Positions 1 to 64,000 of a stretch of DNA of 64,000 nt are shown piece by piece. The notes beneath the pieces are model-generated. The model did not search any database, was not told the DNA's origin, and saw nothing but the letters and a program-made list of their open reading frames with translations. The stretch spans positions 62,001 through 126,000 of the forward strand of contig NZ_JACVAJ010000001.1 of the NCBI RefSeq assembly GCF_014851815.1, given 5' to 3'. Made by a program: the position numbers and the translations under genes. The first letter of the stretch is position 1. Every line of letters starts with the position of its first letter. The DNA is from Pseudoxanthomonas sp. PXM01 (lineage in GTDB: Bacteria; Pseudomonadota; Gammaproteobacteria; Xanthomonadales; Xanthomonadaceae).

Positions 1-159
1 GTCGTGGCCGGCGTGGTCGTCGACGAGCCGTCAGAGAAGGACCGCTGGGAGAACGTCTTCGAATGGTGGCTGGGCCTGCTGATGGTCGGCTGGTACGCCG
101 TGTTGGCGTCAGGGTGGCGACGACGGCATGTTGCGATCGCGCTGCAGACGGATGCCTGA
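1..159 (+). CDS. C-terminal end of an unknown membrane-associated protein (5' partial)
   Basis: An open frame enters from the left edge and stops with TGA at 157-159, leaving 52 residues. Visible are an acidic stretch (DEPSEKDRWENVFEW), a hydrophobic tryptophan-rich segment around residues 22-36 that could be a membrane helix (WWLGLLMVGWYAVLA), and a basic tail (RRRH). The family cannot be recognised from this fragment. It is on the opposite strand to the next genes and converges with the lipoprotein gene. Confidence 0.5.
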   Translation, partial: VVAGVVVDEPSEKDRWENVFEWWLGLLMVGWYAVLASGWRRRHVAIALQTDA

Positions 160-202
160 CCTCCGGTTGTTCGGCGGGAATGAGCCGTCAGGCAGTACTT
201 CC

Positions 203-517
203 TTATAGCGAGAGGTTTCCGCCGGGAGCCACATCACGTCCGTATTCGAACGTGCGCTCCGCGACCAGGGCTCCACTACAGGTGAGCGTGACGCGATGTC
301 CTTTGCGCGACGGGTTGATCAGAACGCGCTGTTCGAAGTTGCCTGACACAGTCCACGTCCTTGGAGCGCTGCTGGAATCGGTACCGCCGACAGATAGCAC
401 GCAAGCGCTGCTCTCCGGCGTGGAGCCCAGCACGCTGAAGGTGCCGTGTGCGGGACCGAACCAATGTGCGCAGCCTGCCAGCAACATCAGCGTTGCTGCC
501 GACGCAAGAAACTTCAC
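203..517 (-). CDS. small predicted lipoprotein, unknown function
   Basis: A 104-residue protein from a GTG start at 517. It begins with a short basic/hydrophobic signal (VKFLASAATLMLLAGC) whose LLAGC is a clear lipobox, so the mature protein should begin at Cys17 and be membrane-anchored. The rest is a small Ser/Thr-rich domain with two further cysteines (SSACVL and TLTCSG) that could form a disulfide. The GTG is preferred over longer upstream frames because the signal peptide starts exactly there. It lies 16 bp downstream of eda on the same strand and may be cotranscribed with it. No family recognised. Confidence 0.6.
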   Translation of the reverse strand: MKFLASAATLMLLAGCAHWFGPAHGTFSVLGSTPESSACVLSVGGTDSSSAPRTWTVSGNFEQRVLINPSRKGHRVTLTCSGALVAERTFEYGRDVAPGGNLSL

Positions 518-533
518 GGCTGCCGAACCTGCG

Positions 534-1190
534 TCAGCCGCGAACGCGCTGCACGATGCCCGCCGCCTTGGCCGAGCTCTCGGTGACCTTGTCCCACTCG
601 CCGTTTTCCAGCCAGTTCTTAGGCACCATCCACGAGCCACCGATGCAGACCACATTCGGCTGGGACAGGTAGTCGGCCGCGGTGTCTTCGGTGATGCCGC
701 CGGTCGGGCAGATCTTCAGTTCCGACATGGGGCCGGCCAGGCCCTTGAGCATCGCCAGGCCGCCGACGGCGGTGGCGGGGAACAGCTTGCAGACGCGGAA
801 GCCGCGCGCCATCAGCGACAGCAGTTCGGTCGGCGTCGCCGCGCCCGGCACCACCGGGATATCGGCGGCGGCCAGCGCATCGGCCAGCGCCGGCGGCGTG
901 CCCGGCGTGACCAGGAAGTCGGCGCCCGCATCGATCGACTGCTTCATCTGCTCGGTCGTCAGCACGGTGCCGGCGCCGATCACGATGTCGGGCAGTTCCT
1001 TCTTCAGCATCGCCAGCGCCTCCATCGCCACCGGCGTGCGCAGCGTCAGCTCGATCGCCGGCAGCCCGCCCTTCAGCAGTGCTTCGGACACCTTGCGCGC
1101 CTCTTCCAGCGTGTGGACGGTGACGACCGGCAGGATGCCGGCGGCGCGGAGGAGGGATTCGGCTTTCTGCTGGCGGGCTTCGATGGTCAT
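534..1190 (-). CDS. eda: 2-dehydro-3-deoxyphosphogluconate (KDPG) aldolase
   Basis: Last step of the Entner-Doudoroff pathway: splits KDPG into pyruvate and glyceraldehyde 3-phosphate in the cytoplasm. The 218-residue protein shows the class I aldolase marks: Glu47 in AIELTLRTP, GAGTVLT near 72-78, TPG near 95, the Schiff-base lysine K135 in VCKLFPA, and CPTGGI near the end. Length is typical. I start at the ATG at 1190 (MTIEARQQ); an upstream in-frame ATG at 1211 would add only seven unlikely residues. edd lies upstream on the same strand, separated by a REP palindrome at 1222-1284, so the two are probably one transcript with a hairpin between the cistrons. Confidence 0.95.
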   Translation of the reverse strand: MTIEARQQKAESLLRAAGILPVVTVHTLEEARKVSEALLKGGLPAIELTLRTPVAMEALAMLKKELPDIVIGAGTVLTTEQMKQSIDAGADFLVTPGTPPALADALAAADIPVVPGAATPTELLSLMARGFRVCKLFPATAVGGLAMLKGLAGPMSELKICPTGGITEDTAADYLSQPNVVCIGGSWMVPKNWLENGEWDKVTESSAKAAGIVQRVRG

Positions 1191-1221
1191 GTCGTTGTCT
1201 GGCACGTGCACTGTGTTGGGT

Positions 1222-1284
1222 GTGGGAGCGACGTCAGTCGCGATGGCGCAAGTGGGAAAGCCTCGCGACTTACGTCGCTCCCAC
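1222..1284. repeat. REP-type palindromic repeat (edd-eda gap)
   Basis: Two inverted arms, GTGGGAGCGACG..AGTCGCGA at 1222-1243 and its near reverse complement at 1263-1284, separated by a short spacer. The same element recurs at 42041-42105, 58281-58410 and 62491-62565. Here it lies within the edd-eda intergenic gap and could fold in the mRNA. Confidence 0.9.
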
Positions 1285-1294
1285 CAGGTTCCGG

Positions 1295-3205
1295 TCAGGC
1301 ATCCTTGGCTTCATGCGGCGCTTCGGCGGCATGCGCCGCGTCGCCCAGTTCGTATTCGGCATCGTATTCCCAGGTGCCGTCGTGGTACGGCAGGCCGCAG
1401 GAAATCGACATCGCGCCGCGGTCGGCCGGCGTGACCACATCGCGGCTCACCGCGAACAGGTTGCGACCCAGATCCAGCGCGGCGGGCGAGGTGTTCGGTG
1501 CGATTTCGCGCGCCGCCCACTCCTGCGCATCGACCAGCGCTTCCAGCGTGCCGGCTTCGGCGTCGAGACGGATGATGTCGCCCTCGCGCAGCTTGGCCAG
1601 CGGACCACCACGCGCGGCTTCCGGCGTCAGATGGATCGCGGCGGGAATCTTGCCGGACGCACCGGACAGGCGGCCGTCGGTCACCAGCGCCACGCGGCGG
1701 CCCTGGTTCTGCAGCAGGCCGAGCAGCGGGGCGAGCGAGTGCAGTTCAGGCATGCCGTTGGAACGGGGACCCTGGTAGCGCACCACGGCCACGAAGTCCT
1801 GCGGCAGCGCACCGGCCGCGTGCAGCTTGTTGAGCGCGCGCGGATCGTCGACGACGACCGCGGGCGCTTCGATGTAGCGGTATTCCGGCTTCACCGCCGA
1901 GGTCTTGATCAGCGAGCGGCCGAGGTTGCCGCGCAGCAGGCGCAGGCCGCCCTGGGCCTCGAACGCGCGCGACACCGGGCGCGCGACGTCTTCGTCCGCG
2001 CTCTCGGCGATGCCGGGCGCATAGGCGAGCTTGCCGTCCTGCAGGCGCGGCTCGTCGCAGAACGCGCGCAGGCCGCCGGGCACGATGGTGGTGATGTCGT
2101 GCATCAGGCCGGCGTCGAGCAGTTCGCGGAACACGAACTGCGTGCCACCGGCGGCAGCGAAGCGGTTCACGTCGGCTTCGCCGTTCGGATACACGCGCGC
2201 CAGCAACGGCACGGTCTGCGACAGCAGGTCCATGTCGTCCCAGGTCAGCACGATGCCGGCCGAACGCGCCACGGCGATCCAGTGGATGGTGTGGTTGGTC
2301 GAACCGCCGGTCGCCATCAGCGCCGCCATCGCATTGACGATGGCGCGCTCGTCGATCAGGCGTCCGATCGGACGGTAGTCGTCGCCCAGCGCGGTGATCG
2401 CCAGCGCACGCTCTGCAGCGGCGCGCGTCAGCACATCGCGCAACGGCTGGTCGGGATTGACGAACGAAGTGCCGGGAAGCTGCAGACCCATCGCCTCCAG
2501 CAGCACCTGGTTGGAATTGGCGGTGCCGTAGAACGTGCAGGTGCCGGCGGCGTGGTAACTCGCGGCCTCGGCTTCCAGCAGTTCCTCGCGCGTGGCTTCG
2601 CCGGCGGCGTAGCGTTCGCGTACCGCGGCCTTTTCCTTGTTTGGGATGCCGGGCGACATCGGCCCGGCCGGCACGAACACCGCCGGAAGGTGGCCGAAGG
2701 CCAGCGCACCCATCAGCAGGCCCGGCACGATCTTGTCGCACACGCCCAGGTACAGCGCGGCGTCGAACATGTCATGGCTCAGCGAGATCGCGGTGGCCTG
2801 CGCGATGACGTCGCGCGAGAACAGCGACAACTCCATGCCCGGACGGCCTTGCGTCACGCCGTCGCACATCGCCGGCACGCCGCCGGCGACCTGCGCGGTG
2901 GCACCGAGATCGCGCGCGACCTGGCGGATGATCTCCGGGTAATGCTCGAACGGCTGGTGCGCCGACAGCATGTCGTTGTACGCGCTGATGATGCCGAGGT
3001 TCGGCGTGACGTCGGCGCGCAGCCGGCTCTTGTCGGTCGGACCACACGCGGCGAACGCATGGGCGAGGTTGCCGCAGCTCAGGCGCGCGCGTTGCGGGCC
3101 ATCGCGATGGGCGGCATCGATGCCGTCGAGATAGGCGCGACGCAAGGGTGCGCTGCGCTGGCGGATGCGTTCGGTGACTTCCTGGATGCGGGGGTGCAGG
3201 CTCAT
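1295..3205 (-). CDS. edd: 6-phosphogluconate dehydratase
   Basis: First committed step of the Entner-Doudoroff pathway: dehydrates 6-phosphogluconate to KDPG. The 636-residue protein is a full-length IlvD/Edd-family enzyme. Conserved cysteine-containing segments fitting the family's iron-sulfur ligands are visible (MCDGVTQG near 113, LGVCDKI near 153, [12 protein letters not shown] near 220), plus GGSTNHTIH and the C-terminal [13 protein letters not shown]. The C terminus ends in an Ala/Glu/His-rich tail. eda follows downstream. glk lies 232 bp upstream on the same strand, a gap long enough for an edd promoter. No zwf or pgl gene is in this window. Confidence 0.96.
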
Positions 3206-3437
3206 GGGCGTAGGGCTAGGCTGCAGACGCGGTCATTCTGCATGGCGTGGCGATGGAGGGCCGTGATGCGCAACCTTCCTGCGACTCCAGCGCGTGGAGG
3301 GGAAGGGCGGTGAACGACGGCGACGGCATGATGCTTTCTACCGCCTTTGCGGCAAGCGCGAAAGCGACCAAAGTCAGACCAGTCGGGGTGCGGCGGCGCT
3401 GCGTGTGTTGCGTTGCAGCGCGCATCTGCGCAAAACC

Positions 3438-4445
3438 TCAGGCGTGCGCGGGGCTTTTCGGTCCGAACAGTTCGACCGCATACGCGGCGGCACCGAGCAG
3501 GCCAGGACGTGGATGCACGTTGGCGAGCGTCGGCACGCGGCCCATCGCGGGCGAGAAGCGGCCCTTGTGTTCGAAGCGCTGGCGAAAGCCCGAGTGCTGC
3601 AGCGAGGTCAGCAGTTTCGGCACCAGTCCGCCGGTGAGGAATACGCCGTCCCACGCGCCGGTGGTGAGCACGAGGTCGCCGGCGATGGCGCCGAACACCG
3701 CGCAGAACACGTCCAGCGTGCGCACGCAGCGTGGATCGCCTGCCGCCGCGCGCGCGGTGACGTCCTTCGGTTCCAGCGGACCGCCCGGATCTTCGCCCGC
3801 GATCTCGCTGAGCGCGCGATACAGATTCACCAGGCCGGGACCGCAGATCAGGCGTTCGTTCGACACGCGGCCGAACTGCGCGGACAGGATCTCGAGGATG
3901 CGGATTTCTTCCGGCGTACCGGGCGGAAAGCTCACGTGGCCGCCTTCGGTTTCCAGCGGATACGCGCGGCCGTCGCGGATGATCAGCGCCGCCACGCCCA
4001 GGCCCGTGCCCGGGCCGATGACGGCGTAGGTGCGCGATTCACTGAGCGGAGCAGGGCGCCATTGCGCACCGCCGATCGCCACGACGTCTTTCGGCGTCAG
4101 CAGCGACACCGCCATCGCCTGCGCAGCGAAGTCGTTGACCAGTTTCAGGCCCTGAAAACCGAGTGCCTGCCGCGTGCGGTTCACCGAAATCACCCACGGG
4201 TGGTTGGTGATACGGGCCTCATCGCCATCGACACGGCCGGCGACGGCGAATACACCGTTCTGCGCGGTCGCGCCCGTTTCATCCAGGTAGTGCTGCGCGG
4301 CGTCCGCGAGCGACGGGAAATCGGCGACCACGAACTCGCGCACGCTGTCGTCCAGCAGCGGCACGGAGGCGGACGTATCGGCCAGCGCGAAGCGCGCATT
4401 GGTGCCGCCGATGTCGGCGAGGAGGACGCGATCGGCGCTGCTCAT
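3438..4445 (-). CDS. glk: glucokinase
   Basis: Phosphorylates glucose to glucose 6-phosphate with ATP, feeding the Entner-Doudoroff genes next to it. The 335-residue protein has the ATP phosphate-1 motif DIGGTNARFA (residues 11-20), the presumed catalytic Asp105 in LVNDFAAQA, a GPGTGLG nucleotide-binding turn (144-150) and EGGHVSFPP for sugar binding, all typical of the bacterial Glk family. The frame is open well upstream of 4445, but the protein clearly begins at this ATG (MSSADRVLLADIGG). It is divergent from the ABC ATPase gene; a TATCAT at 4552-4557 (minus strand) is a possible -10 box. Confidence 0.94.
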   Translation of the reverse strand: MSSADRVLLADIGGTNARFALADTSASVPLLDDSVREFVVADFPSLADAAQHYLDETGATAQNGVFAVAGRVDGDEARITNHPWVISVNRTRQALGFQGLKLVNDFAAQAMAVSLLTPKDVVAIGGAQWRPAPLSESRTYAVIGPGTGLGVAALIIRDGRAYPLETEGGHVSFPPGTPEEIRILEILSAQFGRVSNERLICGPGLVNLYRALSEIAGEDPGGPLEPKDVTARAAAGDPRCVRTLDVFCAVFGAIAGDLVLTTGAWDGVFLTGGLVPKLLTSLQHSGFRQRFEHKGRFSPAMGRVPTLANVHPRPGLLGAAAYAVELFGPKSPAHA

Positions 4446-4875
4446 GCGGCAAACATCCTGTTCGATGCGGGGTGACTTCCAATACGGGTCCGCTGCATTC
4501 GCCTGGTCGATCCTGTGCTGCCGTGAGGGGGCCACGTCGCGTGGGCGGCGCATGATAGCGCGCACCTGCGCCGACGGCGTGCAAGCCCGCACGCGCATGC
4601 GCCATCCGTATACGTATGCGTCATTCCGGAATAGGTGGCGGCGAGGGAAGCCGGGTGGATGGTCGTCGGGCAGGGCATGGATGGCGTGGCGGGTGCGGGC
4701 GCTCCGCGTTGCGTGGGCACACGGTCCGCTTGCGTTGTGAAAACGGTTACATGGCAGAATAGCGCAGCCGCCCGGACCAAGGAACGGGAAGCTGCATGCT
4801 CGTCCGTACGGGCATGCCTGCACCCGGGAGGGCCGGGCCGCAGCGAACACACACGGGCCTCGCCCGACCGGAGCA
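4446..4875. promoter_or_regulatory. divergent glk / ABC-ATPase control region with LacI-family-like operator at 4738-4751
   Basis: This 430-bp gap holds no convincing gene. At 4738-4751 lies TGAAAACGGTTACA, a near-palindrome around a central CG that resembles LacI/GalR-family operators (cre type). A TTGTGA at 4735-4740, overlapping the operator, could be a -35 hexamer for the ATPase gene. This suggests sugar-responsive control of glucose uptake and phosphorylation, but no regulator gene is in the window. The operator reading is inference from the motif. Confidence 0.4.
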
Positions 4876-5961
4876 ATGATGGCCAGCGTCAAACTCGACC
4901 GCGTGCGCAAGGTGTACGACAACGGCCAAGTGGCCGTGCACGGGGCCAGTTTCGAGATCGCCGACGGCGAACTCATGGTGCTGGTCGGTCCCTCCGGCTG
5001 CGGCAAGTCCACGCTGCTGCGGATGATCGCGGGACTGGAGGAGATTTCCGACGGCAACCTGCTGATCGGTGACCGCCGCGTCAATGACGTTGCGCCGAAG
5101 GACCGCGACATCGCGATGGTGTTCCAGAGCTACGCGCTGTACCCGCACATGACGGTCGCCGAGAACCTCGCCTTCGGCCTGAAGCTGCGCGGCGTGGCGC
5201 GCGCGGAGATCGACCGGCGCGTCAACGCCGCCGCCGAGACGCTGGGCATGACCCACATGCTGGGCAAGCTGCCGCGCGAGATGTCCGGTGGACAACGCCA
5301 GCGCGTCGCGCTGGGCCGCGCACTGGTGCGCGAGCCGTCGGTGTTCCTGCTCGACGAGCCGCTGTCCAACCTCGACGCCAAGCTGCGCCATTCCGTGCGG
5401 ACCGAGATCGGCCGCCTGCATCGCCAGCTCGGCGCCACCATGATCTACGTGACCCACGATCAGGTCGAAGCGATGACGCTGGGCCAGCGCATCGTGGTGC
5501 TTAAGGACGGCGAGATCCAACAGATCGACACGCCGATGGCGCTGTACGAGAAGCCGGCCAACCTGTTCGTCGCCGGCTTCCTCGGCAGCCCCGCGATGAA
5601 CGTGTTGCACGGCACGCTGAGCGATGCCGATGGCCTGCAGCTGGTGCTCGATGACGGCGCGCTGCTGCCGCTGGGTCACGCGCAGGTTCCGGACGCGTGG
5701 CTCGGCAAGCGCGTGGCACTGGGCCTGCGCCCGGAGCATCTGCTGCCGGCCGGCATCGGCAAGCCGGCCTTCGAGGCGCAGGTGGAGTTGATCGAACCGG
5801 TGGGCAACGAGGTCTTCGTCAACCTGACCTACGCGGGTCACGCCCTGGTCGCGCGCATGCCGCCCCAGCGGCTGCCCGAGCCCGGCCAGCCGTTGCGCAT
5901 CACGGTCGAAGGGGCCGCGCTGCATGTCTTCGATCCTGACAGCGGCCTGCGTCTGGGCTGA
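4876..5961 (+). CDS. ugpC: ABC sugar importer ATPase, UgpC/MalK type
   Basis: Cytoplasmic ATPase of a carbohydrate ABC importer, 361 residues. Walker A GPSGCGKST (about 38-46), Q-loop in MVFQSYALYP, signature MSGGQRQR (136-143), Walker B FLLDE (157-161) and the H-loop YVTHDQ are intact. The C-terminal 120 residues form the TOBE/MalK-like regulatory region (LGLRPEHL, VNLTYAGHALVARM). Two adjacent ATGs (4876 and 4879) can both serve as start. No permease or solute-binding gene is adjacent, so this is an orphan ATPase that presumably serves one or more distant sugar permeases. The substrate is not evident. It ends at a strong terminator (5983-6011). Confidence 0.9.
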   Translation: MMASVKLDRVRKVYDNGQVAVHGASFEIADGELMVLVGPSGCGKSTLLRMIAGLEEISDGNLLIGDRRVNDVAPKDRDIAMVFQSYALYPHMTVAENLAFGLKLRGVARAEIDRRVNAAAETLGMTHMLGKLPREMSGGQRQRVALGRALVREPSVFLLDEPLSNLDAKLRHSVRTEIGRLHRQLGATMIYVTHDQVEAMTLGQRIVVLKDGEIQQIDTPMALYEKPANLFVAGFLGSPAMNVLHGTLSDADGLQLVLDDGALLPLGHAQVPDAWLGKRVALGLRPEHLLPAGIGKPAFEAQVELIEPVGNEVFVNLTYAGHALVARMPPQRLPEPGQPLRITVEGAALHVFDPDSGLRLG

Positions 5962-5982
5962 GGTTCGCGGTGTCGCAGAAAG

Positions 5983-6011
5983 AAAAAGGGAGGCCGAAGC
6001 CTCCCTTTTTT
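5983..6011. terminator. bidirectional Rho-independent terminator
   Basis: A 12-bp perfect stem (AAAAAGGGAGGC, loop CGAA, GCCTCCCTTTTT) with A and T tracts on both sides. It sits between two convergent genes and can end both. Confidence 0.93.
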
Positions 6012-6032
6012 CCTTCCTGACGACGCCGCAGA

Positions 6033-7235
6033 TCAGCCGCGGCTGACGGTGCGCACCGCGTCCGCCACATAGGCCAGGTTCTGCTGGTTCAGCGCGGCCA
6101 CGCAGATGCGGCCGGTGCCGACGGCATAGATGCCGAACTCGTCGCGCAGCCGGTCCACCTGCGCCTTGCTCAGGCCGGAGTACGAGAACATGCCGGCCTG
6201 CCGCTGGATGAAGGCGAACTCCGGCGCGCCGAGGGCCGCCAGCTTGTCGACCAGACCGGCACGCAGCGCGTGGATACGCTCGCGCATGCCGCCCAGCTCG
6301 CTCTCCCACAGCGTGCGCAGCTCGCTGCTGGCCAGCACGCCGGCAACCAGGGCGGCGCCGTGCGTCGACGGGCTGGAGTAGATCGTGCGGATGATGCGCT
6401 TGATCTGCGACTGCACCGCCTTGGTGTCCGCGGCGTTCGGGCCGACCACCGACAGCGCGCCGACGCGCTCGCCGTACAGCGAGAACGACTTGGAGTACGA
6501 GTTGGCGACGATGAAGCTGTCGATCCCGGCCTCGGCGACGATGCGCACGGCGGCGCCGTCTTCGGCGATGCCCTTGTCGAAGCCCTGGTAGGCCATGTCG
6601 ATGAAGGGGAACAGGCCACGCTCCTTCAGCAGCGCCGCGACCTGCGTCCACTGTTCGACCGTCAGGTCGGCACCGGTAGGGTTGTGGCAGCAGGCGTGCA
6701 GCAGTACGACGGTGCCCGGCTTCAGCTGGCCCAGGTCGGCGAGCATGCCGGCGAAATCCAGGCCATGCGTGGCGGCATCGAAGTAGGTGTAGTCGACGAT
6801 GTCGAAGCCGGCGGCGCCGAACACCGCGCGATGGTTTTCCCAGCTCGGGTTGCTGATCGCGATGGTGGCGTGCGGCAGCAGTTTCTTCAGCAGGTCCGCG
6901 CCGACGCGCAGCGCACCGCTGCCGCCGACGGTCTGGGTCGTGGCCACACGACCGGCGGCGACCAGCTCGGAATCCTTGCCGAACACGAGCTCACGGGTAG
7001 CGGCGTCGTACGCGGCCAGGCCGTCGATCGGCAGGTAGCCGCGCGGTTTGCCTTCGGCGGCCAGCGCCTGTTCCACCTGGCGGACGCAGTCGAGCAGGGG
7101 GATGCGACCCTGCTCGTCGTAATAGATGCCGACGCCCAGGTTGACCTTCTGGGTACGGGGATCGGCGTTGTAAGCCTCGGTCAGCCCCAGGATGGGGTCG
7201 CCGGGCACCAGTTCGACGGATGCAAAAAGAGACAC
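6033..7235 (-). CDS. tyrB: aromatic amino acid aminotransferase (fold-type I, AspC/TyrB family)
   Basis: PLP enzyme that transfers amino groups between aspartate or aromatic amino acids and 2-oxoacids. The 400-residue protein has the family marks: GGSGALR (104-110), NPSWENH (129-135), HNPTG (184-188), FIDMAYQGF (around 211-219), and Lys249 in NSYSKSFSLYGERVG for the PLP Schiff base. The start is a GTG at 7235 (MSLFASVELVPGDPI), which matches the usual N terminus; the longer frame upstream lacks an ATG and homologous sequence. AspC versus TyrB specificity cannot be settled by eye. Confidence 0.9.
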   Translation of the reverse strand: MSLFASVELVPGDPILGLTEAYNADPRTQKVNLGVGIYYDEQGRIPLLDCVRQVEQALAAEGKPRGYLPIDGLAAYDAATRELVFGKDSELVAAGRVATTQTVGGSGALRVGADLLKKLLPHATIAISNPSWENHRAVFGAAGFDIVDYTYFDAATHGLDFAGMLADLGQLKPGTVVLLHACCHNPTGADLTVEQWTQVAALLKERGLFPFIDMAYQGFDKGIAEDGAAVRIVAEAGIDSFIVANSYSKSFSLYGERVGALSVVGPNAADTKAVQSQIKRIIRTIYSSPSTHGAALVAGVLASSELRTLWESELGGMRERIHALRAGLVDKLAALGAPEFAFIQRQAGMFSYSGLSKAQVDRLRDEFGIYAVGTGRICVAALNQQNLAYVADAVRTVSRG

Positions 7236-7510
7236 GGAGTGGGGACCGTTGATGTGTGAGGGAGGGGGTGAAGCCGCCCGCGATGCTAACAGGCGCGGGC
7301 CTTCTCCGTACGCCGCCGGCCTGTCGGCGTACGGCGCCCGCACGGCCCGGGCAGGGTATGTCACGGGCGGCTATACTCATCCGTTGGCGTGCCCGACGGC
7401 AGGCCTGATTGCCACGGAATCAATGACTTGGCAGTCGAAGCTGATCCCACTTCACACTTGCGGCAGCGCGTCGGACCGGTCCGGTCGCGGTGCCCGGAAG
7501 ACACCGCCGC

Positions 7511-10500
7511 ATGCGCCTTTCCACCATCAAGCTGTCCGGTTTCAAGTCGTTCGTCGATCCCACCGTGCTGCACCTGCCGACCAATATGACCGGCGTGGTG
7601 GGCCCGAACGGCTGCGGCAAGTCGAACATCATCGACGCTGTGCGCTGGGTGATGGGCGAGAGTTCGGCCAGCCGACTGCGCGGCGATTCGCTGACCGACG
7701 TGATCTTCTCCGGCTCGGCCGCGCGCAAGCCGGTGTCGCAGGCCTCGGTCGAACTGATCTTCGACAACAGCGACCACACCATCAGCGGCGAGTTCGCCGC
7801 CTTCAACGAAATCTCGGTCCGGCGCCTGGTCAGCCGCGACGGCCAGAGCAACTACTACCTCAACGGCACCAAGTGCCGCCGCCGCGACATCACCGACCTG
7901 TTCCTCGGCACCGGCCTGGGCCCGCGCAGCTACTCGATCATCGAGCAGGGCATGATCAGCCAGATCATCGAGGCGCGCCCGGAAGACCTGCGCGTGTACC
8001 TGGAAGAGGCCGCCGGCATCTCCAAGTACAAGGAACGCCGCAAGGAAACCGAAACCCGCATCCGCCACACCCGCGAGAACCTGGACCGCCTCAACGATCT
8101 GCGCGAGGAGATCGGCAAACAGCTCGAGCACCTCAAGCGCCAGGCCAAGCAGGCCGAGCAGTACAAGGCGCTGCAGGAAGAGCGCCGGGTCAAGGACGCC
8201 GAGTGGAAGGCGCTGGAATACCGCGGCCTGGACGGCAAGCTGCAGGGCCTGCGCGAGGCGCTGGCGCAGGAAGAGACGAAGCTGCAGCAGCTGATCGCCG
8301 AACAGCGCGAAGCCGAGCGCCTGCTGGAAACCGACCGCGTCCGTCGCGAGGAGGCCGCCGACGGCTTGAACAAGGCGCAGGGCGAGGTCTACCAGGTCGG
8401 CAGCACGCTGGCCCGCATCGAACAGCAGATCCAGCACCAGCGCGAACTCGGCGACCGCCTGAAGAAGGCTCGCGACGAAGCCCATAACGCGCTGCAGGAA
8501 CTCGGCCAGCACATCAGCGGCGACGAGACCCGCCTCACCGTGCTGCGCGAATCCGTCGCCGATGCCGAACCGCAGCTCGAACAGCTGCGCGAGGAGGACG
8601 TATTCCGCCAGGACGCGCTGCGCGAAGCCGAGACCGTGCTGTCCGACTGGCAGCAGCGCTGGGAAACCCACAGCCGCGATTCGGCCGAAGCCTCGCGCGC
8701 CGGCGATGTCGAGCGCACCCGTGTCGATTACCTCGACCGCCAGTCGCTGGAAGCCGACCGCCGCCGCGAGGTGTTGGCCAACGAGCGCACCGGGCTGGAC
8801 CTGGACGCGCTGGCGTCCGCGTTCGAACAGCTGCAGCTGCAGCACGACACCCAGAAGGAATCGCTGGAAACCCTGACCGAGCAGGTCGAGGCACGCAAGC
8901 AGGGCGCCGCCGACGTGCAGGAACAGCAGCGCGCCACCCAGACCGAGCTGTCCGACGTGCGCAAGCGCGCGCAGGAAGCCCGCGGCCGCCTGTCGTCGCT
9001 GGAAACGCTGCAGCACGCCGCGCTGGGCCAGGAGCAGGGCGCGGCGATGAGCTGGCTGAAGGCGCGCGGCCTGGACAATGCGTCCCGCGTCGGCGAAAAG
9101 CTGACCGTCGAGGCGGGCTGGGAAAACGCCGTCGAAGGCGCGCTCGGCCAGCTGATCGAAGGCGTGCTGGTCGATGCACCGGAGGCCTTGGTCGATGCGC
9201 TGGGCGAACTCGGCGACGGCCGCATCGCGCTGGTCTCGGATGACCGTAGCGACGTCGCGTTCGCGCCGACCTCGCTGGCCGCCAAGGTGCAGGGTCCCGC
9301 CGCGATCCGTCGCTTGCTGGCGCGCCTGCACACGGCCGAGGATTTGAATGAAGCCCGCCGCCTGCAGTCGCAGCTCGGCGATGGCGATTCCGTCATCACC
9401 CGCAACGGCGAACGCCTGGGCGCCGGCTGGGTGCGCGTGCTGCGCTCCGGCGCAGCCAAGCAGGGCGCGCTGCTGCGCGAGCGCGAGATCCAGTCGCTGC
9501 GCGGCGAGATCGAAACCCTGCAGTCGCGCGAGGCGGAGCTGGAAGAACGCCTGGCCAGCCTGCGCGACCACCTGCTCGCTGCAGAACAGCAGCGCGAGGA
9601 CGCCCAGCGCACGTTGTACATGGCCCACCGCGGCGTGTCCGAGCTGGCCGGCCAGCTGCAGAGCCAGCAGGGCAAGGTCGATGCCACCCGCACCCGCCTG
9701 GAGCGCATCGACGGCGAACTCGCGCAACTGGTAGAGACGCTGGACGCCAGTCGTGAACAGGCCCGCGAGGCTCGTGCCAAACTCGAAGACGCGGTCACCC
9801 GCATGGGCGACCTGGAATCGAACCGGCAGGCACTGGAAGACGAACGCCGCCAGCTCGTCGAGGCCCGCGACCAGGCCCGCGAAGCCGCGCGCACCTCGCG
9901 CGATACCGCGCATGCCCTGGCGCTGACGCTGGAATCGCAGCGTACGCAGATCGTGTCGCTGAGCCAGGCGCTCGACCGCATGGGCGGTCAGCGCGGCCAT
10001 CTCGATTCACGGCTGGAAGAACTCACCCTGCAACTGAGCGAAGGCGATTCGCCGGTGCAGGAGCTGGAAAGCCAGCGCCAGGCCGCGCTGGAACATCGCG
10101 TCACCGCCGACCGGCAACTCTCGGAGGCGCGTTCGCTGCTGGAAGGCATCGACAACGAGTTGCGCAAGTACGAACAGACCCGCCAGCAGCGCGATGAACA
10201 GGCCGTGGCGCAGCGCGAGCGCATCTCGCAGCGCAAGCTCGACCAGCAGGCGCTCGCGCTGAAGGCCGAGCAGTTGTCCGAAGGCGTGGTTGCCGGCGGT
10301 TTCGTACTGGAAGACGTCATCAATACGCTGCCCGAGGTGGCCGACGTCCGCGAGTGGGAACAGGCGGTCACCCAGATCGATGGGCGGATGCGCCGGCTGG
10401 AGCCGGTCAACCTGGCCGCCATCCACGAGTACGGCGAAGCCAGCCAGCGTTCGGAGTACCTGGACGCGCAGAACGTCGACCTGACCACCGCGCTGGAAAC

Positions 10501-11014
10501 GCTGGAAGAAGCCATCCGCAAGATCGACCGCGAGACCCGCGGCCGCTTCAAGGACACCTTCGACCGCGTCAACGCCGGCGTGCAGCAGCTGTACCCGCGC
10601 CTGTTCGGCGGCGGCCACGCCTATCTGGAACTGACCGGCGAAGACCTGCTCGACACCGGCGTGGCCATCATGGCGCGCCCGCCGGGCAAGCGCGTGTCCA
10701 ACATCTCGCTGCTGTCCGGCGGCGAGAAGGCGATGACCGCGGTCGCGCTGGTGTTCGCCATCTTCCAGCTCAATCCCGCGCCGTTCTGCCTGCTGGACGA
10801 AGTCGATGCGCCGCTCGACGAGGCCAACGTCGGCCGCTTCACCAACATGGTGAAGGAGATGAGCGAGAAGGTGCAGTTCCTGTTCGTGTCGCACAACAAG
10901 GCCACGATGGAAGCCGCACATCAGCTCAGTGGCGTTACCATGCGGGAACCCGGTGTCAGCCGGCTGGTGTCGGTCGACCTGGAAGAGGCCGCCCGCCTCG
11001 CCGGTGCCGCCTGA
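7511..11014 (+). CDS. smc: chromosome partition protein SMC
   Basis: Structural maintenance of chromosomes ATPase that compacts and segregates the nucleoid. The 1167-residue protein has the N-terminal Walker A GPNGCGKS (31-38), long coiled coils (about 165-495 and 650-990) around a hinge rich in Gly/Ala/Val (about 500-640), and a C-terminal head with signature LLSGGEKAM and Walker B CLLDEVDAPLDEAN. The ATG at 7511 gives MRLSTIKLSGFKSF, the canonical start. A TATACT at 7372-7377 is a candidate -10 about 130 bp upstream. zipA follows after 36 bp. Confidence 0.97.
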   Translation: MRLSTIKLSGFKSFVDPTVLHLPTNMTGVVGPNGCGKSNIIDAVRWVMGESSASRLRGDSLTDVIFSGSAARKPVSQASVELIFDNSDHTISGEFAAFNEISVRRLVSRDGQSNYYLNGTKCRRRDITDLFLGTGLGPRSYSIIEQGMISQIIEARPEDLRVYLEEAAGISKYKERRKETETRIRHTRENLDRLNDLREEIGKQLEHLKRQAKQAEQYKALQEERRVKDAEWKALEYRGLDGKLQGLREALAQEETKLQQLIAEQREAERLLETDRVRREEAADGLNKAQGEVYQVGSTLARIEQQIQHQRELGDRLKKARDEAHNALQELGQHISGDETRLTVLRESVADAEPQLEQLREEDVFRQDALREAETVLSDWQQRWETHSRDSAEASRAGDVERTRVDYLDRQSLEADRRREVLANERTGLDLDALASAFEQLQLQHDTQKESLETLTEQVEARKQGAADVQEQQRATQTELSDVRKRAQEARGRLSSLETLQHAALGQEQGAAMSWLKARGLDNASRVGEKLTVEAGWENAVEGALGQLIEGVLVDAPEALVDALGELGDGRIALVSDDRSDVAFAPTSLAAKVQGPAAIRRLLARLHTAEDLNEARRLQSQLGDGDSVITRNGERLGAGWVRVLRSGAAKQGALLREREIQSLRGEIETLQSREAELEERLASLRDHLLAAEQQREDAQRTLYMAHRGVSELAGQLQSQQGKVDATRTRLERIDGELAQLVETLDASREQAREARAKLEDAVTRMGDLESNRQALEDERRQLVEARDQAREAARTSRDTAHALALTLESQRTQIVSLSQALDRMGGQRGHLDSRLEELTLQLSEGDSPVQELESQRQAALEHRVTADRQLSEARSLLEGIDNELRKYEQTRQQRDEQAVAQRERISQRKLDQQALALKAEQLSEGVVAGGFVLEDVINTLPEVADVREWEQAVTQIDGRMRRLEPVNLAAIHEYGEASQRSEYLDAQNVDLTTALETLEEAIRKIDRETRGRFKDTFDRVNAGVQQLYPRLFGGGHAYLELTGEDLLDTGVAIMARPPGKRVSNISLLSGGEKAMTAVALVFAIFQLNPAPFCLLDEVDAPLDEANVGRFTNMVKEMSEKVQFLFVSHNKATMEAAHQLSGVTMREPGVSRLVSVDLEEAARLAGAA

Positions 11015-11050
11015 CGCCCACCCACATTCCACCTTGCCGGAGAAACCCCT

Positions 11051-11785
11051 GTGTCCGACATGGCCATCCTTCGCATCGGAATCCTCGTCGCCGGCGTTCT
11101 GCTGCTGGCGGCGATCTTCCTGTTCGGCCGTCCCAAGAAGCCCAGCCAGGGCCGCCGCATCGAGACCACCGAGCGCGACACCGCGCGCGTGGAGCCCAGC
11201 CTGTCGGGCGACGACACCAGTGAGCAGGTGCAGGACTACAGTGGCGAGCGCGTCAGCCAGCCCGAGCTCGGCCTGCCAGGCGGCACGCCGGTGGCGGGCG
11301 TGGAAAGCGACCTGGGCAAGCGGCCCAACCAGGACTTCGACAAGATCGTCTCGCTGTACGTCGCGGCCAAGGCCGGTCAGGTGCTGCGCGGCGAGGACAT
11401 CGTGGTGGCGGCCGAGAAGACCGGCCTGACCTTCGGCCACATGAATGTCTTCCACCGGCTGGTGGAAGGGCATCCGGAACGCGGCCCGGTCTTCAGCATG
11501 GCCAACATCATGCAGCCGGGCAGTTTCGACATGGCCAACATCCGCACGCTGGAAACCCCGGCCATCGCGTTCTTCCTCACGCTGCCGGCGCCGATGACGG
11601 CGCTCGAGGCGTGGGAGAAGCTGGTCCCCAACGTCGAGCGCATGGCCGAACTGCTGGGCGGCGTGGTCCTCGACGACAGCCGCAACACCCTCGGTCGCCA
11701 GCGCATCCAGCACATCCGCGAGGAGCTGCGCGCGTACGACCGCCAGCATGAGGCGCCGCCGCTGACGAAGGCGCCGCGGTGGTGA
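11051..11785 (+). CDS. zipA: cell division protein ZipA
   Basis: Inner-membrane anchor that binds the FtsZ C-terminal tail. The 244-residue protein has one N-terminal membrane helix (about 5-23, ILRIGILVAGVLLLAAIFLF), a basic patch (GRPKKPSQGRR), a flexible charged linker, and the globular FtsZ-binding domain from about 95 (DFDKIVSLYVAAKAG ... HMNVFHRL). The start is a GTG at 11051 preceded by GGAG; an ATG nine bases later is an alternative. In relatives ligA normally follows directly; here about 5.9 kb of other sequence intervenes. Confidence 0.92.
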   Translation: MSDMAILRIGILVAGVLLLAAIFLFGRPKKPSQGRRIETTERDTARVEPSLSGDDTSEQVQDYSGERVSQPELGLPGGTPVAGVESDLGKRPNQDFDKIVSLYVAAKAGQVLRGEDIVVAAEKTGLTFGHMNVFHRLVEGHPERGPVFSMANIMQPGSFDMANIRTLETPAIAFFLTLPAPMTALEAWEKLVPNVERMAELLGGVVLDDSRNTLGRQRIQHIREELRAYDRQHEAPPLTKAPRW

Positions 11786-11845
11786 GGACCAGGGCCTGAG
11801 AAGGCTGGTAAGGAGTGGGGTTAAAGCTAAGGCCGGGGGCAAGCA

Positions 11846-12247
11846 GTGAAAGGATTCATTCTGCTTCTAGTGATGCTCTTGCTCACAAGCTGCGCAAAGT
11901 GGGAGGAGTTCGCCGCACCGCAACCTCATCATTTACTCCAGCATTCTGGTTGGTTTGATGAGCGCCGGGTGTCGGTATGTGGTTGGGTAAAGCATGGACA
12001 GAATTCCTGCACTCTCGAAGTGTGCCGAGATGGCTCTACTTCGTGCGCCAACCCAGTATCCGTCTGGATCTCGACTAAGCAGCTATCGTGTTATGCCCGC
12101 CCCACTCAGGAAGTGGCGCCGGCTATCGTGCGGGGACGATTCGTTTCGCTTGAGAGCGAAACGTCCTTTGTTCTGGCCTCAGCGGAAGTCAAGTTTGTGG
12201 AAGAGTGCGTAGCGAAGCGGCGACGCGCGGGGAAGCGCATGGGTTGA
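11846..12247 (+). CDS. small lipoprotein of atypical base composition, unknown function
   Basis: A 133-residue protein starting MKGFILLLVMLLLTSC, a signal with lipobox LLTSC at residues 12-16. The mature part has six more cysteines (for example VCGWVKHG, SCTLEVC, SCANPV) and VSVWIS, giving a small cysteine-rich periplasmic domain; the C terminus is basic (KRRRAGKR). Codon choice is clearly less GC-rich than in flanking genes, which suggests recent acquisition. First gene of the block between zipA and ligA. Family not recognised. Confidence 0.65.
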   Translation: MKGFILLLVMLLLTSCAKWEEFAAPQPHHLLQHSGWFDERRVSVCGWVKHGQNSCTLEVCRDGSTSCANPVSVWISTKQLSCYARPTQEVAPAIVRGRFVSLESETSFVLASAEVKFVEECVAKRRRAGKRMG

Positions 12248-12277
12248 GGTAAGCGAAGCCAGCCTCAAGATCAGCGC

Positions 12278-12383
12278 ATAGGTTGGGGTGAGGGTAGCGA
12301 AAACCGACATCATCGGAGCCGGTTGGGTTTCCACGTTTGATCGTTGTCTCGTGTTGGGGTTCGCTGCGCTCACCCCAACCTAT
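12278..12383. repeat. long inverted repeat, GTTGGGGTGAG/CTCACCCCAAC family
   Basis: Arms ATAGGTTGGGGTGAG..AGCGA (12278-12300) and TCGC..CTCACCCCAACCTAT (12361-12383) are near-perfect reverse complements around a 60-bp spacer. This looks like a mobile or REP-like non-coding repeat. It ends 33 bp before the next gene. Confidence 0.75.
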
Positions 12384-12416
12384 GGCATCCGTGCTGACAA
12401 GTCGATGGAGTGACGC

Positions 12417-13013
12417 ATGTACTCATGCAGTTCGATAGCCGCCATCTTCCTTGGACTGGCAGTGACCCTTCCGCAGCCGGCAACGTCGGCGGATCCCGCT
12501 TTCACGCCGTCACAGGGATGGATCCTGGTACACCATGGCTCGCCGGCCGAAGTGCAGAAGGCAATCGCCGAGTACGACGAGATAGCGCGCGAGATTCACC
12601 CCGGCATCTTCCGGGTAGAGCTGCACCCGCAGCCCGATGGTCGGACTGCCGTATTGCTGCCCGATGGGTTTCCGGCTTACGACCTCGTCAACATGACGGG
12701 ATGGCTGGACACACCGCCTGAGGAGATCGATGCCTACGGTGCGAACGGATGGATCGTGTCACCCACGAGCGGGATCAAGTACAGCCTCATGCCAGAAGTC
12801 GAGAACGCATGGGGCGATACGATGCTGGGTGCCTCCTCCGAGGGTGTCTCGATCCGAGTAAGGATCCCGGAGGGCGCAGCGTCGGAGATCGCGCAGCGTG
12901 TCCCGTATCAGGTGGAACCACACATCGACCTCGTGCCCGATCCCGTCAGGATGGAGGTGACGCTCGATACCAACACGAAGTTCGGGAATCCAGGTTTCGT
13001 CGTCGAAAGGTGA
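12417..13013 (+). CDS. secreted protein of unknown function, paralog of the 13571-14446 product
   Basis: A 198-residue protein with an N-terminal signal-like segment (IAAIFLGLAVTLPQPATSA). Its first hundred residues match the product of 13571-14446: DPAF-P---GWILV, then FRVELHPQPDG, then A-LLP-G-PA and a conserved W. The C-terminal half is unrelated by eye. The two paralogs are separated by a DUF2200 gene. The shared module is not a family I can name. Likely periplasmic or exported. Confidence 0.65.
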   Translation: MYSCSSIAAIFLGLAVTLPQPATSADPAFTPSQGWILVHHGSPAEVQKAIAEYDEIAREIHPGIFRVELHPQPDGRTAVLLPDGFPAYDLVNMTGWLDTPPEEIDAYGANGWIVSPTSGIKYSLMPEVENAWGDTMLGASSEGVSIRVRIPEGAASEIAQRVPYQVEPHIDLVPDPVRMEVTLDTNTKFGNPGFVVER

Positions 13014-13090
13014 CCAATAGGACGGGTTGAGCGGAGCGGCTTTCAACGGCGCAGCCCATCTACCCATCACTCATCACAAGAATGGCTCAT

Positions 13091-13123
13091 GATGGGTATC
13101 GCCTTCGGCTCCACCCATCCTAC
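13091..13123. repeat. short GATGGGT..ACCCATC palindromic repeat
   Basis: GATGGGTATCGCC followed by TTCGGCTCCACCCATCCTAC forms an imperfect inverted repeat, with further CCCATC/GATGGG copies just upstream (13049-13090). It resembles short interspersed palindromes scattered in many proteobacterial genomes. It lies in the 13014-13167 gap, which otherwise appears empty. Confidence 0.5.
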
Positions 13124-13167
13124 GATGGCGTTCCATCGCTTCACCGCGTGCCTTTTGGGGAACAACG

Positions 13168-13515
13168 ATGTCCGGCCATCGCATCTTCACCACCTCCTTC
13201 GCCAGCGTGTATCCGCTGTACGTCCAGAAGGCGGAGCGCAAGGGCCGCACGCAAGCCGAAGTCGACCGGATCATCTTCTGGCTGACCGGTTACGACGCGG
13301 CCGGCCTCGAACGTCAGATCCGCGACAAGGTCGATTTCGATACGTTCTTCGCCCAGGCACCGGCGCTCAATCCCAACGCCTCATTGATCAAGGGCGTGGT
13401 CTGCGGTGTCCGCGTGGAAGACGTCGATGACCCGTTGATGCGGAAGATCCGCTACCTCGACAAGCTGGTCGACGAACTGGCGAAGGGGAAGGCGATGGAG
13501 AAGATCCTGCGGTGA
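13168..13515 (+). CDS. DUF2200 family protein
   Basis: A 115-residue cytoplasmic protein with the family's recognisable opening [28 protein letters not shown] and the pattern [25 protein letters not shown] and [17 protein letters not shown]. Length and content are typical of DUF2200, which has no known biochemical role. A lone small gene in the accessory block; its codon use is like the host's. Confidence 0.85.
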
Positions 13516-13570
13516 TGCCGCAACACGGATGGTGCCCGCAGCAGCCAGGTTGCCCCAACGGAGGTGGAGC

Positions 13571-14446
13571 ATGCGACGTTGTCTTCTGATGATCCTTCTG
13601 GTCTGTGCGGTGCTGGTGTCCGAGGCCGATGCCCAGGACCGCGATCCCGCGTTCGTACCGGCCCACGGCTGGATCCTGGTGAAGGAGAAGGTCGAGACGG
13701 TACAGGCCGACATCGCGGCCTATCTCGCGCGCTGGCCGGCTGGAAGTCGCCCCGACACCTTCAGGATCGAACTCCACCCGCAGCCCGACGGGCAGGTGGC
13801 ATTGCTGTTTCCGGAAGGCGTTCCGGCGCCCCAACTCACCCGATTGGCGGCCTGGATAGGCTCGCCCTGCCGGAAGCGGGTTCCCCCCGTCGCTGCCGCG
13901 TGGGTCGTGGCCCCGGATGGCGTTGCCTACTACCTCGAATCGGAGCCGGCGCTGGACACGGTGGAGGAGGGCCAGGACCCGCGGGACGACTGCGACGCGG
14001 AGGGCGGCCTGCTGACCGGCGCGTCGCGTGCCGGGCAGTCCGTGCGGTACGACGTCCTGAGGACGCGGCTGGTGAAGTCGGACGCAGGGCGCCCCTACCG
14101 CGAGGCGCCTGCACTGCGGCGCTCGGACGCCCCGACCACGGTCCGTGTGCCGCTCGACGTTACGATCGAACGCCGCGATGCGCTGGTCCTCGATACGCGC
14201 AGCGAACCGGAACTGGTGGATGTGGCCATCGGCTATTGCCGGGTCCTCAACGGTCCTGATGCCGCCATCGAATCGGTATGGTTCTGGCATCAGGCCCATC
14301 GTGCCGACGTATCCAGGAAGCTGTGGCACGAAGCGGGCCGCACCGCCATCGCCGCCAGATTGACCACCGCCACCACGGACGGCGACAAGGCCTGCTTGAG
14401 CCGCCTCGAACGCGAAGCGAAGATCCGCAGGATCATCCGCGAGTAA
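13571..14446 (+). CDS. secreted protein of unknown function, paralog of the 12417-13013 product
   Basis: A 291-residue protein with a signal peptide (MRRCLLMILLVCAVLVSEADA, cut probably after ADA) and a strong ribosome site (GGAGGTGGAGC) just before the ATG at 13571. Residues about 24-110 repeat the module seen in the 12417 gene: DPAFVPAHGWILV, FRIELHPQPDG, and -LLFPEG-PA. The C-terminal part contains several cysteines (GSPCRK, DDCDAE, IGYCRV, KACLSR), which suggests disulfides outside the cytoplasm. No known family recognised. The next gene begins 6 bp downstream. Confidence 0.7.
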   Translation: MRRCLLMILLVCAVLVSEADAQDRDPAFVPAHGWILVKEKVETVQADIAAYLARWPAGSRPDTFRIELHPQPDGQVALLFPEGVPAPQLTRLAAWIGSPCRKRVPPVAAAWVVAPDGVAYYLESEPALDTVEEGQDPRDDCDAEGGLLTGASRAGQSVRYDVLRTRLVKSDAGRPYREAPALRRSDAPTTVRVPLDVTIERRDALVLDTRSEPELVDVAIGYCRVLNGPDAAIESVWFWHQAHRADVSRKLWHEAGRTAIAARLTTATTDGDKACLSRLEREAKIRRIIRE

Positions 14447-14451
14447 GCCAC

Positions 14452-14784
14452 ATGTCCCGCAACGTCCTCTTCATCTGCACCCAGAACCGCCTGCGCAGCC
14501 CGACGGCCGAGCAGGTGTTTGCCGACTGGCCGGGCATCGAGACGGCATCCGCAGGGTTGGGCAACGACGCCGAAGTCCCCGTGTCGCCCGAACTGCTGGC
14601 GTGGGCGGATATCGTCTTCGTGATGGAGAAGGCGCACCGCAATCGCCTGTCGGCGAAGTTCGGCAGCCATCTCAAGGGTGCGCGGGTGATCTGCCTGGAT
14701 ATCCCGGACGAGTACGAGTACATGGACCCGGATCTGGTCCGTCTGCTGAAGCAGAAGGTCACACGCTTCCTGCCCACCGCCTGA
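14452..14784 (+). CDS. low-molecular-weight protein-tyrosine phosphatase-like protein
   Basis: A 110-residue protein. The P-loop is CTQNRLRS (residues 9-16), which fits C-X5-R-S, and the acidic loop DIPDEYEYMD near residue 85 supplies a candidate general-acid aspartate. It is shorter than classical Wzb/Etp phosphatases (about 145 residues) and fits the compact family of LMW-PTP-like proteins seen in many proteobacteria. It follows the secreted-protein gene by 5 bp and may be cotranscribed. Substrate unknown. Confidence 0.75.
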   Translation: MSRNVLFICTQNRLRSPTAEQVFADWPGIETASAGLGNDAEVPVSPELLAWADIVFVMEKAHRNRLSAKFGSHLKGARVICLDIPDEYEYMDPDLVRLLKQKVTRFLPTA

Positions 14785-14816
14785 GATCATCGTCGCTCTA
14801 TGCAACGGACACCGCC

Positions 14817-15107
14817 ATGACCCCGACATCCGGCCCGGAAGCCGAAGCCCTCGAACGCGCTGTCAGCGAAGTGCTTCATTACGTGTGGGACCCGATCGGC
14901 GTCGCCGGCGTGCCCGGGGCGCGCGACGAGTACGACGGCTACGTGGGAGATGTCTGCGCGCTGTTGTGGCGTGGCGCCGATGCGGAGGGATTGGCTGCGC
15001 ACCTCGTCGGCATCGCCGATGCGTTGATGGGCCTGCCCGCGACGCAGGCGCGTGCCGAACGCGCCGCGGATATCCTGCTGGCCTGGCGCGATGTCGTGAC
15101 ACGCTGA
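14817..15107 (+). CDS. small conserved hypothetical protein
   Basis: A 96-residue acidic cytoplasmic protein. The motif YVWDPIGVAGVPGARDEYDGYVGDV is characteristic of a widespread group of small uncharacterised proteins found singly in many genomes. No catalytic motif, signal or membrane segment. It begins 32 bp after the phosphatase-like gene and is followed 26 bp later by a VOC-family gene. Function unknown. Confidence 0.6.
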   Translation: MTPTSGPEAEALERAVSEVLHYVWDPIGVAGVPGARDEYDGYVGDVCALLWRGADAEGLAAHLVGIADALMGLPATQARAERAADILLAWRDVVTR

Positions 15108-15133
15108 CGTCGCGTCTTTACGGGAGCCACACC

Positions 15134-15505
15134 ATGATCGACCTGAACCTCGCCGACGTCCGCCCCTTCATCGGCAGCAAGGACTTCGACGTCTCCAAGG
15201 CGTTCTACGAAGCCCTCGGCTGGACGACCGAGTATCTCGACGACCAACTGGCGCTGATGGCCAACGGCGATCACCGCTTCTACCTGCAGCGCTACTACCA
15301 GAAGGACTGGCTGGAAAACACGATGCTGCACCTCACCGTCGCCGATGCCACCGCCTGCCACGCGAAGATCGCCGCCGTGCTGGCGCGCGGTGCCTACGCT
15401 GACGCCCGCGTCGCGCCGCCGAAGCAGGAGGACTACGGCGCCCTGGTGATCTACGTCTGGGATCCGGCGGGCGTACTGCTGCATCTCGCGGAGTGGAGGG
15501 AATGA
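15134..15505 (+). CDS. VOC (glyoxalase/bleomycin-resistance fold) family protein
   Basis: A 123-residue single-domain VOC protein: VRPFIGSKDFDVSKAFYEALGW opens the first beta-alpha-beta-beta-beta unit and YGALVIYVWDPAGVLLHLAE closes the second. Proteins of this size usually dimerise to build the metal site. No substrate can be assigned. It is not a glyoxalase I, whose fuller metal-ligand pattern is missing. Its stop codon TGA at 15503-15505 lies 2 bp before the next start. Confidence 0.75.
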   Translation: MIDLNLADVRPFIGSKDFDVSKAFYEALGWTTEYLDDQLALMANGDHRFYLQRYYQKDWLENTMLHLTVADATACHAKIAAVLARGAYADARVAPPKQEDYGALVIYVWDPAGVLLHLAEWRE

Positions 15506-15507
15506 CG

Positions 15508-16278
15508 ATGAAGCGTCATGTCGTCGCACTGGGCGTCGCCCTGTTGTCATGGGCCGGTTTAGCGATGGGGCAGCCGGTATCGGAATCGACCGATCGCTAC
15601 GCCTACGTCCGCGCGCGACTCATCCTGGTGGAGCCACAGGCACCTTGCGGTATCAGCTACTCAGGCTCGCGCGCGCTTTACATGGTCCAGGAAGGGCCGG
15701 ACGGATTGCGCGGCGAGCCATTGGAGGTCGTCGTCGGATGCATCGAGATGCCCATGACCGAATGGGATGGCATGGGCGACCTGAAGACCTTCGTGCCCGG
15801 CGACACCCACTACCTGCGCATCAGTCGCGACAACCTGCGCGGGGTAGGGCTCTATGACGACAAGGGAGGCCGGGCGTGGCACCTGCTGGCGGCGTCGCTC
15901 CAACCGTTGCAGAGGTCGGCGGCATCCGCCATCAGGGAAGCCGACGTCCGCGCAGTCTTGATCCGGATGGAGCGCGGTCCGGGCTGTGGAAACCTGTTCG
16001 TCGGATCGAACGCACTCTACGTCGTCGAGGATGGGCCGGGATTCCTGAAAGGCAGACCGCTGGAGGTCGTCGTCGGCTGCATCGAGATGCCCATGACCGG
16101 CGGGGAGGGCATGGGCGACCTGCAAGCCTTCGTGCCTGGTGATACCCATTACCTGCGCATCAGTCGGGACAACCTCCGCAAGGTCGAGGTCTATGACGAC
16201 AGGGGTGGCAGCGCCTGGCATCTCCTGGCCGCATCGCTTACGCCGTTGGCGACTCAAGGCCCGCCCGCAAACCCCTGA
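15508..16278 (+). CDS. secreted protein with an internal tandem duplication, unknown function
   Basis: A 256-residue protein with a signal peptide (MKRHVVALGVALLSWAGLAMG). Two halves are near copies: EVVVGCIEMPMT, GMGDL..FVPGDTHYLRISRDNLR and AWHLLAASL each occur twice, roughly 115 residues apart. Each half has two cysteines (APCG and VVGCIEM; GPGCG and VVGCIEM) that could pair. I start at the ATG at 15508, which has GTGGAGGG seven bases upstream; an ATG at 15502 overlaps the previous stop but sits too close to that site. Family unknown. Confidence 0.7.
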   Translation: MKRHVVALGVALLSWAGLAMGQPVSESTDRYAYVRARLILVEPQAPCGISYSGSRALYMVQEGPDGLRGEPLEVVVGCIEMPMTEWDGMGDLKTFVPGDTHYLRISRDNLRGVGLYDDKGGRAWHLLAASLQPLQRSAASAIREADVRAVLIRMERGPGCGNLFVGSNALYVVEDGPGFLKGRPLEVVVGCIEMPMTGGEGMGDLQAFVPGDTHYLRISRDNLRKVEVYDDRGGSAWHLLAASLTPLATQGPPANP

Positions 16279-16336
16279 GCACGGTGCCGCAGCGCTGCGT
16301 CACCCGGATCATCACACCCTACGGAAAGCACGCGCC

Positions 16337-16699
16337 ATGTCGTCACGCCCCTCGCAGACCTACAGCGGCAGCTGCCACTGCGGTGCGATCCGCTTCGAGA
16401 TCGACACCGACTTCCCCGAGCTGACGCAGTGCGACTGCTCGATCTGCCGCAAGAAGAACGCGCTGATGGTGAAGGTGCACGAAAGCGCCTTCCGCCTGCT
16501 GGCCGGTGAAGACGCGCTGGCCGAGTACCAGTTCCACACGCATACCGCGCACCACCACTTCTGCAAGATCTGCGGCATCTACCCGTTCCACCGCAAGCGC
16601 GTCACCCCGGACTACTACGGCATCAACGTGTATTGCCTCGACGGGTTCGATCCCGTCGGCATCCCGGTGCGGATGACGGTCGGGGCGGGCATGCCGTGA
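16337..16699 (+). CDS. GFA (glutathione-dependent formaldehyde-activating, CENP-V) domain protein
   Basis: A 120-residue zinc-binding protein of the GFA/CENP-V fold: the ligands are visible as GSCHCGAIRFEI, the CDCSICRKK cluster and FCKICGIYPFHR. Despite the family name most such proteins are uncharacterised, and a formaldehyde role should not be assumed. It stands alone, with 58 bp before it and 23 bp after it. Confidence 0.8.
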   Translation: MSSRPSQTYSGSCHCGAIRFEIDTDFPELTQCDCSICRKKNALMVKVHESAFRLLAGEDALAEYQFHTHTAHHHFCKICGIYPFHRKRVTPDYYGINVYCLDGFDPVGIPVRMTVGAGMP

Positions 16700-16722
16700 T
16701 CGCGGCCGGATAGACTCCGGCC

Positions 16723-17265
16723 ATGTGCCGCTTCGTCACCGCCGTCCTTCCCGCCAACGCGCCGCATGAGGCGCTGGACGTGTTGGCGCGGGCCTACGGT
16801 CGCCGATTCCTCAGACTGTCGAATCCCTCAGTTATGCGGCAGCTCGCACCAGACGAGGCCTATTTCCTGACGACGCTGGGTCATTGCGATTGCGATGAGC
16901 CGCTGGGTGCACGTCGTACGGAGGAGGGCGATTGGGAAGGGATGGCCCACAAGCTGGCACGCAAGGGCTGGAGCGAAGGCAAGATCGCCCGTGCCATCGC
17001 GCAGAAGCGCGAGCAAGCGGAGGCCGCGGACGACGTGCGGCGGAGACGCGCAGACGATGACCTGACCCGCTGGCTCGCCTTCGTGGATGCCGTCCTGACG
17101 CCCGGTCATGTCCGCGAACTTGGCCTGCTGCTGCACTTCTATGGCGGCGGGCCCGAGGACGAAGAGGTGGCGATCCGACACCGCCGCAGAGTGGGTCGTT
17201 CGGAAGATCGCGCCGCGCTGCTGCACGGCATGGAACAGGACGTGCTTTATCTGTTCCACGCCTGA
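16723..17265 (+). CDS. conserved hypothetical protein
   Basis: A 180-residue soluble protein opening MCRFVTAVLPANAPHEALDVLARAYGRRFL. It has a CDCDEPLGARR segment (GHCDCDEP) after about 50 residues, a charged helical middle (KIARAIAQKREQAEAADDVRRRRADDD) and GLLLHFYGGGPEDEEV near the end. No known fold recognised; the Cys-X-Cys near the HC might bind metal. Last gene of the block before the 21-bp repeat array. Confidence 0.6.
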   Translation: MCRFVTAVLPANAPHEALDVLARAYGRRFLRLSNPSVMRQLAPDEAYFLTTLGHCDCDEPLGARRTEEGDWEGMAHKLARKGWSEGKIARAIAQKREQAEAADDVRRRRADDDLTRWLAFVDAVLTPGHVRELGLLLHFYGGGPEDEEVAIRHRRRVGRSEDRAALLHGMEQDVLYLFHA

Positions 17266-17315
17266 CCAGGCCCGCATCAGGCGTTCCACGCGCCGCACTT
17301 CTCACATTCCCAGCA

Positions 17316-17640
17316 GAAGATGGCCCTCGGAGCCCCATCGATGGCCCTCCGAGCCCCATCCGCGAGGCATGGATTCCCAACGATGGAGCACTCAAGTGCC
17401 ATCGATGGGTTTCCGGAAGCCATCGATGGCTTTCAAAGACCCATCGATCGCTTTCCGAAACCCATCGATGGGATTCCAGACGCCATCGATCGCTTTCCGA
17501 GAGCCATCGATAGCTCTCGGAATGCCATGCCATCGCTCCCGGAAAGCCATCGATGGCTCTCCGAAACCCATCGATGGCTTTCCGGGCCCGGGACATCACA
17601 CTCCGGACCCCATCGTTGGCATTCCGGGCTCCATCTGCCC
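17316..17640. repeat. 21-bp-period tandem repeat array, core ATCGATGG
   Basis: Sixteen degenerate units with core ATCGATGG followed by CTTTCCG-type spacers. Cores start at 17316, 17337, 17358, 17379, 17401, 17422, 17443, 17464, 17485, 17506, 17527, 17549, 17570, 17591, 17612 and 17633, so spacing is 21 bp with only two one-base slips. The core is self-complementary (ATCGAT). Because 21 is a multiple of three, seven-residue-periodic open frames run through it on both strands, but none looks like a real gene. The array fills most of the 453-bp gap before ligA; I see nothing else there. Confidence 0.92.
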
Positions 17641-17709
17641 TCGGACCGCGGGCAGGACCGGCCCTCGACGCCCCGGTGTTGCACGCCCTGTCACAGTCGC
17701 CGGCCTTAG

Positions 17710-21086
<3,377 letters not shown>

Positions 21087-21194
21087 AAGCCAGCCAAACA
21101 TTGCGTGCGGGTCGAGCGGACTGCAAACGGTTTCGTGAGGCCGCGTTCATTTTCGCTGCGTAGATTGCGAATCAACACCGACGAGGACGCTGCC

Positions 21195-21935
21195 ATGGAA
21201 CGCCACCTGATCGCTTCGCTGATGCTGGGAACCGCCGCACTGCTCGGCACCGCTGCGGCCAAGGCCGCGCCGCAGTACGACGATCGCTATGGCGGCAACG
21301 GGCAGACGGTCCGCTGCGAGTCGCCGAGCAATCGTTACCGCGAATGCCCGATGGATACCCGCGGCGGCGTGCAGCTGACGCGCCAGCTGTCGAGCACGCG
21401 CTGCGAGGAAGGTCGCAACTGGGGCCAGGGCCGTAACGGGGTGTGGGTGGATCGCGGTTGCCGCGCCGAGTTCACCAGCCGTCGCGGCGGCGGTTGGGGC
21501 AATGGCGGTGGCTGGTCGGGCAATGGCCAGCGCATCCGCTGCGAATCGGACAATGGCCGTACGCGGACCTGCGCGATCCCGTCGCGCGCCGACGTCAGGC
21601 TGGTGCGCCAGCTGTCGAGCTCGCGCTGCGTCGAGGGCCAGACCTGGGGCCAGGACCGCAACGGCCTGTGGGTGACGCAGGGCTGCCGCGCCGAGTTCGA
21701 GGTGTACGGACGTGGCAACGGCGGCAACTGGGGGAACAATGGCGGCAATTACGGACGCACCTTCCGCTGCGAGTCCGACAACGGCCGCACGCGCACCTGC
21801 GGCGTCGATGGGCGCCGCGTGGAGCTGGTCCGCCAGCTGTCGAGCAGCGCCTGCATCGAGGGCCGTACCTGGGGGCGCGACAACCGGGGCGTGTGGGTGA
21901 CGTCTGGATGCCGGGCCGAGTTCCGTAGCTGGTGA
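21195..21935 (+). CDS. secreted DUF3011 protein with three repeats
   Basis: A 246-residue exported protein. The signal peptide ([24 protein letters not shown]) is followed by three DUF3011 repeats of about 60 residues, each with RCES, L-RQLSS--C-EG--WG and GVWV--GCRAEF. Glycine/asparagine-rich linkers separate them ([32 protein letters not shown]). Each repeat has four cysteines, probably two disulfides. Function unknown; the DUF is frequent in Xanthomonadaceae. A hairpin (21949-21973) follows the stop. Confidence 0.85.
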
Positions 21936-21948
21936 GTTCCATGAGGGG

Positions 21949-21973
21949 AACGGCCCGCCCACGGCGGGCCGTT
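21949..21973 (+). terminator. GC-rich hairpin after the DUF3011 gene
   Basis: An 11-bp perfect stem (AACGGCCCGCC / GGCGGGCCGTT) with a 3-base loop. No T tract follows, so it is a weak or Rho-assisted terminator. It ends 11 bp before the mtnA ATG; TACAAT at 21973-21978, directly after it, could be a -10 box giving a nearly leaderless mtnA mRNA. Confidence 0.6.
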
Positions 21974-21984
21974 ACAATGCGGGC

Positions 21985-23043
21985 ATGAACGACACCATCG
22001 ATTACGCCCGCTACGACCGCATCCGTCCGATCCGCTGGACGGGCACTGCCCTGGAACTGCTGGACCAGCGCAAACTCCCGTTCGTCGTGGAGTACCTGGC
22101 CTGCACGACCAGCGACGAGGTCGCTGCCGCCATCCACGACCTGGCCGTGCGCGGCGCGCCTGCCATCGGTATCGCTGCCGCCTGGGGCGTGGTGCTGGCT
22201 TCGCGCGAGGTGCTGGCGGCGACGCCGGCCGAGGCGCTCGAAAAGCTCGAACCGGCCCTGCAGCGCCTCAATGACGCACGCCCCACGGCGGTCAACCTGG
22301 CCTGGGCGCTGGCGCGCATGCGGGCCGCGCTGCGCACCGCCGGCAGCGACTGGCGCGGCGTGCTGGAACTGGAAGCGCTGGCGATCGCCGAGGAAGACCT
22401 GGCGGCGAACCGCCACATGGGCGAGCTCGGCGCGGCGCTCATCGCTGAGGGCAGCGGCGTGCTGACCCACTGCAATACCGGTTCGCTGGCCACCGCCGGC
22501 TTCGGCACCGCCCTGGGCGTGATCCGCGCCGGCGTGGCGCAGGGGCGCATCGGCAAGGTGTACGCCGGCGAGACGCGACCGTGGCAGCAGGGCGCGCGGC
22601 TGACCGCGTGGGAACTGCAGCAGGACGGCATTCCCGCCACGCTGATCGCCGACTCCGCCGCCTCGCACCTGATGAAGACCGGCGCCGTGCAGTGGGTGGT
22701 CGTGGGTGCAGACCGCATCTGCGCCAACGGCGATACCGCCAACAAGATCGGCACCTACCAGCTGGCCATCGCTGCGCGCCACCACGGTGCGAAGTTCATG
22801 GTGGTGGCGCCGTCGTCGACGGTGGACATGGCCACGCCGAACGGCGAGGCCATCCATATCGAGGAGCGCGACCCGGCCGAACTGCTCGGCATCGGCGGCA
22901 CGCGGGTCGTCGCCGACGGCGTGGCGGCCTGGAACCCGGTGTTCGACGTCACCCCGGCCTCGCTGATCGACGCCATCGTCACCGAGAAGGGCGTGATCGA
23001 GCAGCCGGACGAAGCACGCATGCGGGCCGCGTTCGGCGGATGA
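21985..23043 (+). CDS. mtnA: S-methyl-5-thioribose-1-phosphate isomerase
   Basis: Methionine-salvage enzyme that isomerises methylthioribose 1-phosphate to methylthioribulose 1-phosphate. The 352-residue protein has [13 protein letters not shown], the catalytic cysteine in [12 protein letters not shown], the catalytic aspartate in [22 protein letters not shown], and a C-terminal [22 protein letters not shown]. No other salvage genes are adjacent. eIF2B-like relatives are less likely given both catalytic residues. Confidence 0.95.
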
Positions 23044-23224
23044 CACCGGCCGCCCGCGCGCCCGTCCCGTCCAACACCGACGCAGCGCGTCAGCGGCGTA
23101 CGGAGGCGGGCATGCGGGTGGCAGGGGGCGCCTGAGGCGCGGCCACTGCGCACGGGGCGGCGTCACGGACGGTGGCGTGGCACGCGGGTTGCATTGCGGG
23201 GAAGGTCCCGTCCAGGAATCGCGC

Positions 23225-24364
23225 ATGCGCGCCCAGACCGTCCACGCACCGATCGTCGCTCCCGGCTTGCGCCACAGCGTGCGCACGCTGTTGTCGCGCC
23301 GGTCGACCCGGGCGCTGGATGCCGCCGAACGCGAAGACCTTGCGGTCGCGCAGCTGCGCGCGACACGCCCCATCGTCAGCGGCGTGCTGCTGTGTGGTGC
23401 GGTGCTGCTGGCCATCATCGCACTCTTCGAACTGGCGGAAGTGACGCCATCGATCGGCTATCCGGTGTGGGCGCAGCTGCTGGCGTCGGTCGGTGTCGCG
23501 GGCTGCGCCGCAGGCGTTGCGCGGCTGGTGCAGTGGCAGCACCGGCTGATGCTGGTGCTGGCGGGCACGCTGCTGGCCGGCATCTTCATGAGCATGCCGC
23601 TACCGGGAGCGACCGGCCAACTGGCGCTGCGCACCGGCCTGTTCCAGTTGCTGCCGCTGGCGCTGATGGCGCTGATGGTGCGTCCGGTCTCGCTGCTGGC
23701 GCTGGCATTGCTGATCGTGGTGATGGCACAGCTGCGCATCGCGCTGTACGGGGCACCAGGCACGGGCACTGCGCTGTACTGGCTGTACACCCTGACGACG
23801 ATCGGCTTCGGCCTGGTGCTGGCGGGGTATCGCACGGACTTCGCGGTATCCGCGTGGCAGATGCGCCGCCGGCTGGTGCGGCAGGCGCACACGGATGAAC
23901 TGACCGGACTGCTGAACCGTAATGGCTGGGGCGACCATGCGGTCGCCGCGCATGCGCGGGCCGTTGCCGTCGGCAATCCGGTGGCGGTGGTGGTGCTGGA
24001 CATCGATTTCTTCAAGCGCATCAACGACGACCACGGCCACGATGGCGGCGACGCAGTGCTGCAGCGACTGGGCGGCATCATGCGTGCCCGCGTCGGTGCG
24101 ACCGGTTGCGCGGCGCGTATCGGTGGTGAGGAGTTCGCCGTACTGCTGGAAGGGAACGACGCGCTGGAGGCAGAGGCGTTCGCCGAACGTCTGCGCCGTG
24201 AATTCGGCAAGGCGCAGGGCGAGGTGGCGACGACGCTCTCTGCCGGCGTTGCCCACCATCGACCGGGCGAGTCGCTGGGTGACCAGATGCGGCGTGCCGA
24301 TGTGGCGCTGTACGACGCCAAGCGCGAAGGGCGCGACCGCGTTCATGTTGCGGACGTTTCCTGA
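23225..24364 (+). CDS. membrane-bound diguanylate cyclase
   Basis: A 379-residue protein with a basic N terminus, about six membrane helices (roughly 50-205), and a C-terminal GGDEF domain (about 215-375). The active-site motif is intact as GGEEF (about 300-304), so it should make c-di-GMP. No RxxD inhibitory site is found just before GGEEF, so product inhibition may be absent. The ATG at 23225 is preferred; the frame extends 16 residues upstream to 23177 without a good ribosome site. The 181-bp gap before it holds no feature I can name. Confidence 0.85.
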   Translation: MRAQTVHAPIVAPGLRHSVRTLLSRRSTRALDAAEREDLAVAQLRATRPIVSGVLLCGAVLLAIIALFELAEVTPSIGYPVWAQLLASVGVAGCAAGVARLVQWQHRLMLVLAGTLLAGIFMSMPLPGATGQLALRTGLFQLLPLALMALMVRPVSLLALALLIVVMAQLRIALYGAPGTGTALYWLYTLTTIGFGLVLAGYRTDFAVSAWQMRRRLVRQAHTDELTGLLNRNGWGDHAVAAHARAVAVGNPVAVVVLDIDFFKRINDDHGHDGGDAVLQRLGGIMRARVGATGCAARIGGEEFAVLLEGNDALEAEAFAERLRREFGKAQGEVATTLSAGVAHHRPGESLGDQMRRADVALYDAKREGRDRVHVADVS

Positions 24365-24459
24365 ACGACCCAGATGTGATTCCAAATGTGACAACCCTGC
24401 GCTAGCATCCTTGCGATGTCGGCAGGGCACCCCTGCGACGCAGTGAATACCAGGGGATC

Positions 24460-26262
24460 ATGAACGACGACAGCACCCGGCAGACCTGGGGACGATGGCG
24501 ACTGCCCCTGCTGGGGCTGGTGGTCCTGCTGATCGTGGTCGGCCCGGTGATTCTGCTCCAGCGCCTGTCGCGCTCCAGCCAGGAAGCCATCGACGTCGTC
24601 GTGCACACGCACCAGGTGGAAGCCGCCGTCCTGGCGCTGGCGCTGGATGTCCGCGAGATCGAAAGTTCGGCCATGTTGATCGCGCTGGGCGCGGACCATC
24701 CGCTGGCGCGCGATCGCCTGGTGAACGGGCGCCGCGCGTTGCCGGAGCGGTTCGACACGCTGGCCCGGTTGACCGCGGACAATCCCGAGCAGCTGGTGCG
24801 CGTCGGCAGGCTGCGCGAACTCGTCGATGCCCGCATCGACGTGGTCGATCAATTGATCGAGGCGCCCGAAGCGTATCGGGGCAGTGTGGTCTCGCCGCTG
24901 GCTACGCGGTTCCCCATCCGCGGCCTGCTGAACGACATCCTGGTCGACGAGCAGGCCCTGCTGGCCGAACGCAGTGGCGATGCCACCGAGCAACGGCAGC
25001 GCATGGAATGGATCCGGATGATCGCGCTGGGCGCGCAGTTGCTGCTGCTGTCTCTGGTGCTGATGTCGTTGGGTCGCCAGGTGGCGCGCCGGCTTACAGC
25101 GGAGAAAGGCACGCTACGGGCGAGCCAGCGCGCACTGGTGGTGCTGGACACGGTGCGCGAGCCCATCGTGCTGCTAGATGGCGAACAGCACATCCAGATG
25201 CACAACGCCGCCTTCGGCGAGCTGTATGGCGTCGAGAAGGGCAAGACGGCCGTCAGCCTCGACGAGCTGGGCGAGGCGTGGCAGGACAAGGTGATGCGCC
25301 AGCGGCTGGATGACGTGCTGGCGCGCGGTCGCGAACTGTGGGACTACGAACTGCAGCAGGAGACCGCCGACGGCCTGCGCCGCACGGTGCTGCTCAATGC
25401 GCGCCGCATGCCGCTTCCCGACAACGACGACCACGCCGTGCTGGTGACGGTCAGCGACATCTCGCTGCAGAAGACCGCGCAGCAGGAGATCGCCGCGCTG
25501 AACCGCCAGTTGGAGGGCAAGGTGGAGCAGGTCTCGGAAGTGAACCGCGAACTGGAAGCCTTCAGCTATTCGGTCTCGCACGACCTGCGTGCGCCGCTGC
25601 GGCACGTGGCCGGTTTCTCGGACAAGCTCGGCCGCCACCTGGGCGAGGGCATGGACGACAAGAGCCGCCATTACATCGGCGTGATCGGCGACTCCGCGCG
25701 CCGCATGTCGCAGCTGATCGACGATCTACTGGTCTACTCGCGCCTGGGCCGCAGCGCGCTGCGCCTGCAGGCGGTGGACATGCAGTCGCTGGTGGCCGAG
25801 GCCCGCGCGATGCTGGACGCCAACGAGGCCAACGACGGTCGCGCCGACCGCGTCGAGTGGCGCGTCTCGCCGATGCCCATCGTGCTGGCCGACGAGAATA
25901 TGATGCGGCAGGTGTGGAGCAACCTGTTGGGTAATGCGCTGAAGTACAGCAGCCAGCGCGAGCGCTCGGTCATCGAGGTCGAGCACCGGTTGCAGGCCGA
26001 CGGCAGTCATCTGTTCAGCGTGCGCGACAACGGTGCCGGCTTCGACATGGCGTATGCGGGTAAGCTGTTCGGCGTCTTCCAGCGCCTGCACAAGGCCAGC
26101 GAGTTCGCCGGCACCGGCATCGGCCTGGCGAGCGTGCGCCGCGTGCTGGGTCGCCATGGCGGCCGCATCTGGGCCGAGGCGGTGCCCGACCAGGGCGCGA
26201 CCTTCTTCTTCACCCTTCCCGCGGCGCTCGATGCTCCGCTTTCCCGAGAGAGAGACGCATGA
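24460..26262 (+). CDS. membrane sensor histidine kinase with PAS domain
   Basis: A 600-residue kinase: membrane helix near 15-33, a helical extracytoplasmic domain of about 150 residues (CHASE3-like), a second helix near 187-203, a PAS domain (about 215-345), a short coiled coil, a HisKA domain with His374 in YSVSHDLRAPLRHV, and HATPase_c with N box (NLLGNALKYSS) and G boxes (DNGAGFDM, GTGIGL). The HisKA/HATPase half resembles the phytochrome-associated kinases that pair with Rcp1-like regulators, which fits the next gene. The stop overlaps the regulator start (ATGA), so they are coupled. Confidence 0.88.
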   Translation: MNDDSTRQTWGRWRLPLLGLVVLLIVVGPVILLQRLSRSSQEAIDVVVHTHQVEAAVLALALDVREIESSAMLIALGADHPLARDRLVNGRRALPERFDTLARLTADNPEQLVRVGRLRELVDARIDVVDQLIEAPEAYRGSVVSPLATRFPIRGLLNDILVDEQALLAERSGDATEQRQRMEWIRMIALGAQLLLLSLVLMSLGRQVARRLTAEKGTLRASQRALVVLDTVREPIVLLDGEQHIQMHNAAFGELYGVEKGKTAVSLDELGEAWQDKVMRQRLDDVLARGRELWDYELQQETADGLRRTVLLNARRMPLPDNDDHAVLVTVSDISLQKTAQQEIAALNRQLEGKVEQVSEVNRELEAFSYSVSHDLRAPLRHVAGFSDKLGRHLGEGMDDKSRHYIGVIGDSARRMSQLIDDLLVYSRLGRSALRLQAVDMQSLVAEARAMLDANEANDGRADRVEWRVSPMPIVLADENMMRQVWSNLLGNALKYSSQRERSVIEVEHRLQADGSHLFSVRDNGAGFDMAYAGKLFGVFQRLHKASEFAGTGIGLASVRRVLGRHGGRIWAEAVPDQGATFFFTLPAALDAPLSRERDA

Positions 26263-26699
26263 GCGACATCCGCACCATCCTGCTGGCCGAGGACAGCCTG
26301 GCCGACGCCGAAATGGCGATCGACGCGCTGCGCGAGGCCAACCTGGCCAACCCCATCGTGCATGTCGAGGATGGCGTCGAAGCACTGGATTACCTGTTCC
26401 GCCGCGGCGCGCACGCCGATCGCCCCGAAGGCATGCCGTCGGTGCTGCTGCTGGACATCAAGATGCCGCGCATGGACGGCCTGGAAGTGCTGAAGCACAT
26501 CCGCGGCGACGAGAAGCTCAAGCACCTGCCGGTGGTGATCCTGTCGTCCTCGCGCGAGGAAAGCGACCTGGCGCGCAGCTGGGACCTGGGCGTGAACGCC
26601 TACGTGGTCAAGCCCGTCGACATCGACCAGTTCTTCCAGGCGGTGAAGACGCTGGGCACGTTCTGGGCCGTGATCAACGAAACCCCGGCCAAGGGCTGA
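26259..26699 (+). CDS. stand-alone response regulator, Rcp1-like
   Basis: A 146-residue single receiver domain: acidic pocket ED (11-12), phosphoacceptor Asp66 in LLLDIKMPRMDG, Thr/Ser in VVILSSSREE and Lys in YVVKPVDIDQF. No output domain. Its length and sequence fit the Rcp1 group, which acts with phytochrome-type or PAS kinases. The start overlaps the kinase stop and the hybrid-kinase GTG comes 4 bp after its stop, so it should relay between the two. Confidence 0.9.
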   Translation: MSDIRTILLAEDSLADAEMAIDALREANLANPIVHVEDGVEALDYLFRRGAHADRPEGMPSVLLLDIKMPRMDGLEVLKHIRGDEKLKHLPVVILSSSREESDLARSWDLGVNAYVVKPVDIDQFFQAVKTLGTFWAVINETPAKG

Positions 26700-26702
26700 T
26701 CC

Positions 26703-28211
26703 GTGCCACATTCCGGTACCCCGCTGGGCCGCGTCCACATCCTGCTCGTCGAGGATTCCGAGCTCGACGCCGAACTGTTGATCGAGCAACTGCTGGAGGC
26801 CGGGCTCGACGCCGAGTTCGTGCGCGTGGATGGCGCGGACGACATGCGGGCGGCGCTGGCGGGCAAGACGTTCGACCTGGTGCTGTCGGACATGGACCTG
26901 CCGGGGTTCTCCGGCTACCAGGCGCTCGAGATCCTGCGGGGGCACGATGCGCGCCTGCCGTTCGTGTTCTTCTCCGGCACCATCGGCGAGGAGACCGCGG
27001 TGAAGGCCTTGCAGGAGGGCGCCAGCGACTACGTGCTGAAACACTCGCCCGCGCGGCTTCCGTCGGCGGTGGCGCGGGCGATCCGCGAAGCGCGTACCGA
27101 GCGCGAGCGCGAACACGCCGAGCGCGAACTGATGCGCTCGCAGCGGCTGGACTGCCTGGCGATGCTGGCGGCGGGCCTGAGCCACGACCTGCGCAACATC
27201 CTGCAGCCGTTGCTGATCGTGCCCGACCTGCTGTCGACCTACAGCGAGGATCCGAAGATCCTGCGCCTGGGCGCGGTGATCTCGGAGAGCGGCAAGCGCG
27301 GCCACGAGATGGCCGACTCGATGCTCTCGTTCGTGCGCGGTTCGCGCAAGGCCAGCGAGACGATCAACGTGGCGGCGCTCTTCAGCGCGGTGCAGCTGCT
27401 GCTGCAGGGCAGCCTGTCGCGGCAGGTCCGACTGACGGTGGAACAGCCGCCGGAAGACCTGCTGATCGAGGGCAATTACACCGAGTTCCAGCAGTGCCTG
27501 ATCAACCTCTGCCTCAACGGCATCCAGGCGATGGCCGAGCGCGGTGGCCAGCTGACGCTGTCGGCCGCACCGACCGTCACACCGGACGGCAAGGAGTTCG
27601 TCGTGCTGCGCGTCACCGACGAGGGCAGCGGCATGGACGAGGCGACGCGGCAGCAGCTGTTCACCCCGTTCTTCACCACCAAGGCCAGCGGTACCGGACT
27701 GGGCCTGATGTCGTGCAAGCGCATCATCGATTCGGTGCAGGGACGCATCGAGGTACGCAGCGTCGCGGGGCAGGGCACCACCTTCGAACTGCACCTGCCG
27801 GCGCCGCGTACCGACGAGTGGGCGGGCGCGGAGGACGCGTCGTACCTGGATGGCGAAGGTCGCAAGATCCTGCTGGTCGATGGCGATGCGACGCGCCTGT
27901 CGCTGCTCGGCAACGCACTGGCCGCGCAGGGCTACGATCCGGTGATGGCGCCGGACGGTGCGATCGCGCTGCAGCAGATCGCCCGCAACGGCCTGCCGGC
28001 GCTGGCGATCATCGACGACGACATCCTGATGCTGTCGGCGGCGGACGTGCTGGCGGTGTTGCAGGAGGCGGGATTCGACGGGCCGGTGATCCGTCTGCGC
28101 GAGCCGGGCACGCCAGCCGACCGCCATGACAGCGCGGCGACCGTGGTCAAGCCGGTGCAGGTGACGTCGCTGTTCGGTGCGATCGAGCACGCGCTCGGAT
28201 TGCGCGCCTGA
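26703..28211 (+). CDS. hybrid protein: receiver - histidine kinase - receiver
   Basis: A 502-residue cytoplasmic protein starting at a GTG. An N-terminal receiver has Asp63 in LSDMDLPGFSG; the central kinase has His161 in AGLSHDLRNILQP and an HATPase_c domain (NLCLNGIQAM, DEGSGMD, GTGLGL); the C-terminal receiver (about 388-500) is more divergent but keeps an aspartate cluster (IIDDDIL) and a lysine (VVKPVQ). There is no membrane segment, so its input is presumably phosphoryl flow through the first receiver from the upstream kinase. Output target unknown. Confidence 0.87.
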   Translation: MPHSGTPLGRVHILLVEDSELDAELLIEQLLEAGLDAEFVRVDGADDMRAALAGKTFDLVLSDMDLPGFSGYQALEILRGHDARLPFVFFSGTIGEETAVKALQEGASDYVLKHSPARLPSAVARAIREARTEREREHAERELMRSQRLDCLAMLAAGLSHDLRNILQPLLIVPDLLSTYSEDPKILRLGAVISESGKRGHEMADSMLSFVRGSRKASETINVAALFSAVQLLLQGSLSRQVRLTVEQPPEDLLIEGNYTEFQQCLINLCLNGIQAMAERGGQLTLSAAPTVTPDGKEFVVLRVTDEGSGMDEATRQQLFTPFFTTKASGTGLGLMSCKRIIDSVQGRIEVRSVAGQGTTFELHLPAPRTDEWAGAEDASYLDGEGRKILLVDGDATRLSLLGNALAAQGYDPVMAPDGAIALQQIARNGLPALAIIDDDILMLSAADVLAVLQEAGFDGPVIRLREPGTPADRHDSAATVVKPVQVTSLFGAIEHALGLRA

Positions 28212-28248
28212 CCCCGAACGCGGGTATCAGGCGTCGCTGGATGCCGCC

Positions 28249-28575
28249 TCAGGCGCGGCCCATCACGGGCTGCGGCTTCAGCCGCTGCCACACGGCACGC
28301 ATGATCGGCTGCGCGCGGTACCAGCCGATCGGCGTGTCCGGGCAGTGGCGCTGCAAGCGGTCGCGCAGCGAGGGGGCGATCTCGTCGAACTCCTGCCGGT
28401 GGTGCAGCAGGTAGGCGTCGTAGCCGATCTTCAGGCATTGCTCCAGGTCGCCCACCGTGGCGCCGACGACCTGGAACGTGTCCTCGTTGAGGCGGGTTTT
28501 CCAGTACGCCAGTTCGGCATCGATATCGACGATCTGCGCGGTGGCGTGCGCGTTGCGGTTGTGCAGGCTGCCCAT
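28249..28575 (-). CDS. small protein of unknown function, member 1 of a three-gene related set
   Basis: A 108-residue soluble protein with GGGGGAG before the ATG at 28575. Motifs shared with the next gene upstream: VDIDAELAYW, LKIGYDAYLLHHR, and a C-terminal W-A---R-VW-RL. The AT-rich stretch 28600-28680, unusual here, is probably its promoter (it contains CTTAAG and TTAAA elements). It converges with the hybrid-kinase gene, 37 bp away. No named family recognised. Confidence 0.7.
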   Translation of the reverse strand: MGSLHNRNAHATAQIVDIDAELAYWKTRLNEDTFQVVGATVGDLEQCLKIGYDAYLLHHRQEFDEIAPSLRDRLQRHCPDTPIGWYRAQPIMRAVWQRLKPQPVMGRA

Positions 28576-28703
28576 GGTGACTCCCCCGTGTCGGTGTGTG
28601 GTGACGGGGTGAGTTTTTGATCGGCGCGGTGATGCTTAAGTGAAATAAAGGGCGTTTTAACCTGCATTTAACCGTGCGCCAGCCTTTTTGTTCACCTTTG
28701 CCT

Positions 28704-29141
28704 TCAGCGCGTGAAGCCATTGCCTGCGCGGCGTTGCATCGCCTCGGCGATCACGGTGCGTTCGTCCATCCCCGTGGCGACCAGAGGGGCGAACAGCGGA
28801 GGGTCCTGCTCCAGCGGTGCGTTGAGCCGCTCCCACACGCGTGCGATCACCACCGATGCCAGCGACCAGTCCAGGCGCGTGCCGCGCGCCAGCGCGGCTT
28901 CATAGCGCGTGGGCAGGGCGGGCAGTAGTTCCTGCAACGGACGGCGGCGGGAGAGCAGGTAGATGTCGTAGGCGAACTTCAGCGTGGGCACGTAATGGCG
29001 GAAGGCCAGGCCAGGGCGATGGAAGGCCTGGCGTGCGTAGGTCTTTTCCCAGAAATGCAGTTCGGTCTGGATGTCGACGACCGCACAGGGCATCGCCACG
29101 TCGTTCCAGGCATGGGCGGACGGATCGGGCTGACAGGACAT
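28704..29141 (-). CDS. small protein of unknown function, member 2 of a three-gene related set
   Basis: A 145-residue protein from the ATG at 29141 (MSCQPDPSAHAW), preceded by GGAGGGG. It shares with the 28249-28575 product VDIQTELHFW, LKFAYDIYLLSRR and DWSLASVVIARVWERL, then adds about 35 residues (FAPLVATGMDERTVIAEAMQ). No signal peptide, membrane helix or catalytic motif. The conserved aromatic/aliphatic pattern suggests a small helical domain. A 260-bp gap before the third gene contains nothing recognisable. Confidence 0.7.
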   Translation of the reverse strand: MSCQPDPSAHAWNDVAMPCAVVDIQTELHFWEKTYARQAFHRPGLAFRHYVPTLKFAYDIYLLSRRRPLQELLPALPTRYEAALARGTRLDWSLASVVIARVWERLNAPLEQDPPLFAPLVATGMDERTVIAEAMQRRAGNGFTR

Positions 29142-29401
29142 GGATTCCCCTCCATGGCACGGCGCCTGGCGGAGAAGGAACCTGCGGAGGGACCACCATC
29201 GGCGGGCACACGACGCATGTGCCTGCGGGCGGCGGCCGTCGTCCGGCCGCGCGGTGCCTGTGGTGACGTGCCACGCCTCCCGAAGAAGGCGCGAGGTTCC
29301 CGCCTTGCCGGCGCTTGTCGTTATCGTTGCCCCTGCCTCCATGGACACGCAGGGGCGCGATGCGAGCGGCCAGCCGTTCGTCGTTCGCTACCGATGCGAC
29401 T

Positions 29402-29755
29402 TCAATGCATGCGGGGTTGTGCCGCGCCGTGCTCGTCGAGCCAGCGCCAGGTCTCGCGCAGCAGGGTGCGGGCCACCGGCCAGTCCGGCCCGGAATCGCC
29501 GCTGAGGCGCTCCCAGTGGGTTTCCAGTTCGAGTTCGGTATCCAGGTCGAGCTGCCCGTCGTGGTCGGCGTGGGAAGCGGCCGCGAACGCATAGGCGCGG
29601 CAGGCGTCCTCCCACGCGACATCCGGGTGCAGGCGGCGCCGGCGACCGTAATCATGGACGGTGAAGGCGGCGAAGGCGTCGTGGGTCACGGCCGGTGCGC
29701 GGGGCGGCATCTGCCGGAGCGTGTCGAGCTGGTCGCGATAGATCTGTCGGTCCAT
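29402..29755 (-). CDS. small protein of unknown function, member 3 of a three-gene related set
   Basis: A 117-residue protein with GGAGACC before the ATG at 29755. Its C-terminal half resembles the other two: TELELETHWERL and PDWPVARTLLRETWRWL match their DW--A---R-VW-RL ends. The N-terminal half (DRQIYRDQLDTLRQMPPRAPAV) differs. All three lie on the minus strand within 1.5 kb, which implies local duplication. Function unknown. Confidence 0.65.
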   Translation of the reverse strand: MDRQIYRDQLDTLRQMPPRAPAVTHDAFAAFTVHDYGRRRRLHPDVAWEDACRAYAFAAASHADHDGQLDLDTELELETHWERLSGDSGPDWPVARTLLRETWRWLDEHGAAQPRMH

Positions 29756-29873
29756 GGGGGTCTCCGTGGGGGTACTGCCGTGGTATCGCGCGTGACGTTA
29801 TCGACGGGTGAGAAATCCCTTTGCTGTCCTGTCACAAAGCTGAGATACCGGGCGGGCGATCAGCGGGCAGTCA

Positions 29874-29890
29874 GTCTCAGTCACTGAGAC
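29874..29890. promoter_or_regulatory. perfect inverted repeat upstream of the helicase gene, possible operator
   Basis: GTCTCAG-TCA-CTGAGAC, a 7-bp perfect dyad 43 bp upstream of the helicase ATG at 29933. It does not match the LexA2 operator at 35489-35508. A regulatory role is inference. Confidence 0.35.
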
Positions 29891-29932
29891 GCGCCGCGCG
29901 TCAGATGGCGGCCTGTCGCCGAGAGAAAGCCC

Positions 29933-32353
29933 ATGCCCGCCCAGACCGCCCTGATCCGTCGCCATGCCGACGAGGCCTCCCTGCTGCCCACGGCCACCGC
30001 CGATGGCAGTGCGCTGGCCGAGCGCCTTGCCGGCAAGTACCACGATCGGGTGACCGGGCAATTCGTCATTCCCGCACGCGAGGGACGCTACGAGATGCTG
30101 CCCGACGACCTGCCGGCCGCGTTGGTGGCTGCGTTGCGCCAGCGCGGCATCGAACGCCTGTATTCGCACCAGGCCGAGGCGTGGCGGCAGGCGCAGGCCG
30201 GCGATCATCTCGCCGTCGTCACCCCGACGGCCTCGGGCAAGTCGCTGTGCTACACGCTGCCGGTGGTCGCGTCGGCGCTGTCCAAGCGCGGCAAGGCGCT
30301 CTACCTGTTCCCGACCAAGGCGCTGGCGCAGGACCAGGTGGCGGAACTGCTCGACCTGAGCAAGGCCGGCGACCTCGGCCTGAAGGCGTTCACCTTCGAC
30401 GGCGACACGCCGGGCGATGCGCGCCAGGCGATCCGCCTGCATGGCGACATCGTGGTCAGCAATCCGGACATGCTGCACCAGGCCATCCTGCCGCACCACA
30501 CCAAGTGGGCACAGTTCTTCGAGAACCTGCGCTACGTGGTGATCGACGAAGTGCATACGTATCGCGGCGTGTTCGGCAGCCATGTCGCCAACGTGCTGCG
30601 AAGGCTCAAGCGGGTCTGCGCGTTCTACGGTGCCACGCCGCAGTTCATCGTCTGCTCGGCCACCATCGGCAACCCGCAGGCACATGCCGAGGCGTTGCTG
30701 GAGCTGCCGGTGCACGCGATCACCGAGTCGGGGGCGCCCAGCGGCGAGAAGCACGTGCTGCTGTGGAATCCGCCGGTGGTCAATCCCGACCTGGGCCTGC
30801 GCGCGTCGGCGCGCTCGCAGAGCAACCGCATTGCGCGGCTGGCGATCAAGGCGGGGTTGAAGACGCTGGTATTCGCGCAGTCGCGCACGATGGTCGAGGT
30901 GCTGACCAAGTACCTGAAGGACGTGTTCGACAGCGATCCGCGGTTGCCGGCGCGCATCCGCGCGTATCGCGGCGGCTATCTGCCGACCGAACGGCGCGAG
31001 GCCGAACGCGCGATGCGCGACGGCCGCGTGGACGGGATCATTTCCACGTCGGCGCTGGAACTGGGCGTGGACATCGGCAGCCTGGATGCGGTGGTGCTGA
31101 ACGGCTATCCGGGCTCCATCGCGGCGACGTGGCAGCGCTTCGGCCGGGCAGGGCGACGCCAGCAGGCCTCGCTGGGCATCCTGGTGGCGAGTTCGCAGCC
31201 ACTGGACCAGTACGTGGTGCGGCATCCGGAGTTCTTCGCCGACAGCCCGCCGGAACACGCGCGCATTGCGCCCGACCAGCCGATGATCCTGCTCGACCAT
31301 GTGCGTTGCGCCGCCTTCGAGCTGCCGTTCCTGGCCGGCGAACCGTTCGGGCCGATCGATCCGTCGCCGTTCCTGCAACTGCTGGACGAGGACAGCGTGG
31401 TCCATCGCGAAGGCGACCGCTACGAGTGGATCGCCGACAGCTATCCGGCCAATGCGGTCAGCCTGCGCTCGGTGGCCGATGGCAACTTCGTCGTCGTGGA
31501 CCGTACCGATGGCCGCCAGGTGATCATCGCCGAGGTCGATTTCAGCGCGGCGCCACTGACGCTGTACGAAGGCGCCATCCACATGATCCAGTCCACTCCC
31601 TACCAGGTGGAACGGCTGGACTGGGAAGGCCGCAAGGCCTACGTCACCCGCACGCACGTGGATTATTACACCGATGCGATCGACTACACCAAGCTGAAGG
31701 TGCTGGAGCGTTTCGACGGTTGCATCGCCGGGCAGGGCACCTGCCACCATGGCGAAGTGCATGTGGTGCGGCGCGTGGCCGGCTACAAGAAGATCCGCTA
31801 CTACACGCACGAGAACATCGGCTACGGCCCGGTGAACCTGCCCGACCAGGAGATGCACACCACCAGCCTGTGGTGGCAGCTGCCGCCCGCGCTGCTGGAA
31901 TCCGCGTTCGAATCGCGGCAGGAGGCACTGGACGGTTTCCTGGGTGCCGCGTACGCGCTGCATGTCGCGGCTACCGTCGCGGTGATGGCGGAAGGGCGCG
32001 ACCTGCAGAAGGCCGTCGGCGACGGTGATGGTGCGTGGTTCGCGCTGCCCGACACGCAAGGGCGGGGCCAGTTGCGCGGCACGGAGAGCCAGGTGCTGTC
32101 GCCCGTGTCGGGTGAGCGCTTCATCCCGACGGCCTATCTGTACGACAACTACCCAGGTGGCATCGGCCTGAGCGAACCGTTGTGGCGGCGCCAGCGCGAA
32201 CTGGTGCAACGGGCGGTGCAGCTGGTGTCCTCGTGCGACTGCCGGGGCGGCTGTCCAGCCTGCGTGGGTCCGGTGTTGGCGAACGACGAGGACGCCGAGA
32301 CCACGCCACGCGCGTTGGCGGCACGCGTGTTGCGACTGCTGGATGCGGCATGA
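29933..32353 (+). CDS. mrfA: Hrq1/MrfA-type superfamily 2 DNA helicase with DUF1998 region
   Basis: An 806-residue DEAD/DEAH-box helicase: Q-type motif (LYSHQAEAW), Walker A TPTASGKS (97-104), DEVH (205-208), CSATIGNP, and helicase C motifs (TSALELGVDIG, QRFGRAGRR). The C-terminal region (about 470-800) is the DUF1998 part and ends with a four-cysteine cluster, C768-X-C770-X3-C774-X2-C777. This layout matches MrfA of Bacillus subtilis, which acts with the exonuclease MrfB in mitomycin-lesion repair, and yeast Hrq1. The overlap with the exonuclease gene (ATGA) supports the pairing. The symbol is by analogy. Confidence 0.85.
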   Translation: MPAQTALIRRHADEASLLPTATADGSALAERLAGKYHDRVTGQFVIPAREGRYEMLPDDLPAALVAALRQRGIERLYSHQAEAWRQAQAGDHLAVVTPTASGKSLCYTLPVVASALSKRGKALYLFPTKALAQDQVAELLDLSKAGDLGLKAFTFDGDTPGDARQAIRLHGDIVVSNPDMLHQAILPHHTKWAQFFENLRYVVIDEVHTYRGVFGSHVANVLRRLKRVCAFYGATPQFIVCSATIGNPQAHAEALLELPVHAITESGAPSGEKHVLLWNPPVVNPDLGLRASARSQSNRIARLAIKAGLKTLVFAQSRTMVEVLTKYLKDVFDSDPRLPARIRAYRGGYLPTERREAERAMRDGRVDGIISTSALELGVDIGSLDAVVLNGYPGSIAATWQRFGRAGRRQQASLGILVASSQPLDQYVVRHPEFFADSPPEHARIAPDQPMILLDHVRCAAFELPFLAGEPFGPIDPSPFLQLLDEDSVVHREGDRYEWIADSYPANAVSLRSVADGNFVVVDRTDGRQVIIAEVDFSAAPLTLYEGAIHMIQSTPYQVERLDWEGRKAYVTRTHVDYYTDAIDYTKLKVLERFDGCIAGQGTCHHGEVHVVRRVAGYKKIRYYTHENIGYGPVNLPDQEMHTTSLWWQLPPALLESAFESRQEALDGFLGAAYALHVAATVAVMAEGRDLQKAVGDGDGAWFALPDTQGRGQLRGTESQVLSPVSGERFIPTAYLYDNYPGGIGLSEPLWRRQRELVQRAVQLVSSCDCRGGCPACVGPVLANDEDAETTPRALAARVLRLLDAA

Positions 32354-33216
32354 GCGTCAGCCTGGAGAAACTGCAGCGGTTGCGGAAGCAGGCCGGGCAC
32401 GGCAGCACCGTGACGTCGCCGGTGCCTTTGCCGCCCGTGCACGATCCGTTGCCTGCGTTGCGCCGCATGCTGTGCATTCGGGAACGCGCTGCGTTGCCGG
32501 CGGTTGCCCGCGTGCGCGATCGTGCGCTGCCGGGCGACGAGATCGCGCCGGGCCTGCTGTTGCTGGAACAGGTGTTGCCGTTTGACGCGGTGCCATCGCA
32601 GGTCGACGGCACGTTCGCGCGGACGGGTGATTTGCCGACGGGAAGCATGCTGTTCTTCGATACCGAAACCACCGGCCTGTCCGGCGGCACCGGCACGCGC
32701 GCCTTCATGGTGGGCGCGTCGGACTTCGTGCCCGGTGGATTGCGCGTGCGCCAGTTGCTGATCACGCACCTGTCGGCCGAGCCGGCGATGCTGCGCGAAT
32801 TCTCGCGTTGGCTGGCGGAGGACACGCGGCTGGTCAGCTACAACGGGCGCTGCTACGACGCGCCGCTGCTGGCCGCGCGCTACCGGTTGGCACGGCAGGG
32901 CACGCCGCTGGCCGGCATCGAGCACCTCGACCTGCTGTTCCCGACGCGCCGGCGCTACCGCGGCGTGTGGGAGAACTGCCGGCTGGCGACCATCGAACAC
33001 CGCGCGCTCGGCATCGTGCGCGAGGACGACCTGCCGGGGTCGGAGGCACCTGGAGCGTGGCTGCAGTACCTGCGCGGCGGCGATGCGGGCCTGCTGCGGC
33101 GCGTGCTGCAGCACAACTTCCAGGACGTGGTGACGCTGGCGCACCTGCTGCTGCATCTGTCTGCGCCGAACGAGGCGCGACCGGATGGAAGCGTATTTAC
33201 TTGCATCCCGCCTTGA
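32350..33216 (+). CDS. mrfB: MrfB-like RNase H-fold exonuclease
   Basis: A 288-residue DEDDh-type exonuclease domain protein (YprB family). Catalytic residues visible: Asp104 and Glu106 in FFDTETTGLSGG, the Exo II aspartate in YNGRCYDAPLL, and His/Asp in HNFQDVVTLAHLL near the end. The first hundred residues are a less conserved lead (SLEKLQRLRKQAG). It is translationally coupled to the helicase (ATGA overlap at 32350-32353), as expected for a helicase-nuclease excision pair. No LexA2-like operator is upstream. Confidence 0.82.
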   Translation: MSVSLEKLQRLRKQAGHGSTVTSPVPLPPVHDPLPALRRMLCIRERAALPAVARVRDRALPGDEIAPGLLLLEQVLPFDAVPSQVDGTFARTGDLPTGSMLFFDTETTGLSGGTGTRAFMVGASDFVPGGLRVRQLLITHLSAEPAMLREFSRWLAEDTRLVSYNGRCYDAPLLAARYRLARQGTPLAGIEHLDLLFPTRRRYRGVWENCRLATIEHRALGIVREDDLPGSEAPGAWLQYLRGGDAGLLRRVLQHNFQDVVTLAHLLLHLSAPNEARPDGSVFTCIPP

Positions 33217-33301
33217 CCTTGCGCGGGGGCGGGCGGATGCTGGCTGCGTCGGAACCCCACCAAGACGCACTGCCTGTCCGCCCTGCCACAGGAGCCGTCC
33301 C

Positions 33302-34123
33302 ATGCCTCGTCCCGTCGTCCTCTGCCTGCTGCTCGCAGGCACGTCGTTCACCGCCGTCGCGCAGGACACGTTGCCGCCCGTCGATCGCTTCTACGTCGGG
33401 GCAGGGCGCTACTGGGCCGACCATGATCTCGACACCCGCTGGGATGCCAGCGATGGCTCAATGGGCACGCACGTCAACTTCCAGCGCGACCTCGGCTTCG
33501 TCGACCGCCAGGATGCGCTGGTCTGGAACATCGGCGGCAGTGTCGGCGAGGAGCGGCGACACAAGGTCGATGCCTTCGGCTACGACTACGACGATGACAC
33601 GGCGCGGCTGCTGGACCGCACACTGCTGATCGGCGACAACGCCTATCCGGTCGATGCGGACCTGGCCGGCACCCTGGACCTGAAGATCACGGGCGTGTCC
33701 TACACGTGGTTCTTCCACCACGATGGCCAGCGTGCGTTTGGCATGGGCCTGGGCGCGATGCGCTACGACGTCGACATCGATCTCGATGCGACGGCGGTGG
33801 TGGCGGGCGCGCCGGTCGCCTATGCCAACACGCTGTCCGAGGACGAGTGGGCGCCGATGCTGCGCGCCGAGTATGCGCATGCGCTGTCGGCCCACTGGCG
33901 GTGGGGCGCGTCGCTGGCCTACACGAAGAAGGCCGGTGGCAACGTCACCGGCGATGCGCGCGACGTCCAGGTGCGGCTGGAGTACTTCCCGTGGCAGCAC
34001 GTCGGATTCTCGCTGCGCTACAACTACAACGATGTCGACCTGGATTTCGAACGCGCGCGCTTCGACGGGAACCTGAACCTCAACAATCGCGGGCCGCAGT
34101 TGCTGGCGATGTTGCGCTTCTGA
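33302..34123 (+). CDS. outer-membrane beta-barrel protein, OmpW/OprF-like size, unknown role
   Basis: A 273-residue protein with signal peptide MPRPVVLCLLLAGTSFTAVAQ and alternating amphipathic strands (RFYVGAGRYWAD, ITGVSYTWFFH, AFGMGLGAMRYDVDIDL, WRWGASLAYTKK, VGFSLRYNYNDVDL) ending with phenylalanine (LLAMLRF), the outer-membrane assembly signature. Probably an 8-10 strand barrel with no known ligand. It lies alone between the repair pair and the HDOD gene. Confidence 0.75.
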   Translation: MPRPVVLCLLLAGTSFTAVAQDTLPPVDRFYVGAGRYWADHDLDTRWDASDGSMGTHVNFQRDLGFVDRQDALVWNIGGSVGEERRHKVDAFGYDYDDDTARLLDRTLLIGDNAYPVDADLAGTLDLKITGVSYTWFFHHDGQRAFGMGLGAMRYDVDIDLDATAVVAGAPVAYANTLSEDEWAPMLRAEYAHALSAHWRWGASLAYTKKAGGNVTGDARDVQVRLEYFPWQHVGFSLRYNYNDVDLDFERARFDGNLNLNNRGPQLLAMLRF

Positions 34124-34297
34124 AACACCGTCTGTCGGGGCTGCACCGACAGCGGAGTGTGAAGGGTTGCGCATTCCCGGCATCGCGCCTCAAGAATGCA
34201 TCGGTACGGCCGACACCCTTGCTAGATTCCATTGGTCCGTGCGTCCCCGAGCGGGAGGCGCGCATTGAACTTGCAAGAAAAACAAAGGGGACGTGCC

Positions 34298-35419
34298 TTG
34301 CGCATTCTTTACGTTGGCGACACCGCCTGCCTGCCTGACGATCTGGCCGATTACATCGGCGACATGGGCGACGAGTGGACCGTCGAATCGGTGGCCGATG
34401 GCAAGTCGGCCATGTTCGCGGTGGCCAACGGCCCGGTCGACGTGGTGATGGTGGGGCCGGCGCTGTCCGACCTGCCGCCGGCCACGCTGCTGGGCCAGAT
34501 CCGTACGCTGCGTCCGGAAACCATCCGCATCGCGCTGCTGGAAGGTAGCGCCGACAGCCTGGCCGCCCCGATCAAGCTGATCGGCGTGGCGCACCGCTTC
34601 CTGCCGTTGCCGCTGACGTCGGAGACGGTGCTGGAGTCGATCCACAGCCTGGAAGAACTGCGCGACCTGCTGGACAGCCCGCGCCTGCGCCGTGCGATCG
34701 GCCGCGTCGAACACCTGCCGTCGCCGCCGCACCTCTACTTCGCGCTGACGCGTGCGCTGGAAGAGGACGAGGGCACGGCCAACGATATCGCCAAGCTGGT
34801 GTCCGGCGATCCGGCCATCGCCGCCAAGGTGCTGCAGCTGTGCAACTCGGCCTACTTCTCCAATGGCCGTTCGGTCACCGACCTGCGGGCCGCGGTGACA
34901 CGGCTGGGCCTGGGGACGCTGCGCGACCTGGTGCTGGCCAGCGAGGTGTTCTCGATGAAGACCACCTCCGGTGTCGATCGTGCCGCCCTGCAGCACCGCG
35001 CGCTGCTGGCTTCGCGCCTGGCGGCGAAGATCCTGCCACGCACCAGTTCCGAACTCGGCGCCACCGCGGCGCTGCTGGCCGATATCGGTCTGCTGCTGCC
35101 GGGCGTGCGCGATGAGCGCGACACGCCGGCCGCCGAGGACGACGACCGTCCGGGCCACACCGAGGCGGGCGCCTACCTGCTGGGCCTGTGGGGCCTGCCG
35201 ATGCCGATCGTCGAAGCGGTGGCGTTCCACCGCCAGCCGCAGCGTTCCAGCCTGCGCAGCTTCTGGGTGCCGGGCGCCGTGCACGTGGCCGGCGCGCTGG
35301 CCAGCAACGAGCCGGTGGACGAGGGCTACCTGAAGTCGCTGGGCGTGCTGGACCAGCTGCCCAACTGGCGGCAGATGGCCGAAACCATGGTCGAGCGCGC
35401 CGAGGAACAGGCCGCCTGA
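34298..35419 (+). CDS. HDOD-domain protein with degenerate receiver
   Basis: About 373 residues from a TTG at 34298 preceded by AAGGGG (MRILYVGDTAC). Another TTG at 34265 with GGGAGG upstream would add 11 residues; the choice is open. The N-terminal 120 residues have the receiver fold, but the phosphoacceptor position is lost (VVMVGPALSDLPP) and the conserved lysine is replaced (RFLPLPL), so it cannot be phosphorylated in the usual way. The C-terminal HDOD domain (about 130-330) has ALEEDEGTANDIAKLVSGDPAIAAKVLQLCNSAYF. Such proteins act in signalling; the target here is unknown. Confidence 0.8.
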   Translation: MRILYVGDTACLPDDLADYIGDMGDEWTVESVADGKSAMFAVANGPVDVVMVGPALSDLPPATLLGQIRTLRPETIRIALLEGSADSLAAPIKLIGVAHRFLPLPLTSETVLESIHSLEELRDLLDSPRLRRAIGRVEHLPSPPHLYFALTRALEEDEGTANDIAKLVSGDPAIAAKVLQLCNSAYFSNGRSVTDLRAAVTRLGLGTLRDLVLASEVFSMKTTSGVDRAALQHRALLASRLAAKILPRTSSELGATAALLADIGLLLPGVRDERDTPAAEDDDRPGHTEAGAYLLGLWGLPMPIVEAVAFHRQPQRSSLRSFWVPGAVHVAGALASNEPVDEGYLKSLGVLDQLPNWRQMAETMVERAEEQAA

Positions 35420-35488
35420 CGGCCTCAGTCGTGGGGCGCCGCTAGCCGATACACGGCGGCTCCGCCAGTCTCGCCCTGAGCGACGGAA

Positions 35489-35508
35489 GGGTGTACAAAT
35501 GTACACCC
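35489..35508. promoter_or_regulatory. LexA2 operator of the imuABC cassette
   Basis: GGGTGTAC-AAAT-GTACACCC, a perfect 8-bp dyad with core TGTACAAATGTACA (35492-35505), abuts the lexA ATG at 35509. This is the known LexA2-type recognition sequence of Xanthomonas imu cassettes. Its place between the GGAAGG and the start codon means bound LexA would block initiation directly. Confidence 0.88.
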
Positions 35509-36114
35509 ATGAGCCCCGTCGACCTGCCTCCCCAACGTGCCGCCGTGCTGGCCTTCCTGCGCCGGGAGCTGGCGGCCGGGCGCGCGCCCAGCCTGGCGGA
35601 CATCGCCGATGCGTTCGGCTTCGCCTCCCGCAACGCCGCGCAGAAGCATGTGCAGGCGCTGGTGGCCGACGGCCTGCTGGAGCAGGCGCCCGGCCAGAAA
35701 CGTGGCCTGCGCCTGCCCGGTGGCATGGCGGACCTGCTGCCGTTGCCGGTACTGGGGCGCGTCGCCGCCGGCCAGCCGATCGGCGCCGACATCGGCCTGG
35801 ACGAGCAGCTGTGGCTGGACCGCCGGCTGTTCTCGCCGCAGCCGGATTACCTGTTGAAGGTGCAGGGCGATTCGATGATCGACGACGGCATCGTCGATGG
35901 CGATCTGGTCGGCGTCCATCGCACCCCGGACGCGCGCGACGGACAGACCGTCGTCGCGCGCATCGACGGCGAACTGACCATCAAGCGCCTGCAGCGCGAA
36001 CGCCGCCGCATCCGCCTGCTGCCGCGCAATCCCACGCACGCGCCCATCGACGTGCAGCCCGGACAGGACTTCGCCATCGAAGGCGTGTACTGCGGCCTGG
36101 TGCGACGCGGCTGA
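35509..36114 (+). CDS. lexA2: LexA-type SOS repressor of the mutagenesis cassette
   Basis: A 201-residue repressor: N-terminal winged-helix DNA-binding domain (about 1-65, FGFASRNAAQKHVQAL), Ala87-Gly88 cleavage site in VLGRVAAGQPI, and a catalytic Ser122 (GDSMIDDG) with Lys159 (GELTIKRL). Cleavage during DNA damage relieves repression. The start is the ATG at 35509; an in-frame GTG at 35491 lies inside the operator palindrome and is rejected. It opens the tight operon lexA2-imuA-imuB-dnaE2 and should repress itself and the three genes behind it. Confidence 0.93.
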   Translation: MSPVDLPPQRAAVLAFLRRELAAGRAPSLADIADAFGFASRNAAQKHVQALVADGLLEQAPGQKRGLRLPGGMADLLPLPVLGRVAAGQPIGADIGLDEQLWLDRRLFSPQPDYLLKVQGDSMIDDGIVDGDLVGVHRTPDARDGQTVVARIDGELTIKRLQRERRRIRLLPRNPTHAPIDVQPGQDFAIEGVYCGLVRRG

Positions 36115-36115
36115 G

Positions 36116-36742
36116 ATGGGCGCCGTCGTCGCCCTCGACACGTTGCTGGCGGCGCGCACGCTGTGGCATGCCGGGCGCAGCGCGGCCATCGCCGCCGACG
36201 GTGAGCCCACCGGACACGATGCGCTCGATGCCTTGCTGCCGCAGGGCGGCTGGCCACGACGTTCCCTGACCGAACTGCTGTTGCCCGCCGACGGTGTGGG
36301 CGAATTGGCGCTGCTGCTGCCCACGCTGTCGCGGATGACCCAGGCCGGCAGCACGGTGGCGGTGATCGCACCGCCGTATGTCCCGTATGCGCCGGCATGG
36401 CAGGCCGCCGGTGTTGACCTGTCGCTGCTGGAAATCGTCGACGCCGCGCCACGCGATGCGTTGTGGGCGTTCGAGCAATGCCTGCGCAGTGGCGCCTGCG
36501 CCGCTGTGCTGGGGTGGCCGGCGCATGCCGACGGGCCTGCGCTGCGCCGCCTGCAGGTGGCCGCCGACAGCGGCGAATGCCTGGGTTTCGCACTGCGCGA
36601 CCGTCGCCATGCCGCCAATCCCTCGGCCGCCGCGTTACGACTGGAAGCCGTCAGCGATGCGCATGGCGGCAGTACCTGGCAGGTGCGCAAATGCCGCGGC
36701 GGGCCGGCGCCCGCGCAGTCGTTCGCGCTGGTCGCGCATTGA
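36116..36742 (+). CDS. imuA: ImuA, translesion-synthesis cassette protein (SulA/RecA-like)
   Basis: A 208-residue protein, 1 bp after the lexA2 stop. Its sequence (ALDALLPQGGWPRRSLTELLLPADGVGELALLLP) is the ImuA/SulA-like RecA-fold lineage, but no P-loop GKT is present, as is usual for ImuA. It forms part of the error-prone mutasome with ImuB and DnaE2. Position in the cassette is the strongest evidence. Confidence 0.9.
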   Translation: MGAVVALDTLLAARTLWHAGRSAAIAADGEPTGHDALDALLPQGGWPRRSLTELLLPADGVGELALLLPTLSRMTQAGSTVAVIAPPYVPYAPAWQAAGVDLSLLEIVDAAPRDALWAFEQCLRSGACAAVLGWPAHADGPALRRLQVAADSGECLGFALRDRRHAANPSAAALRLEAVSDAHGGSTWQVRKCRGGPAPAQSFALVAH

Positions 36743-36751
36743 GGCGGGCGC

Positions 36752-38170
36752 ATGCTCTGGGCCTGTGTACTGCTGCCGCAGCTGGCGCTGGACGCCGTCC
36801 TCCGGCGTCTGCCCGATCCTGACGCGCCGCTGGCGCTGGTCGGTGGTCCCCTGCAATTGCGCACCCTGCATGCGGTGAATGCATCCGCCGCACAGTCGGG
36901 CCTTCGTGCTGGCATGCGCCTGACCGCCGCGCACGCGCTGCTGCCGGAGTTCGCGATGGTCGAGCACGATCCGTCGGCGGAAGCGCGCTGGCAGCGTTTC
37001 CTCGCGTCATGGGCATACCGGCACAGCTCGCTGGTCAGTGCGCAGTGGCCGGGTTGCCTGGTGCTGGAAGTGCGCGCCAGTTTCCGCCTGCTGGGACCGT
37101 GGCCGCGCATCGAGGCGCGGCTGCGCGAGGAACTCGGCGCGCTCGGCTTCCAGCACCGCATCGCCCTGGCGCCCACGCCGCGTGCGGCGCACGTGTTCGC
37201 TGGCCTGCGCGACGGCTTGGCGATGATGCAGGCCGAGGGGATGGCGGACCTGTTGGATCGCGTGCCAGTGCGACGCGCACGACTGCCGGACGACAATGGC
37301 GAGCGCCTGCACCGCATGGGCATCCGCGACCTGCGGACGTTGCGCGGGCTGCCGCGCGACAGCCTGCGTCGCCGTTTCGGCCTGCCGGTGCTGGAACACC
37401 TGGATCGCCTGTACGGGCAGACCGACGATCCGCTGGCGTACTACGCGCCGCCGGATCACTTCGATGCGCGCATCGAACTCGGCTACGAAGTCGAGAGCCA
37501 CATGGCGCTGCTGTTCCCGCTGCGCCGCCTGATCGGCGACCTGTGCACCTATCTGTCGATCCGCGACGGCGGTGTGCAGCGCTTCGTGCTACGGCTGGAG
37601 CACGAGGAAGGCCATACCGATGTCGAAGTCGGCCTGCTGGCCGCCGAACGCGAACCGGCGATGCTGTTCGAGTTGACCCGCAACCGGCTGGAACGCGTGC
37701 AGATCGACCGGCCGGTGGTCGGCGTGCGCCTGCTGGCGCGCGAACTGCCGCCGTTCGTGCCGGCGGCGCGCGACCTGTTCGATACGCGCCCGCAACAGCA
37801 GCTGCCATGGCCGCAGCTGCGCGAACGGTTGCGCGCGCGCCTGGGCGATGACGCGGTGTACCGGGTAGCGCCGGCCGGCGATCCGCGCCCCGAACGTGCG
37901 TGGCGCCGTGTGCAGGGCGACGGCACGCGTATTGCCATGGCGCCGGTGCGTCCGCCACGGCCGGCCTGGCTGCTACCGCAGCCGGTGCCGCTGCGCGATC
38001 CGCATCCGCGCATCGTCTCCGGCCCCGAGCGGCTTGAAAGCGGCTGGTGGGACGGTGAGGACGCACGCCGCGACTACTACGTGCTGGAAACCTCGCAGGG
38101 CCAGCGCGCCTGGGCGTTCGCGCCGCCGGGCGAGCAGGGCGGCTGGATGCTGCATGGGTGGTTCGCGTGA
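36752..38170 (+). CDS. imuB: ImuB, inactive Y-family polymerase-like mutasome hub
   Basis: A 472-residue Y-family DNA polymerase homolog. The expected catalytic DxD/SxDE acidic residues are not apparent ([31 protein letters not shown]), which agrees with ImuB being catalytically dead. The little-finger region is present and a QQQLPW segment (about 349-354) is a candidate beta-clamp-binding motif. The C terminus ends in [10 protein letters not shown]. It overlaps dnaE2 by the GTGA junction. Its role is to bring DnaE2 to the clamp. Confidence 0.92.
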
Positions 38171-41100
38171 GCCGCGAGGAAGGACGCGGCGATCATCCCG
38201 GTGCGCACGTGCCACGCGCCTGGGAGACCGCGCAGCGGTTGCGCCTGCACGTCGCGGCCAACGACGATGCCACGGTCGACGACGGCCTGCCGGCGTATGC
38301 CGAACTGCACTGCCTGTCGGATTTCTCCTTCCTGCGCGGCGCATCCAGTGCGGAGGACCTGTTCGTCCGTGCGAAGCAATGCGGTTACCAGGCGCTGGCG
38401 ATCACCGACGAATGCTCGCTGGCCGGCATCGTGCGCGGGCTGGAAGCCTCGCGTGCGACGGAGCTGAAGCTGATCGTCGGCAGCGAATTCACCCTCGTAT
38501 GCGGGCTGAAGTGCGTACTGCTGGTGGAGACCCTGCATGGGTACACGCGCCTGTGCGAACTGATCACCACCGCGCGCCGCGCCGCCCCCAAGGGCACGTA
38601 CCGGCTCACGCGCCAGGAGGTGGAACGGGTGCTGGGGTCCGATGATCCCGAGGCCGGTGGCCTGTTCGCGCTGTGGCTGCCGGCGCGCATGCCGGACGAG
38701 GCGCAGGGGCGCTGGCTGCAGCAGGTGTTCGGCGCGCGCGCGCATCTGGCAGTGGAACTGCATCGTGAGCAGGACGATACGGCGCGGCTGCAACAACTGC
38801 TGGATCTGGCGCAGCGATTGTCGATGACACCGCTCGCCAGCGGCGACGTGCACATGGACGTGCGCCGGCAGCGGGCACTGCAGGACACGATGACGGCGAT
38901 CCGCCACGGCCTGCCGTTGTCCGAGTGCGGCGAACACCTTTTCCGCAACGGTGAGCGCCACCTGCGCACGCGGCGGGCGCTGGGCAATATCCATCCGGCG
39001 GCATTGCTGGACAACGTGGTCGCCCTGGCGCAGCGCTGCACGTTCTCGATGGAGGAAGTGAAGTACAAGTATCCCGCCGAACTGGTGCCGGCCGGCCATA
39101 CGCCGACCAGTTGGTTGCGCGAGCTGACCGAGCGGGGGATGCACGAACGCTGGCCTTTGGGCACGCCGCCCTCCGTGGTCGAGCAGATCGACGGCGAACT
39201 GGCCCTGATCGAAGAGCTGAAGTACGAGGCTTTCTTCCTCACGGTCGAGGATATCGTGCGCTTCGCCAAGTCGCGCGACATCCTGTGCCAGGGACGCGGC
39301 TCTTCGGCCAACTCGGCCGTGTGTTTCGCGTTGGGCATCACCGTGGTGAATCCGGCCGAGAGCCGGCTGCTGATGGCGCGCTTCCTGTCCCGGGATCGTG
39401 GTGAACCACCGGACATCGACGTCGACTTCGAACATGCGCGTCGCGAGGAGGTGCTGCAGTACGTCTACGGAAAGTACGGCCGCCGCCGTGCCGCACTGGC
39501 GGCGACCGTGATCCGCTACCGCGGCAAGAGCGCCGTGCGCGACGTGGCCAAGGCCTTCGGGCTGCCGCCGGACCAGATCGGCCTGCTGGCCGAGTGCTAC
39601 GGCTGGGGCAACGGCGAGACGCCGATGGAACAGCGACTGCGCGAGGCCGGATTCGATCCGGAGAATCCGCTGATCCACCGCGTGCTGGCGGTGACGACCC
39701 AGTTGCGCGGCCACCCGCGCCATCTTTCGCAGCATGTCGGCGGCTTCGTCATCAACGACGGTCCGCTGTCCGAGGTGGTGCCGGTGGAAAACGCCGCGAT
39801 GGACGAGCGCACCATCATCCAGTGGGACAAGGACGACCTGGAGACGATGAAGCTGCTGAAGGTCGACTGCCTGGCGCTGGGCATGCTGACCTGCATCAAG
39901 AAAGCCGTCGACCTGGTGACGAAGCATCGCGGTTACACGATCGATCTGGCGCATGAGCCGCCATCCGGAGACGCCCCGACCTACGCCATGATCCAGGCGG
40001 CCGACACCGTCGGCGTGTTCCAGATCGAGTCGCGTGCGCAGATGAGCATGCTGCCGCGGCTGAAGCCGAAGAACTTCTACGACCTGGTGATCGAAGTGGC
40101 GATCGTGCGTCCCGGCCCCATCCAGGGCGGCATGGTGCATCCGTATCTGCGGCGACGGCAGGGCAAGGAGCCGGTGACGTATCCCTCCGACGGTATCGAG
40201 GCCATCCTCGGCAACACGCTGGGCATTCCGCTGTTCCAGGAGCAGGTGATGGAGCTGGTGATCCATGCCGGCTACACACCGTCGGAAGCAGATGGCCTGC
40301 GCCGTTCGATGGCGGCGTGGGGCAGGGGCGGCGACATGGCGCCGCATCGCGACAAGATCCGCCGGTTGATGGAGAAGAAGAACTACTCGGGCGAGTTCAT
40401 CGACCAGATCTTCGAGCAGATCAAGGGCTTCGGCTCGTACGGCTTTCCGCAGAGCCATGCGGCTTCGTTCGCCAAGCTGGTCTACATCAGCTGCTGGCTG
40501 AAGCGGCACGAGCCGGCCGCCTTCGTCTGCGCGCTACTCAACGCGCAGCCGATGGGGTTCTATTCGGCCAGCCAGATCGTGCAGGACGCGCGACGCGGGC
40601 AGGGCGGGCGCGTCGGCATCGGGATCCGTCCGGTGGACGTGGCCTGCAGCGACTGGGACAACACGCTGGAAGGTGGCGCACTGCGTACCGGCGTGGATGA
40701 CGGTGGGCAGGCGGCGCTGCGCCTCGGCCTCCGTCAGGTCAGCGGGCTGTCGGAGGTAGTGGGCGAGGCGATCATGGCGGCCCGCGCGCAGCGGCCTTTC
40801 ACCGACGTGCGCGACCTGTGCCTGCGTGCCAACCTCGACGAGAAGGCGCGCACGTCCCTGGCCGAAGCCGGTGCGCTGCAATCGCTCGCCGGCCATCGCC
40901 ATGCCGCCCGCTGGGCCGTGGCGGGCGTCGAGCGCCAGCGTCCGTTGTTGCCGGGCAGTCCCGACGAAGACGACATCGTGCTGCCCGCGCCGAATCCGGT
41001 CGAAGACGTGCTGTCGGACTACCGCGTCACCGGCCTGACGCTGGGCATGCATCCGCTGGCGTTGCTGCGCGATCGCCTGCGTCGTGAGCGCGTGGTGGAT

Positions 41101-41412
41101 TCGCGACAGTTGCAGGACCTGCCGCATGGCCGTAGCGTGCACGTGGCAGGCATCGTCACCCAGCGCCAGCGGCCGGGGACGGCCAGCGGCGTCATCTTCG
41201 TCACGCTGGAAGACGAGCATGGCGTGGTCAACGTGGTGGTATGGGCGCGCATCGCCGAGCGTCGGCGCAAGGCACTGCTCGGCGCGCGGCTGCTGGGCGT
41301 GCGTGGACGCTGGGAACACGTCGACGGCGTGCGCCATCTGATCGCGCAGGACCTGCATGACTTCAGTCACCTGCTGGGCGAGTTGCAGACCAGCTCCCGC
41401 GACTTCCACTGA
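38167..41412 (+). CDS. dnaE2: error-prone DNA polymerase III alpha subunit, DnaE2/ImuC
   Basis: A 1081-residue C-family polymerase: PHP domain from about 45 ([18 protein letters not shown]), palm aspartates in [19 protein letters not shown] (near 415), finger and beta-binding regions, and an OB fold ([17 protein letters not shown]). It is shorter than replicative DnaE (about 1160) and lacks its C-terminal tail. The start is the GTG at 38167 overlapping the imuB stop. It performs damage-tolerant synthesis in the SOS response. Confidence 0.95.
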
Positions 41413-41416
41413 GGCC

Positions 41417-42076
41417 ATGATGCGCGCACTCGCTCCCCTGACCGACGACCTGTTCGCACCCGCGATGGTGCAGTTGGTGGACGATGCCGAAGGCGGGATC
41501 CGCTACTGGCCGGAGGTCATCGATCCGCTGACGGCACGTGCATGGTTCGATCGGCTGCGGGCAAGCGCGGCGTGGACGCATCTGCAGCGCCCGATGTACG
41601 ACCGCATCGTCGACGTGCCGCGCCTGCTGGCGAACTATGCCGTGGACGCACTGCCGGACGACCTGCCGCTGGCGGGCCTGCTCGCCTGCGTGCAGACGAA
41701 AGCGCCGGCGCCTTACTCGCGCATCGGCATGAACCTCTATCGGGACGGCCACGACAGCGTCGCTATGCATGGTGACAAGCTGCATACCGTGGCGACCGGC
41801 CATCCGATCACGCTGGTCTCGCTCGGCGCGCCGCGGCGCATGCTGATCCGGGCGACATCCGGTGCGCGCGATACGGTGGCCGTGGACCTCGCGCCCGGCA
41901 GCGTCCTGTCGATGAGCCATGCCTCGCAGAGCACGCACGAGCACGGCATCCCGAAGACCCGGCGCGCGCAGGGTGCGCGGATCAGTGTGGTGTTCCGGGT
42001 GAGGCCGCCGTCGTCTGTGGGAACAGGCGGGGTGGCAGGCGTGGGAGCGACGCAAGTCGCGATGGGCCACCGGTAA
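41417..42076 (+). CDS. AlkB-like 2-oxoglutarate/Fe(II) oxygenase
   Basis: A 219-residue protein with the AlkB motifs: a metal-binding HGD in AMHGDKLHTV, a second histidine in QSTHEHGIPKT and a 2-oxoglutarate-binding arginine in RISVVFRVR, about 10 residues after it. It likely demethylates alkylated DNA or RNA. Two adjacent ATGs (41417, 41420) can start it. The gene follows dnaE2 by 4 bp, so it may be expressed with the SOS cassette. The final dozen or so residues (GVGATQVAMGHR) and the stop codon are encoded inside the REP element at 42041-42105. Confidence 0.87.
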   Translation: MMRALAPLTDDLFAPAMVQLVDDAEGGIRYWPEVIDPLTARAWFDRLRASAAWTHLQRPMYDRIVDVPRLLANYAVDALPDDLPLAGLLACVQTKAPAPYSRIGMNLYRDGHDSVAMHGDKLHTVATGHPITLVSLGAPRRMLIRATSGARDTVAVDLAPGSVLSMSHASQSTHEHGIPKTRRAQGARISVVFRVRPPSSVGTGGVAGVGATQVAMGHR

Positions 42077-42105
42077 AGCTTCATCGCGACTTGCGTCGCT
42101 CCCAC
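42041..42105. repeat. REP-type palindromic repeat overlapping the AlkB-like gene end
   Basis: Arms GTGGGAGCGACGCAAGTCGC (from 42041) and its reverse complement ending at 42105 pair around a spacer of about 18 bp. The element covers the last codons and stop of the AlkB-like gene. Confidence 0.92.
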
Positions 42106-42125
42106 ACCGGTTTTCCGGTTCCCTC

Positions 42126-42155
42126 AAAAAAAAGCGCCGCGAGGGCATCGCGGCG
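42126..42155 (-). terminator. Rho-independent terminator of the flgG-flgL transcript
   Basis: On the minus strand an 8-bp stem (CGCCGCGA / TCGCGGCG) is followed by a run of eight T residues (A tract at 42126-42133). It lies 37 bp past the flgL stop. Confidence 0.88.
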
Positions 42156-42192
42156 GGAGGGCAAGGACTGCTTGAAAGAGAGGGGGCCGTCG

Positions 42193-43395
42193 TCAGCCCA
42201 TCAGCTTGAACAGCGACAGCTGCTGCATCTGCATGAAGACCGTCTGTGCGGCCTGCAAGGCGGTGTTTTCCATCTGGTAGCGGCCGATGGCCTCGGCCCA
42301 GTCCAGGTCGCGCAGTCCGGACAGGGTGTCCTTCAGGGTGATGTTGTTGGCTTCGCGCAGCGAGGCGGCGGTCTCGATGGCCGACAGCTGCGCACCGCCA
42401 CTGGCGCGCGCATCGATCATCCTGCCCTGCGCGGTACCGACATCGCGCATCGCGGCCTGCAGGCTGTTCTGCATGGCGGCGCGCTGTGCGTCCGTCGTCG
42501 GACTGGTGTCCAGCGTGTCGATCAGTCCTTGCACGGTGGCGAAGATGTCGCGGCTGCCGGACGGACCCAGCGTGAAGCTGTCGCCGTTGGCGGGCTGGCC
42601 ATCGATCTTCATCTGCACGCCGGCGAAGGCGATGCTTTCGCCCTTGGCGTAGGTGCCGGACGTGACCGGATTGCCGCCGGCATCCACCACCTGGTAGGTA
42701 TTGCCGGCGCCGAACGACAGCGTGTATGTACCGCCGTCCCATACGGTGGAATCGGTGACGCTGAAGCCCATCAGCAGGCCGGTGCCGGTGTTGCCGCTGG
42801 CGGCCGCGCCGTCGATGCGGCCGTCACCGGTCCGCAGGCGCAGGAAGACGTCGCTGCCGGGCAGGGTATCGGAGACGAACATGTCCGGCGCCACTTCCAC
42901 CTGCCGCTGCGTCTGGTCGCCGCTGTAGATCACGTTGCCGCCGGCGATGGCGAACGGCGCGCTGCCGTCGCTGGTGCCGCCGAACAGGTAGCGGCCGGCG
43001 CCGTCGGTGCTGTTGGCCAGGTCCAGCAGGCCGGCGTAGATCGCCTTCAGTTCGGTGCTGATCGCCTGGCGGCTGTCGTCGCCCATGGCGGCATTGTTGG
43101 ACTGGATGACGAGTTCGTTGACACGCGCCATCGCCTCGCCGACGCGCGTCAGCGCGTTTTCCTGCAGGCCGAGGCGGTTCTGCACCGCGTTGGCGTTCAG
43201 GCCGAAGCGTTCCAGTTCGGCGACCGCACGATCCAGGCCCACGGCGGTACCGGCGGCGACCGGGTCGTCCTTCGCCGTCACCAGGCGCTGTCCGCTGGCG
43301 AGCTGCTGCTGCGTGTGCGCCAGCTTCGCCTGCTTGGCCAGCATCGTCGAGATCGACTGCTGGTACATCATGTTGGTCGAGATGCGGTAGTTCAT
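42193..43395 (-). CDS. flgL: flagellar hook-filament junction protein FlgL (HAP3)
   Basis: A 400-residue exported protein with the flagellin-like N terminus (MNYRISTNMMYQQSISTMLAKQAKLAHTQQQLASG, then RLVTAKDDPVA) and C terminus (NTALQAAQTVFMQMQQLSLFKLMG). The middle is a Gly/Ala-rich variable domain. Its start overlaps the flgK stop (ATGA). It joins the hook to the filament with FlgK and needs FlgN as export chaperone. Last gene of the operon. Confidence 0.93.
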   Translation of the reverse strand: MNYRISTNMMYQQSISTMLAKQAKLAHTQQQLASGQRLVTAKDDPVAAGTAVGLDRAVAELERFGLNANAVQNRLGLQENALTRVGEAMARVNELVIQSNNAAMGDDSRQAISTELKAIYAGLLDLANSTDGAGRYLFGGTSDGSAPFAIAGGNVIYSGDQTQRQVEVAPDMFVSDTLPGSDVFLRLRTGDGRIDGAAASGNTGTGLLMGFSVTDSTVWDGGTYTLSFGAGNTYQVVDAGGNPVTSGTYAKGESIAFAGVQMKIDGQPANGDSFTLGPSGSRDIFATVQGLIDTLDTSPTTDAQRAAMQNSLQAAMRDVGTAQGRMIDARASGGAQLSAIETAASLREANNITLKDTLSGLRDLDWAEAIGRYQMENTALQAAQTVFMQMQQLSLFKLMG

Positions 43396-45275
43396 CGGCG
43401 GGTCGCAGCCAGGAGCGATTGGAAGAGCGTGTCGGCGGTGGCGATGATCTGCGACGCGGCCTGATAGGCCTGCTGCAGACGCATCAGGTCGGCGGCTTCC
43501 TCGTCCAGGTTCACGCCGGAAATCGCATCGCGCGAGGCCTGCGCCTGGTCGTGGATGACCTGCTGTGCCTGCGCGGAATAGTCCGCCTGGCGTGCCGCCG
43601 AACCGACCTGCGTGGTCAGTCCGCCGATGGCGCCGTTGAGCGTCAGCGTGCCGCCGTTGAGTACGCGCGCATCGTCCAGGTTGGACAGCAGCTTGGCGTT
43701 GCCGTTGTCGCTGGAGTTCGCGCCGGTGGGGCCCACGCGGAAGCTGTCGCCTGCGGCGGGCGCGCCATCCAGCACCACGCTCCAGCCGTTGTAGGCCACG
43801 GTCTGGCCAGGCGTGTAGGGGAACGGACCGGTGCCGTTGATCGTGTACTGGGAGGCGTCGATGAACTCGATGTCGACCGGCGCCAGCAGGTTAGTGTTGG
43901 CGGCGTCGGTGACCTTCAGGCCGCTGACCTTGCCGCTGCCGGTATTGGCGAGGTCGGTGTTGGCCTTGACCGGCGTCGCCGCGGCGATGCGCGCGGGATC
44001 GGTGATGGCCACGCTGAGGTTGCCGGCCGCGCCCGCGGTCGGCTGCAGCAGGAAGCGGTCGTTGGTGCCCGGTGTGGTGCCGGGCGCGAGCCGCACCTCG
44101 ATCCCGTTGACCACCAGCGGATCGGTGGCCGTGCCGGTGCCGGTCATCGGAATGCTGGCGCCGGTGTCGGGATTCGTCGCCACCCAGGCGGCGCCGTCGA
44201 AGCGCAGCAGCACGTTCTGCGCGCTGAGCGCGCCCGTGCTGCCGACGGAGGTCTGCAGCGCCGCGTTGCCGGTATTGCCTGCATTCGATGAAATGCGCGG
44301 CGCCGGCAGGTTGAAGAAATCGGTGCCCAGCTGGCCGTACTGGTCCATACCGGCGCGGTGGCCGGCGTTGAACGTCTGCGCCAGCGAGGTGGCGACGCGG
44401 CCGAGCTCGGCCGCGGCCGGGTCCAGCACCGTGGTGCGGAATTCGAGCAGGCCGCCGATCTGGCCGCCGAGCGCACGCTTGTCCAGCGTGGTGCGTTGGC
44501 CATTGGTTTCCAGCGCCACCTGCAGGCGCTCGGGGCGGTATGGATCGGGCACGGTCACCAGCGTGCTGGCGGTGGCGCCCACCACCAGCGGCTGGCCGCC
44601 GGCGCTGAAGACGTTGACCAAGCCGCCGTCCTGCACGACCGCGTTGCCGCCGGTGTAGCCCACCAGTTCGCTGATCAACTGGTCGCGACGGTCCAGCAGG
44701 TCGCCCGACGGACTGCTGCTGCCGCCGATGCGGCCATTGAGCTGGGCGATTTCCTTGGCCAGCCGGTTCACTTCACCGGTGGCGGCGGTCAGGCCCGCGT
44801 TGACTTCGGTGTCGAGCCCATCGAGGTGCTGGTCCATCTGGCGGAAGCGGGTGACCAGCGCATTGGCCTGCGCCAGCACGCTTTCACGGTCGGCCGAACC
44901 GGCGGCATTCGACGACAGCGCATTGACCGAATCGAAGAAGCTGGACCACGGCGCGCCGATGCCGGTCGCCTTCTCGGAGAACAGCTGGTCCATGCGCGTG
45001 GACAGCGTGGACAGCTGTTGCAGGCGCGCGAGTTCGCCGCCGCTGTCGAGCAGGCGCGAGGTGGCCAGCGAATCGGCCATCCGGCGGACGTCGACGATCT
45101 GCACGCCGTTGCCCTGGTAGCCGTAGCCGAAGTAGGTGCCGTCGCGCGCCTCGAACTCCACGCGCTGGCGCGAGTAGCCCGGCGTGTTGATGTTGGCGAC
45201 GTTGTGGCCGACGGTGGACAGGGCGCGCTGGAAGGCGATCAGGGCGCTGCTGCCGGTGGCGAGTAGGTTCGACAT
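43392..45275 (-). CDS. flgK: flagellar hook-associated protein FlgK (HAP1)
   Basis: A 627-residue exported protein. The N terminus has the flagellar rod/hook signature (LIAFQRALSTVGHNVANINTPGYSRQRVEF) and the C terminus is the conserved FlgK tail (GVNLDEEAADLMRLQQAYQAASQIIATADTLFQSLL). A long Ala/Gly/Thr-rich central region forms the outer domains. It links hook and filament, directly upstream of flgL. Confidence 0.94.
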   Translation of the reverse strand: MSNLLATGSSALIAFQRALSTVGHNVANINTPGYSRQRVEFEARDGTYFGYGYQGNGVQIVDVRRMADSLATSRLLDSGGELARLQQLSTLSTRMDQLFSEKATGIGAPWSSFFDSVNALSSNAAGSADRESVLAQANALVTRFRQMDQHLDGLDTEVNAGLTAATGEVNRLAKEIAQLNGRIGGSSSPSGDLLDRRDQLISELVGYTGGNAVVQDGGLVNVFSAGGQPLVVGATASTLVTVPDPYRPERLQVALETNGQRTTLDKRALGGQIGGLLEFRTTVLDPAAAELGRVATSLAQTFNAGHRAGMDQYGQLGTDFFNLPAPRISSNAGNTGNAALQTSVGSTGALSAQNVLLRFDGAAWVATNPDTGASIPMTGTGTATDPLVVNGIEVRLAPGTTPGTNDRFLLQPTAGAAGNLSVAITDPARIAAATPVKANTDLANTGSGKVSGLKVTDAANTNLLAPVDIEFIDASQYTINGTGPFPYTPGQTVAYNGWSVVLDGAPAAGDSFRVGPTGANSSDNGNAKLLSNLDDARVLNGGTLTLNGAIGGLTTQVGSAARQADYSAQAQQVIHDQAQASRDAISGVNLDEEAADLMRLQQAYQAASQIIATADTLFQSLLAATRR

Positions 45276-45289
45276 GCGTTATCCCCAGG

Positions 45290-46354
45290 TCAGCGCCGCA
45301 GCGCGTTGCCGATGGCGTTGCCCACGACGTTGCCGACCTTGCCGCCGACGGTGTCGCCGATCGCCGACAGCACCTTGCCGAGGGTCGGGCCGTTGGCGAT
45401 CGAGGCGATCTTGTTGGCGTAGGTGGGATCGGTGGCGTAGCCGGCGCGCTGCAGGCCGCGCGCGAAGCCGGCGATGTCCTTGCCGGCCGCGAGCGCCTGC
45501 TGGTAGCGTGGGTTGTTCTTCAGCAGCCGCACGTAGTCGGCGAAACTTTCGGCGGGCGACGCGTACGCGCGGAAGTCCGCGGTCTCGGTGTGCTTCACGC
45601 CGTTGGTGTATTCATGCGTGGCGGTGCGGGCGCGCTCGCCCTTCCAGCCGGTGGCCTTGATGCCGAACAGGTTGTGCGCGCTGTCGCCGTCGCCGGTCTT
45701 GATCTGGCGCTTGCCCCAACCGGTTTCCAGCGCGGCCTGTGCGACCAGCGCCCGCGGGTCGACGCCCAGTTCCTTCGCCGCCTGCTTGGCGTGGTCCCAG
45801 ATCTCGGCGACGAAGCGTTCCGGCGTGTTGCGTGCGTACTTGGACGCATCGGCAGACGCGACCTGTTCCACTTCGTCGCACGCCGCGGCATCCGGGCGCA
45901 CGGTGATGGTCTCCAGCGTGACGGTGCCGGGCAGGGCGTTGGTGTCGCGCGCACTGCTGCCGATGCCGCGGCCGGCGATGGCATCGAGCATCGAATCGGC
46001 TTCTCCGCCCGGCAGCAGGCGCTTGTACGCCGACAGCGCGGTGCTGGCGGGGACGGCAGGCGTGGCGGCATCGGTGGCGCCCAACTGGCGCGCGATCATC
46101 GGCGCCAGGCCCAGCCCGCGCCCCTGCGACATCGCGGTGGCGAGCTGCTGGTCGTACATGTCGCGGAAGACCTGGTTTTCGCCCGGGAACAGCGAATCGC
46201 CGAAGCCGGCCTCGCGCATGCACTTGATCATCATCTGCGCGAACTGGCCTTCCAGCTTCTTCGCGACGTCGTGGATGCGTGCGTTGTCCGGCTTGCCGCC
46301 GGCATCGGCCAGCGACAGCGAGGGATTCAGCGTTCCGATGGGCATGCTGGCCAT
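45290..46354 (-). CDS. flgJ: flagellar rod-assembly protein with muramidase domain, FlgJ
   Basis: A 354-residue two-domain protein. The N-terminal rod-binding part (about 1-100) has KLEGQFAQMMIKCMREA; the C-terminal glucosaminidase domain (about 170-330) has PRALVAQAALETGWGKRQ with the catalytic glutamate in ALETGWG, then HNLFGIKATGW and YASPAESFADYVRLL. It cuts peptidoglycan so the rod can pass. A linker of about 70 residues joins the domains. Confidence 0.94.
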   Translation of the reverse strand: MASMPIGTLNPSLSLADAGGKPDNARIHDVAKKLEGQFAQMMIKCMREAGFGDSLFPGENQVFRDMYDQQLATAMSQGRGLGLAPMIARQLGATDAATPAVPASTALSAYKRLLPGGEADSMLDAIAGRGIGSSARDTNALPGTVTLETITVRPDAAACDEVEQVASADASKYARNTPERFVAEIWDHAKQAAKELGVDPRALVAQAALETGWGKRQIKTGDGDSAHNLFGIKATGWKGERARTATHEYTNGVKHTETADFRAYASPAESFADYVRLLKNNPRYQQALAAGKDIAGFARGLQRAGYATDPTYANKIASIANGPTLGKVLSAIGDTVGGKVGNVVGNAIGNALRR

Positions 46355-46355
46355 G

Positions 46356-47537
46356 TCAGATCACCTCGAGCTCCGCGCGCAAGGCGCCGGCCTGCTTCAG
46401 GGCTTCCAGGATCGCGATGAGGTCGCCGGGCGCGGCGCCCACTTCGTTGACGGCGCGGACGATCTCGTCCAGCGAGGTGCCGCCCTCGAACTTGAACATG
46501 CGGCTGCCTTCCTGGTTGACCGACACGCTGGACTGCGGCGTGATGACGGTCTGGCCGCCGCGGGAGAATTCGTTCGGCTGGCTGACGTTGGCCGACTCGG
46601 TGATCGTCACCGTCAGCGAACCGTGCGTCACCGCCGCCGGCATCACCTGCACCTGCGCGCCGATCACTACGGTGCCGGTGCGTGCATTGACGATGACCTT
46701 GGCCGGCGCGCTGCCCGGCGTCAGTTCCAGGTTCTCGACCTGGGCGAGGAAGTTGACGCGACGCGAGATGTCGGCCGGCGCGCGCACGGCGACCGTCACC
46801 GCGTCGACGGCGTAGGCGCTGCCGCTGCCGAAGTTCTGGTCCAGCGCGGCGACCATGCGCGAGACGGTGGTGAAGTCGGCGCGATGCAGGTTGAGGGTGA
46901 CGGTATCCGCGCCGCTGTCCAGCGCATTGGGAATGGCGCGTTCGACGGTGGCGCCGTTGGGAATGCGGCCCACGCTCGGCACGTTGACCGACACGCGCGA
47001 ACCATCCTTGCCCTGCGCGCCGAAACCGCCGACGATCAGGTTACCCTGCGCGATCGCGTAGACCTCGCCGTCGGCGCCGCGCAGCGGGGCCATCAGCAGG
47101 CTGCCGCCGCGCAACGAGGTGGCGTTGCCGATCGAGGACACGGTGATGTCGATCGGCTGGCCGGGCTTGGCGAAAGCGGGCAGATCGGCGTGGATCGCCA
47201 CGGCCGCCACGTTCTTAAGCTGCGGATTGACGTTGGCCGGGATGTTGACGCCCAGCTCGCCCAGCATGTTCTTCAGGCTCTGCACGGTGAAGGGCGCCTG
47301 GCTGGTGCGGTCGCCGCTGCCATCCAGACCCACGACCAGGCCGTAGCCGACCAGCGGGTTGCTGCGCACGCCGCCGACCTGGGCCAGGTCCTTGATGCGC
47401 TCGGCGCGGGCGGCGGGCGCCAGGCAGATCAGCACCAGGCCGATCCACGCCAGCAGGCCGAGCAGGGTGTAGGTGTCGATGCGGCGCGGCTTCTTCGTGT
47501 TCTGCGGCGCAACGCGATCGGTGTCGTTGGTGTCCAT
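46356..47537 (-). CDS. flgI: flagellar P-ring protein FlgI
   Basis: A 393-residue periplasmic protein with an extended N terminus before a signal sequence ([24 protein letters not shown]), then the canonical [26 protein letters not shown]. It builds the peptidoglycan ring around the rod. I use the ATG at 47537; a GTG immediately before it (47540) is possible. It ends 1 bp before flgJ. Confidence 0.93.
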
Positions 47538-47547
47538 CACGCGAGGC

Positions 47548-48234
47548 TCAGTTCGGGAAGATCGGGGAATTGAAGAAGCGGCCCAGCCAGCCCATCGAAT
47601 TGGACTGCGCGATGGCGCCGCGGCCGCCGTAGGCGATGCGCGCGTCGGCGACCTTGCCGGAAGAGATCGTGTTGTCCGGATTGATGTCGGCCGGGCGCAC
47701 GATGCCCTGGATCTGCACCAGCTCGTCGCCCTGGTTCAGGCGCATGTTCTTCTGGCCCTGCACGACCAGGTTGCCGTTTGGCAGGCGCTGGATCACGGTG
47801 ACCGTCACGCTGCCCTGCAGGCGGTTGCTCTGCGCGCTGTTGCCGGTGCCGTTGAAGCCGCGGTCGCCATTGACCGACGCGCTGAGAATGTCGCGGCCGT
47901 TGAGCGTGACCGGTGCACCGGCGATGTTCGGCGCGGCCAGCGCGATCTCGCTCTTCTTGTCCACCGAGGTGGTGGCCGAGGTCTGCGCCGTGGTGTTCTC
48001 CACCAGGCTGATCGTCAGCAGGTCGCCCACGTCGCGCGCGCGGCGGTCGGCATAGAGGTTCAGGCCGGGGCCGGCGCGGTAGATGGAACCGGCGGTCGCC
48101 GGTGCCTGCGCAGCAACGATGGGCTGGATCGGCTGCATCGGTGCGTAGGGGCGCACGTCGCCAACATAGCGTGCACAGCCCGGCAGCAGCATCAGTGCGC
48201 AGGCGAGGGTGGTGGCGGACGTGGAGCGCTTCAT
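47548..48234 (-). CDS. flgH: flagellar L-ring lipoprotein FlgH
   Basis: A 228-residue lipoprotein: basic start [20 protein letters not shown] with lipobox LLPGC, then family motifs ([58 protein letters not shown]). It forms the outer-membrane ring. An open frame extends 31 residues further upstream but lacks the lipoprotein signal, so the ATG at 48234 is used. Confidence 0.95.
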
Positions 48235-48268
48235 GGCGTGTCTCGTGGCGTGTCGGGTGGGTGCGACG

Positions 48269-49054
48269 TCAGACGTTGTTGTTGAGGTAACCGAGCATCG
48301 AGTCGGTGGTGGAGATCGCCTTGGCATTCATTTCGTAGGCGCGCTGGGTTTCGATCATGCTGACCAGCTCTTCCACCACGTTGACGTTGGAGCCTTCCAG
48401 CGAGCCCTGCACGACGCTGCCCAGCCCATTGAGGCCAGGTGTGCCGTTCTGGGCCGGACCGGAGGCGGTGGTCTCGACGTAGAGGTTCTCGCCCTTGGCC
48501 TGCAGGCCCGACGGATTGACGAAGTCGGTCAGCGTCAGCGAGCCGATCTCCAGCGCCTGCGCCTGGCCGGCCATCGTCACGCTGACGGTGCCGTCGTTGC
48601 CGATGGTCAGCGACTGCGCGCCTTCCGGGACCTGGATGCCGGGCTGCACCGGATAGCCGCTGTTGGTGACCAGCTCGCCCTGCGCGTTGATCTGGAACGA
48701 GCCGTCGCGCGTGTAGGCCGGCGAGCCGTCGGGTAGCAGCACTTCGAAGAAGCCGCGGCCGTTGACCATGACGTCCAGCGCGCGGCCGGTCTGCTGCGGG
48801 TTGCCCTGCTGGAAATCCTTGGAGGTCGACACGACGCGCACGCCGGTGCCGAGCTGCAGGCCGGACGGCAGCTGGGTCTGCGAGGAGGTGGAACCGCCGG
48901 GCTGGCGGACCTGCTGGTACAGCAGGTCTTCGAAGCTGGCGCGGTCGCGCTTGAAGCCGGTGGTGTTGGTGTTGGCCAGGTTGTTGGAGACCACGGACAT
49001 GCGCGTCTGTTGCGCGTCCAGTCCGGTCTTGGCGACCCAGAGGGCTTGGTTCAT
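48269..49054 (-). CDS. flgG: flagellar distal rod protein FlgG
   Basis: A 261-residue rod protein with the [21 protein letters not shown] signature near residues 27-45, LGTGVRV and [21 protein letters not shown], and the C-terminal [27 protein letters not shown]. Unlike in many relatives it is not immediately behind flgF: 934 bp with a composite repeat intervene, and a sigma-54 motif at 49118-49132 offers its own promoter. It heads flgG-flgL. Confidence 0.96.
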
Positions 49055-49117
49055 GGCGTGGTTCCTCGCGGATGGAAGGGGTGGAATCGCGTGGCGCGGT
49101 TCCTCGCCTCCTCTCAG

Positions 49118-49132
49118 GCAAGTCCTGTGCCG
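49118..49132 (-). promoter_or_regulatory. sigma-54 (RpoN) promoter of flgG-flgL
   Basis: On the minus strand CGGCAC-N5-TTGC, one mismatch from the TGGCAC-N5-TTGC consensus, with GG and GC correctly spaced. It lies 63 bp upstream of the flgG ATG. Confidence 0.75.
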
Positions 49133-49474
49133 AAACGGGTGTCGTGGTTCTGGCGCGGGCGATTGGGCCGAAGTGCGACGGGGGTCATGGCCGTGGCGCT
49201 GATGTGGCGGAAAGCCGTCGTTCTAGCCCCTCTTCCTGCGGGAGAGGGGTTGGGGTGAGGGGCGATGGAGTCCGGTGCCTGTGCGAGCCGTTGGCCTGTC
49301 CAAGGTCTTGCGTTGGATGTCTGGGCCCGTCGGGATGGTTCTTTTGGGGTTGCCGGCATGGCGCCGCTCGCCGCGGGGGCCTTCTTTCTTTGCTTGTGCA
49401 AAGAAAGAAGCAAAGAAACACACCCCAGGCGGCACGCCCTCCGCTGCGCTCCGGGTCCGCGAGCGGGCCGGGAA

Positions 49475-49528
49475 TTTTCGTAAGGCACATCCCTGTGCCA
49501 TACGAAAACGCCGTCATCCATGACGGCG
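49475..49528 (-). other. paired GGA-loop hairpins, half A
   Basis: On the minus strand (reading away from the element centre) hairpin I (49509-49528) is CGCCGTCA-TGGA-TGACGGCG and hairpin II (49475-49508) is a TTTTCGTA..GGCACA stem with loop GGGA. Both present ANGGA (ATGGA, AGGGA) at the loop. A CsrA/RsmA-binding role is inference. Confidence 0.5.
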
Positions 49529-49671
49529 CCCTTCGGGTTTTACCCAGCCCACTCGCCGTGCCTCATGGGGGCCCGAAGGCAGCAGCGGAGCAAAGCCCTC
49601 GTCGGAGTTATCTGGGGTGGCTCTTGGGCCCCCTGAGGTCCGGCAGTCCCGGCGGGTAAAACCCGTAGGGC

Positions 49672-49725
49672 GGCGCACAAGGATGTGCGCCGTTTTCGGC
49701 CGGGGCAGGATGCCCCGTCCGAAAA
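49672..49725 (+). other. paired GGA-loop hairpins, half B
   Basis: On the plus strand hairpin I (49672-49691) is GGCGCACA-AGGA-TGTGCGCC and hairpin II (49693-49725) is a TTTTCGG..CGGGGCA stem with loop GGA. Stem sequences differ from half A but remain paired; the GGA loop is kept. Confidence 0.5.
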
Positions 49726-49988
49726 TTCCCGTCGGGACTGCGCACCCGCCGCTTGCGGCGGGCGGACCGCCGGGGTGTGCTTTCTTTGCCTACTTTCTTT
49801 GCACAAGCAAAGAAAGTAGGGCCTCCGCGGCGAGCGGCGCCATGCATCCAGAAAAAGAAAGACTGCCCCGCAAGGCCACGAAACCAAGGGCATTGAGGAC
49901 GTGGTCGATGCCAACGATAGGGAAGGGAACAGACTCCGTCGCCCCTCACCCCAACCCCTCTCCCGGTGGGAGAGGGGCTCAAGCGGCG

Positions 49989-50741
49989 TCAGCCGCCGAG
50001 GCGCAGCAACTGGTTCGACGACTGCGCCATCTCGTCGCCACTGCGGATCACCTTCACCTGCATCTCGAACTGCCGCTGCAACTGGATCATCTGCACCAGC
50101 GCACCGGCCGCATCCACGTTGCTGCCTTCCAGCACGCCCATCGTCAGGCTGTTGCCATTGGCGACGGGCAGGGTCGGTGCCTGCGGATCCTTCGGACGCA
50201 TCAGCCCGTCGCCACCGCGGGCCAGCTGCGACTGCGCCGCTTCCACGATGCGCATGCGGCCGACGATGGCCATCGTCTGCGGGCCTTCGCCCTGCGGAAT
50301 GATCGACACCGTGCCGTCGGCGCCGATGTCGATCGACTGCGCCGGCGGCACCGCGATCGGGTTGCCGTTGTCGTCCAGCACCGCACGGCCGCCGGCGGTG
50401 ACCAGCTGGCCGTTCGGGGTGACGCTCAGCTCGCCGTTGCGCGTATACGCCGTACCGCCGTCGGCAGCCTGCACCGCCATCCAGCGGTTCGGCTGCAGCG
50501 AGACGTCCAGCGAGCGCCCGGTGACCATCTGCGAACCGGTGCGCCCGTCGAAGCCGGGATCGATCAGCACCGCGTCCACGCGCGAGGGAAAGCCCTGGCC
50601 CTGGATCTTGAACGCCTCGGTGCCGGCCAGTGCGGCCTTGAAGCCCTTGGTGTCCACGTTGGCCAGGTTGTGCGACACGGTGCCCTGCGCCTGCAGCGAA
50701 GCGCGGGCGCCGGTCATCGCGACGTAAAGGGCCTTGTCCAT
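49989..50741 (-). CDS. flgF: flagellar proximal rod protein FlgF
   Basis: A 250-residue rod protein: MDKALYVAMTGARASLQAQGTVSHNLANVDTKGFKAA is the flagellar basal-body signature, MTGRSLDVSLQPNRWMAVQA follows in the centre, and the C terminus (GSNVDAAGALVQMIQLQRQFEMQVKVI) is typical. It ends 9 bp before the composite repeat, which separates it from flgG. Confidence 0.95.
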   Translation of the reverse strand: MDKALYVAMTGARASLQAQGTVSHNLANVDTKGFKAALAGTEAFKIQGQGFPSRVDAVLIDPGFDGRTGSQMVTGRSLDVSLQPNRWMAVQAADGGTAYTRNGELSVTPNGQLVTAGGRAVLDDNGNPIAVPPAQSIDIGADGTVSIIPQGEGPQTMAIVGRMRIVEAAQSQLARGGDGLMRPKDPQAPTLPVANGNSLTMGVLEGSNVDAAGALVQMIQLQRQFEMQVKVIRSGDEMAQSSNQLLRLGG

Positions 50742-50769
50742 GCGTCAGTCTCCGTCGGCGTCGGCCGGA

Positions 50770-51990
50770 TCAGCGGATGTTGATCACCGCCTGGGTGATC
50801 TGGTCCTGCGTGGAAATGGCCTGCGAGTTGGCCTGGAAGTTGCGTTGCGCCACGATCATGTTGACCAGCTGCTCGGTCAGGTCGACGGTCGAGGCCTCGA
50901 GCGCGCCGGCAGCCACCTGGCCGAAATCCGACGTACCCGGTGCGCCGATGCGCGGCTCGCCGGATGCATGGCTGTGCGTCCAGGTGTTGTTGCCCTGCGA
51001 CACCAGGCCTTGCGGGTTGCTGAAGTTCGCCAGCGCGACCTGGCCGATCGGGCGATCGACGCCGTTGGAGTAACGCGCGTAGACCACGCCGGTTTCGGAC
51101 ACGCTGAACTCGTTGAGTTTGCCGGTGGCGTAGCCGTCCTGGTTCTGGATGCGCTTGGAGAACTGCTCGCCGTACTGGGTGGTGCCGCTGATGTCCAGCG
51201 TCATGTTCAGCACGCCGGCGCCGGTGCTGGGCGTGAACGGCGCCAACGCGATCTGGCCGTTGGCGGGTGCGGTCAGGGTGCCGTTGTTGTCGAACTGCAC
51301 GGTGGTCGGCGCACCCATCGAGGCGCCGTCCACGTAGGTGTGCATCTGCCACTCGTTCGGATTCGGCGTCTTCACGTAGTAGACGGTCTGCTGGTGGGCC
51401 ACGCCCAGCGAGTCGTACACGGTGACCGAGGTGGTTTCGTTGTAGCTGGCGCTGTCGGTCGGCGAGAACGGCGTGATCGTCGGCTGCGCGGCATTGCCAG
51501 GCAGGGTGACGCCCAGTTCGACGTTGGTGGTCGGCGAGGGCGGGCTGTCCGTGGTCAGCAGGCGCAGGTCGGTCATGTTGCCGGTGTCGAAGCCGACACC
51601 GTCGGCGCGCGGCGGGAACACCTGCAGGCGATAGCCTTCCGGCGTGGTCACGTAGCCGGCCGGATCGCGCTGGAAGTTGCCGGCACGCGTGTAGACGTTG
51701 GTGCCGTTGTTGTTGACGGTGAAGAAACCTTCCTTGTCGATCGCAAGGTCCAGGTAGCGCCCGGTCTGGTTGATGTCGCCCTGCGAGAACTGCTGGGCGA
51801 CATTGGTCAGGCGCACGCCGGCACCGACGTTGTTGCGCGTGAGGCCGTAGCCCGTGGTGGAGAACACCTCGGCGAACTCCGCGCGCGACTCCTTGAAGCC
51901 GGTGGTGTTGACGTTGGCGATGTTGTGCGAGGTGACGTTGAGGTCGGCGTTGGCCGCTCTCATGCCGGACAGCGAGCTTTGGAATGCCAT
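50770..51990 (-). CDS. flgE: flagellar hook protein FlgE
   Basis: A 406-residue hook protein: N terminus MAFQSSLSGMRAANADLNVTSHNIANVNTTGFKESRAEF, hook-specific GYGLTRNNVGAGVRLTNV, and C terminus ASTVDLTEQLVNMIVAQRNFQANSQAISTQDQITQAVINIR. It lies between flgD (37 bp upstream) and flgF (28 bp downstream), probably in one transcript from the flgB promoter. Confidence 0.96.
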   Translation of the reverse strand: MAFQSSLSGMRAANADLNVTSHNIANVNTTGFKESRAEFAEVFSTTGYGLTRNNVGAGVRLTNVAQQFSQGDINQTGRYLDLAIDKEGFFTVNNNGTNVYTRAGNFQRDPAGYVTTPEGYRLQVFPPRADGVGFDTGNMTDLRLLTTDSPPSPTTNVELGVTLPGNAAQPTITPFSPTDSASYNETTSVTVYDSLGVAHQQTVYYVKTPNPNEWQMHTYVDGASMGAPTTVQFDNNGTLTAPANGQIALAPFTPSTGAGVLNMTLDISGTTQYGEQFSKRIQNQDGYATGKLNEFSVSETGVVYARYSNGVDRPIGQVALANFSNPQGLVSQGNNTWTHSHASGEPRIGAPGTSDFGQVAAGALEASTVDLTEQLVNMIVAQRNFQANSQAISTQDQITQAVINIR

Positions 51991-52027
51991 GGAAGACTCC
52001 TTGCGGGATGCGGTGGGAGCGTGGGTG

Positions 52028-52708
52028 TCAGGACGTCGACTTGCCGATGCGCAGCACGTAGTCGAGCGGGGCGGTGCCCAGGCCGGGCAGGTTGAGGTAC
52101 AGGCCGTCGGAGCCGATGGTCACGCTTTCCACGGTGGCGTCGACGTAGGTGTTGAGTGCGGTGCCGGTACCGTCGGTCGCGGTATGGGTGGCCTTGATCG
52201 AGTACTTGCCGGCCTCGGCGCGTTCGCCGTTGGCCTTCAGGCCGTCCCAGGAGAACGCGGTCTCGCCCTTGCCGGTCGCTTCGACCTCGACGGTGTCCAC
52301 GACCACGCCGCTGGCATCCTTGATCTCGAAGGTCACCTTGCCGGCGCCGGGCGACATCACCAGCCCGGTGGCGTTGCCGGAGGCGGGCAGGGCGATGGAT
52401 TCGGACGGCACCACCACCGAATGGCCGACCAGCGCGGCGCCTTTCAGCACCTGGTCGCCGGTCAGCGCGGCGGTGAAGCCGTTGACGGTGCTGTTGAGGT
52501 CGCTGATGCCCTGCACGGTGGAGAACTGCGCCAGCTGGGCGACGAACTCGCTGTTGGACAGCGGCTTCAGCGGATCCTGGTTGCTCAGCTGCTCGGTCAT
52601 CAGCCGCATGAAGTCGGCCTGACCCAGGGTGTCGGCCTTCTTCTTCGGGGTCGCACCGGTGCCGCTGGTGTTGAGGGCGGCAAACGGATCGCCGTTGACA
52701 GTGGTCAT
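52028..52708 (-). CDS. flgD: flagellar hook-capping/assembly protein FlgD
   Basis: A 226-residue protein: the N-terminal FlgD signature FMRLMTEQLSNQDPLKPLSNSEFVAQLAQFSTVQGI and a C-terminal FlgD-Ig/Tudor-like region (TAFSWDGLKANGERAEAGKYSI). It caps the growing hook and is later shed. Standard position between flgC and flgE. Confidence 0.95.
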   Translation of the reverse strand: MTTVNGDPFAALNTSGTGATPKKKADTLGQADFMRLMTEQLSNQDPLKPLSNSEFVAQLAQFSTVQGISDLNSTVNGFTAALTGDQVLKGAALVGHSVVVPSESIALPASGNATGLVMSPGAGKVTFEIKDASGVVVDTVEVEATGKGETAFSWDGLKANGERAEAGKYSIKATHTATDGTGTALNTYVDATVESVTIGSDGLYLNLPGLGTAPLDYVLRIGKSTS

Positions 52709-52736
52709 GCGCGTGCTCGGTCAGGGGAGGGGCGCA

Positions 52737-53144
52737 TCAGCGGCCCATCGTCAGGGTGGCCAGGGCGAGTTCCTTGGCGGTGTTCAACACTTCCACGCCA
52801 GCCTGGTAGCCGCGCGAGGCGGAGATCAGGTTGACCATCTGCGCGACCGGATCCACATCCGGCGCATAGACGTAGCCATCGCCGTCGGCCATCGGGTGGC
52901 CCGGCTCGTAGCGTTTGATCGGCGGTGCTTCGCTCTGCGTGATCTCCTTCACCTGCACCGAGGTCAGCGAGCCGTCCGCATTGAGCTTGCGCGCCTGGAA
53001 GATCGGCTCGATCGGCTTGTAGACCGCGTCCGGCGAGGAGGCGATGGAGTCGGCGTTGGAGAGATTGCTGGCGATGGTGTTCAGGCGCACGGACTGCGCC
53101 TGCAGCGCGGACCCGGCGACGTCGAAGATGGGCAGGTTGCTCAT
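52737..53144 (-). CDS. flgC: flagellar proximal rod protein FlgC
   Basis: A 135-residue rod protein: FDVAGSALQAQSVRLNTIASNLSNADS at the N terminus, GYVYAPDVDPVAQMVNLISASRGYQAGVEVLNTAKELALATL at the C terminus. Length is normal. It begins 11 bp after flgB. Confidence 0.96.
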   Translation of the reverse strand: MSNLPIFDVAGSALQAQSVRLNTIASNLSNADSIASSPDAVYKPIEPIFQARKLNADGSLTSVQVKEITQSEAPPIKRYEPGHPMADGDGYVYAPDVDPVAQMVNLISASRGYQAGVEVLNTAKELALATLTMGR

Positions 53145-53155
53145 GGCATGCCTCC

Positions 53156-53542
53156 TTACTGGCCGGTGATCGCGGTGAGCATGGTGCGCACCTTGGATTC
53201 GATGAAGCTCAGCGAGGCGCGGTACTCCAGCGCCGCGCGGCCGTAGGCGGCGCGCTCGGTATCGGCGTCGACGGTGTTGCCGTCCAGGCTGGGTTGCACG
53301 CCGTCGCGCTCGAAGATGCGCGGCGAGGCGTTGAGCAGGGTCATGTGCTGCTCGCTGGTGCTCCGCAACGGGGCGGCCTTGGCGGCGGCCTGTTCCAGCG
53401 CGGCCTGGAAGTCCAGGTCCTTGGCCTTGAAGTTGGGCGTGTCCGCATTGGACAGGTTGCTGGCGATCAGCTGCATCCGCTGCTCACGCAACGGCAGGGC
53501 CGCCGCGTGGACACCCAGGTAATTGGAGATGGGATTGGACAT
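53156..53542 (-). CDS. flgB: flagellar proximal rod protein FlgB
   Basis: A 128-residue rod protein: AALPLREQRMQLIASNLSNADTPNFKAKDLDFQAALEQA, then GNTVDADTERAAYGRAALEYRASLSFIESKVRTMLTAITGQ. First gene of flgB-flgF. A near-perfect sigma-54 promoter lies 35 bp upstream of its start, so the operon should depend on RpoN and an enhancer-binding activator. Confidence 0.95.
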   Translation of the reverse strand: MSNPISNYLGVHAAALPLREQRMQLIASNLSNADTPNFKAKDLDFQAALEQAAAKAAPLRSTSEQHMTLLNASPRIFERDGVQPSLDGNTVDADTERAAYGRAALEYRASLSFIESKVRTMLTAITGQ

Positions 53543-53576
53543 GGCACCGCTCCGGCAGACCGTTGCCGGGGCAGGT

Positions 53577-53591
53577 GCAAGGCGTGTGCCA
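53577..53591 (-). promoter_or_regulatory. sigma-54 (RpoN) promoter of flgB-flgF
   Basis: On the minus strand TGGCAC-ACGCC-TTGC, an exact match to the sigma-54 consensus, ending 35 bp before the flgB ATG at 53542. Confidence 0.9.
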
Positions 53592-53628
53592 GAACGCGCG
53601 CTCAGCGCGAGCTTCTGGACAGGAAGCC

Positions 53629-53708
53629 GTAGAGTCGAGCTTGCTCGACTGCTTTACGGCCGGGCGTGGGATCCTGTCCGACCGCCAGCGGAGCAAGCTC
53701 CGCTCTAC
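53629..53708. repeat. inverted pair of GTAGAG(C/T)CGAGCTTGCTC hairpins
   Basis: GTAGAGTCGAGCTTGCTCGAC (from 53629) and AGCGGAGCAAGCTCCGCTCTAC (to 53708) are each self-complementary and also complementary to one another. The pair lies between cheV and the flgB promoter, could end cheV transcription, and is a REP-like repeat. Confidence 0.7.
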
Positions 53709-53712
53709 GCCG

Positions 53713-54666
53713 TCAGGCGGCCATTCTTGCCGCCGCCACCTGGTTCAGGCGGAACAGCACGTGTTCGGCCAGCTCGTGCGGGCTGTACTTGGCCACGAAG
53801 GCATTGGCGCCCACCCGTTCGACCATGGCGTTGTTGAATACGCCCGACAGGGACGTGTGCAGCAGCACGTACAGGCCGGCCAGGCCGGGATGGCGCCGGA
53901 TTTCCGTCGTCAGTGTGTAGCCGTCCATGGCCGGCATCTCGATGTCGGAGATGACCATGGCGTAGCGATCGGCCGGGTTCTCGCCGGCGGCGTGCACCTG
54001 CAAGAGATGGTCCAGCGCCTGGCGGCCATCGGAGAGCAGGGTGGCGGTGACGCCCAGTTGCTCCAGCACGCTGCGGATCTGCGAGCGCGCCACGCGGGAA
54101 TCGTCGACCACCAGCACCTGCATCGGCGGGGCGTCGGCCGGCAGGGCCATTTCCGGCGCGAGCGTGGCGTCCATGCGCGACTGGCAGATGTCGGCCAGCA
54201 CGCTTTCCACGTCGATCACCTGGATCAATTCGCCCTGGAACCGCGTCACCGCGGTCAGGAAGCTGTTTTCCGCGCCCAGCTCCGGCGGCGGATGGATGTC
54301 CTCCACCGCGATGTTGACGATGCGCTCCACGCCGCTGACCAGGAAGCCCTGCACCGAGCGGTTGAACTCGGTGACCACCAGGTAGTTGGGGGCATTCTCG
54401 GGATTCGGGTCGCGCTCGGGGTGGCGGATGCTCAGGCCCAGATCGAGCACCGGCACGGACCGCCCGCGCACGTCCGCCACGCCGACGAATTCGGAGGGCA
54501 GGCCGGGCAGCTGGAACAGGCCCGGGCGGCGCAGCACTTCCTGCACCTTGAAGACGTTGACGCCAAAAAGCTGACGCCCGCCCAGGCGGAACAGCAGCAG
54601 GGCGAGGCGGTTGTGGCCGGCCAGGCGGGTGCGCTGGTCGATGCGGTTGAGCAGGTCCTGGGTCAT
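53713..54666 (-). CDS. cheV: chemotaxis coupling protein CheV (CheW-receiver fusion)
   Basis: A 317-residue protein: N-terminal CheW domain (about 20-165, LLLFRLGGRQLFGVNVFKVQEVL, VADVRGRSVPVLDL) and C-terminal receiver (about 185-310) with acidic pocket VVDDS and phosphoacceptor aspartate in VISDIEMPAMDGY and lysine in FVAKYSP. It couples chemoreceptors to CheA and can be phosphorylated. I start at the ATG at 54666 (MTQDLLNRIDQRT), because the ATG at 54675 lies inside a sigma-28 -10 element; the mRNA would be almost leaderless. Confidence 0.92.
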   Translation of the reverse strand: MTQDLLNRIDQRTRLAGHNRLALLLFRLGGRQLFGVNVFKVQEVLRRPGLFQLPGLPSEFVGVADVRGRSVPVLDLGLSIRHPERDPNPENAPNYLVVTEFNRSVQGFLVSGVERIVNIAVEDIHPPPELGAENSFLTAVTRFQGELIQVIDVESVLADICQSRMDATLAPEMALPADAPPMQVLVVDDSRVARSQIRSVLEQLGVTATLLSDGRQALDHLLQVHAAGENPADRYAMVISDIEMPAMDGYTLTTEIRRHPGLAGLYVLLHTSLSGVFNNAMVERVGANAFVAKYSPHELAEHVLFRLNQVAAARMAA

Positions 54667-54673
54667 GTCCAGC

Positions 54674-54700
54674 ATATCGGCCGGGGGGGAGGGCTCTTGA
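54674..54700 (-). promoter_or_regulatory. sigma-28 (FliA) promoter of cheV
   Basis: On the minus strand TCAAGAGC-N11-GCCGATAT (-35 at 54693-54700, -10 at 54674-54681), close to TAAAGTTT-N11-GCCGATAA with correct spacing. Transcription would begin about 54667, at or near the cheV start. Confidence 0.75.
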
Positions 54701-54971
54701 GGGGGCTGCCGAAGCTGTGAAGCCCCTCTCCCTGCGGGAGAGGGGTTGTGGAGTGGGCCAACGAAGTCTGTTGCCTGTGCGGGGCATTGGCCTGCCCACG
54801 CCGCCGCGTTGGATTCCTGGGCCTGCCGGGATCGTTCCTTTGAGGTGCCGGCATGGTGCCGCTCGCCGCGGGGGCCTTACTTTCTTTGCTTGTGCAAAGA
54901 AAGTAAGCAAAGAAAGCACACCCCGGCGGTCCGCCCGCCGCTGCGCGGCGGGTTCGCAGTCCCAGCGGGAA

Positions 54972-55025
54972 TTTTCGTGCGGGGCATCCTGCCCCGTACG
55001 AAAACGGCGCACATCCTTGTGCGCC
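54972..55025 (-). other. paired GGA-loop hairpins, half C
   Basis: On the minus strand hairpin I (55006-55025) is GGCGCACA-AGGA-TGTGCGCC and hairpin II (54972-55004) is a TTTTCGT..CGGGGCA stem with loop GGA. This strand reads toward cheV. Confidence 0.5.
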
Positions 55026-55168
55026 GCCCTGCGGGTTTTGCCCGCTGTGACTGCCGGCCCTCAGGGGGCCCAAAGCTGTAGCTGATGGGTCGACGCTCGT
55101 TTTCGCCGCTGCCGTTGCTTCCGGGTCCCCATGAGGCACGGCGAGTGGGACGGATAAAACCCGAAGGG

Positions 55169-55222
55169 CGCCGTCATGGATGACGGCGTTTTCGTATGGC
55201 ACATGGAGGTGCCATACGAAAA
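55169..55222 (+). other. paired GGA-loop hairpins, half D
   Basis: On the plus strand hairpin I (55169-55188) is CGCCGTCA-TGGA-TGACGGCG and hairpin II (55189-55222) is a perfect 14-bp stem TTTTCGTATGGCAC with loop ATGGAG. Both loops carry ATGGA. This strand reads toward flgA. Confidence 0.5.
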
Positions 55223-55390
55223 TTCCCGGCCCGCTCGCGGACCCGGCGCGTAGCGCCGGGCGTGCCGCCTGGGGTGTGTTTCTTTGCTTCTTTCTTTGCA
55301 CAAGCAAAGAAAGAAGGCCTCCGCGGCGAGCGGCACCAAACCCCAGCGTCAAGAAACCTCACGCCGAAGGCCCTAAGAGGGGACGGCTTC

Positions 55391-55405
55391 TGGCACACCG
55401 CTTGC
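55391..55405 (+). promoter_or_regulatory. sigma-54 (RpoN) promoter of flgA
   Basis: TGGCAC-ACCGC-TTGC, an exact sigma-54 consensus match. The predicted transcription start is about 55417. Confidence 0.9.
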
Positions 55406-55439
55406 ACCTTCCTCGCCGATGAACCACCGGAGCCCACCC

Positions 55440-56093
55440 ATGCTGCTGCGCCTGACCACCGCCCTGATCGGCGGACTGACCGCGTGCGCCGTGCTGGCCG
55501 CGGATTTCCAGCCGGTCGACAGCATCAAGGCCGCTGCCATCGGTGCCTTGCCTCCCGGCAGCGAGGCCGATGCCACGCTCGATCCGGCCCTGCGCCTGCC
55601 GCGCTGTGGCGCCGCGCTGGTCGCGCGCGTGCAGGGGAGCAGCAGCGTGGAGGTCAGTTGCCCGCAGGATGCCGGCTGGCGCCTGTTCGTGCCGGTGCGC
55701 GTGCGCCGCAGCCAGACCGTCCTGGTGCTGGCGCGGGGAATCGCGCCTGGCGAAACAATCACCGCCGACGCCTTCGTCGCCGAGCGCCGCGACGCCTCGC
55801 GTATCGTGGGTGCCGCCGTCGCCGATCCGGCGCAGGCCGTAGGCCGCGTCGCCCGGCGCATGCTGCCGGCCGGCGCGGTGCTGGCGTCGACGGACCTGGT
55901 CGCGCAGCGCCTCATACGTCGCGGCGACAACGTGGCGCTGGTATCCCGTCGGGGTGGCGTGGAAGTCCGCGTGGCCGGCAAGGCGCTGGCCGATGCCGGC
56001 GAGAACGAGCGGGTGACCGTCGAGAACCTGTCTTCGCGCCGTGTGGTGCAGGGCATCGTGGGTGCGGGCGGCGACGTCTGGGTGAGTCGATGA
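55440..56093 (+). CDS. flgA: flagellar P-ring assembly chaperone FlgA
   Basis: A 217-residue periplasmic protein with signal MLLRLTTALIGGLTACAVLAA, a middle cysteine pair (LPRCGAAL, VEVSCPQD) and the C-terminal SAF domain (ARGIAPGETITADAFVAERRD, GRVARRMLPAGAVL, RGDNVALVSRRGGVEVRVAGKALADAG). It assists FlgI ring assembly. I start at 55440, with GGAG upstream, since the in-frame ATG at 55419 sits at the predicted sigma-54 transcription start. Confidence 0.93.
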   Translation: MLLRLTTALIGGLTACAVLAADFQPVDSIKAAAIGALPPGSEADATLDPALRLPRCGAALVARVQGSSSVEVSCPQDAGWRLFVPVRVRRSQTVLVLARGIAPGETITADAFVAERRDASRIVGAAVADPAQAVGRVARRMLPAGAVLASTDLVAQRLIRRGDNVALVSRRGGVEVRVAGKALADAGENERVTVENLSSRRVVQGIVGAGGDVWVSR

Positions 56094-56204
56094 AAAAAAT
56101 TCCACATTCGCCCTCAAGATGTCCTGGAAGGGGCCGATACCGACGCTGGGTGGAAGGACATCGGGCAGAATCCGGCGTCCCCTCGGAATTGTGCGATCCG
56201 TCAC

Positions 56205-56231
56205 TAAAGTCCACCGGGTGGCGGCCGATAA
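56205..56231 (+). promoter_or_regulatory. sigma-28 (FliA) promoter of flgM
   Basis: TAAAGTCC-N11-GCCGATAA (-35 56205-56212, -10 56224-56231), matching the FliA consensus at nearly all positions. It lies 30 bp upstream of the flgM ATG, so the anti-sigma gene is under FliA feedback control. Confidence 0.9.
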
Positions 56232-56261
56232 CTCCTATGAACCCTGTTACAGGTGACTGAC

Positions 56262-56570
56262 ATGAACCAGAAAATCGAAGGCACTCCCCCTGCCGCCATC
56301 CGCACCACGGGCCCCGTAAGTGGCCGTGTCGCATCCGCCGGCGCCGATCGTTCCAGCCCCGTGGAAGCCAGTGCGGCGGGCGACAGCCTGCGTCTGACCG
56401 GTGAAGCCACCAGCCTGCAGGCGATGCAGCGCGAACTGGCCACGGCGCCGGCGATCAACGAAGCCCGCGTGGCGGCCGTGCGCGAAGCGCTGCAGTCCGG
56501 CACGTACAAGATCAACGCCGAGGCGATCGCCGACGGCATGCTTGGCCTGGAAGACCAGCTGGGCGGCTGA
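56262..56570 (+). CDS. flgM: anti-sigma-28 factor FlgM
   Basis: A 102-residue protein with a disordered Pro/Thr/Ala-rich N half and a helical sigma-binding C half (AINEARVAAVREALQSGTYKINAEAIADGMLGLE). It holds FliA until it is exported through the completed hook. Start ATG at 56262 with AGGTGA upstream; a GTG at 56253 is less likely. flgN follows after 5 bp. Confidence 0.93.
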   Translation: MNQKIEGTPPAAIRTTGPVSGRVASAGADRSSPVEASAAGDSLRLTGEATSLQAMQRELATAPAINEARVAAVREALQSGTYKINAEAIADGMLGLEDQLGG

Positions 56571-56575
56571 GCACG

Positions 56576-56920
56576 ATGAACCACGCGTCCCTCCAGCGAC
56601 TGTCCACGGCCCTGGAAGAGGAGCGTCGCGCCATCGTCGAGCACGACGTGGAAGCGCTCGTGCGCTGTACCCAGGACAAGCTGGACGCGCTGCGCGCGCT
56701 GGAGACCGCAGCCGCCGGCTTCGGCTTCCCCGACGACCTGCGCGAAAGCCTGGCCGACCTGGCCGAGAAAAACCATGCGAACGGCATCCTGCTCGCGCGT
56801 CGCCGTCGCGAAGTGAACTGGGCGCTGCGCCACCTCGGCCGCACCGAAAGCCACGGCGCCTACGACGCGCAGGGCCAGACCTCGACGACCACCGCGCCGC
56901 GCCCGATCGCCGTGGCCTGA
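56576..56920 (+). CDS. flgN: flagellar export chaperone FlgN
   Basis: A 114-residue helical protein: LQRLSTALEEERRAIVEHDVEALVRCTQDKLDALRALE, then HANGILLARRRREVNWALRHLGR, the FlgN pattern. It protects FlgK and FlgL before export. Cotranscribed with flgM. A histidine-kinase gene begins 5 bp after its stop. Confidence 0.9.
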   Translation: MNHASLQRLSTALEEERRAIVEHDVEALVRCTQDKLDALRALETAAAGFGFPDDLRESLADLAEKNHANGILLARRRREVNWALRHLGRTESHGAYDAQGQTSTTTAPRPIAVA

Positions 56921-56925
56921 GCCCG

Positions 56926-58260
56926 GTGCCCGATCCGCAAACTGCGACACCGCACCTTGCCGCCCCTGCGGCCGCGCCGGATACTGGCGCCCCATCGCCG
57001 CCACCCGATGCATCCGTGGCCACACCCTCAGCCCCGAATCCCCCCTCCGCCAGCTGCACCGCGGACGACATCCCCAGCTTCGCCGATCTGAAGGCGCTGG
57101 CCGAACTGATGGACGATGGCTACCTGCTGTGCCGTGGCGATGCACGTCCCCTGCACGCCAACGCCGCGGCCTGCGCGCTCGTGGGCGATGAAGCCGATGC
57201 ACTCGATGCGTTGTCCCGTTTGCTGCCTGCGGACGCGATCCGCACCGCCCGCGAATCCGGGCGCTGGAACGGCGACCTGACGCTGGCCGATGGCCTGGTG
57301 CTGCAGGTGCGCGCGTATTTCCACGACAATCCCGGCGGTGGCCACTGCATGGTGGTGTTCCACGACGTCAGCGAAGCGCATGCGCGGCAGCAGGAACTGC
57401 AACGCCGCCACGCGCAGCTGCGCCAGACGCTGGTGCGACTGGCCGGTGCGCAGGAACAGCTGGTGCAATCGGAGAAGATGGCGTCGATCGGCCAACTGGC
57501 GGCCGGCGTAGCGCACGAGATCAACAACCCCATCGGCTACGTGCATTCCAACCTCGGCTCGCTGCAGGAGTACCTGCACAGCCTGTTCTCACTGATCGAG
57601 CTCTACGAACGGGCGCTCCGCCTGCCCGATCCCAAGGCGATGCTGTCCGAGATCGAGGACTTGCGGGCGCGTGCCGACATCGACTTCATCACCGGCGACC
57701 TGCCGCAGTTGATGTCCGAGTCGCGCGAGGGCATCGAGCGCGTTACCGCGATCGTGCGCAACCTGAAGGACTTCTCCTATTCCGGCCGCGACGACAGCTG
57801 GAAATCCGCCGACCTGCACGCCGGGCTCGACTCCACCATCAACATCATCTGGAACGAGCTGAAGTACAAGGTCACGCTGGAGAAGCATTACGGCAAGCTG
57901 CCGCTGGTGCAGTGCCGGCCGTCCGAGTTGAACCAGGTGTTCATGAACATCCTGCTCAACGCCAGTCATGCCATCGACGAGCGCGGCACGATCACCGTGA
58001 GCACGGGAGTGGAGGGCGACGAGGTCTGGATCGATGTCCAGGACAGCGGCCACGGCATTCCCGACGAGATCCTGCAGCGCATCTTCGATCCGTTCTTCAC
58101 CACCAAGCCGGTCGGCAGCGGCACCGGCCTGGGCCTGTCGATCTCCTACGGCATCGTCAAGAAGCACAACGGTCGCATCGAGGCGCGCAACGTGCCCGGT
58201 GCCGGTGCCTGCTTCCGCATCACGCTGCCGATCCGCCAGCCGGCCGCCGACGCGGCTTAA
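56926..58260 (+). CDS. soluble PAS-containing histidine kinase in the flgMN operon
   Basis: A 444-residue kinase from a GTG at 56926. It has a Pro/Ala-rich N terminus (about 1-45), a PAS-like sensor (about 45-160), a coiled-coil linker, HisKA with [17 protein letters not shown], and HATPase_c with [20 protein letters not shown] and GTGLGLSIS. It has no membrane helix. The frame is open far upstream, but that portion is a shadow of flgMN. Being the third gene after the flgM FliA promoter suggests a flagellum-linked signal. No regulator is adjacent. Confidence 0.82.
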
Positions 58261-58280
58261 GCGATCCGATGCTTGTAGGT

Positions 58281-58410
58281 GTGGGAGCGACGTTAGTCGC
58301 GATCATGAAGCCCGGTCGTCATGAAACGTGATCCGTGCGACGGGCCTGAGGTGCGTTCGACGCCATCACAATAGTTCGGTTCTCGCGTTCGCGACTTACG
58401 TCGCTCCCAC
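58281..58410. repeat. REP-type palindromic repeat pair
   Basis: GTGGGAGCGACG..AGTCGCGA (58281-58302) and TCGCGACTTACGTCGCTCCC.. (58389-58410) form the same inverted pair as at 1222-1284 but with a longer spacer of about 86 bp. It lies between two convergent genes. Confidence 0.9.
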
Positions 58411-58429
58411 ATCTGCATTTGCATCCACG

Positions 58430-58699
58430 TCAGCGCGATTCGAAGAAGGCGAGCTTCTTCGCCCTGGGCAATCGCTTCAGCTGCGCCTCCGCACGCGAGG
58501 CGGCACTGCGGTCCGGATACGCGCGGCTCGCCAGCACCCGCACCGGCGGATTCGCACGCGTGTACTTCGCGCCGGTGCCGGCGACATGCGCGGCGTAGCG
58601 CGCGTCCAGGCGATTGGTGATGCCGGCGTAGAAGGCGCCGTTGCGGCATTCCAGCAGGTACAGGCACCAGCTGTCCGTCGTCGTGCCGCTGTCAGGCAT
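58430..58699 (-). CDS. GIY-YIG domain protein
   Basis: An 89-residue single-domain GIY-YIG protein (YhbQ/UPF0213 type): [36 protein letters not shown], in which the motif appears as LYLLE/FYAGIT, with a catalytic arginine in RLDARYAAH. It probably cleaves DNA or is a nuclease-fold protein without established role. Its start overlaps the end of the next gene by 8 bp. Confidence 0.85.
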
Positions 58700-60407
58700 G
58701 CGCGCGGTGGTGCGGCTGGTTCTCGTAGGTGGTGAAGGCCTGGCGGATGTGCTCGCGCAGATCGTCGTCGTTCCACGGTTTGGTCAGGAAGCGGTAGATC
58801 TCGCCGCGGTTGATCGCCTCGGTCACCGTCGCCAGGTCGGTGTAGCCGGACAGCACCAGCCGCACCGTGTCCGGATACAGCAGGCGCACGCGGCCGAGGA
58901 ACTCGGTGCCGCTCATGTCCGACATGCGCTGGTCGGACAGGATGACCTGCACGTCGTTGGTCGCCAGCAGCTCGAACGCATCGGTGACGTTGCTGGCGGC
59001 GAGGATGCGGTAGCCGTCGCGACGGAACAGGCGCACCAGCGAACGCAGGATGTTCTCCTCGTCGTCCAGCAGCAGCAGCGTGCGGTCGGGCTTGGTGGCG
59101 GCGAACGCGTCCGCGCGCAGGTAACGGCGGCGCAGCACGGCACCGGCGTCCTCGGCCGACATCGGTTCACCGAACAGGTGGCCCTGGAACATGTCGCACT
59201 GGTTGCGGCGCAGGAAACCGAGTTGGGTGTCGGTTTCCACGCCGTGCGCGATGACCTTCATGCCCAGCTGGTGTCCCATCGCGATGATGGCGCAGGTGAT
59301 GGCGACCTCGCGGTTGCCCGACGGCACGCCCTTCACGAAATTGCGGTCGATCTTGATCTTGTCCACCGAGAAGCGCACCAGCGAATCCAGGTTGGAGTCG
59401 CCCATGCCGAAATCGTCCAGCGTCAGCCGCACGCCCTCGCGGTGCAGCTGCGCCAGCGTGCGGTGGACCAGGTTCATGTCCTTGGCCAGCGCGTTCTGGC
59501 GCACTTCCAGCACCACCATCTGCGGCGGGATGCCGGCTTCCTGCATCGACTCCAGCACTTCGGACACGAAGCTGGGCCGCAGCAGCTGCAAGGTGGAGAC
59601 ATTGACCGCGATCTCGAAGTCGTCGAAGCCCCAGTCGCGCCAGACGCGCGCCTGCTTGAACGCGTTGCGCAGCACCCAGTCGCCGATCTGCACGATCACG
59701 CCGAGCTTCTCGGCCACGTGCATGAAGCGCTCCGGCACCAGCAGGCCCAGGGCAGGCGAGTACCACCGCAGCAGCGTCTCCATGCCGACCACCCGGCCGT
59801 CATGTGCGTTGATCTGCGGCTGGTAGAACAGGCGCAGTTCGTTGTGATGGATGGCGTTGACGATCTGCCGCGCGATGATGCTGTCGCTGCGCGCGGTGAT
59901 CGCCGCACCGCGCCGGTATAGGCGCACCAGGTTCATGCCTTCGTGCTTGGCCTGTTCCATCGCGCTTTCCGCGCACTGCAGCAGGCCCGAGGCGGTGTCC
60001 GCGTGTTCGGGACACAGCGCCACGCCGAGCGTGCCGGTGAGGAACAGCGTGTACGGCAGCACCGTCATCGGCAGTTCGATCTGCTCGCGCAACAGGTCGC
60101 CGAAGCGCTCCGGCGGCAGTGTGCCCGGTACGCGCGGCACCGCCACGATGAACTCGTCGCTGCCGTGGCGCCAGGCGCGCGCTTCGGGTCCCAGTGCCTG
60201 CTGCAGGCGGTCGCTCAGGATCGCCAGCGCCTCGTCGCCGACTTCCACACCCATGTTCTCGTTGATCGAGCGGAAGTGGTCGATGTCGATGTAGAGCAGC
60301 ATCAACGGCGTGCCTTCCGCCGTGGCGGCGTCGACCATCCGCTGCAGGTCGGGTTCGCCGGCGCCGAGGCGCGGCAGGCGGGGCAGGTGGGCGTGCTCGG
60401 AATTCAC
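58692..60407 (-). CDS. degenerate GGDEF-EAL protein with C-terminal receiver
   Basis: A 571-residue protein: GGDEF domain (about 25-165) with GSDEF (82-86) in place of GGDEF; EAL domain (about 175-430) with ETL (210-212) and intact DDFG (331-334) and Lys350, but the loop usually AEGVE reads AHGVE (His388), which loses a key metal/active-site glutamate; then a receiver (about 440-560) with Asp492 in [12 protein letters not shown]. It is probably a c-di-GMP-binding or inactive effector rather than an active enzyme. Its start overlaps the next upstream gene by ATGA. Confidence 0.87.
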
Positions 60408-61039
60408 GCGGAATCGCTGGGGTCGGTGGACGTGGGGCCATAGGGTAGGCGAAGTCGCCAGTGCGTGCCCGTCATGGCGTCGAGCCTGCCATCCACCATG
60501 GCTGCCAGCGCCTGCAGGAGGGGCAGGTCTGCGCGGTCGATGTCGGCATCCGACTGCATGTCGAGGGTCATCGCCCCCGACGCGTTCTCATCGCCAGCCA
60601 GTACCAGGATCAGCGGGTTGTCCGCCTCCGAGGCGGCGCGCATCACGGTCTGCGCGATGCGGAACGCGACCAGTGCGCTGTCCGCCGCAAGGGAATGCGG
60701 CAAGGCCGCCAGTGCGAGGGCTGCGCCGGGAAACAGCCGCTCGTGTTCGGCACGCAGGGCGGCATCCAGGCCGATCGAGTCCAGTTGCGGCGGATGCAGC
60801 GTCGCGTGCAGCTCGCGCACGAGGGCGACGGCCTCGTCGCTGGCGCGGATGATTTCGTGCAGGTCTTCCTGACGGATCTCCGGATCATCCTCGGACTGCA
60901 CCAGATGCGCGCCCATGCGGATCGCCGACAGCGACTGCCCGACCTGGTTGTGCAGGGCACGGCCAACGCGGTGACGATCGGCTTCCTGCAGGCGGAACAG
61001 CTGCAGCAGCAGTTGGGCGGAGGACGGCGAAGTCGGCAT
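60404..61039 (-). CDS. small histidine-kinase-like protein (NarX-type DHp) without clear ATPase motifs
   Basis: A 211-residue protein. Residues 18-45 (QEADRHRVGRALHNQVGQSLSAIRMG) match the HisKA_3 dimerisation/phosphotransfer helix with His30. Its downstream half has the fold pattern of HATPase_c but lacks clear N, G1 and G2 boxes, so it may be a phosphotransfer partner rather than a kinase. The overlap (ATGA) with the receiver-bearing gene downstream makes that receiver the obvious partner. There is no membrane segment. Confidence 0.7.
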   Translation of the reverse strand: MPTSPSSAQLLLQLFRLQEADRHRVGRALHNQVGQSLSAIRMGAHLVQSEDDPEIRQEDLHEIIRASDEAVALVRELHATLHPPQLDSIGLDAALRAEHERLFPGAALALAALPHSLAADSALVAFRIAQTVMRAASEADNPLILVLAGDENASGAMTLDMQSDADIDRADLPLLQALAAMVDGRLDAMTGTHWRLRLPYGPTSTDPSDSA

Positions 61040-61114
61040 CGAGGCACACGTTGCGGGCGTGGCCGCAGTATGCCAGCGCGGCTTCCGGGTCGTGCACCCG
61101 AGGGCCGGAAACGC

Positions 61115-61141
61115 GATGGGGCGGCCCTAGGCCGCCCCATC
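61115..61141 (-). terminator. strong palindromic terminator of the chemoreceptor gene
   Basis: A 12-bp perfect stem GATGGGGCGGCC / GGCCGCCCCATC with loop CTA, 31 bp past the chemoreceptor stop codon on the minus strand. No long T tract follows. Confidence 0.7.
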
Positions 61142-61171
61142 AGCTTCAATCGTGTCCAGCGGGATGCGCGA

Positions 61172-62362
61172 TCAGAACAGTTCGACCGTACCCGCGCCCA
61201 TGTTCTGCTGCGCGACCGGCTTGTGCGGCGGACGCTCCCATTCGGTGCGCTGGTCGCGCAGGCGGTTGCCGATCAGGCGCAGTGCGCTGAGCAGTTCGTT
61301 GTCGGTGGCGCCGCCCGAACGGTGCAGCAGTTCCTGCAGGGCGAGCGCTTCCTTGTTGATGGCGGTCAGGCGGTCCAGATGCGTGGTCGCGCTGCCCAGC
61401 GACTGGGTGGCGATGTCTTCGAACTGCAGCGAGCGGACGGCCTCGGCGACGCTGGCGTCGATGGCGTGGCCGCACATCGAGACCTCGCGCATGCCGTCGC
61501 CCAGCGAGGCGTTGATCGCGGCGACCTGGTTCAGCATGCCGGCCGCTTCGCTACGGGCTTCGCGTGAACGGTCCAGGTCGCGCGAGGCCATGTTCGACAC
61601 GGTGTCGCGCACCTTGGCGATGGATTCCTTCGAGCTGTGCGCCAGCTTGCGGATCTGCTCGTTGAAGGCGGTGGAGCGTTCGGACAGATTGCGCACCTCG
61701 TCGGCGACCACCGCGAAGCCGCGTCCCGCTTCGCCGGCACGCGCCGCTTCGATGGCGGCGTTCAGTGCCAGCAGGTTGGTCTGGTCGGCGATCGACTTGA
61801 CGTCTTCCAGCAGCGAGAAGATGCCGTCCAGGTGCTGCGCCATGTCGTCGATGTGGTGCACGGTGGTGCCGCTCTGGCCAGCCACCTGTTCAAGCGCCTC
61901 GACCAGTTGCTCCATGCGCTGGCTGGCGTTCTGGGCGAAGCGCGCCACGTCCACGCCGGCACGGTCGCCTTCGCCGTTGCGGTCGATGATGCGGGAGATC
62001 GCTGCGCTCTGTTCACGCGATTTGCGGTTCATCGCATCGAAGCTGCCGCCCAGGTTGCCGACGGCTTCGCGGATCAGTTCGCGGGCACGGTCGATCTCGC
62101 TGCGCGAGCCCTCGATCTCGTTGTTGACGAAGCGGCGCAGTTCGGTCAGCAGGGCATCCTGTTCGCGCACGACGCTGGCGTGCTCGGGGGAGATCTGGTG
62201 CGAGGTCGTCACGGTCAGCCAGGCGAAGATCAGCCAGGCCAGGGTCAACGACGTCAGCAGCGCCCATTGCAGGGCATTGGGCCAGTCGAAGCCGACCGAC
62301 ACCGGGAACAGCAAGGTGAGGATGAGGGGTGCCGCCAAACGAACCAGGATGCGCGAATACAT
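61172..62362 (-). CDS. methyl-accepting chemotaxis protein with minimal sensor region
   Basis: A 396-residue chemoreceptor. Two membrane helices near the N terminus (about 5-50, with VGFDWPN between) leave almost no periplasmic domain, so its signal is probably cytoplasmic or membrane-sensed. The cytoplasmic part has the CheA/CheW-binding hairpin tip [43 protein letters not shown]. The ATG at 62362 is chosen; upstream frame extends into a REP element. A sigma-28 promoter lies 30-57 bp upstream. Confidence 0.9.
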
Positions 62363-62391
62363 GGGTGCTCTCTGCTGAAGCTCACTGATGA

Positions 62392-62418
62392 GTATCGGCC
62401 GTGCGGATCGGCTCTTTA
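62392..62418 (-). promoter_or_regulatory. sigma-28 (FliA) promoter of the chemoreceptor gene
   Basis: On the minus strand TAAAGAGC-N11-GCCGATAC (-35 62411-62418, -10 62392-62399), a close FliA match with correct spacing. Confidence 0.85.
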
Positions 62419-62490
62419 GGCGGGAAATCCGGCGGTTCCGGAGTTGCGGGCGATCTGTGACGGACGTTGCCGCTTGTGCGACAGGTTGTT

Positions 62491-62565
62491 GTGGGAGCGA
62501 CGTGAGTCGGGATGCTCCTCGTTCAGGCATCGTGGTCCCGTCATCGCGACTTGCCTCGCTCCCAC
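62491..62565. repeat. REP-type palindromic repeat
   Basis: GTGGGAGCGACGTGAGTCG (from 62491) and its imperfect reverse complement ending at 62565, extended by TTGTT/AACAGCAA flanks. It lies in the gap between cheB and the chemoreceptor gene, which is otherwise empty apart from the promoter. Confidence 0.9.
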
Positions 62566-62583
62566 AACAGCAATCCTGGAGAC

Positions 62584-63651
62584 TCAGGCGATCGCCGCGG
62601 CCAGGTCGAGCAGGCGCTGGGCGATGCGTTCCAGCGGCAAGGCTTCCTTGGCGGCGCCCAGGCGCATGGCGGCGCCCGGCATGCCCCATACGACGCTGCT
62701 GGCTTCGTCCTGCACCAGCGTCGGTGCGCCGGCCTGGCTCATTTCCAGCAGGCCGCGCGCGCCGTCGTCACCCATGCCGGTGAGGATCGCACCCACCGCA
62801 TTGCCGCCGGCGCTCTGCGCGACCGAGCGGAACAGGACGTCGACCGCCGGCTTGTGGCGGTTGACCGCAGGACCGTCGTCGATGCGGGCACGCCAGCGCG
62901 CACCGTCGCGGATGATCCGCATGTGCTGCCCGCCGGGCGGCAGGTACGCGTGCCCCGGCAGGATGGCTTCACCGTCGCTGGCCTCGCGCACGGCCATGGC
63001 CGAATGCCGGTCCAGCCGTTCGGCGAAGGCGCGGCTGAAGCCGGCCGGGATGTGCTGGGTCAGCACGATGGCGGGCGCGTCGGCCGGCATCTGCTCCAGC
63101 ACCACGCGCAACGCTTCGGTACCGCCGGCGGACGCGCCGATGGCGATCAGGCGGTCGGTGGTGCGGAAGCGCAGGGCGGGCGGTGCGGGCAGCGCGGTGT
63201 CCAGGCCGACGCGCGGTGCACCGGTGCGCGCGAGCGGACGCACGCGCGCCTTCGCCGCGGTCTTGACCTTGGCGATGATCTCGTCGGAATACGCCTGCAG
63301 GCCGCTGGCGACGTCGAGCTTGGGCTTGGAGACGAAATCCACCGCGCCCAGCGCCAGCGCCTGCAGCGTCGTGTCGGCGCCACGCTCGGTCAGGGAGGAA
63401 ATCATCACCACCGGCATCGGCCGCAACCGCATGACGTTCTCCAGGAACGCCAGGCCGTCCATGCGCGGCATTTCCACGTCCAGCGTCATCACGTCCGGAT
63501 TGAGGCGCTTGATCTTGTCGCGCGCCAGCAGCGGATCGGCGGCGGAACCGACGACCTCGATGCCGGGGTCGCGGGACAGGATTTCGGTCAGGATCTGGCG
63601 CACGACCGCCGAGTCGTCGACGATCAGCACGCGGCAAGGGGACGTACTCAT
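62584..63651 (-). CDS. cheB: protein-glutamate methylesterase/deamidase CheB
   Basis: A 355-residue protein: receiver domain (about 1-120) with Asp58 in [13 protein letters not shown], linker, and methylesterase domain (about 165-350) with catalytic Ser174 (GASAGG), His200 (LTQHIPAG) and Asp near 295 (GMGDDGA). It removes methyl groups from chemoreceptors during adaptation. The start overlaps the cheD stop (ATGA), implying coupled translation. Confidence 0.95.
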
Positions 63652-64000
63652 CAGAACAGCTCCACGCCCCCGGTGACGGGAGCCTTGGACAGGCGGGCGC
63701 GGGCCGCGGATTCGGCGGCCAGCACTTCGGCATCGTGGGCATGCGGCAGGCGCTGCACGACCGCACGGCCGGTGTCGGGGAAGTACCACACCTTGCGCGG
63801 ATGGATGCCGCGCAGGTCTTCGGCCACCACCGGAATGCGCTCGGCCTCCAGGTAGCGGCGGACGAACTCGGCGTTGCGCGTGCCCACCGGATTGCTGGTG
63901 AAGCCCTTCAGCACGTTGGCGCCGCCGAACACCTTGGCCTGCAGCCGGCTGCGCGAGGCGCCGCGCTTGAGCAGGTCGTTGATCAGCAGTTCCATCGCGT
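63651..64000 (-). CDS. cheD: chemoreceptor glutamine deamidase CheD (5' end beyond the window)
   Basis: Only the last 116 or so residues are present, running off the right edge. They show the conserved CheD section [29 protein letters not shown] and [23 protein letters not shown]. The methionine at 63995 is internal, since CheD usually has about 200 residues with its catalytic cysteine in the missing N-terminal part. Ends by overlapping cheB. Confidence 0.9.

Follow-up and report, generated by a model that had tools for sequence, protein, structure and literature searches.

Two palindromic repeats beside the flagellar genes

Two repeats of ~490 bases, E1 and E3, adjoin flagellar genes of Pseudoxanthomonas in the window, the whole 64,000-nucleotide stretch of DNA that was analysed. 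Each half of an element is a unit of ~228 nt, in which an AT-rich hairpin (P1) is followed by a branched domain of ~148 nt, and the units fall into two subtypes, T1 and T2, joined tail to tail. The strand read from the centre of an element towards its ends is called outward here. In E1, the T1 unit, with P1, P2, P3, P4 and P5, spans 49356-49582 with its outward strand on the minus strand (profile HMM 235.6 bits; covariance model R1 49421-49567, 142.4 bits), and the T2 unit spans 49618-49845 with its outward strand on the plus strand (222.3 bits; R1 49632-49778, 152.8 bits). The E3 units are T2 at 54851-55076 (outward strand minus; 224.1 bits; R1 54918-55065, 148.6 bits) and T1 at 55115-55340 (outward strand plus; 234.0 bits; R1 55130-55276, 137.9 bits). 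The P1 hairpins, members of repeat family D3 to which no strand is assigned, lie at 49381-49410 (E1 T1, core TTTCTTTGCTTGTGCAAAGAAA), 49790-49819 (E1 T2), 54877-54906 (E3 T2) and 55287-55316 (E3 T1).

The branched domain contains P4 and P5, the two adjacent hairpins singled out in the preliminary description, plus further covarying helices P0, P2 and P3. All eight hairpins of that description were found in place by sequence and fold. On the minus strand of E1 T1 (49475-49528), P4 (49475-49508) has the outward loop AGGGA and P5 (49509-49528) ATGGA; on the plus strand of E1 T2 (49671-49725), P5 (49671-49692) has AAGGA and P4 (49693-49725) AGGA. The same holds for E3 T2 on the minus strand (54972-55026), with AGGA in P4 (54972-55004) and AAGGA in P5 (55005-55026), and for E3 T1 on the plus strand (55169-55222), with ATGGA in both P5 (55169-55188) and P4 (55189-55222). 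All 8 outward loops are thus A(N)GGA, six of them ANGGA and two AGGA, and the stem differences between the subtypes are compensated changes, as had been proposed.

The repeats belong to a large family, apparently undescribed so far. Using the covariance model, units were detected in 36 of 38 Pseudoxanthomonas genomes (0-33 per genome) and in other Xanthomonadaceae; the four copies in the own genome are 88-92% alike to E1. An Rfam search of 48900-55700 returned five matches with E up to 1, all under the gathering score and to unrelated families. Of 28 genomes, 15 carry the element in the flgF-flgG gap and 13 have an empty gap, filled and empty sites being the criterion of mobility applied to MITEs. 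E1 is kept at this place in all 15 genomes with a FlgF identity of 92% or more. The pair lies one way in 5 genomes and the opposite way in 10, and therefore inverts or is exchanged. Members of the P1 superfamily whose interiors are unrelated occur in Pasteurellaceae, Burkholderiales, a Fusobacterium and MAGs of candidate phyla. Two hairpins with A(N)GGA also stand next to P1, in otherwise different sequence, in Pseudomonas, Solimonas and a Selenomonadaceae MAG. By eye, GTAG adjoins P1 in some units (the T2 unit of E1, for example) and is not conserved across the alignment. An autonomous transposon between distant P1 copies was considered and rejected: the single wide P1 pair inspected (L112, 2 kb) encloses a permease-like ORF and no transposase.

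Loop conservation, covariation and strand

The outward folds of the branched domain range from -84 to -103 kcal/mol across the four halves (z -6.1 to -7.9 against dinucleotide shuffles), and in two halves the inward fold was less stable than the outward one (-70.5 vs -84.2 and -94.4 vs -102.6 kcal/mol). A wider alignment, called for to check the compensatory changes, revealed strong covariation. Across 106 distinct rows, in an alignment that was fitted to the model and hence leans toward structure, 40 of 47 pairs changed on both sides (26.7 in shuffles) and the covariation score was 0.403 (0.133 in shuffles); sliding the partners by 1-3 columns reduced paired cells from 94% to 38-48%.

The GGA loops, which could have been lacking in other copies, recur there: read outward, A(N)GGA was found in 95/101 units for P4 and 94/101 for P5, while the inward strand has a loop GGA in 0/101 units (9 of the 110 rows of alignment A4 were left out as truncated or duplicate). 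The P2 loop varies in units whose P4 and P5 loops stay constant, a built-in contrast. Of 94 units in which the distance between the two GGA motifs was measured, 85 have 23-25 nt; eight of the exceptions are a string-search artefact and the ninth has 48 nt. Identification of the loop as a CsrA/RsmA target is upheld insofar as the loop letters equal the CsrA motifs given in PMC7652899, namely CsrB CAGGA(U/A/C)G, SELEX RUACARGGAUGU and the ANGGAN hexaloop. The same source places the bridging range between CsrA sites at 10-63 nt, so that two sites 23-25 nt apart would fit bridging by a CsrA dimer. The unit stems, at 6-15 bp, are longer than those of most SELEX hairpins, which have four or fewer base pairs (PMC7652899).

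The own genome contains one csrA gene. Among csrA-positive scorable genomes (n = 36), 15 have two GGA hairpins, 7 have one and 14 have none, and among csrA-negative scorable named genomes (n = 4), 1 has one GGA hairpin; lineages are not independent in either set, and 3 csrA-positive and 3 csrA-negative loci could not be scored. Separately, GGA hairpins are absent from L046, which has a sub-threshold csrA match, and one is present in L096, a csrA-less MAG. Under a loose rule, GAGGA loops occur in the csrA-negative Aquabacterium (Burkholderiales), two of them in one copy.

Strandedness was assessed from one-sided changes in paired columns. In columns at least 90% paired, 98 nearest unit pairs gave 59 outward G-U against 20 outward A-C changes (p = 1.3e-5), and the P4 and P5 stems alone gave 34 vs 8 cells, or 28 vs 7 in matched pairs. 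In well-paired columns, these changes point to the outward strand, and mutation at unpaired sites shows no consistent run in the direction of the outward G-U excess. The column filter was picked after the first counts had been seen, and thresholds of 0.80, 0.90 and 0.95 agree in direction. When all columns are counted, strand bias is slight at best: inward G-T vs A-C counts were 68 vs 83 of 4703 cells, and further counts were 70 vs 58, 98 vs 134 and 202 vs 308, the last excluding matches that were incomplete or below 60 bits (210 distinct, 203 after a 97% filter).

RNase P of the genus, with 2 of 30 loci left out as too short, is far more one-sided than the units on sense-folded pairs (247 vs 8), and gave 61 vs 8 on a strand-neutral pair set and 10 vs 0 in columns at least 90% paired. 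The G-U share of sense-folded pairs is 7.8% for RNase P and at most 2.5% for the units. A case against RNA built on this low frequency fails on strand-neutral pairs, where unfiltered G-U reaches 61/2862 (2.1%) in RNase P and 308/11438 (2.7%) in outward units; the difference lies in the ratio to A-C. The units show 91 both-sided vs 116 one-sided changes and RNase P shows 14 vs 10, and the both-sided share therefore does not discriminate. A second repeat, used as a DNA-only wobble control, gave an uninformative 21 vs 9 (p = 0.043), from few independent events and anchored on one side. A pure DNA palindrome carrying no strand signal is weakened by the strand-neutral pairs, the dropping of poorly paired columns and the nearest-pair comparison, and was set aside.

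Transcriptional context and competing explanations

CsrB/RsmZ-type RNAs have their own promoter, usually with a GacA/UvrY box. Stretches of ~130 nt at the 5' edge of outward units were scanned for 92 units lacking a nearby partner and for 70 that have one. Neither set showed a sigma70-like, GacA-box-like or -10-like pattern; sigma54-like patterns were present at 2 of the 92 and 0 of the 70. The scan used simple patterns in their general consensus forms, with distant or unusual promoters out of its reach. The preliminary description had suggested binding sites in leaders toward flgG, cheV and flgA. For flgG and flgA this reading is not supported, because sigma54-like sites, matched by pattern search to the general sigma54 consensus, intervene: GGCACAGGACTTGC (49118-49131, minus) lies between E1 and flgG, and GGCACACCGCTTGC (55392-55405, plus) between E3 and flgA. 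The pattern GGCA(C/T)N5TTGC precedes flgG in 15/15 gaps with the element and 8/13 without.

Gene context was derived with a home-made codon-usage finder rather than a standard annotator, applied to 75 regions (from the matches listed, with flgF-flgG sites mostly omitted), 37 Xanthomonadaceae loci, two loci of the own genome and the window; 108 clusters flanked by genes on either side resulted. Of 36 independent solo sites, 17 have the outward strand continuing a gene and 29 the inward strand continuing an upstream gene. Among tandem genes, the outward strand is antisense, and the inward strand that of the mRNA, at 17/22 independent solo sites (p = 0.017).

We tentatively favour a reading in which E1 and E3 are copies of a dispersed, mobile-like palindromic repeat, with a candidate RsmA/CsrA-binding folded RNA encoded on its outward strand; we hold it short of confidence, yet ahead of a repeat acting at the DNA level. 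It draws on the conserved loops and gap, the G-U preference in well-paired columns, the more stable outward folds, the csrA gene, the similar hairpins in distant lineages and the retention of E1. Counting against it are the slight bias in unfiltered counts beside that of RNase P, the scan that met no promoter-like pattern of the sigma70, -10 or GacA-box kind, the antisense position at most tandem sites, the long stems and the GGA loops of csrA-less genomes. Outward transcription, RsmA binding and an effect on any gene are inferred. The outward RNA would arise mainly from read-through, for E1 as a 3' tail of the flgBCDEF mRNA and not as a leader, and would present two RsmA/CsrA hairpins ~24 nt apart, both of which one RsmA dimer could bridge. 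It might thus bind RsmA as a local 3'-UTR site or as a low-level decoy. With the subtypes tail to tail, reading through an intact pair from either side gives a transcript with a single outward (GGA) unit. More speculatively, and on balance doubtful, a widespread palindromic mobile-element superfamily may have acquired a two-hairpin RsmA/CsrA-binding module in Gammaproteobacteria, its insertions seeding CsrA sites as a self-spreading RsmA sponge or UTR switch; on this view, the tail-to-tail arrangement would ensure a functional unit in whichever direction a pair is transcribed.

A substantial possibility, if the lesser one, is a palindromic repeat of REP/BIME or MITE type acting as DNA, its hairpins being recognised, as cruciforms or single-stranded DNA, by a hairpin-binding protein such as a transposase. 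That protein would contact the GGA loops, and G-T would be tolerated since the outward single-stranded DNA is the substrate. The weakness of the strand bias unless columns are filtered, the variable copy number, both orientations at flgF-flgG and the distant P1 relatives with unrelated interiors all agree with this, and the Y1 transposase (Y1_Tnp) genes of 35/38 genus genomes, counted per genome rather than by linkage to units, would be in keeping with it. However, such a repeat predicts neither a loop obeying the CsrA rule with its optional N nor a 23-25 nt gap; the units are also too short for a transposase, and the one wide P1 pair inspected held the permease-like ORF.

It is unlikely that the repeats serve as a bidirectional terminator or 3'-UTR stabiliser in inward-strand RNA, with the P5/P6 hairpins and GGGTTTTA ending or protecting the transcript of the preceding gene. 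The inward strand does extend the upstream gene at most solo sites and is co-oriented at most tandem ones, and TTTT follows the short GC hairpin P6. Against this, the G-U preference sits on the opposite strand, 10 of 49 simple tail-to-tail pairs lie between divergent genes (orthologous sites kept in), and P6 is not among the sites reported by the terminator scan. Among the 11 sites that the scan did find (5.2 expected), terminator-like ones lie outward in each T1 unit (49439-49416, minus; 55256-55281, plus), which speaks for the favoured outward RNA.

Least probable is the absence of any selected loop function, with template switching or conversion keeping the hairpins perfect and GGA a coincidence of an old founder sequence: the likeness of the own genome's copies agrees with it, and 73 both-sided vs 50 one-sided changes in matched pairs of P4 and P5 agree weakly, given the 14 vs 10 of RNase P over all columns, but the P2 loop drifts while the P4/P5 loops of the same units do not, G-U is preferred on the outward strand, and matching loops occur in Pseudomonas and the Selenomonadaceae MAG.

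Relation to known systems

The decoys of the global regulator CsrA/RsmA are pictured as a small number of dedicated sRNA genes. If the favoured RsmA-binding reading is correct, a dispersed repeat with the CsrA motif on one strand, its copies numbering up to tens, would link transposable repeats with global RNA regulation and could help to explain how RsmA is kept in check in Xanthomonadaceae. Copies with and without GGA, and filled and empty sites at the same place in sister species, make up a ready natural test set.

The units share with the CsrB/CsrC and RsmX/Y/Z sponges the A(N)GGA in hairpin loops. Set against the general features of those RNAs, the units comprise two GGA hairpins in a branched domain, many dispersed copies and long stems; unlike the CsrB/RsmZ type, they show no GacA-box-like pattern in the simple-pattern scan, and they have no Rfam match. 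The likeness to CsrB extends to the letters, both CAGGATG, the loop of P4, and CAGGACG, that of P5, being forms of the CsrB repeat CAGGA(U/A/C)G (PMC7652899).

RsmU of Xanthomonas campestris, from the same bacterial family, is an RsmA-binding RNA from a 3'-UTR with several GGA motifs, and is reported not to belong to the known families of RsmA-antagonising sRNAs (PMC7694677). Unlike the units, RsmU derives from the comEA mRNA (PMC7694677). That RsmU at comEA is itself a unit copy was rejected: of 20 HHH_3 loci fetched from the own genome and 8 Xanthomonas genomes, 18 gave no convincing match to the unit model (the best one partial, E 0.048).

Like REP/BIME sequences of the GTAG and CGTC families, which are intergenic, many-copy palindromes often occurring as inverted head-to-head pairs of two subtypes (PMC3733652), the units are intergenic, many-copy palindromes that often form inverted two-subtype pairs. 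In contrast to the single 20-40 nt hairpin with a conserved GTAG/CGTC tag, each unit is ~228 nt long, with several helices and a long-range stem.

Architecture and history of the elements

E1 (49356-49845) and E3 (54851-55340) are ~490-bp elements, each containing two ~228-nt units in inverted orientation, of subtypes T1 and T2. With gene names taken from the window ORFs and the labels of the preliminary description, E1 occupies the flgF/flgG gap and E3 the cheV/flgA gap. In inward order (the strand opposite to that read away from the element's centre), a unit starts with a GC hairpin followed by the AT-rich hairpin P1 (CTTTCTTTGC-TTGT-GCAAAGAAAG), then a repeat of AAAGAAA and CACNCCC, and lastly a branched domain. 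This domain is made up of P0, the P2 hairpin and the long-range stem P3, within which P4, P5 and P6 lie. Most helices differ between T1 and T2 by compensated changes. The hairpins originally observed are confirmed, as parts of a larger structure. A second repeat, CCCCTCTCCC-NNN-GGGAGAGGGGTTGGGGTGAGGG (49225-49260, 49930-49982 and 54721-54760), brackets E1 as inverted copies and adjoins E3 on a single side; it may drive inversion of the element. Variable-length (TTGCTG)n microsatellites lie directly upstream of many outward units (L259, L228, unit edges).

flgF was found in 28 of 38 Pseudoxanthomonas genomes. The flgF-flgG gap is filled in 15 (754-1022 bp, one T1 and one T2 unit each), whose FlgF proteins all share at least 92% identity with that of the window, and empty in 13 (39-285 bp, FlgF at most 88% identical). 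T2 adjoins flgF in 5 of the filled-gap genomes and T1 in 10. We infer that the pair inserted once, in a subclade, and was afterwards inverted or exchanged.

Distribution of the units and of P1

The genome itself carries four T1/T2 pairs, with nine unit matches to CM R1, a covariance model of the branched domain. This model detects units in 36 of the 38 Pseudoxanthomonas genomes (0-33 per genome, from 82 candidates scored in each, such that true counts may be higher). A separate DNA search found matches in 18 of 19 genomes of the genus, counting the present one, and in 1 of 12 further genomes, there over 41 bases only. CM R1 gave 110 matches across 75 selected Xanthomonadaceae loci, some lacking any (e.g. 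L062, L107), and six weak matches in 50 selected loci of other groups.

The P1 motif alone is much more widespread than the full unit, with at least 116 stretches in the scan, including Pseudomonas, Solimonas, Nevskiaceae, Pasteurellaceae, Hydrogenophilus, and rumen and candidate-phylum MAGs; BLAST added places on Caballeronia and Ilyobacter replicons. Among Burkholderiales, the motif turned up in the centre genome and 1 of 149 others. The interiors differ between groups: two A(N)GGA hairpins are present in many Gammaproteobacteria as well as in a Selenomonadaceae MAG, whereas a different module is found in the two Burkholderiales genomes and in several Pasteurellaceae. This other interior class (L297-L312, L074, L045) has a CTCGC..GCTCA(G/A)ACA module where the GGA hairpins would otherwise be. 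Caballeronia sp. NK8 plasmid pNK81, with 21 places by BLAST, contains a ~500-bp long imperfect palindrome (L160, ~2995-3525) bounded by P1 copies, in which no GGA hairpins were seen. In some distant genomes, gammaproteobacterial or proteobacterial (L061, L135, L151, L096), P1 is accompanied by a lone A(N)GGA hairpin; one of these genomes, L096, has no csrA match. P1 or a near variant occurs in Peregrinibacteria and Peribacteria MAGs (L046, L103) and on an Ilyobacter (Fusobacterium) replicon (L159), which may reflect horizontal transfer, contamination of the MAGs or an ancient origin.

Strand of the fold

RNA tolerates G-U but not A-C pairs, and a G-U seen on one strand reads as A-C on its complement. 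Without filtering, inward G-U versus A-C counts revealed little or no bias (70/58, 68/83, 98/134, 202/308). The test was filtered to 203 non-redundant units and to the 61 pairs that both strands were predicted to form; restricted to columns with at least 90% Watson-Crick pairing, it gave 25 inward against 80 outward G-U. Among 98 matched nearest unit pairs, the counts were 20 and 59 (p=1.3e-5), and an 80% threshold gave 33 and 79. Stem changes favoured CG-to-AC over CG-to-GU (39 versus 10) and AU-to-AC over AU-to-GU (20 versus 10). Unpaired sites did not mirror this consistently: per-site G-to-A and C-to-T rates (0.041, 0.031) differ mildly in the same direction as stems, A-to-G and T-to-C (0.068, 0.038) in the opposite one. 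The outward strand therefore looks like the folded strand, but the bias is weaker than in true RNA: RNase P from 28 genomes gave G-U:A-C ratios of 247:8 (sense) and 45:59 (antisense), with 61 to 8 at strand-neutral pairs, 10 to 0 in columns of at least 90% and 7 to 0 in matched pairs. Single-stranded DNA could produce the same G-U bias.

Transcription context and the RsmA reading

No sigma70-like site was found in 49000-55600 (0.4 expected by chance, GC-rich promoters possibly missed) or upstream of outward units (92 + 70 stretches), where sigma54-like patterns numbered 2/92 and 0/70. Pattern searching with the generally known sigma54 consensus yielded six matches in the whole window against 1.0 expected, including sites before flgG (49118-49131), flgB (53577-53590) and flgA (55392-55405); the flgG site is present in 15/15 filled and 8/13 empty flgF-flgG gaps. 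E1 and E3 therefore lie upstream of the flgG and flgA sites, respectively, and outside the leaders of those genes, contrary to the proposal of binding sites there. Transcription running on from the flgB operon would encounter T2 inward first and T1 outward next. Both T1 units carry terminator-like sites on the outward strand. We classified 108 element clusters by neighbouring genes; the 47 solo clusters represent 36 independent sites, of which 17 in tandem contexts are co-oriented inward and 5 are not. No other result weighs as heavily against the outward strand serving as mRNA in general.

Across 101 units, outward P4 loops read ANGGA in 46, AGGA in 49, GGA only in 2 and none in 4, and P5 loops 78, 16, 4 and 3, respectively; inward P4/P5 loops contain no GGA. 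Both hairpins carry GGA in 94/101 units, bearing out the reported loop conservation. The closing C-G pair is conserved (P4 103/104, P5 102/104 rows with letters there), unlike many inner pairs, which vary freely. Two separate signals, loop and G-U, fall on one strand, and we tentatively place RsmA-binding RNA, the candidate originally put forward, ahead of a DNA-level repeat, with promoter patterns not found and an awkward gene context counting against it. That the units act instead as a DNA-level repeat is somewhat less likely.

The P1 sequence did not occur in the literature searched, and we recognised no account of the family in the REP/RAYT, RsmA/CsrA, Xanthomonas, Stenotrophomonas, Lysobacter and Pseudoxanthomonas repeat literature consulted, although one may exist elsewhere. 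PMC7652899 gives CAGGA(U/A/C)G as the CsrB repeat motif, RUACARGGAUGU as the CsrA SELEX motif, ANGGAN for RsmE and a CsrA bridging distance of 10-63 nt; in 85 units the two GGA motifs are 23, 24 or 25 nt apart.
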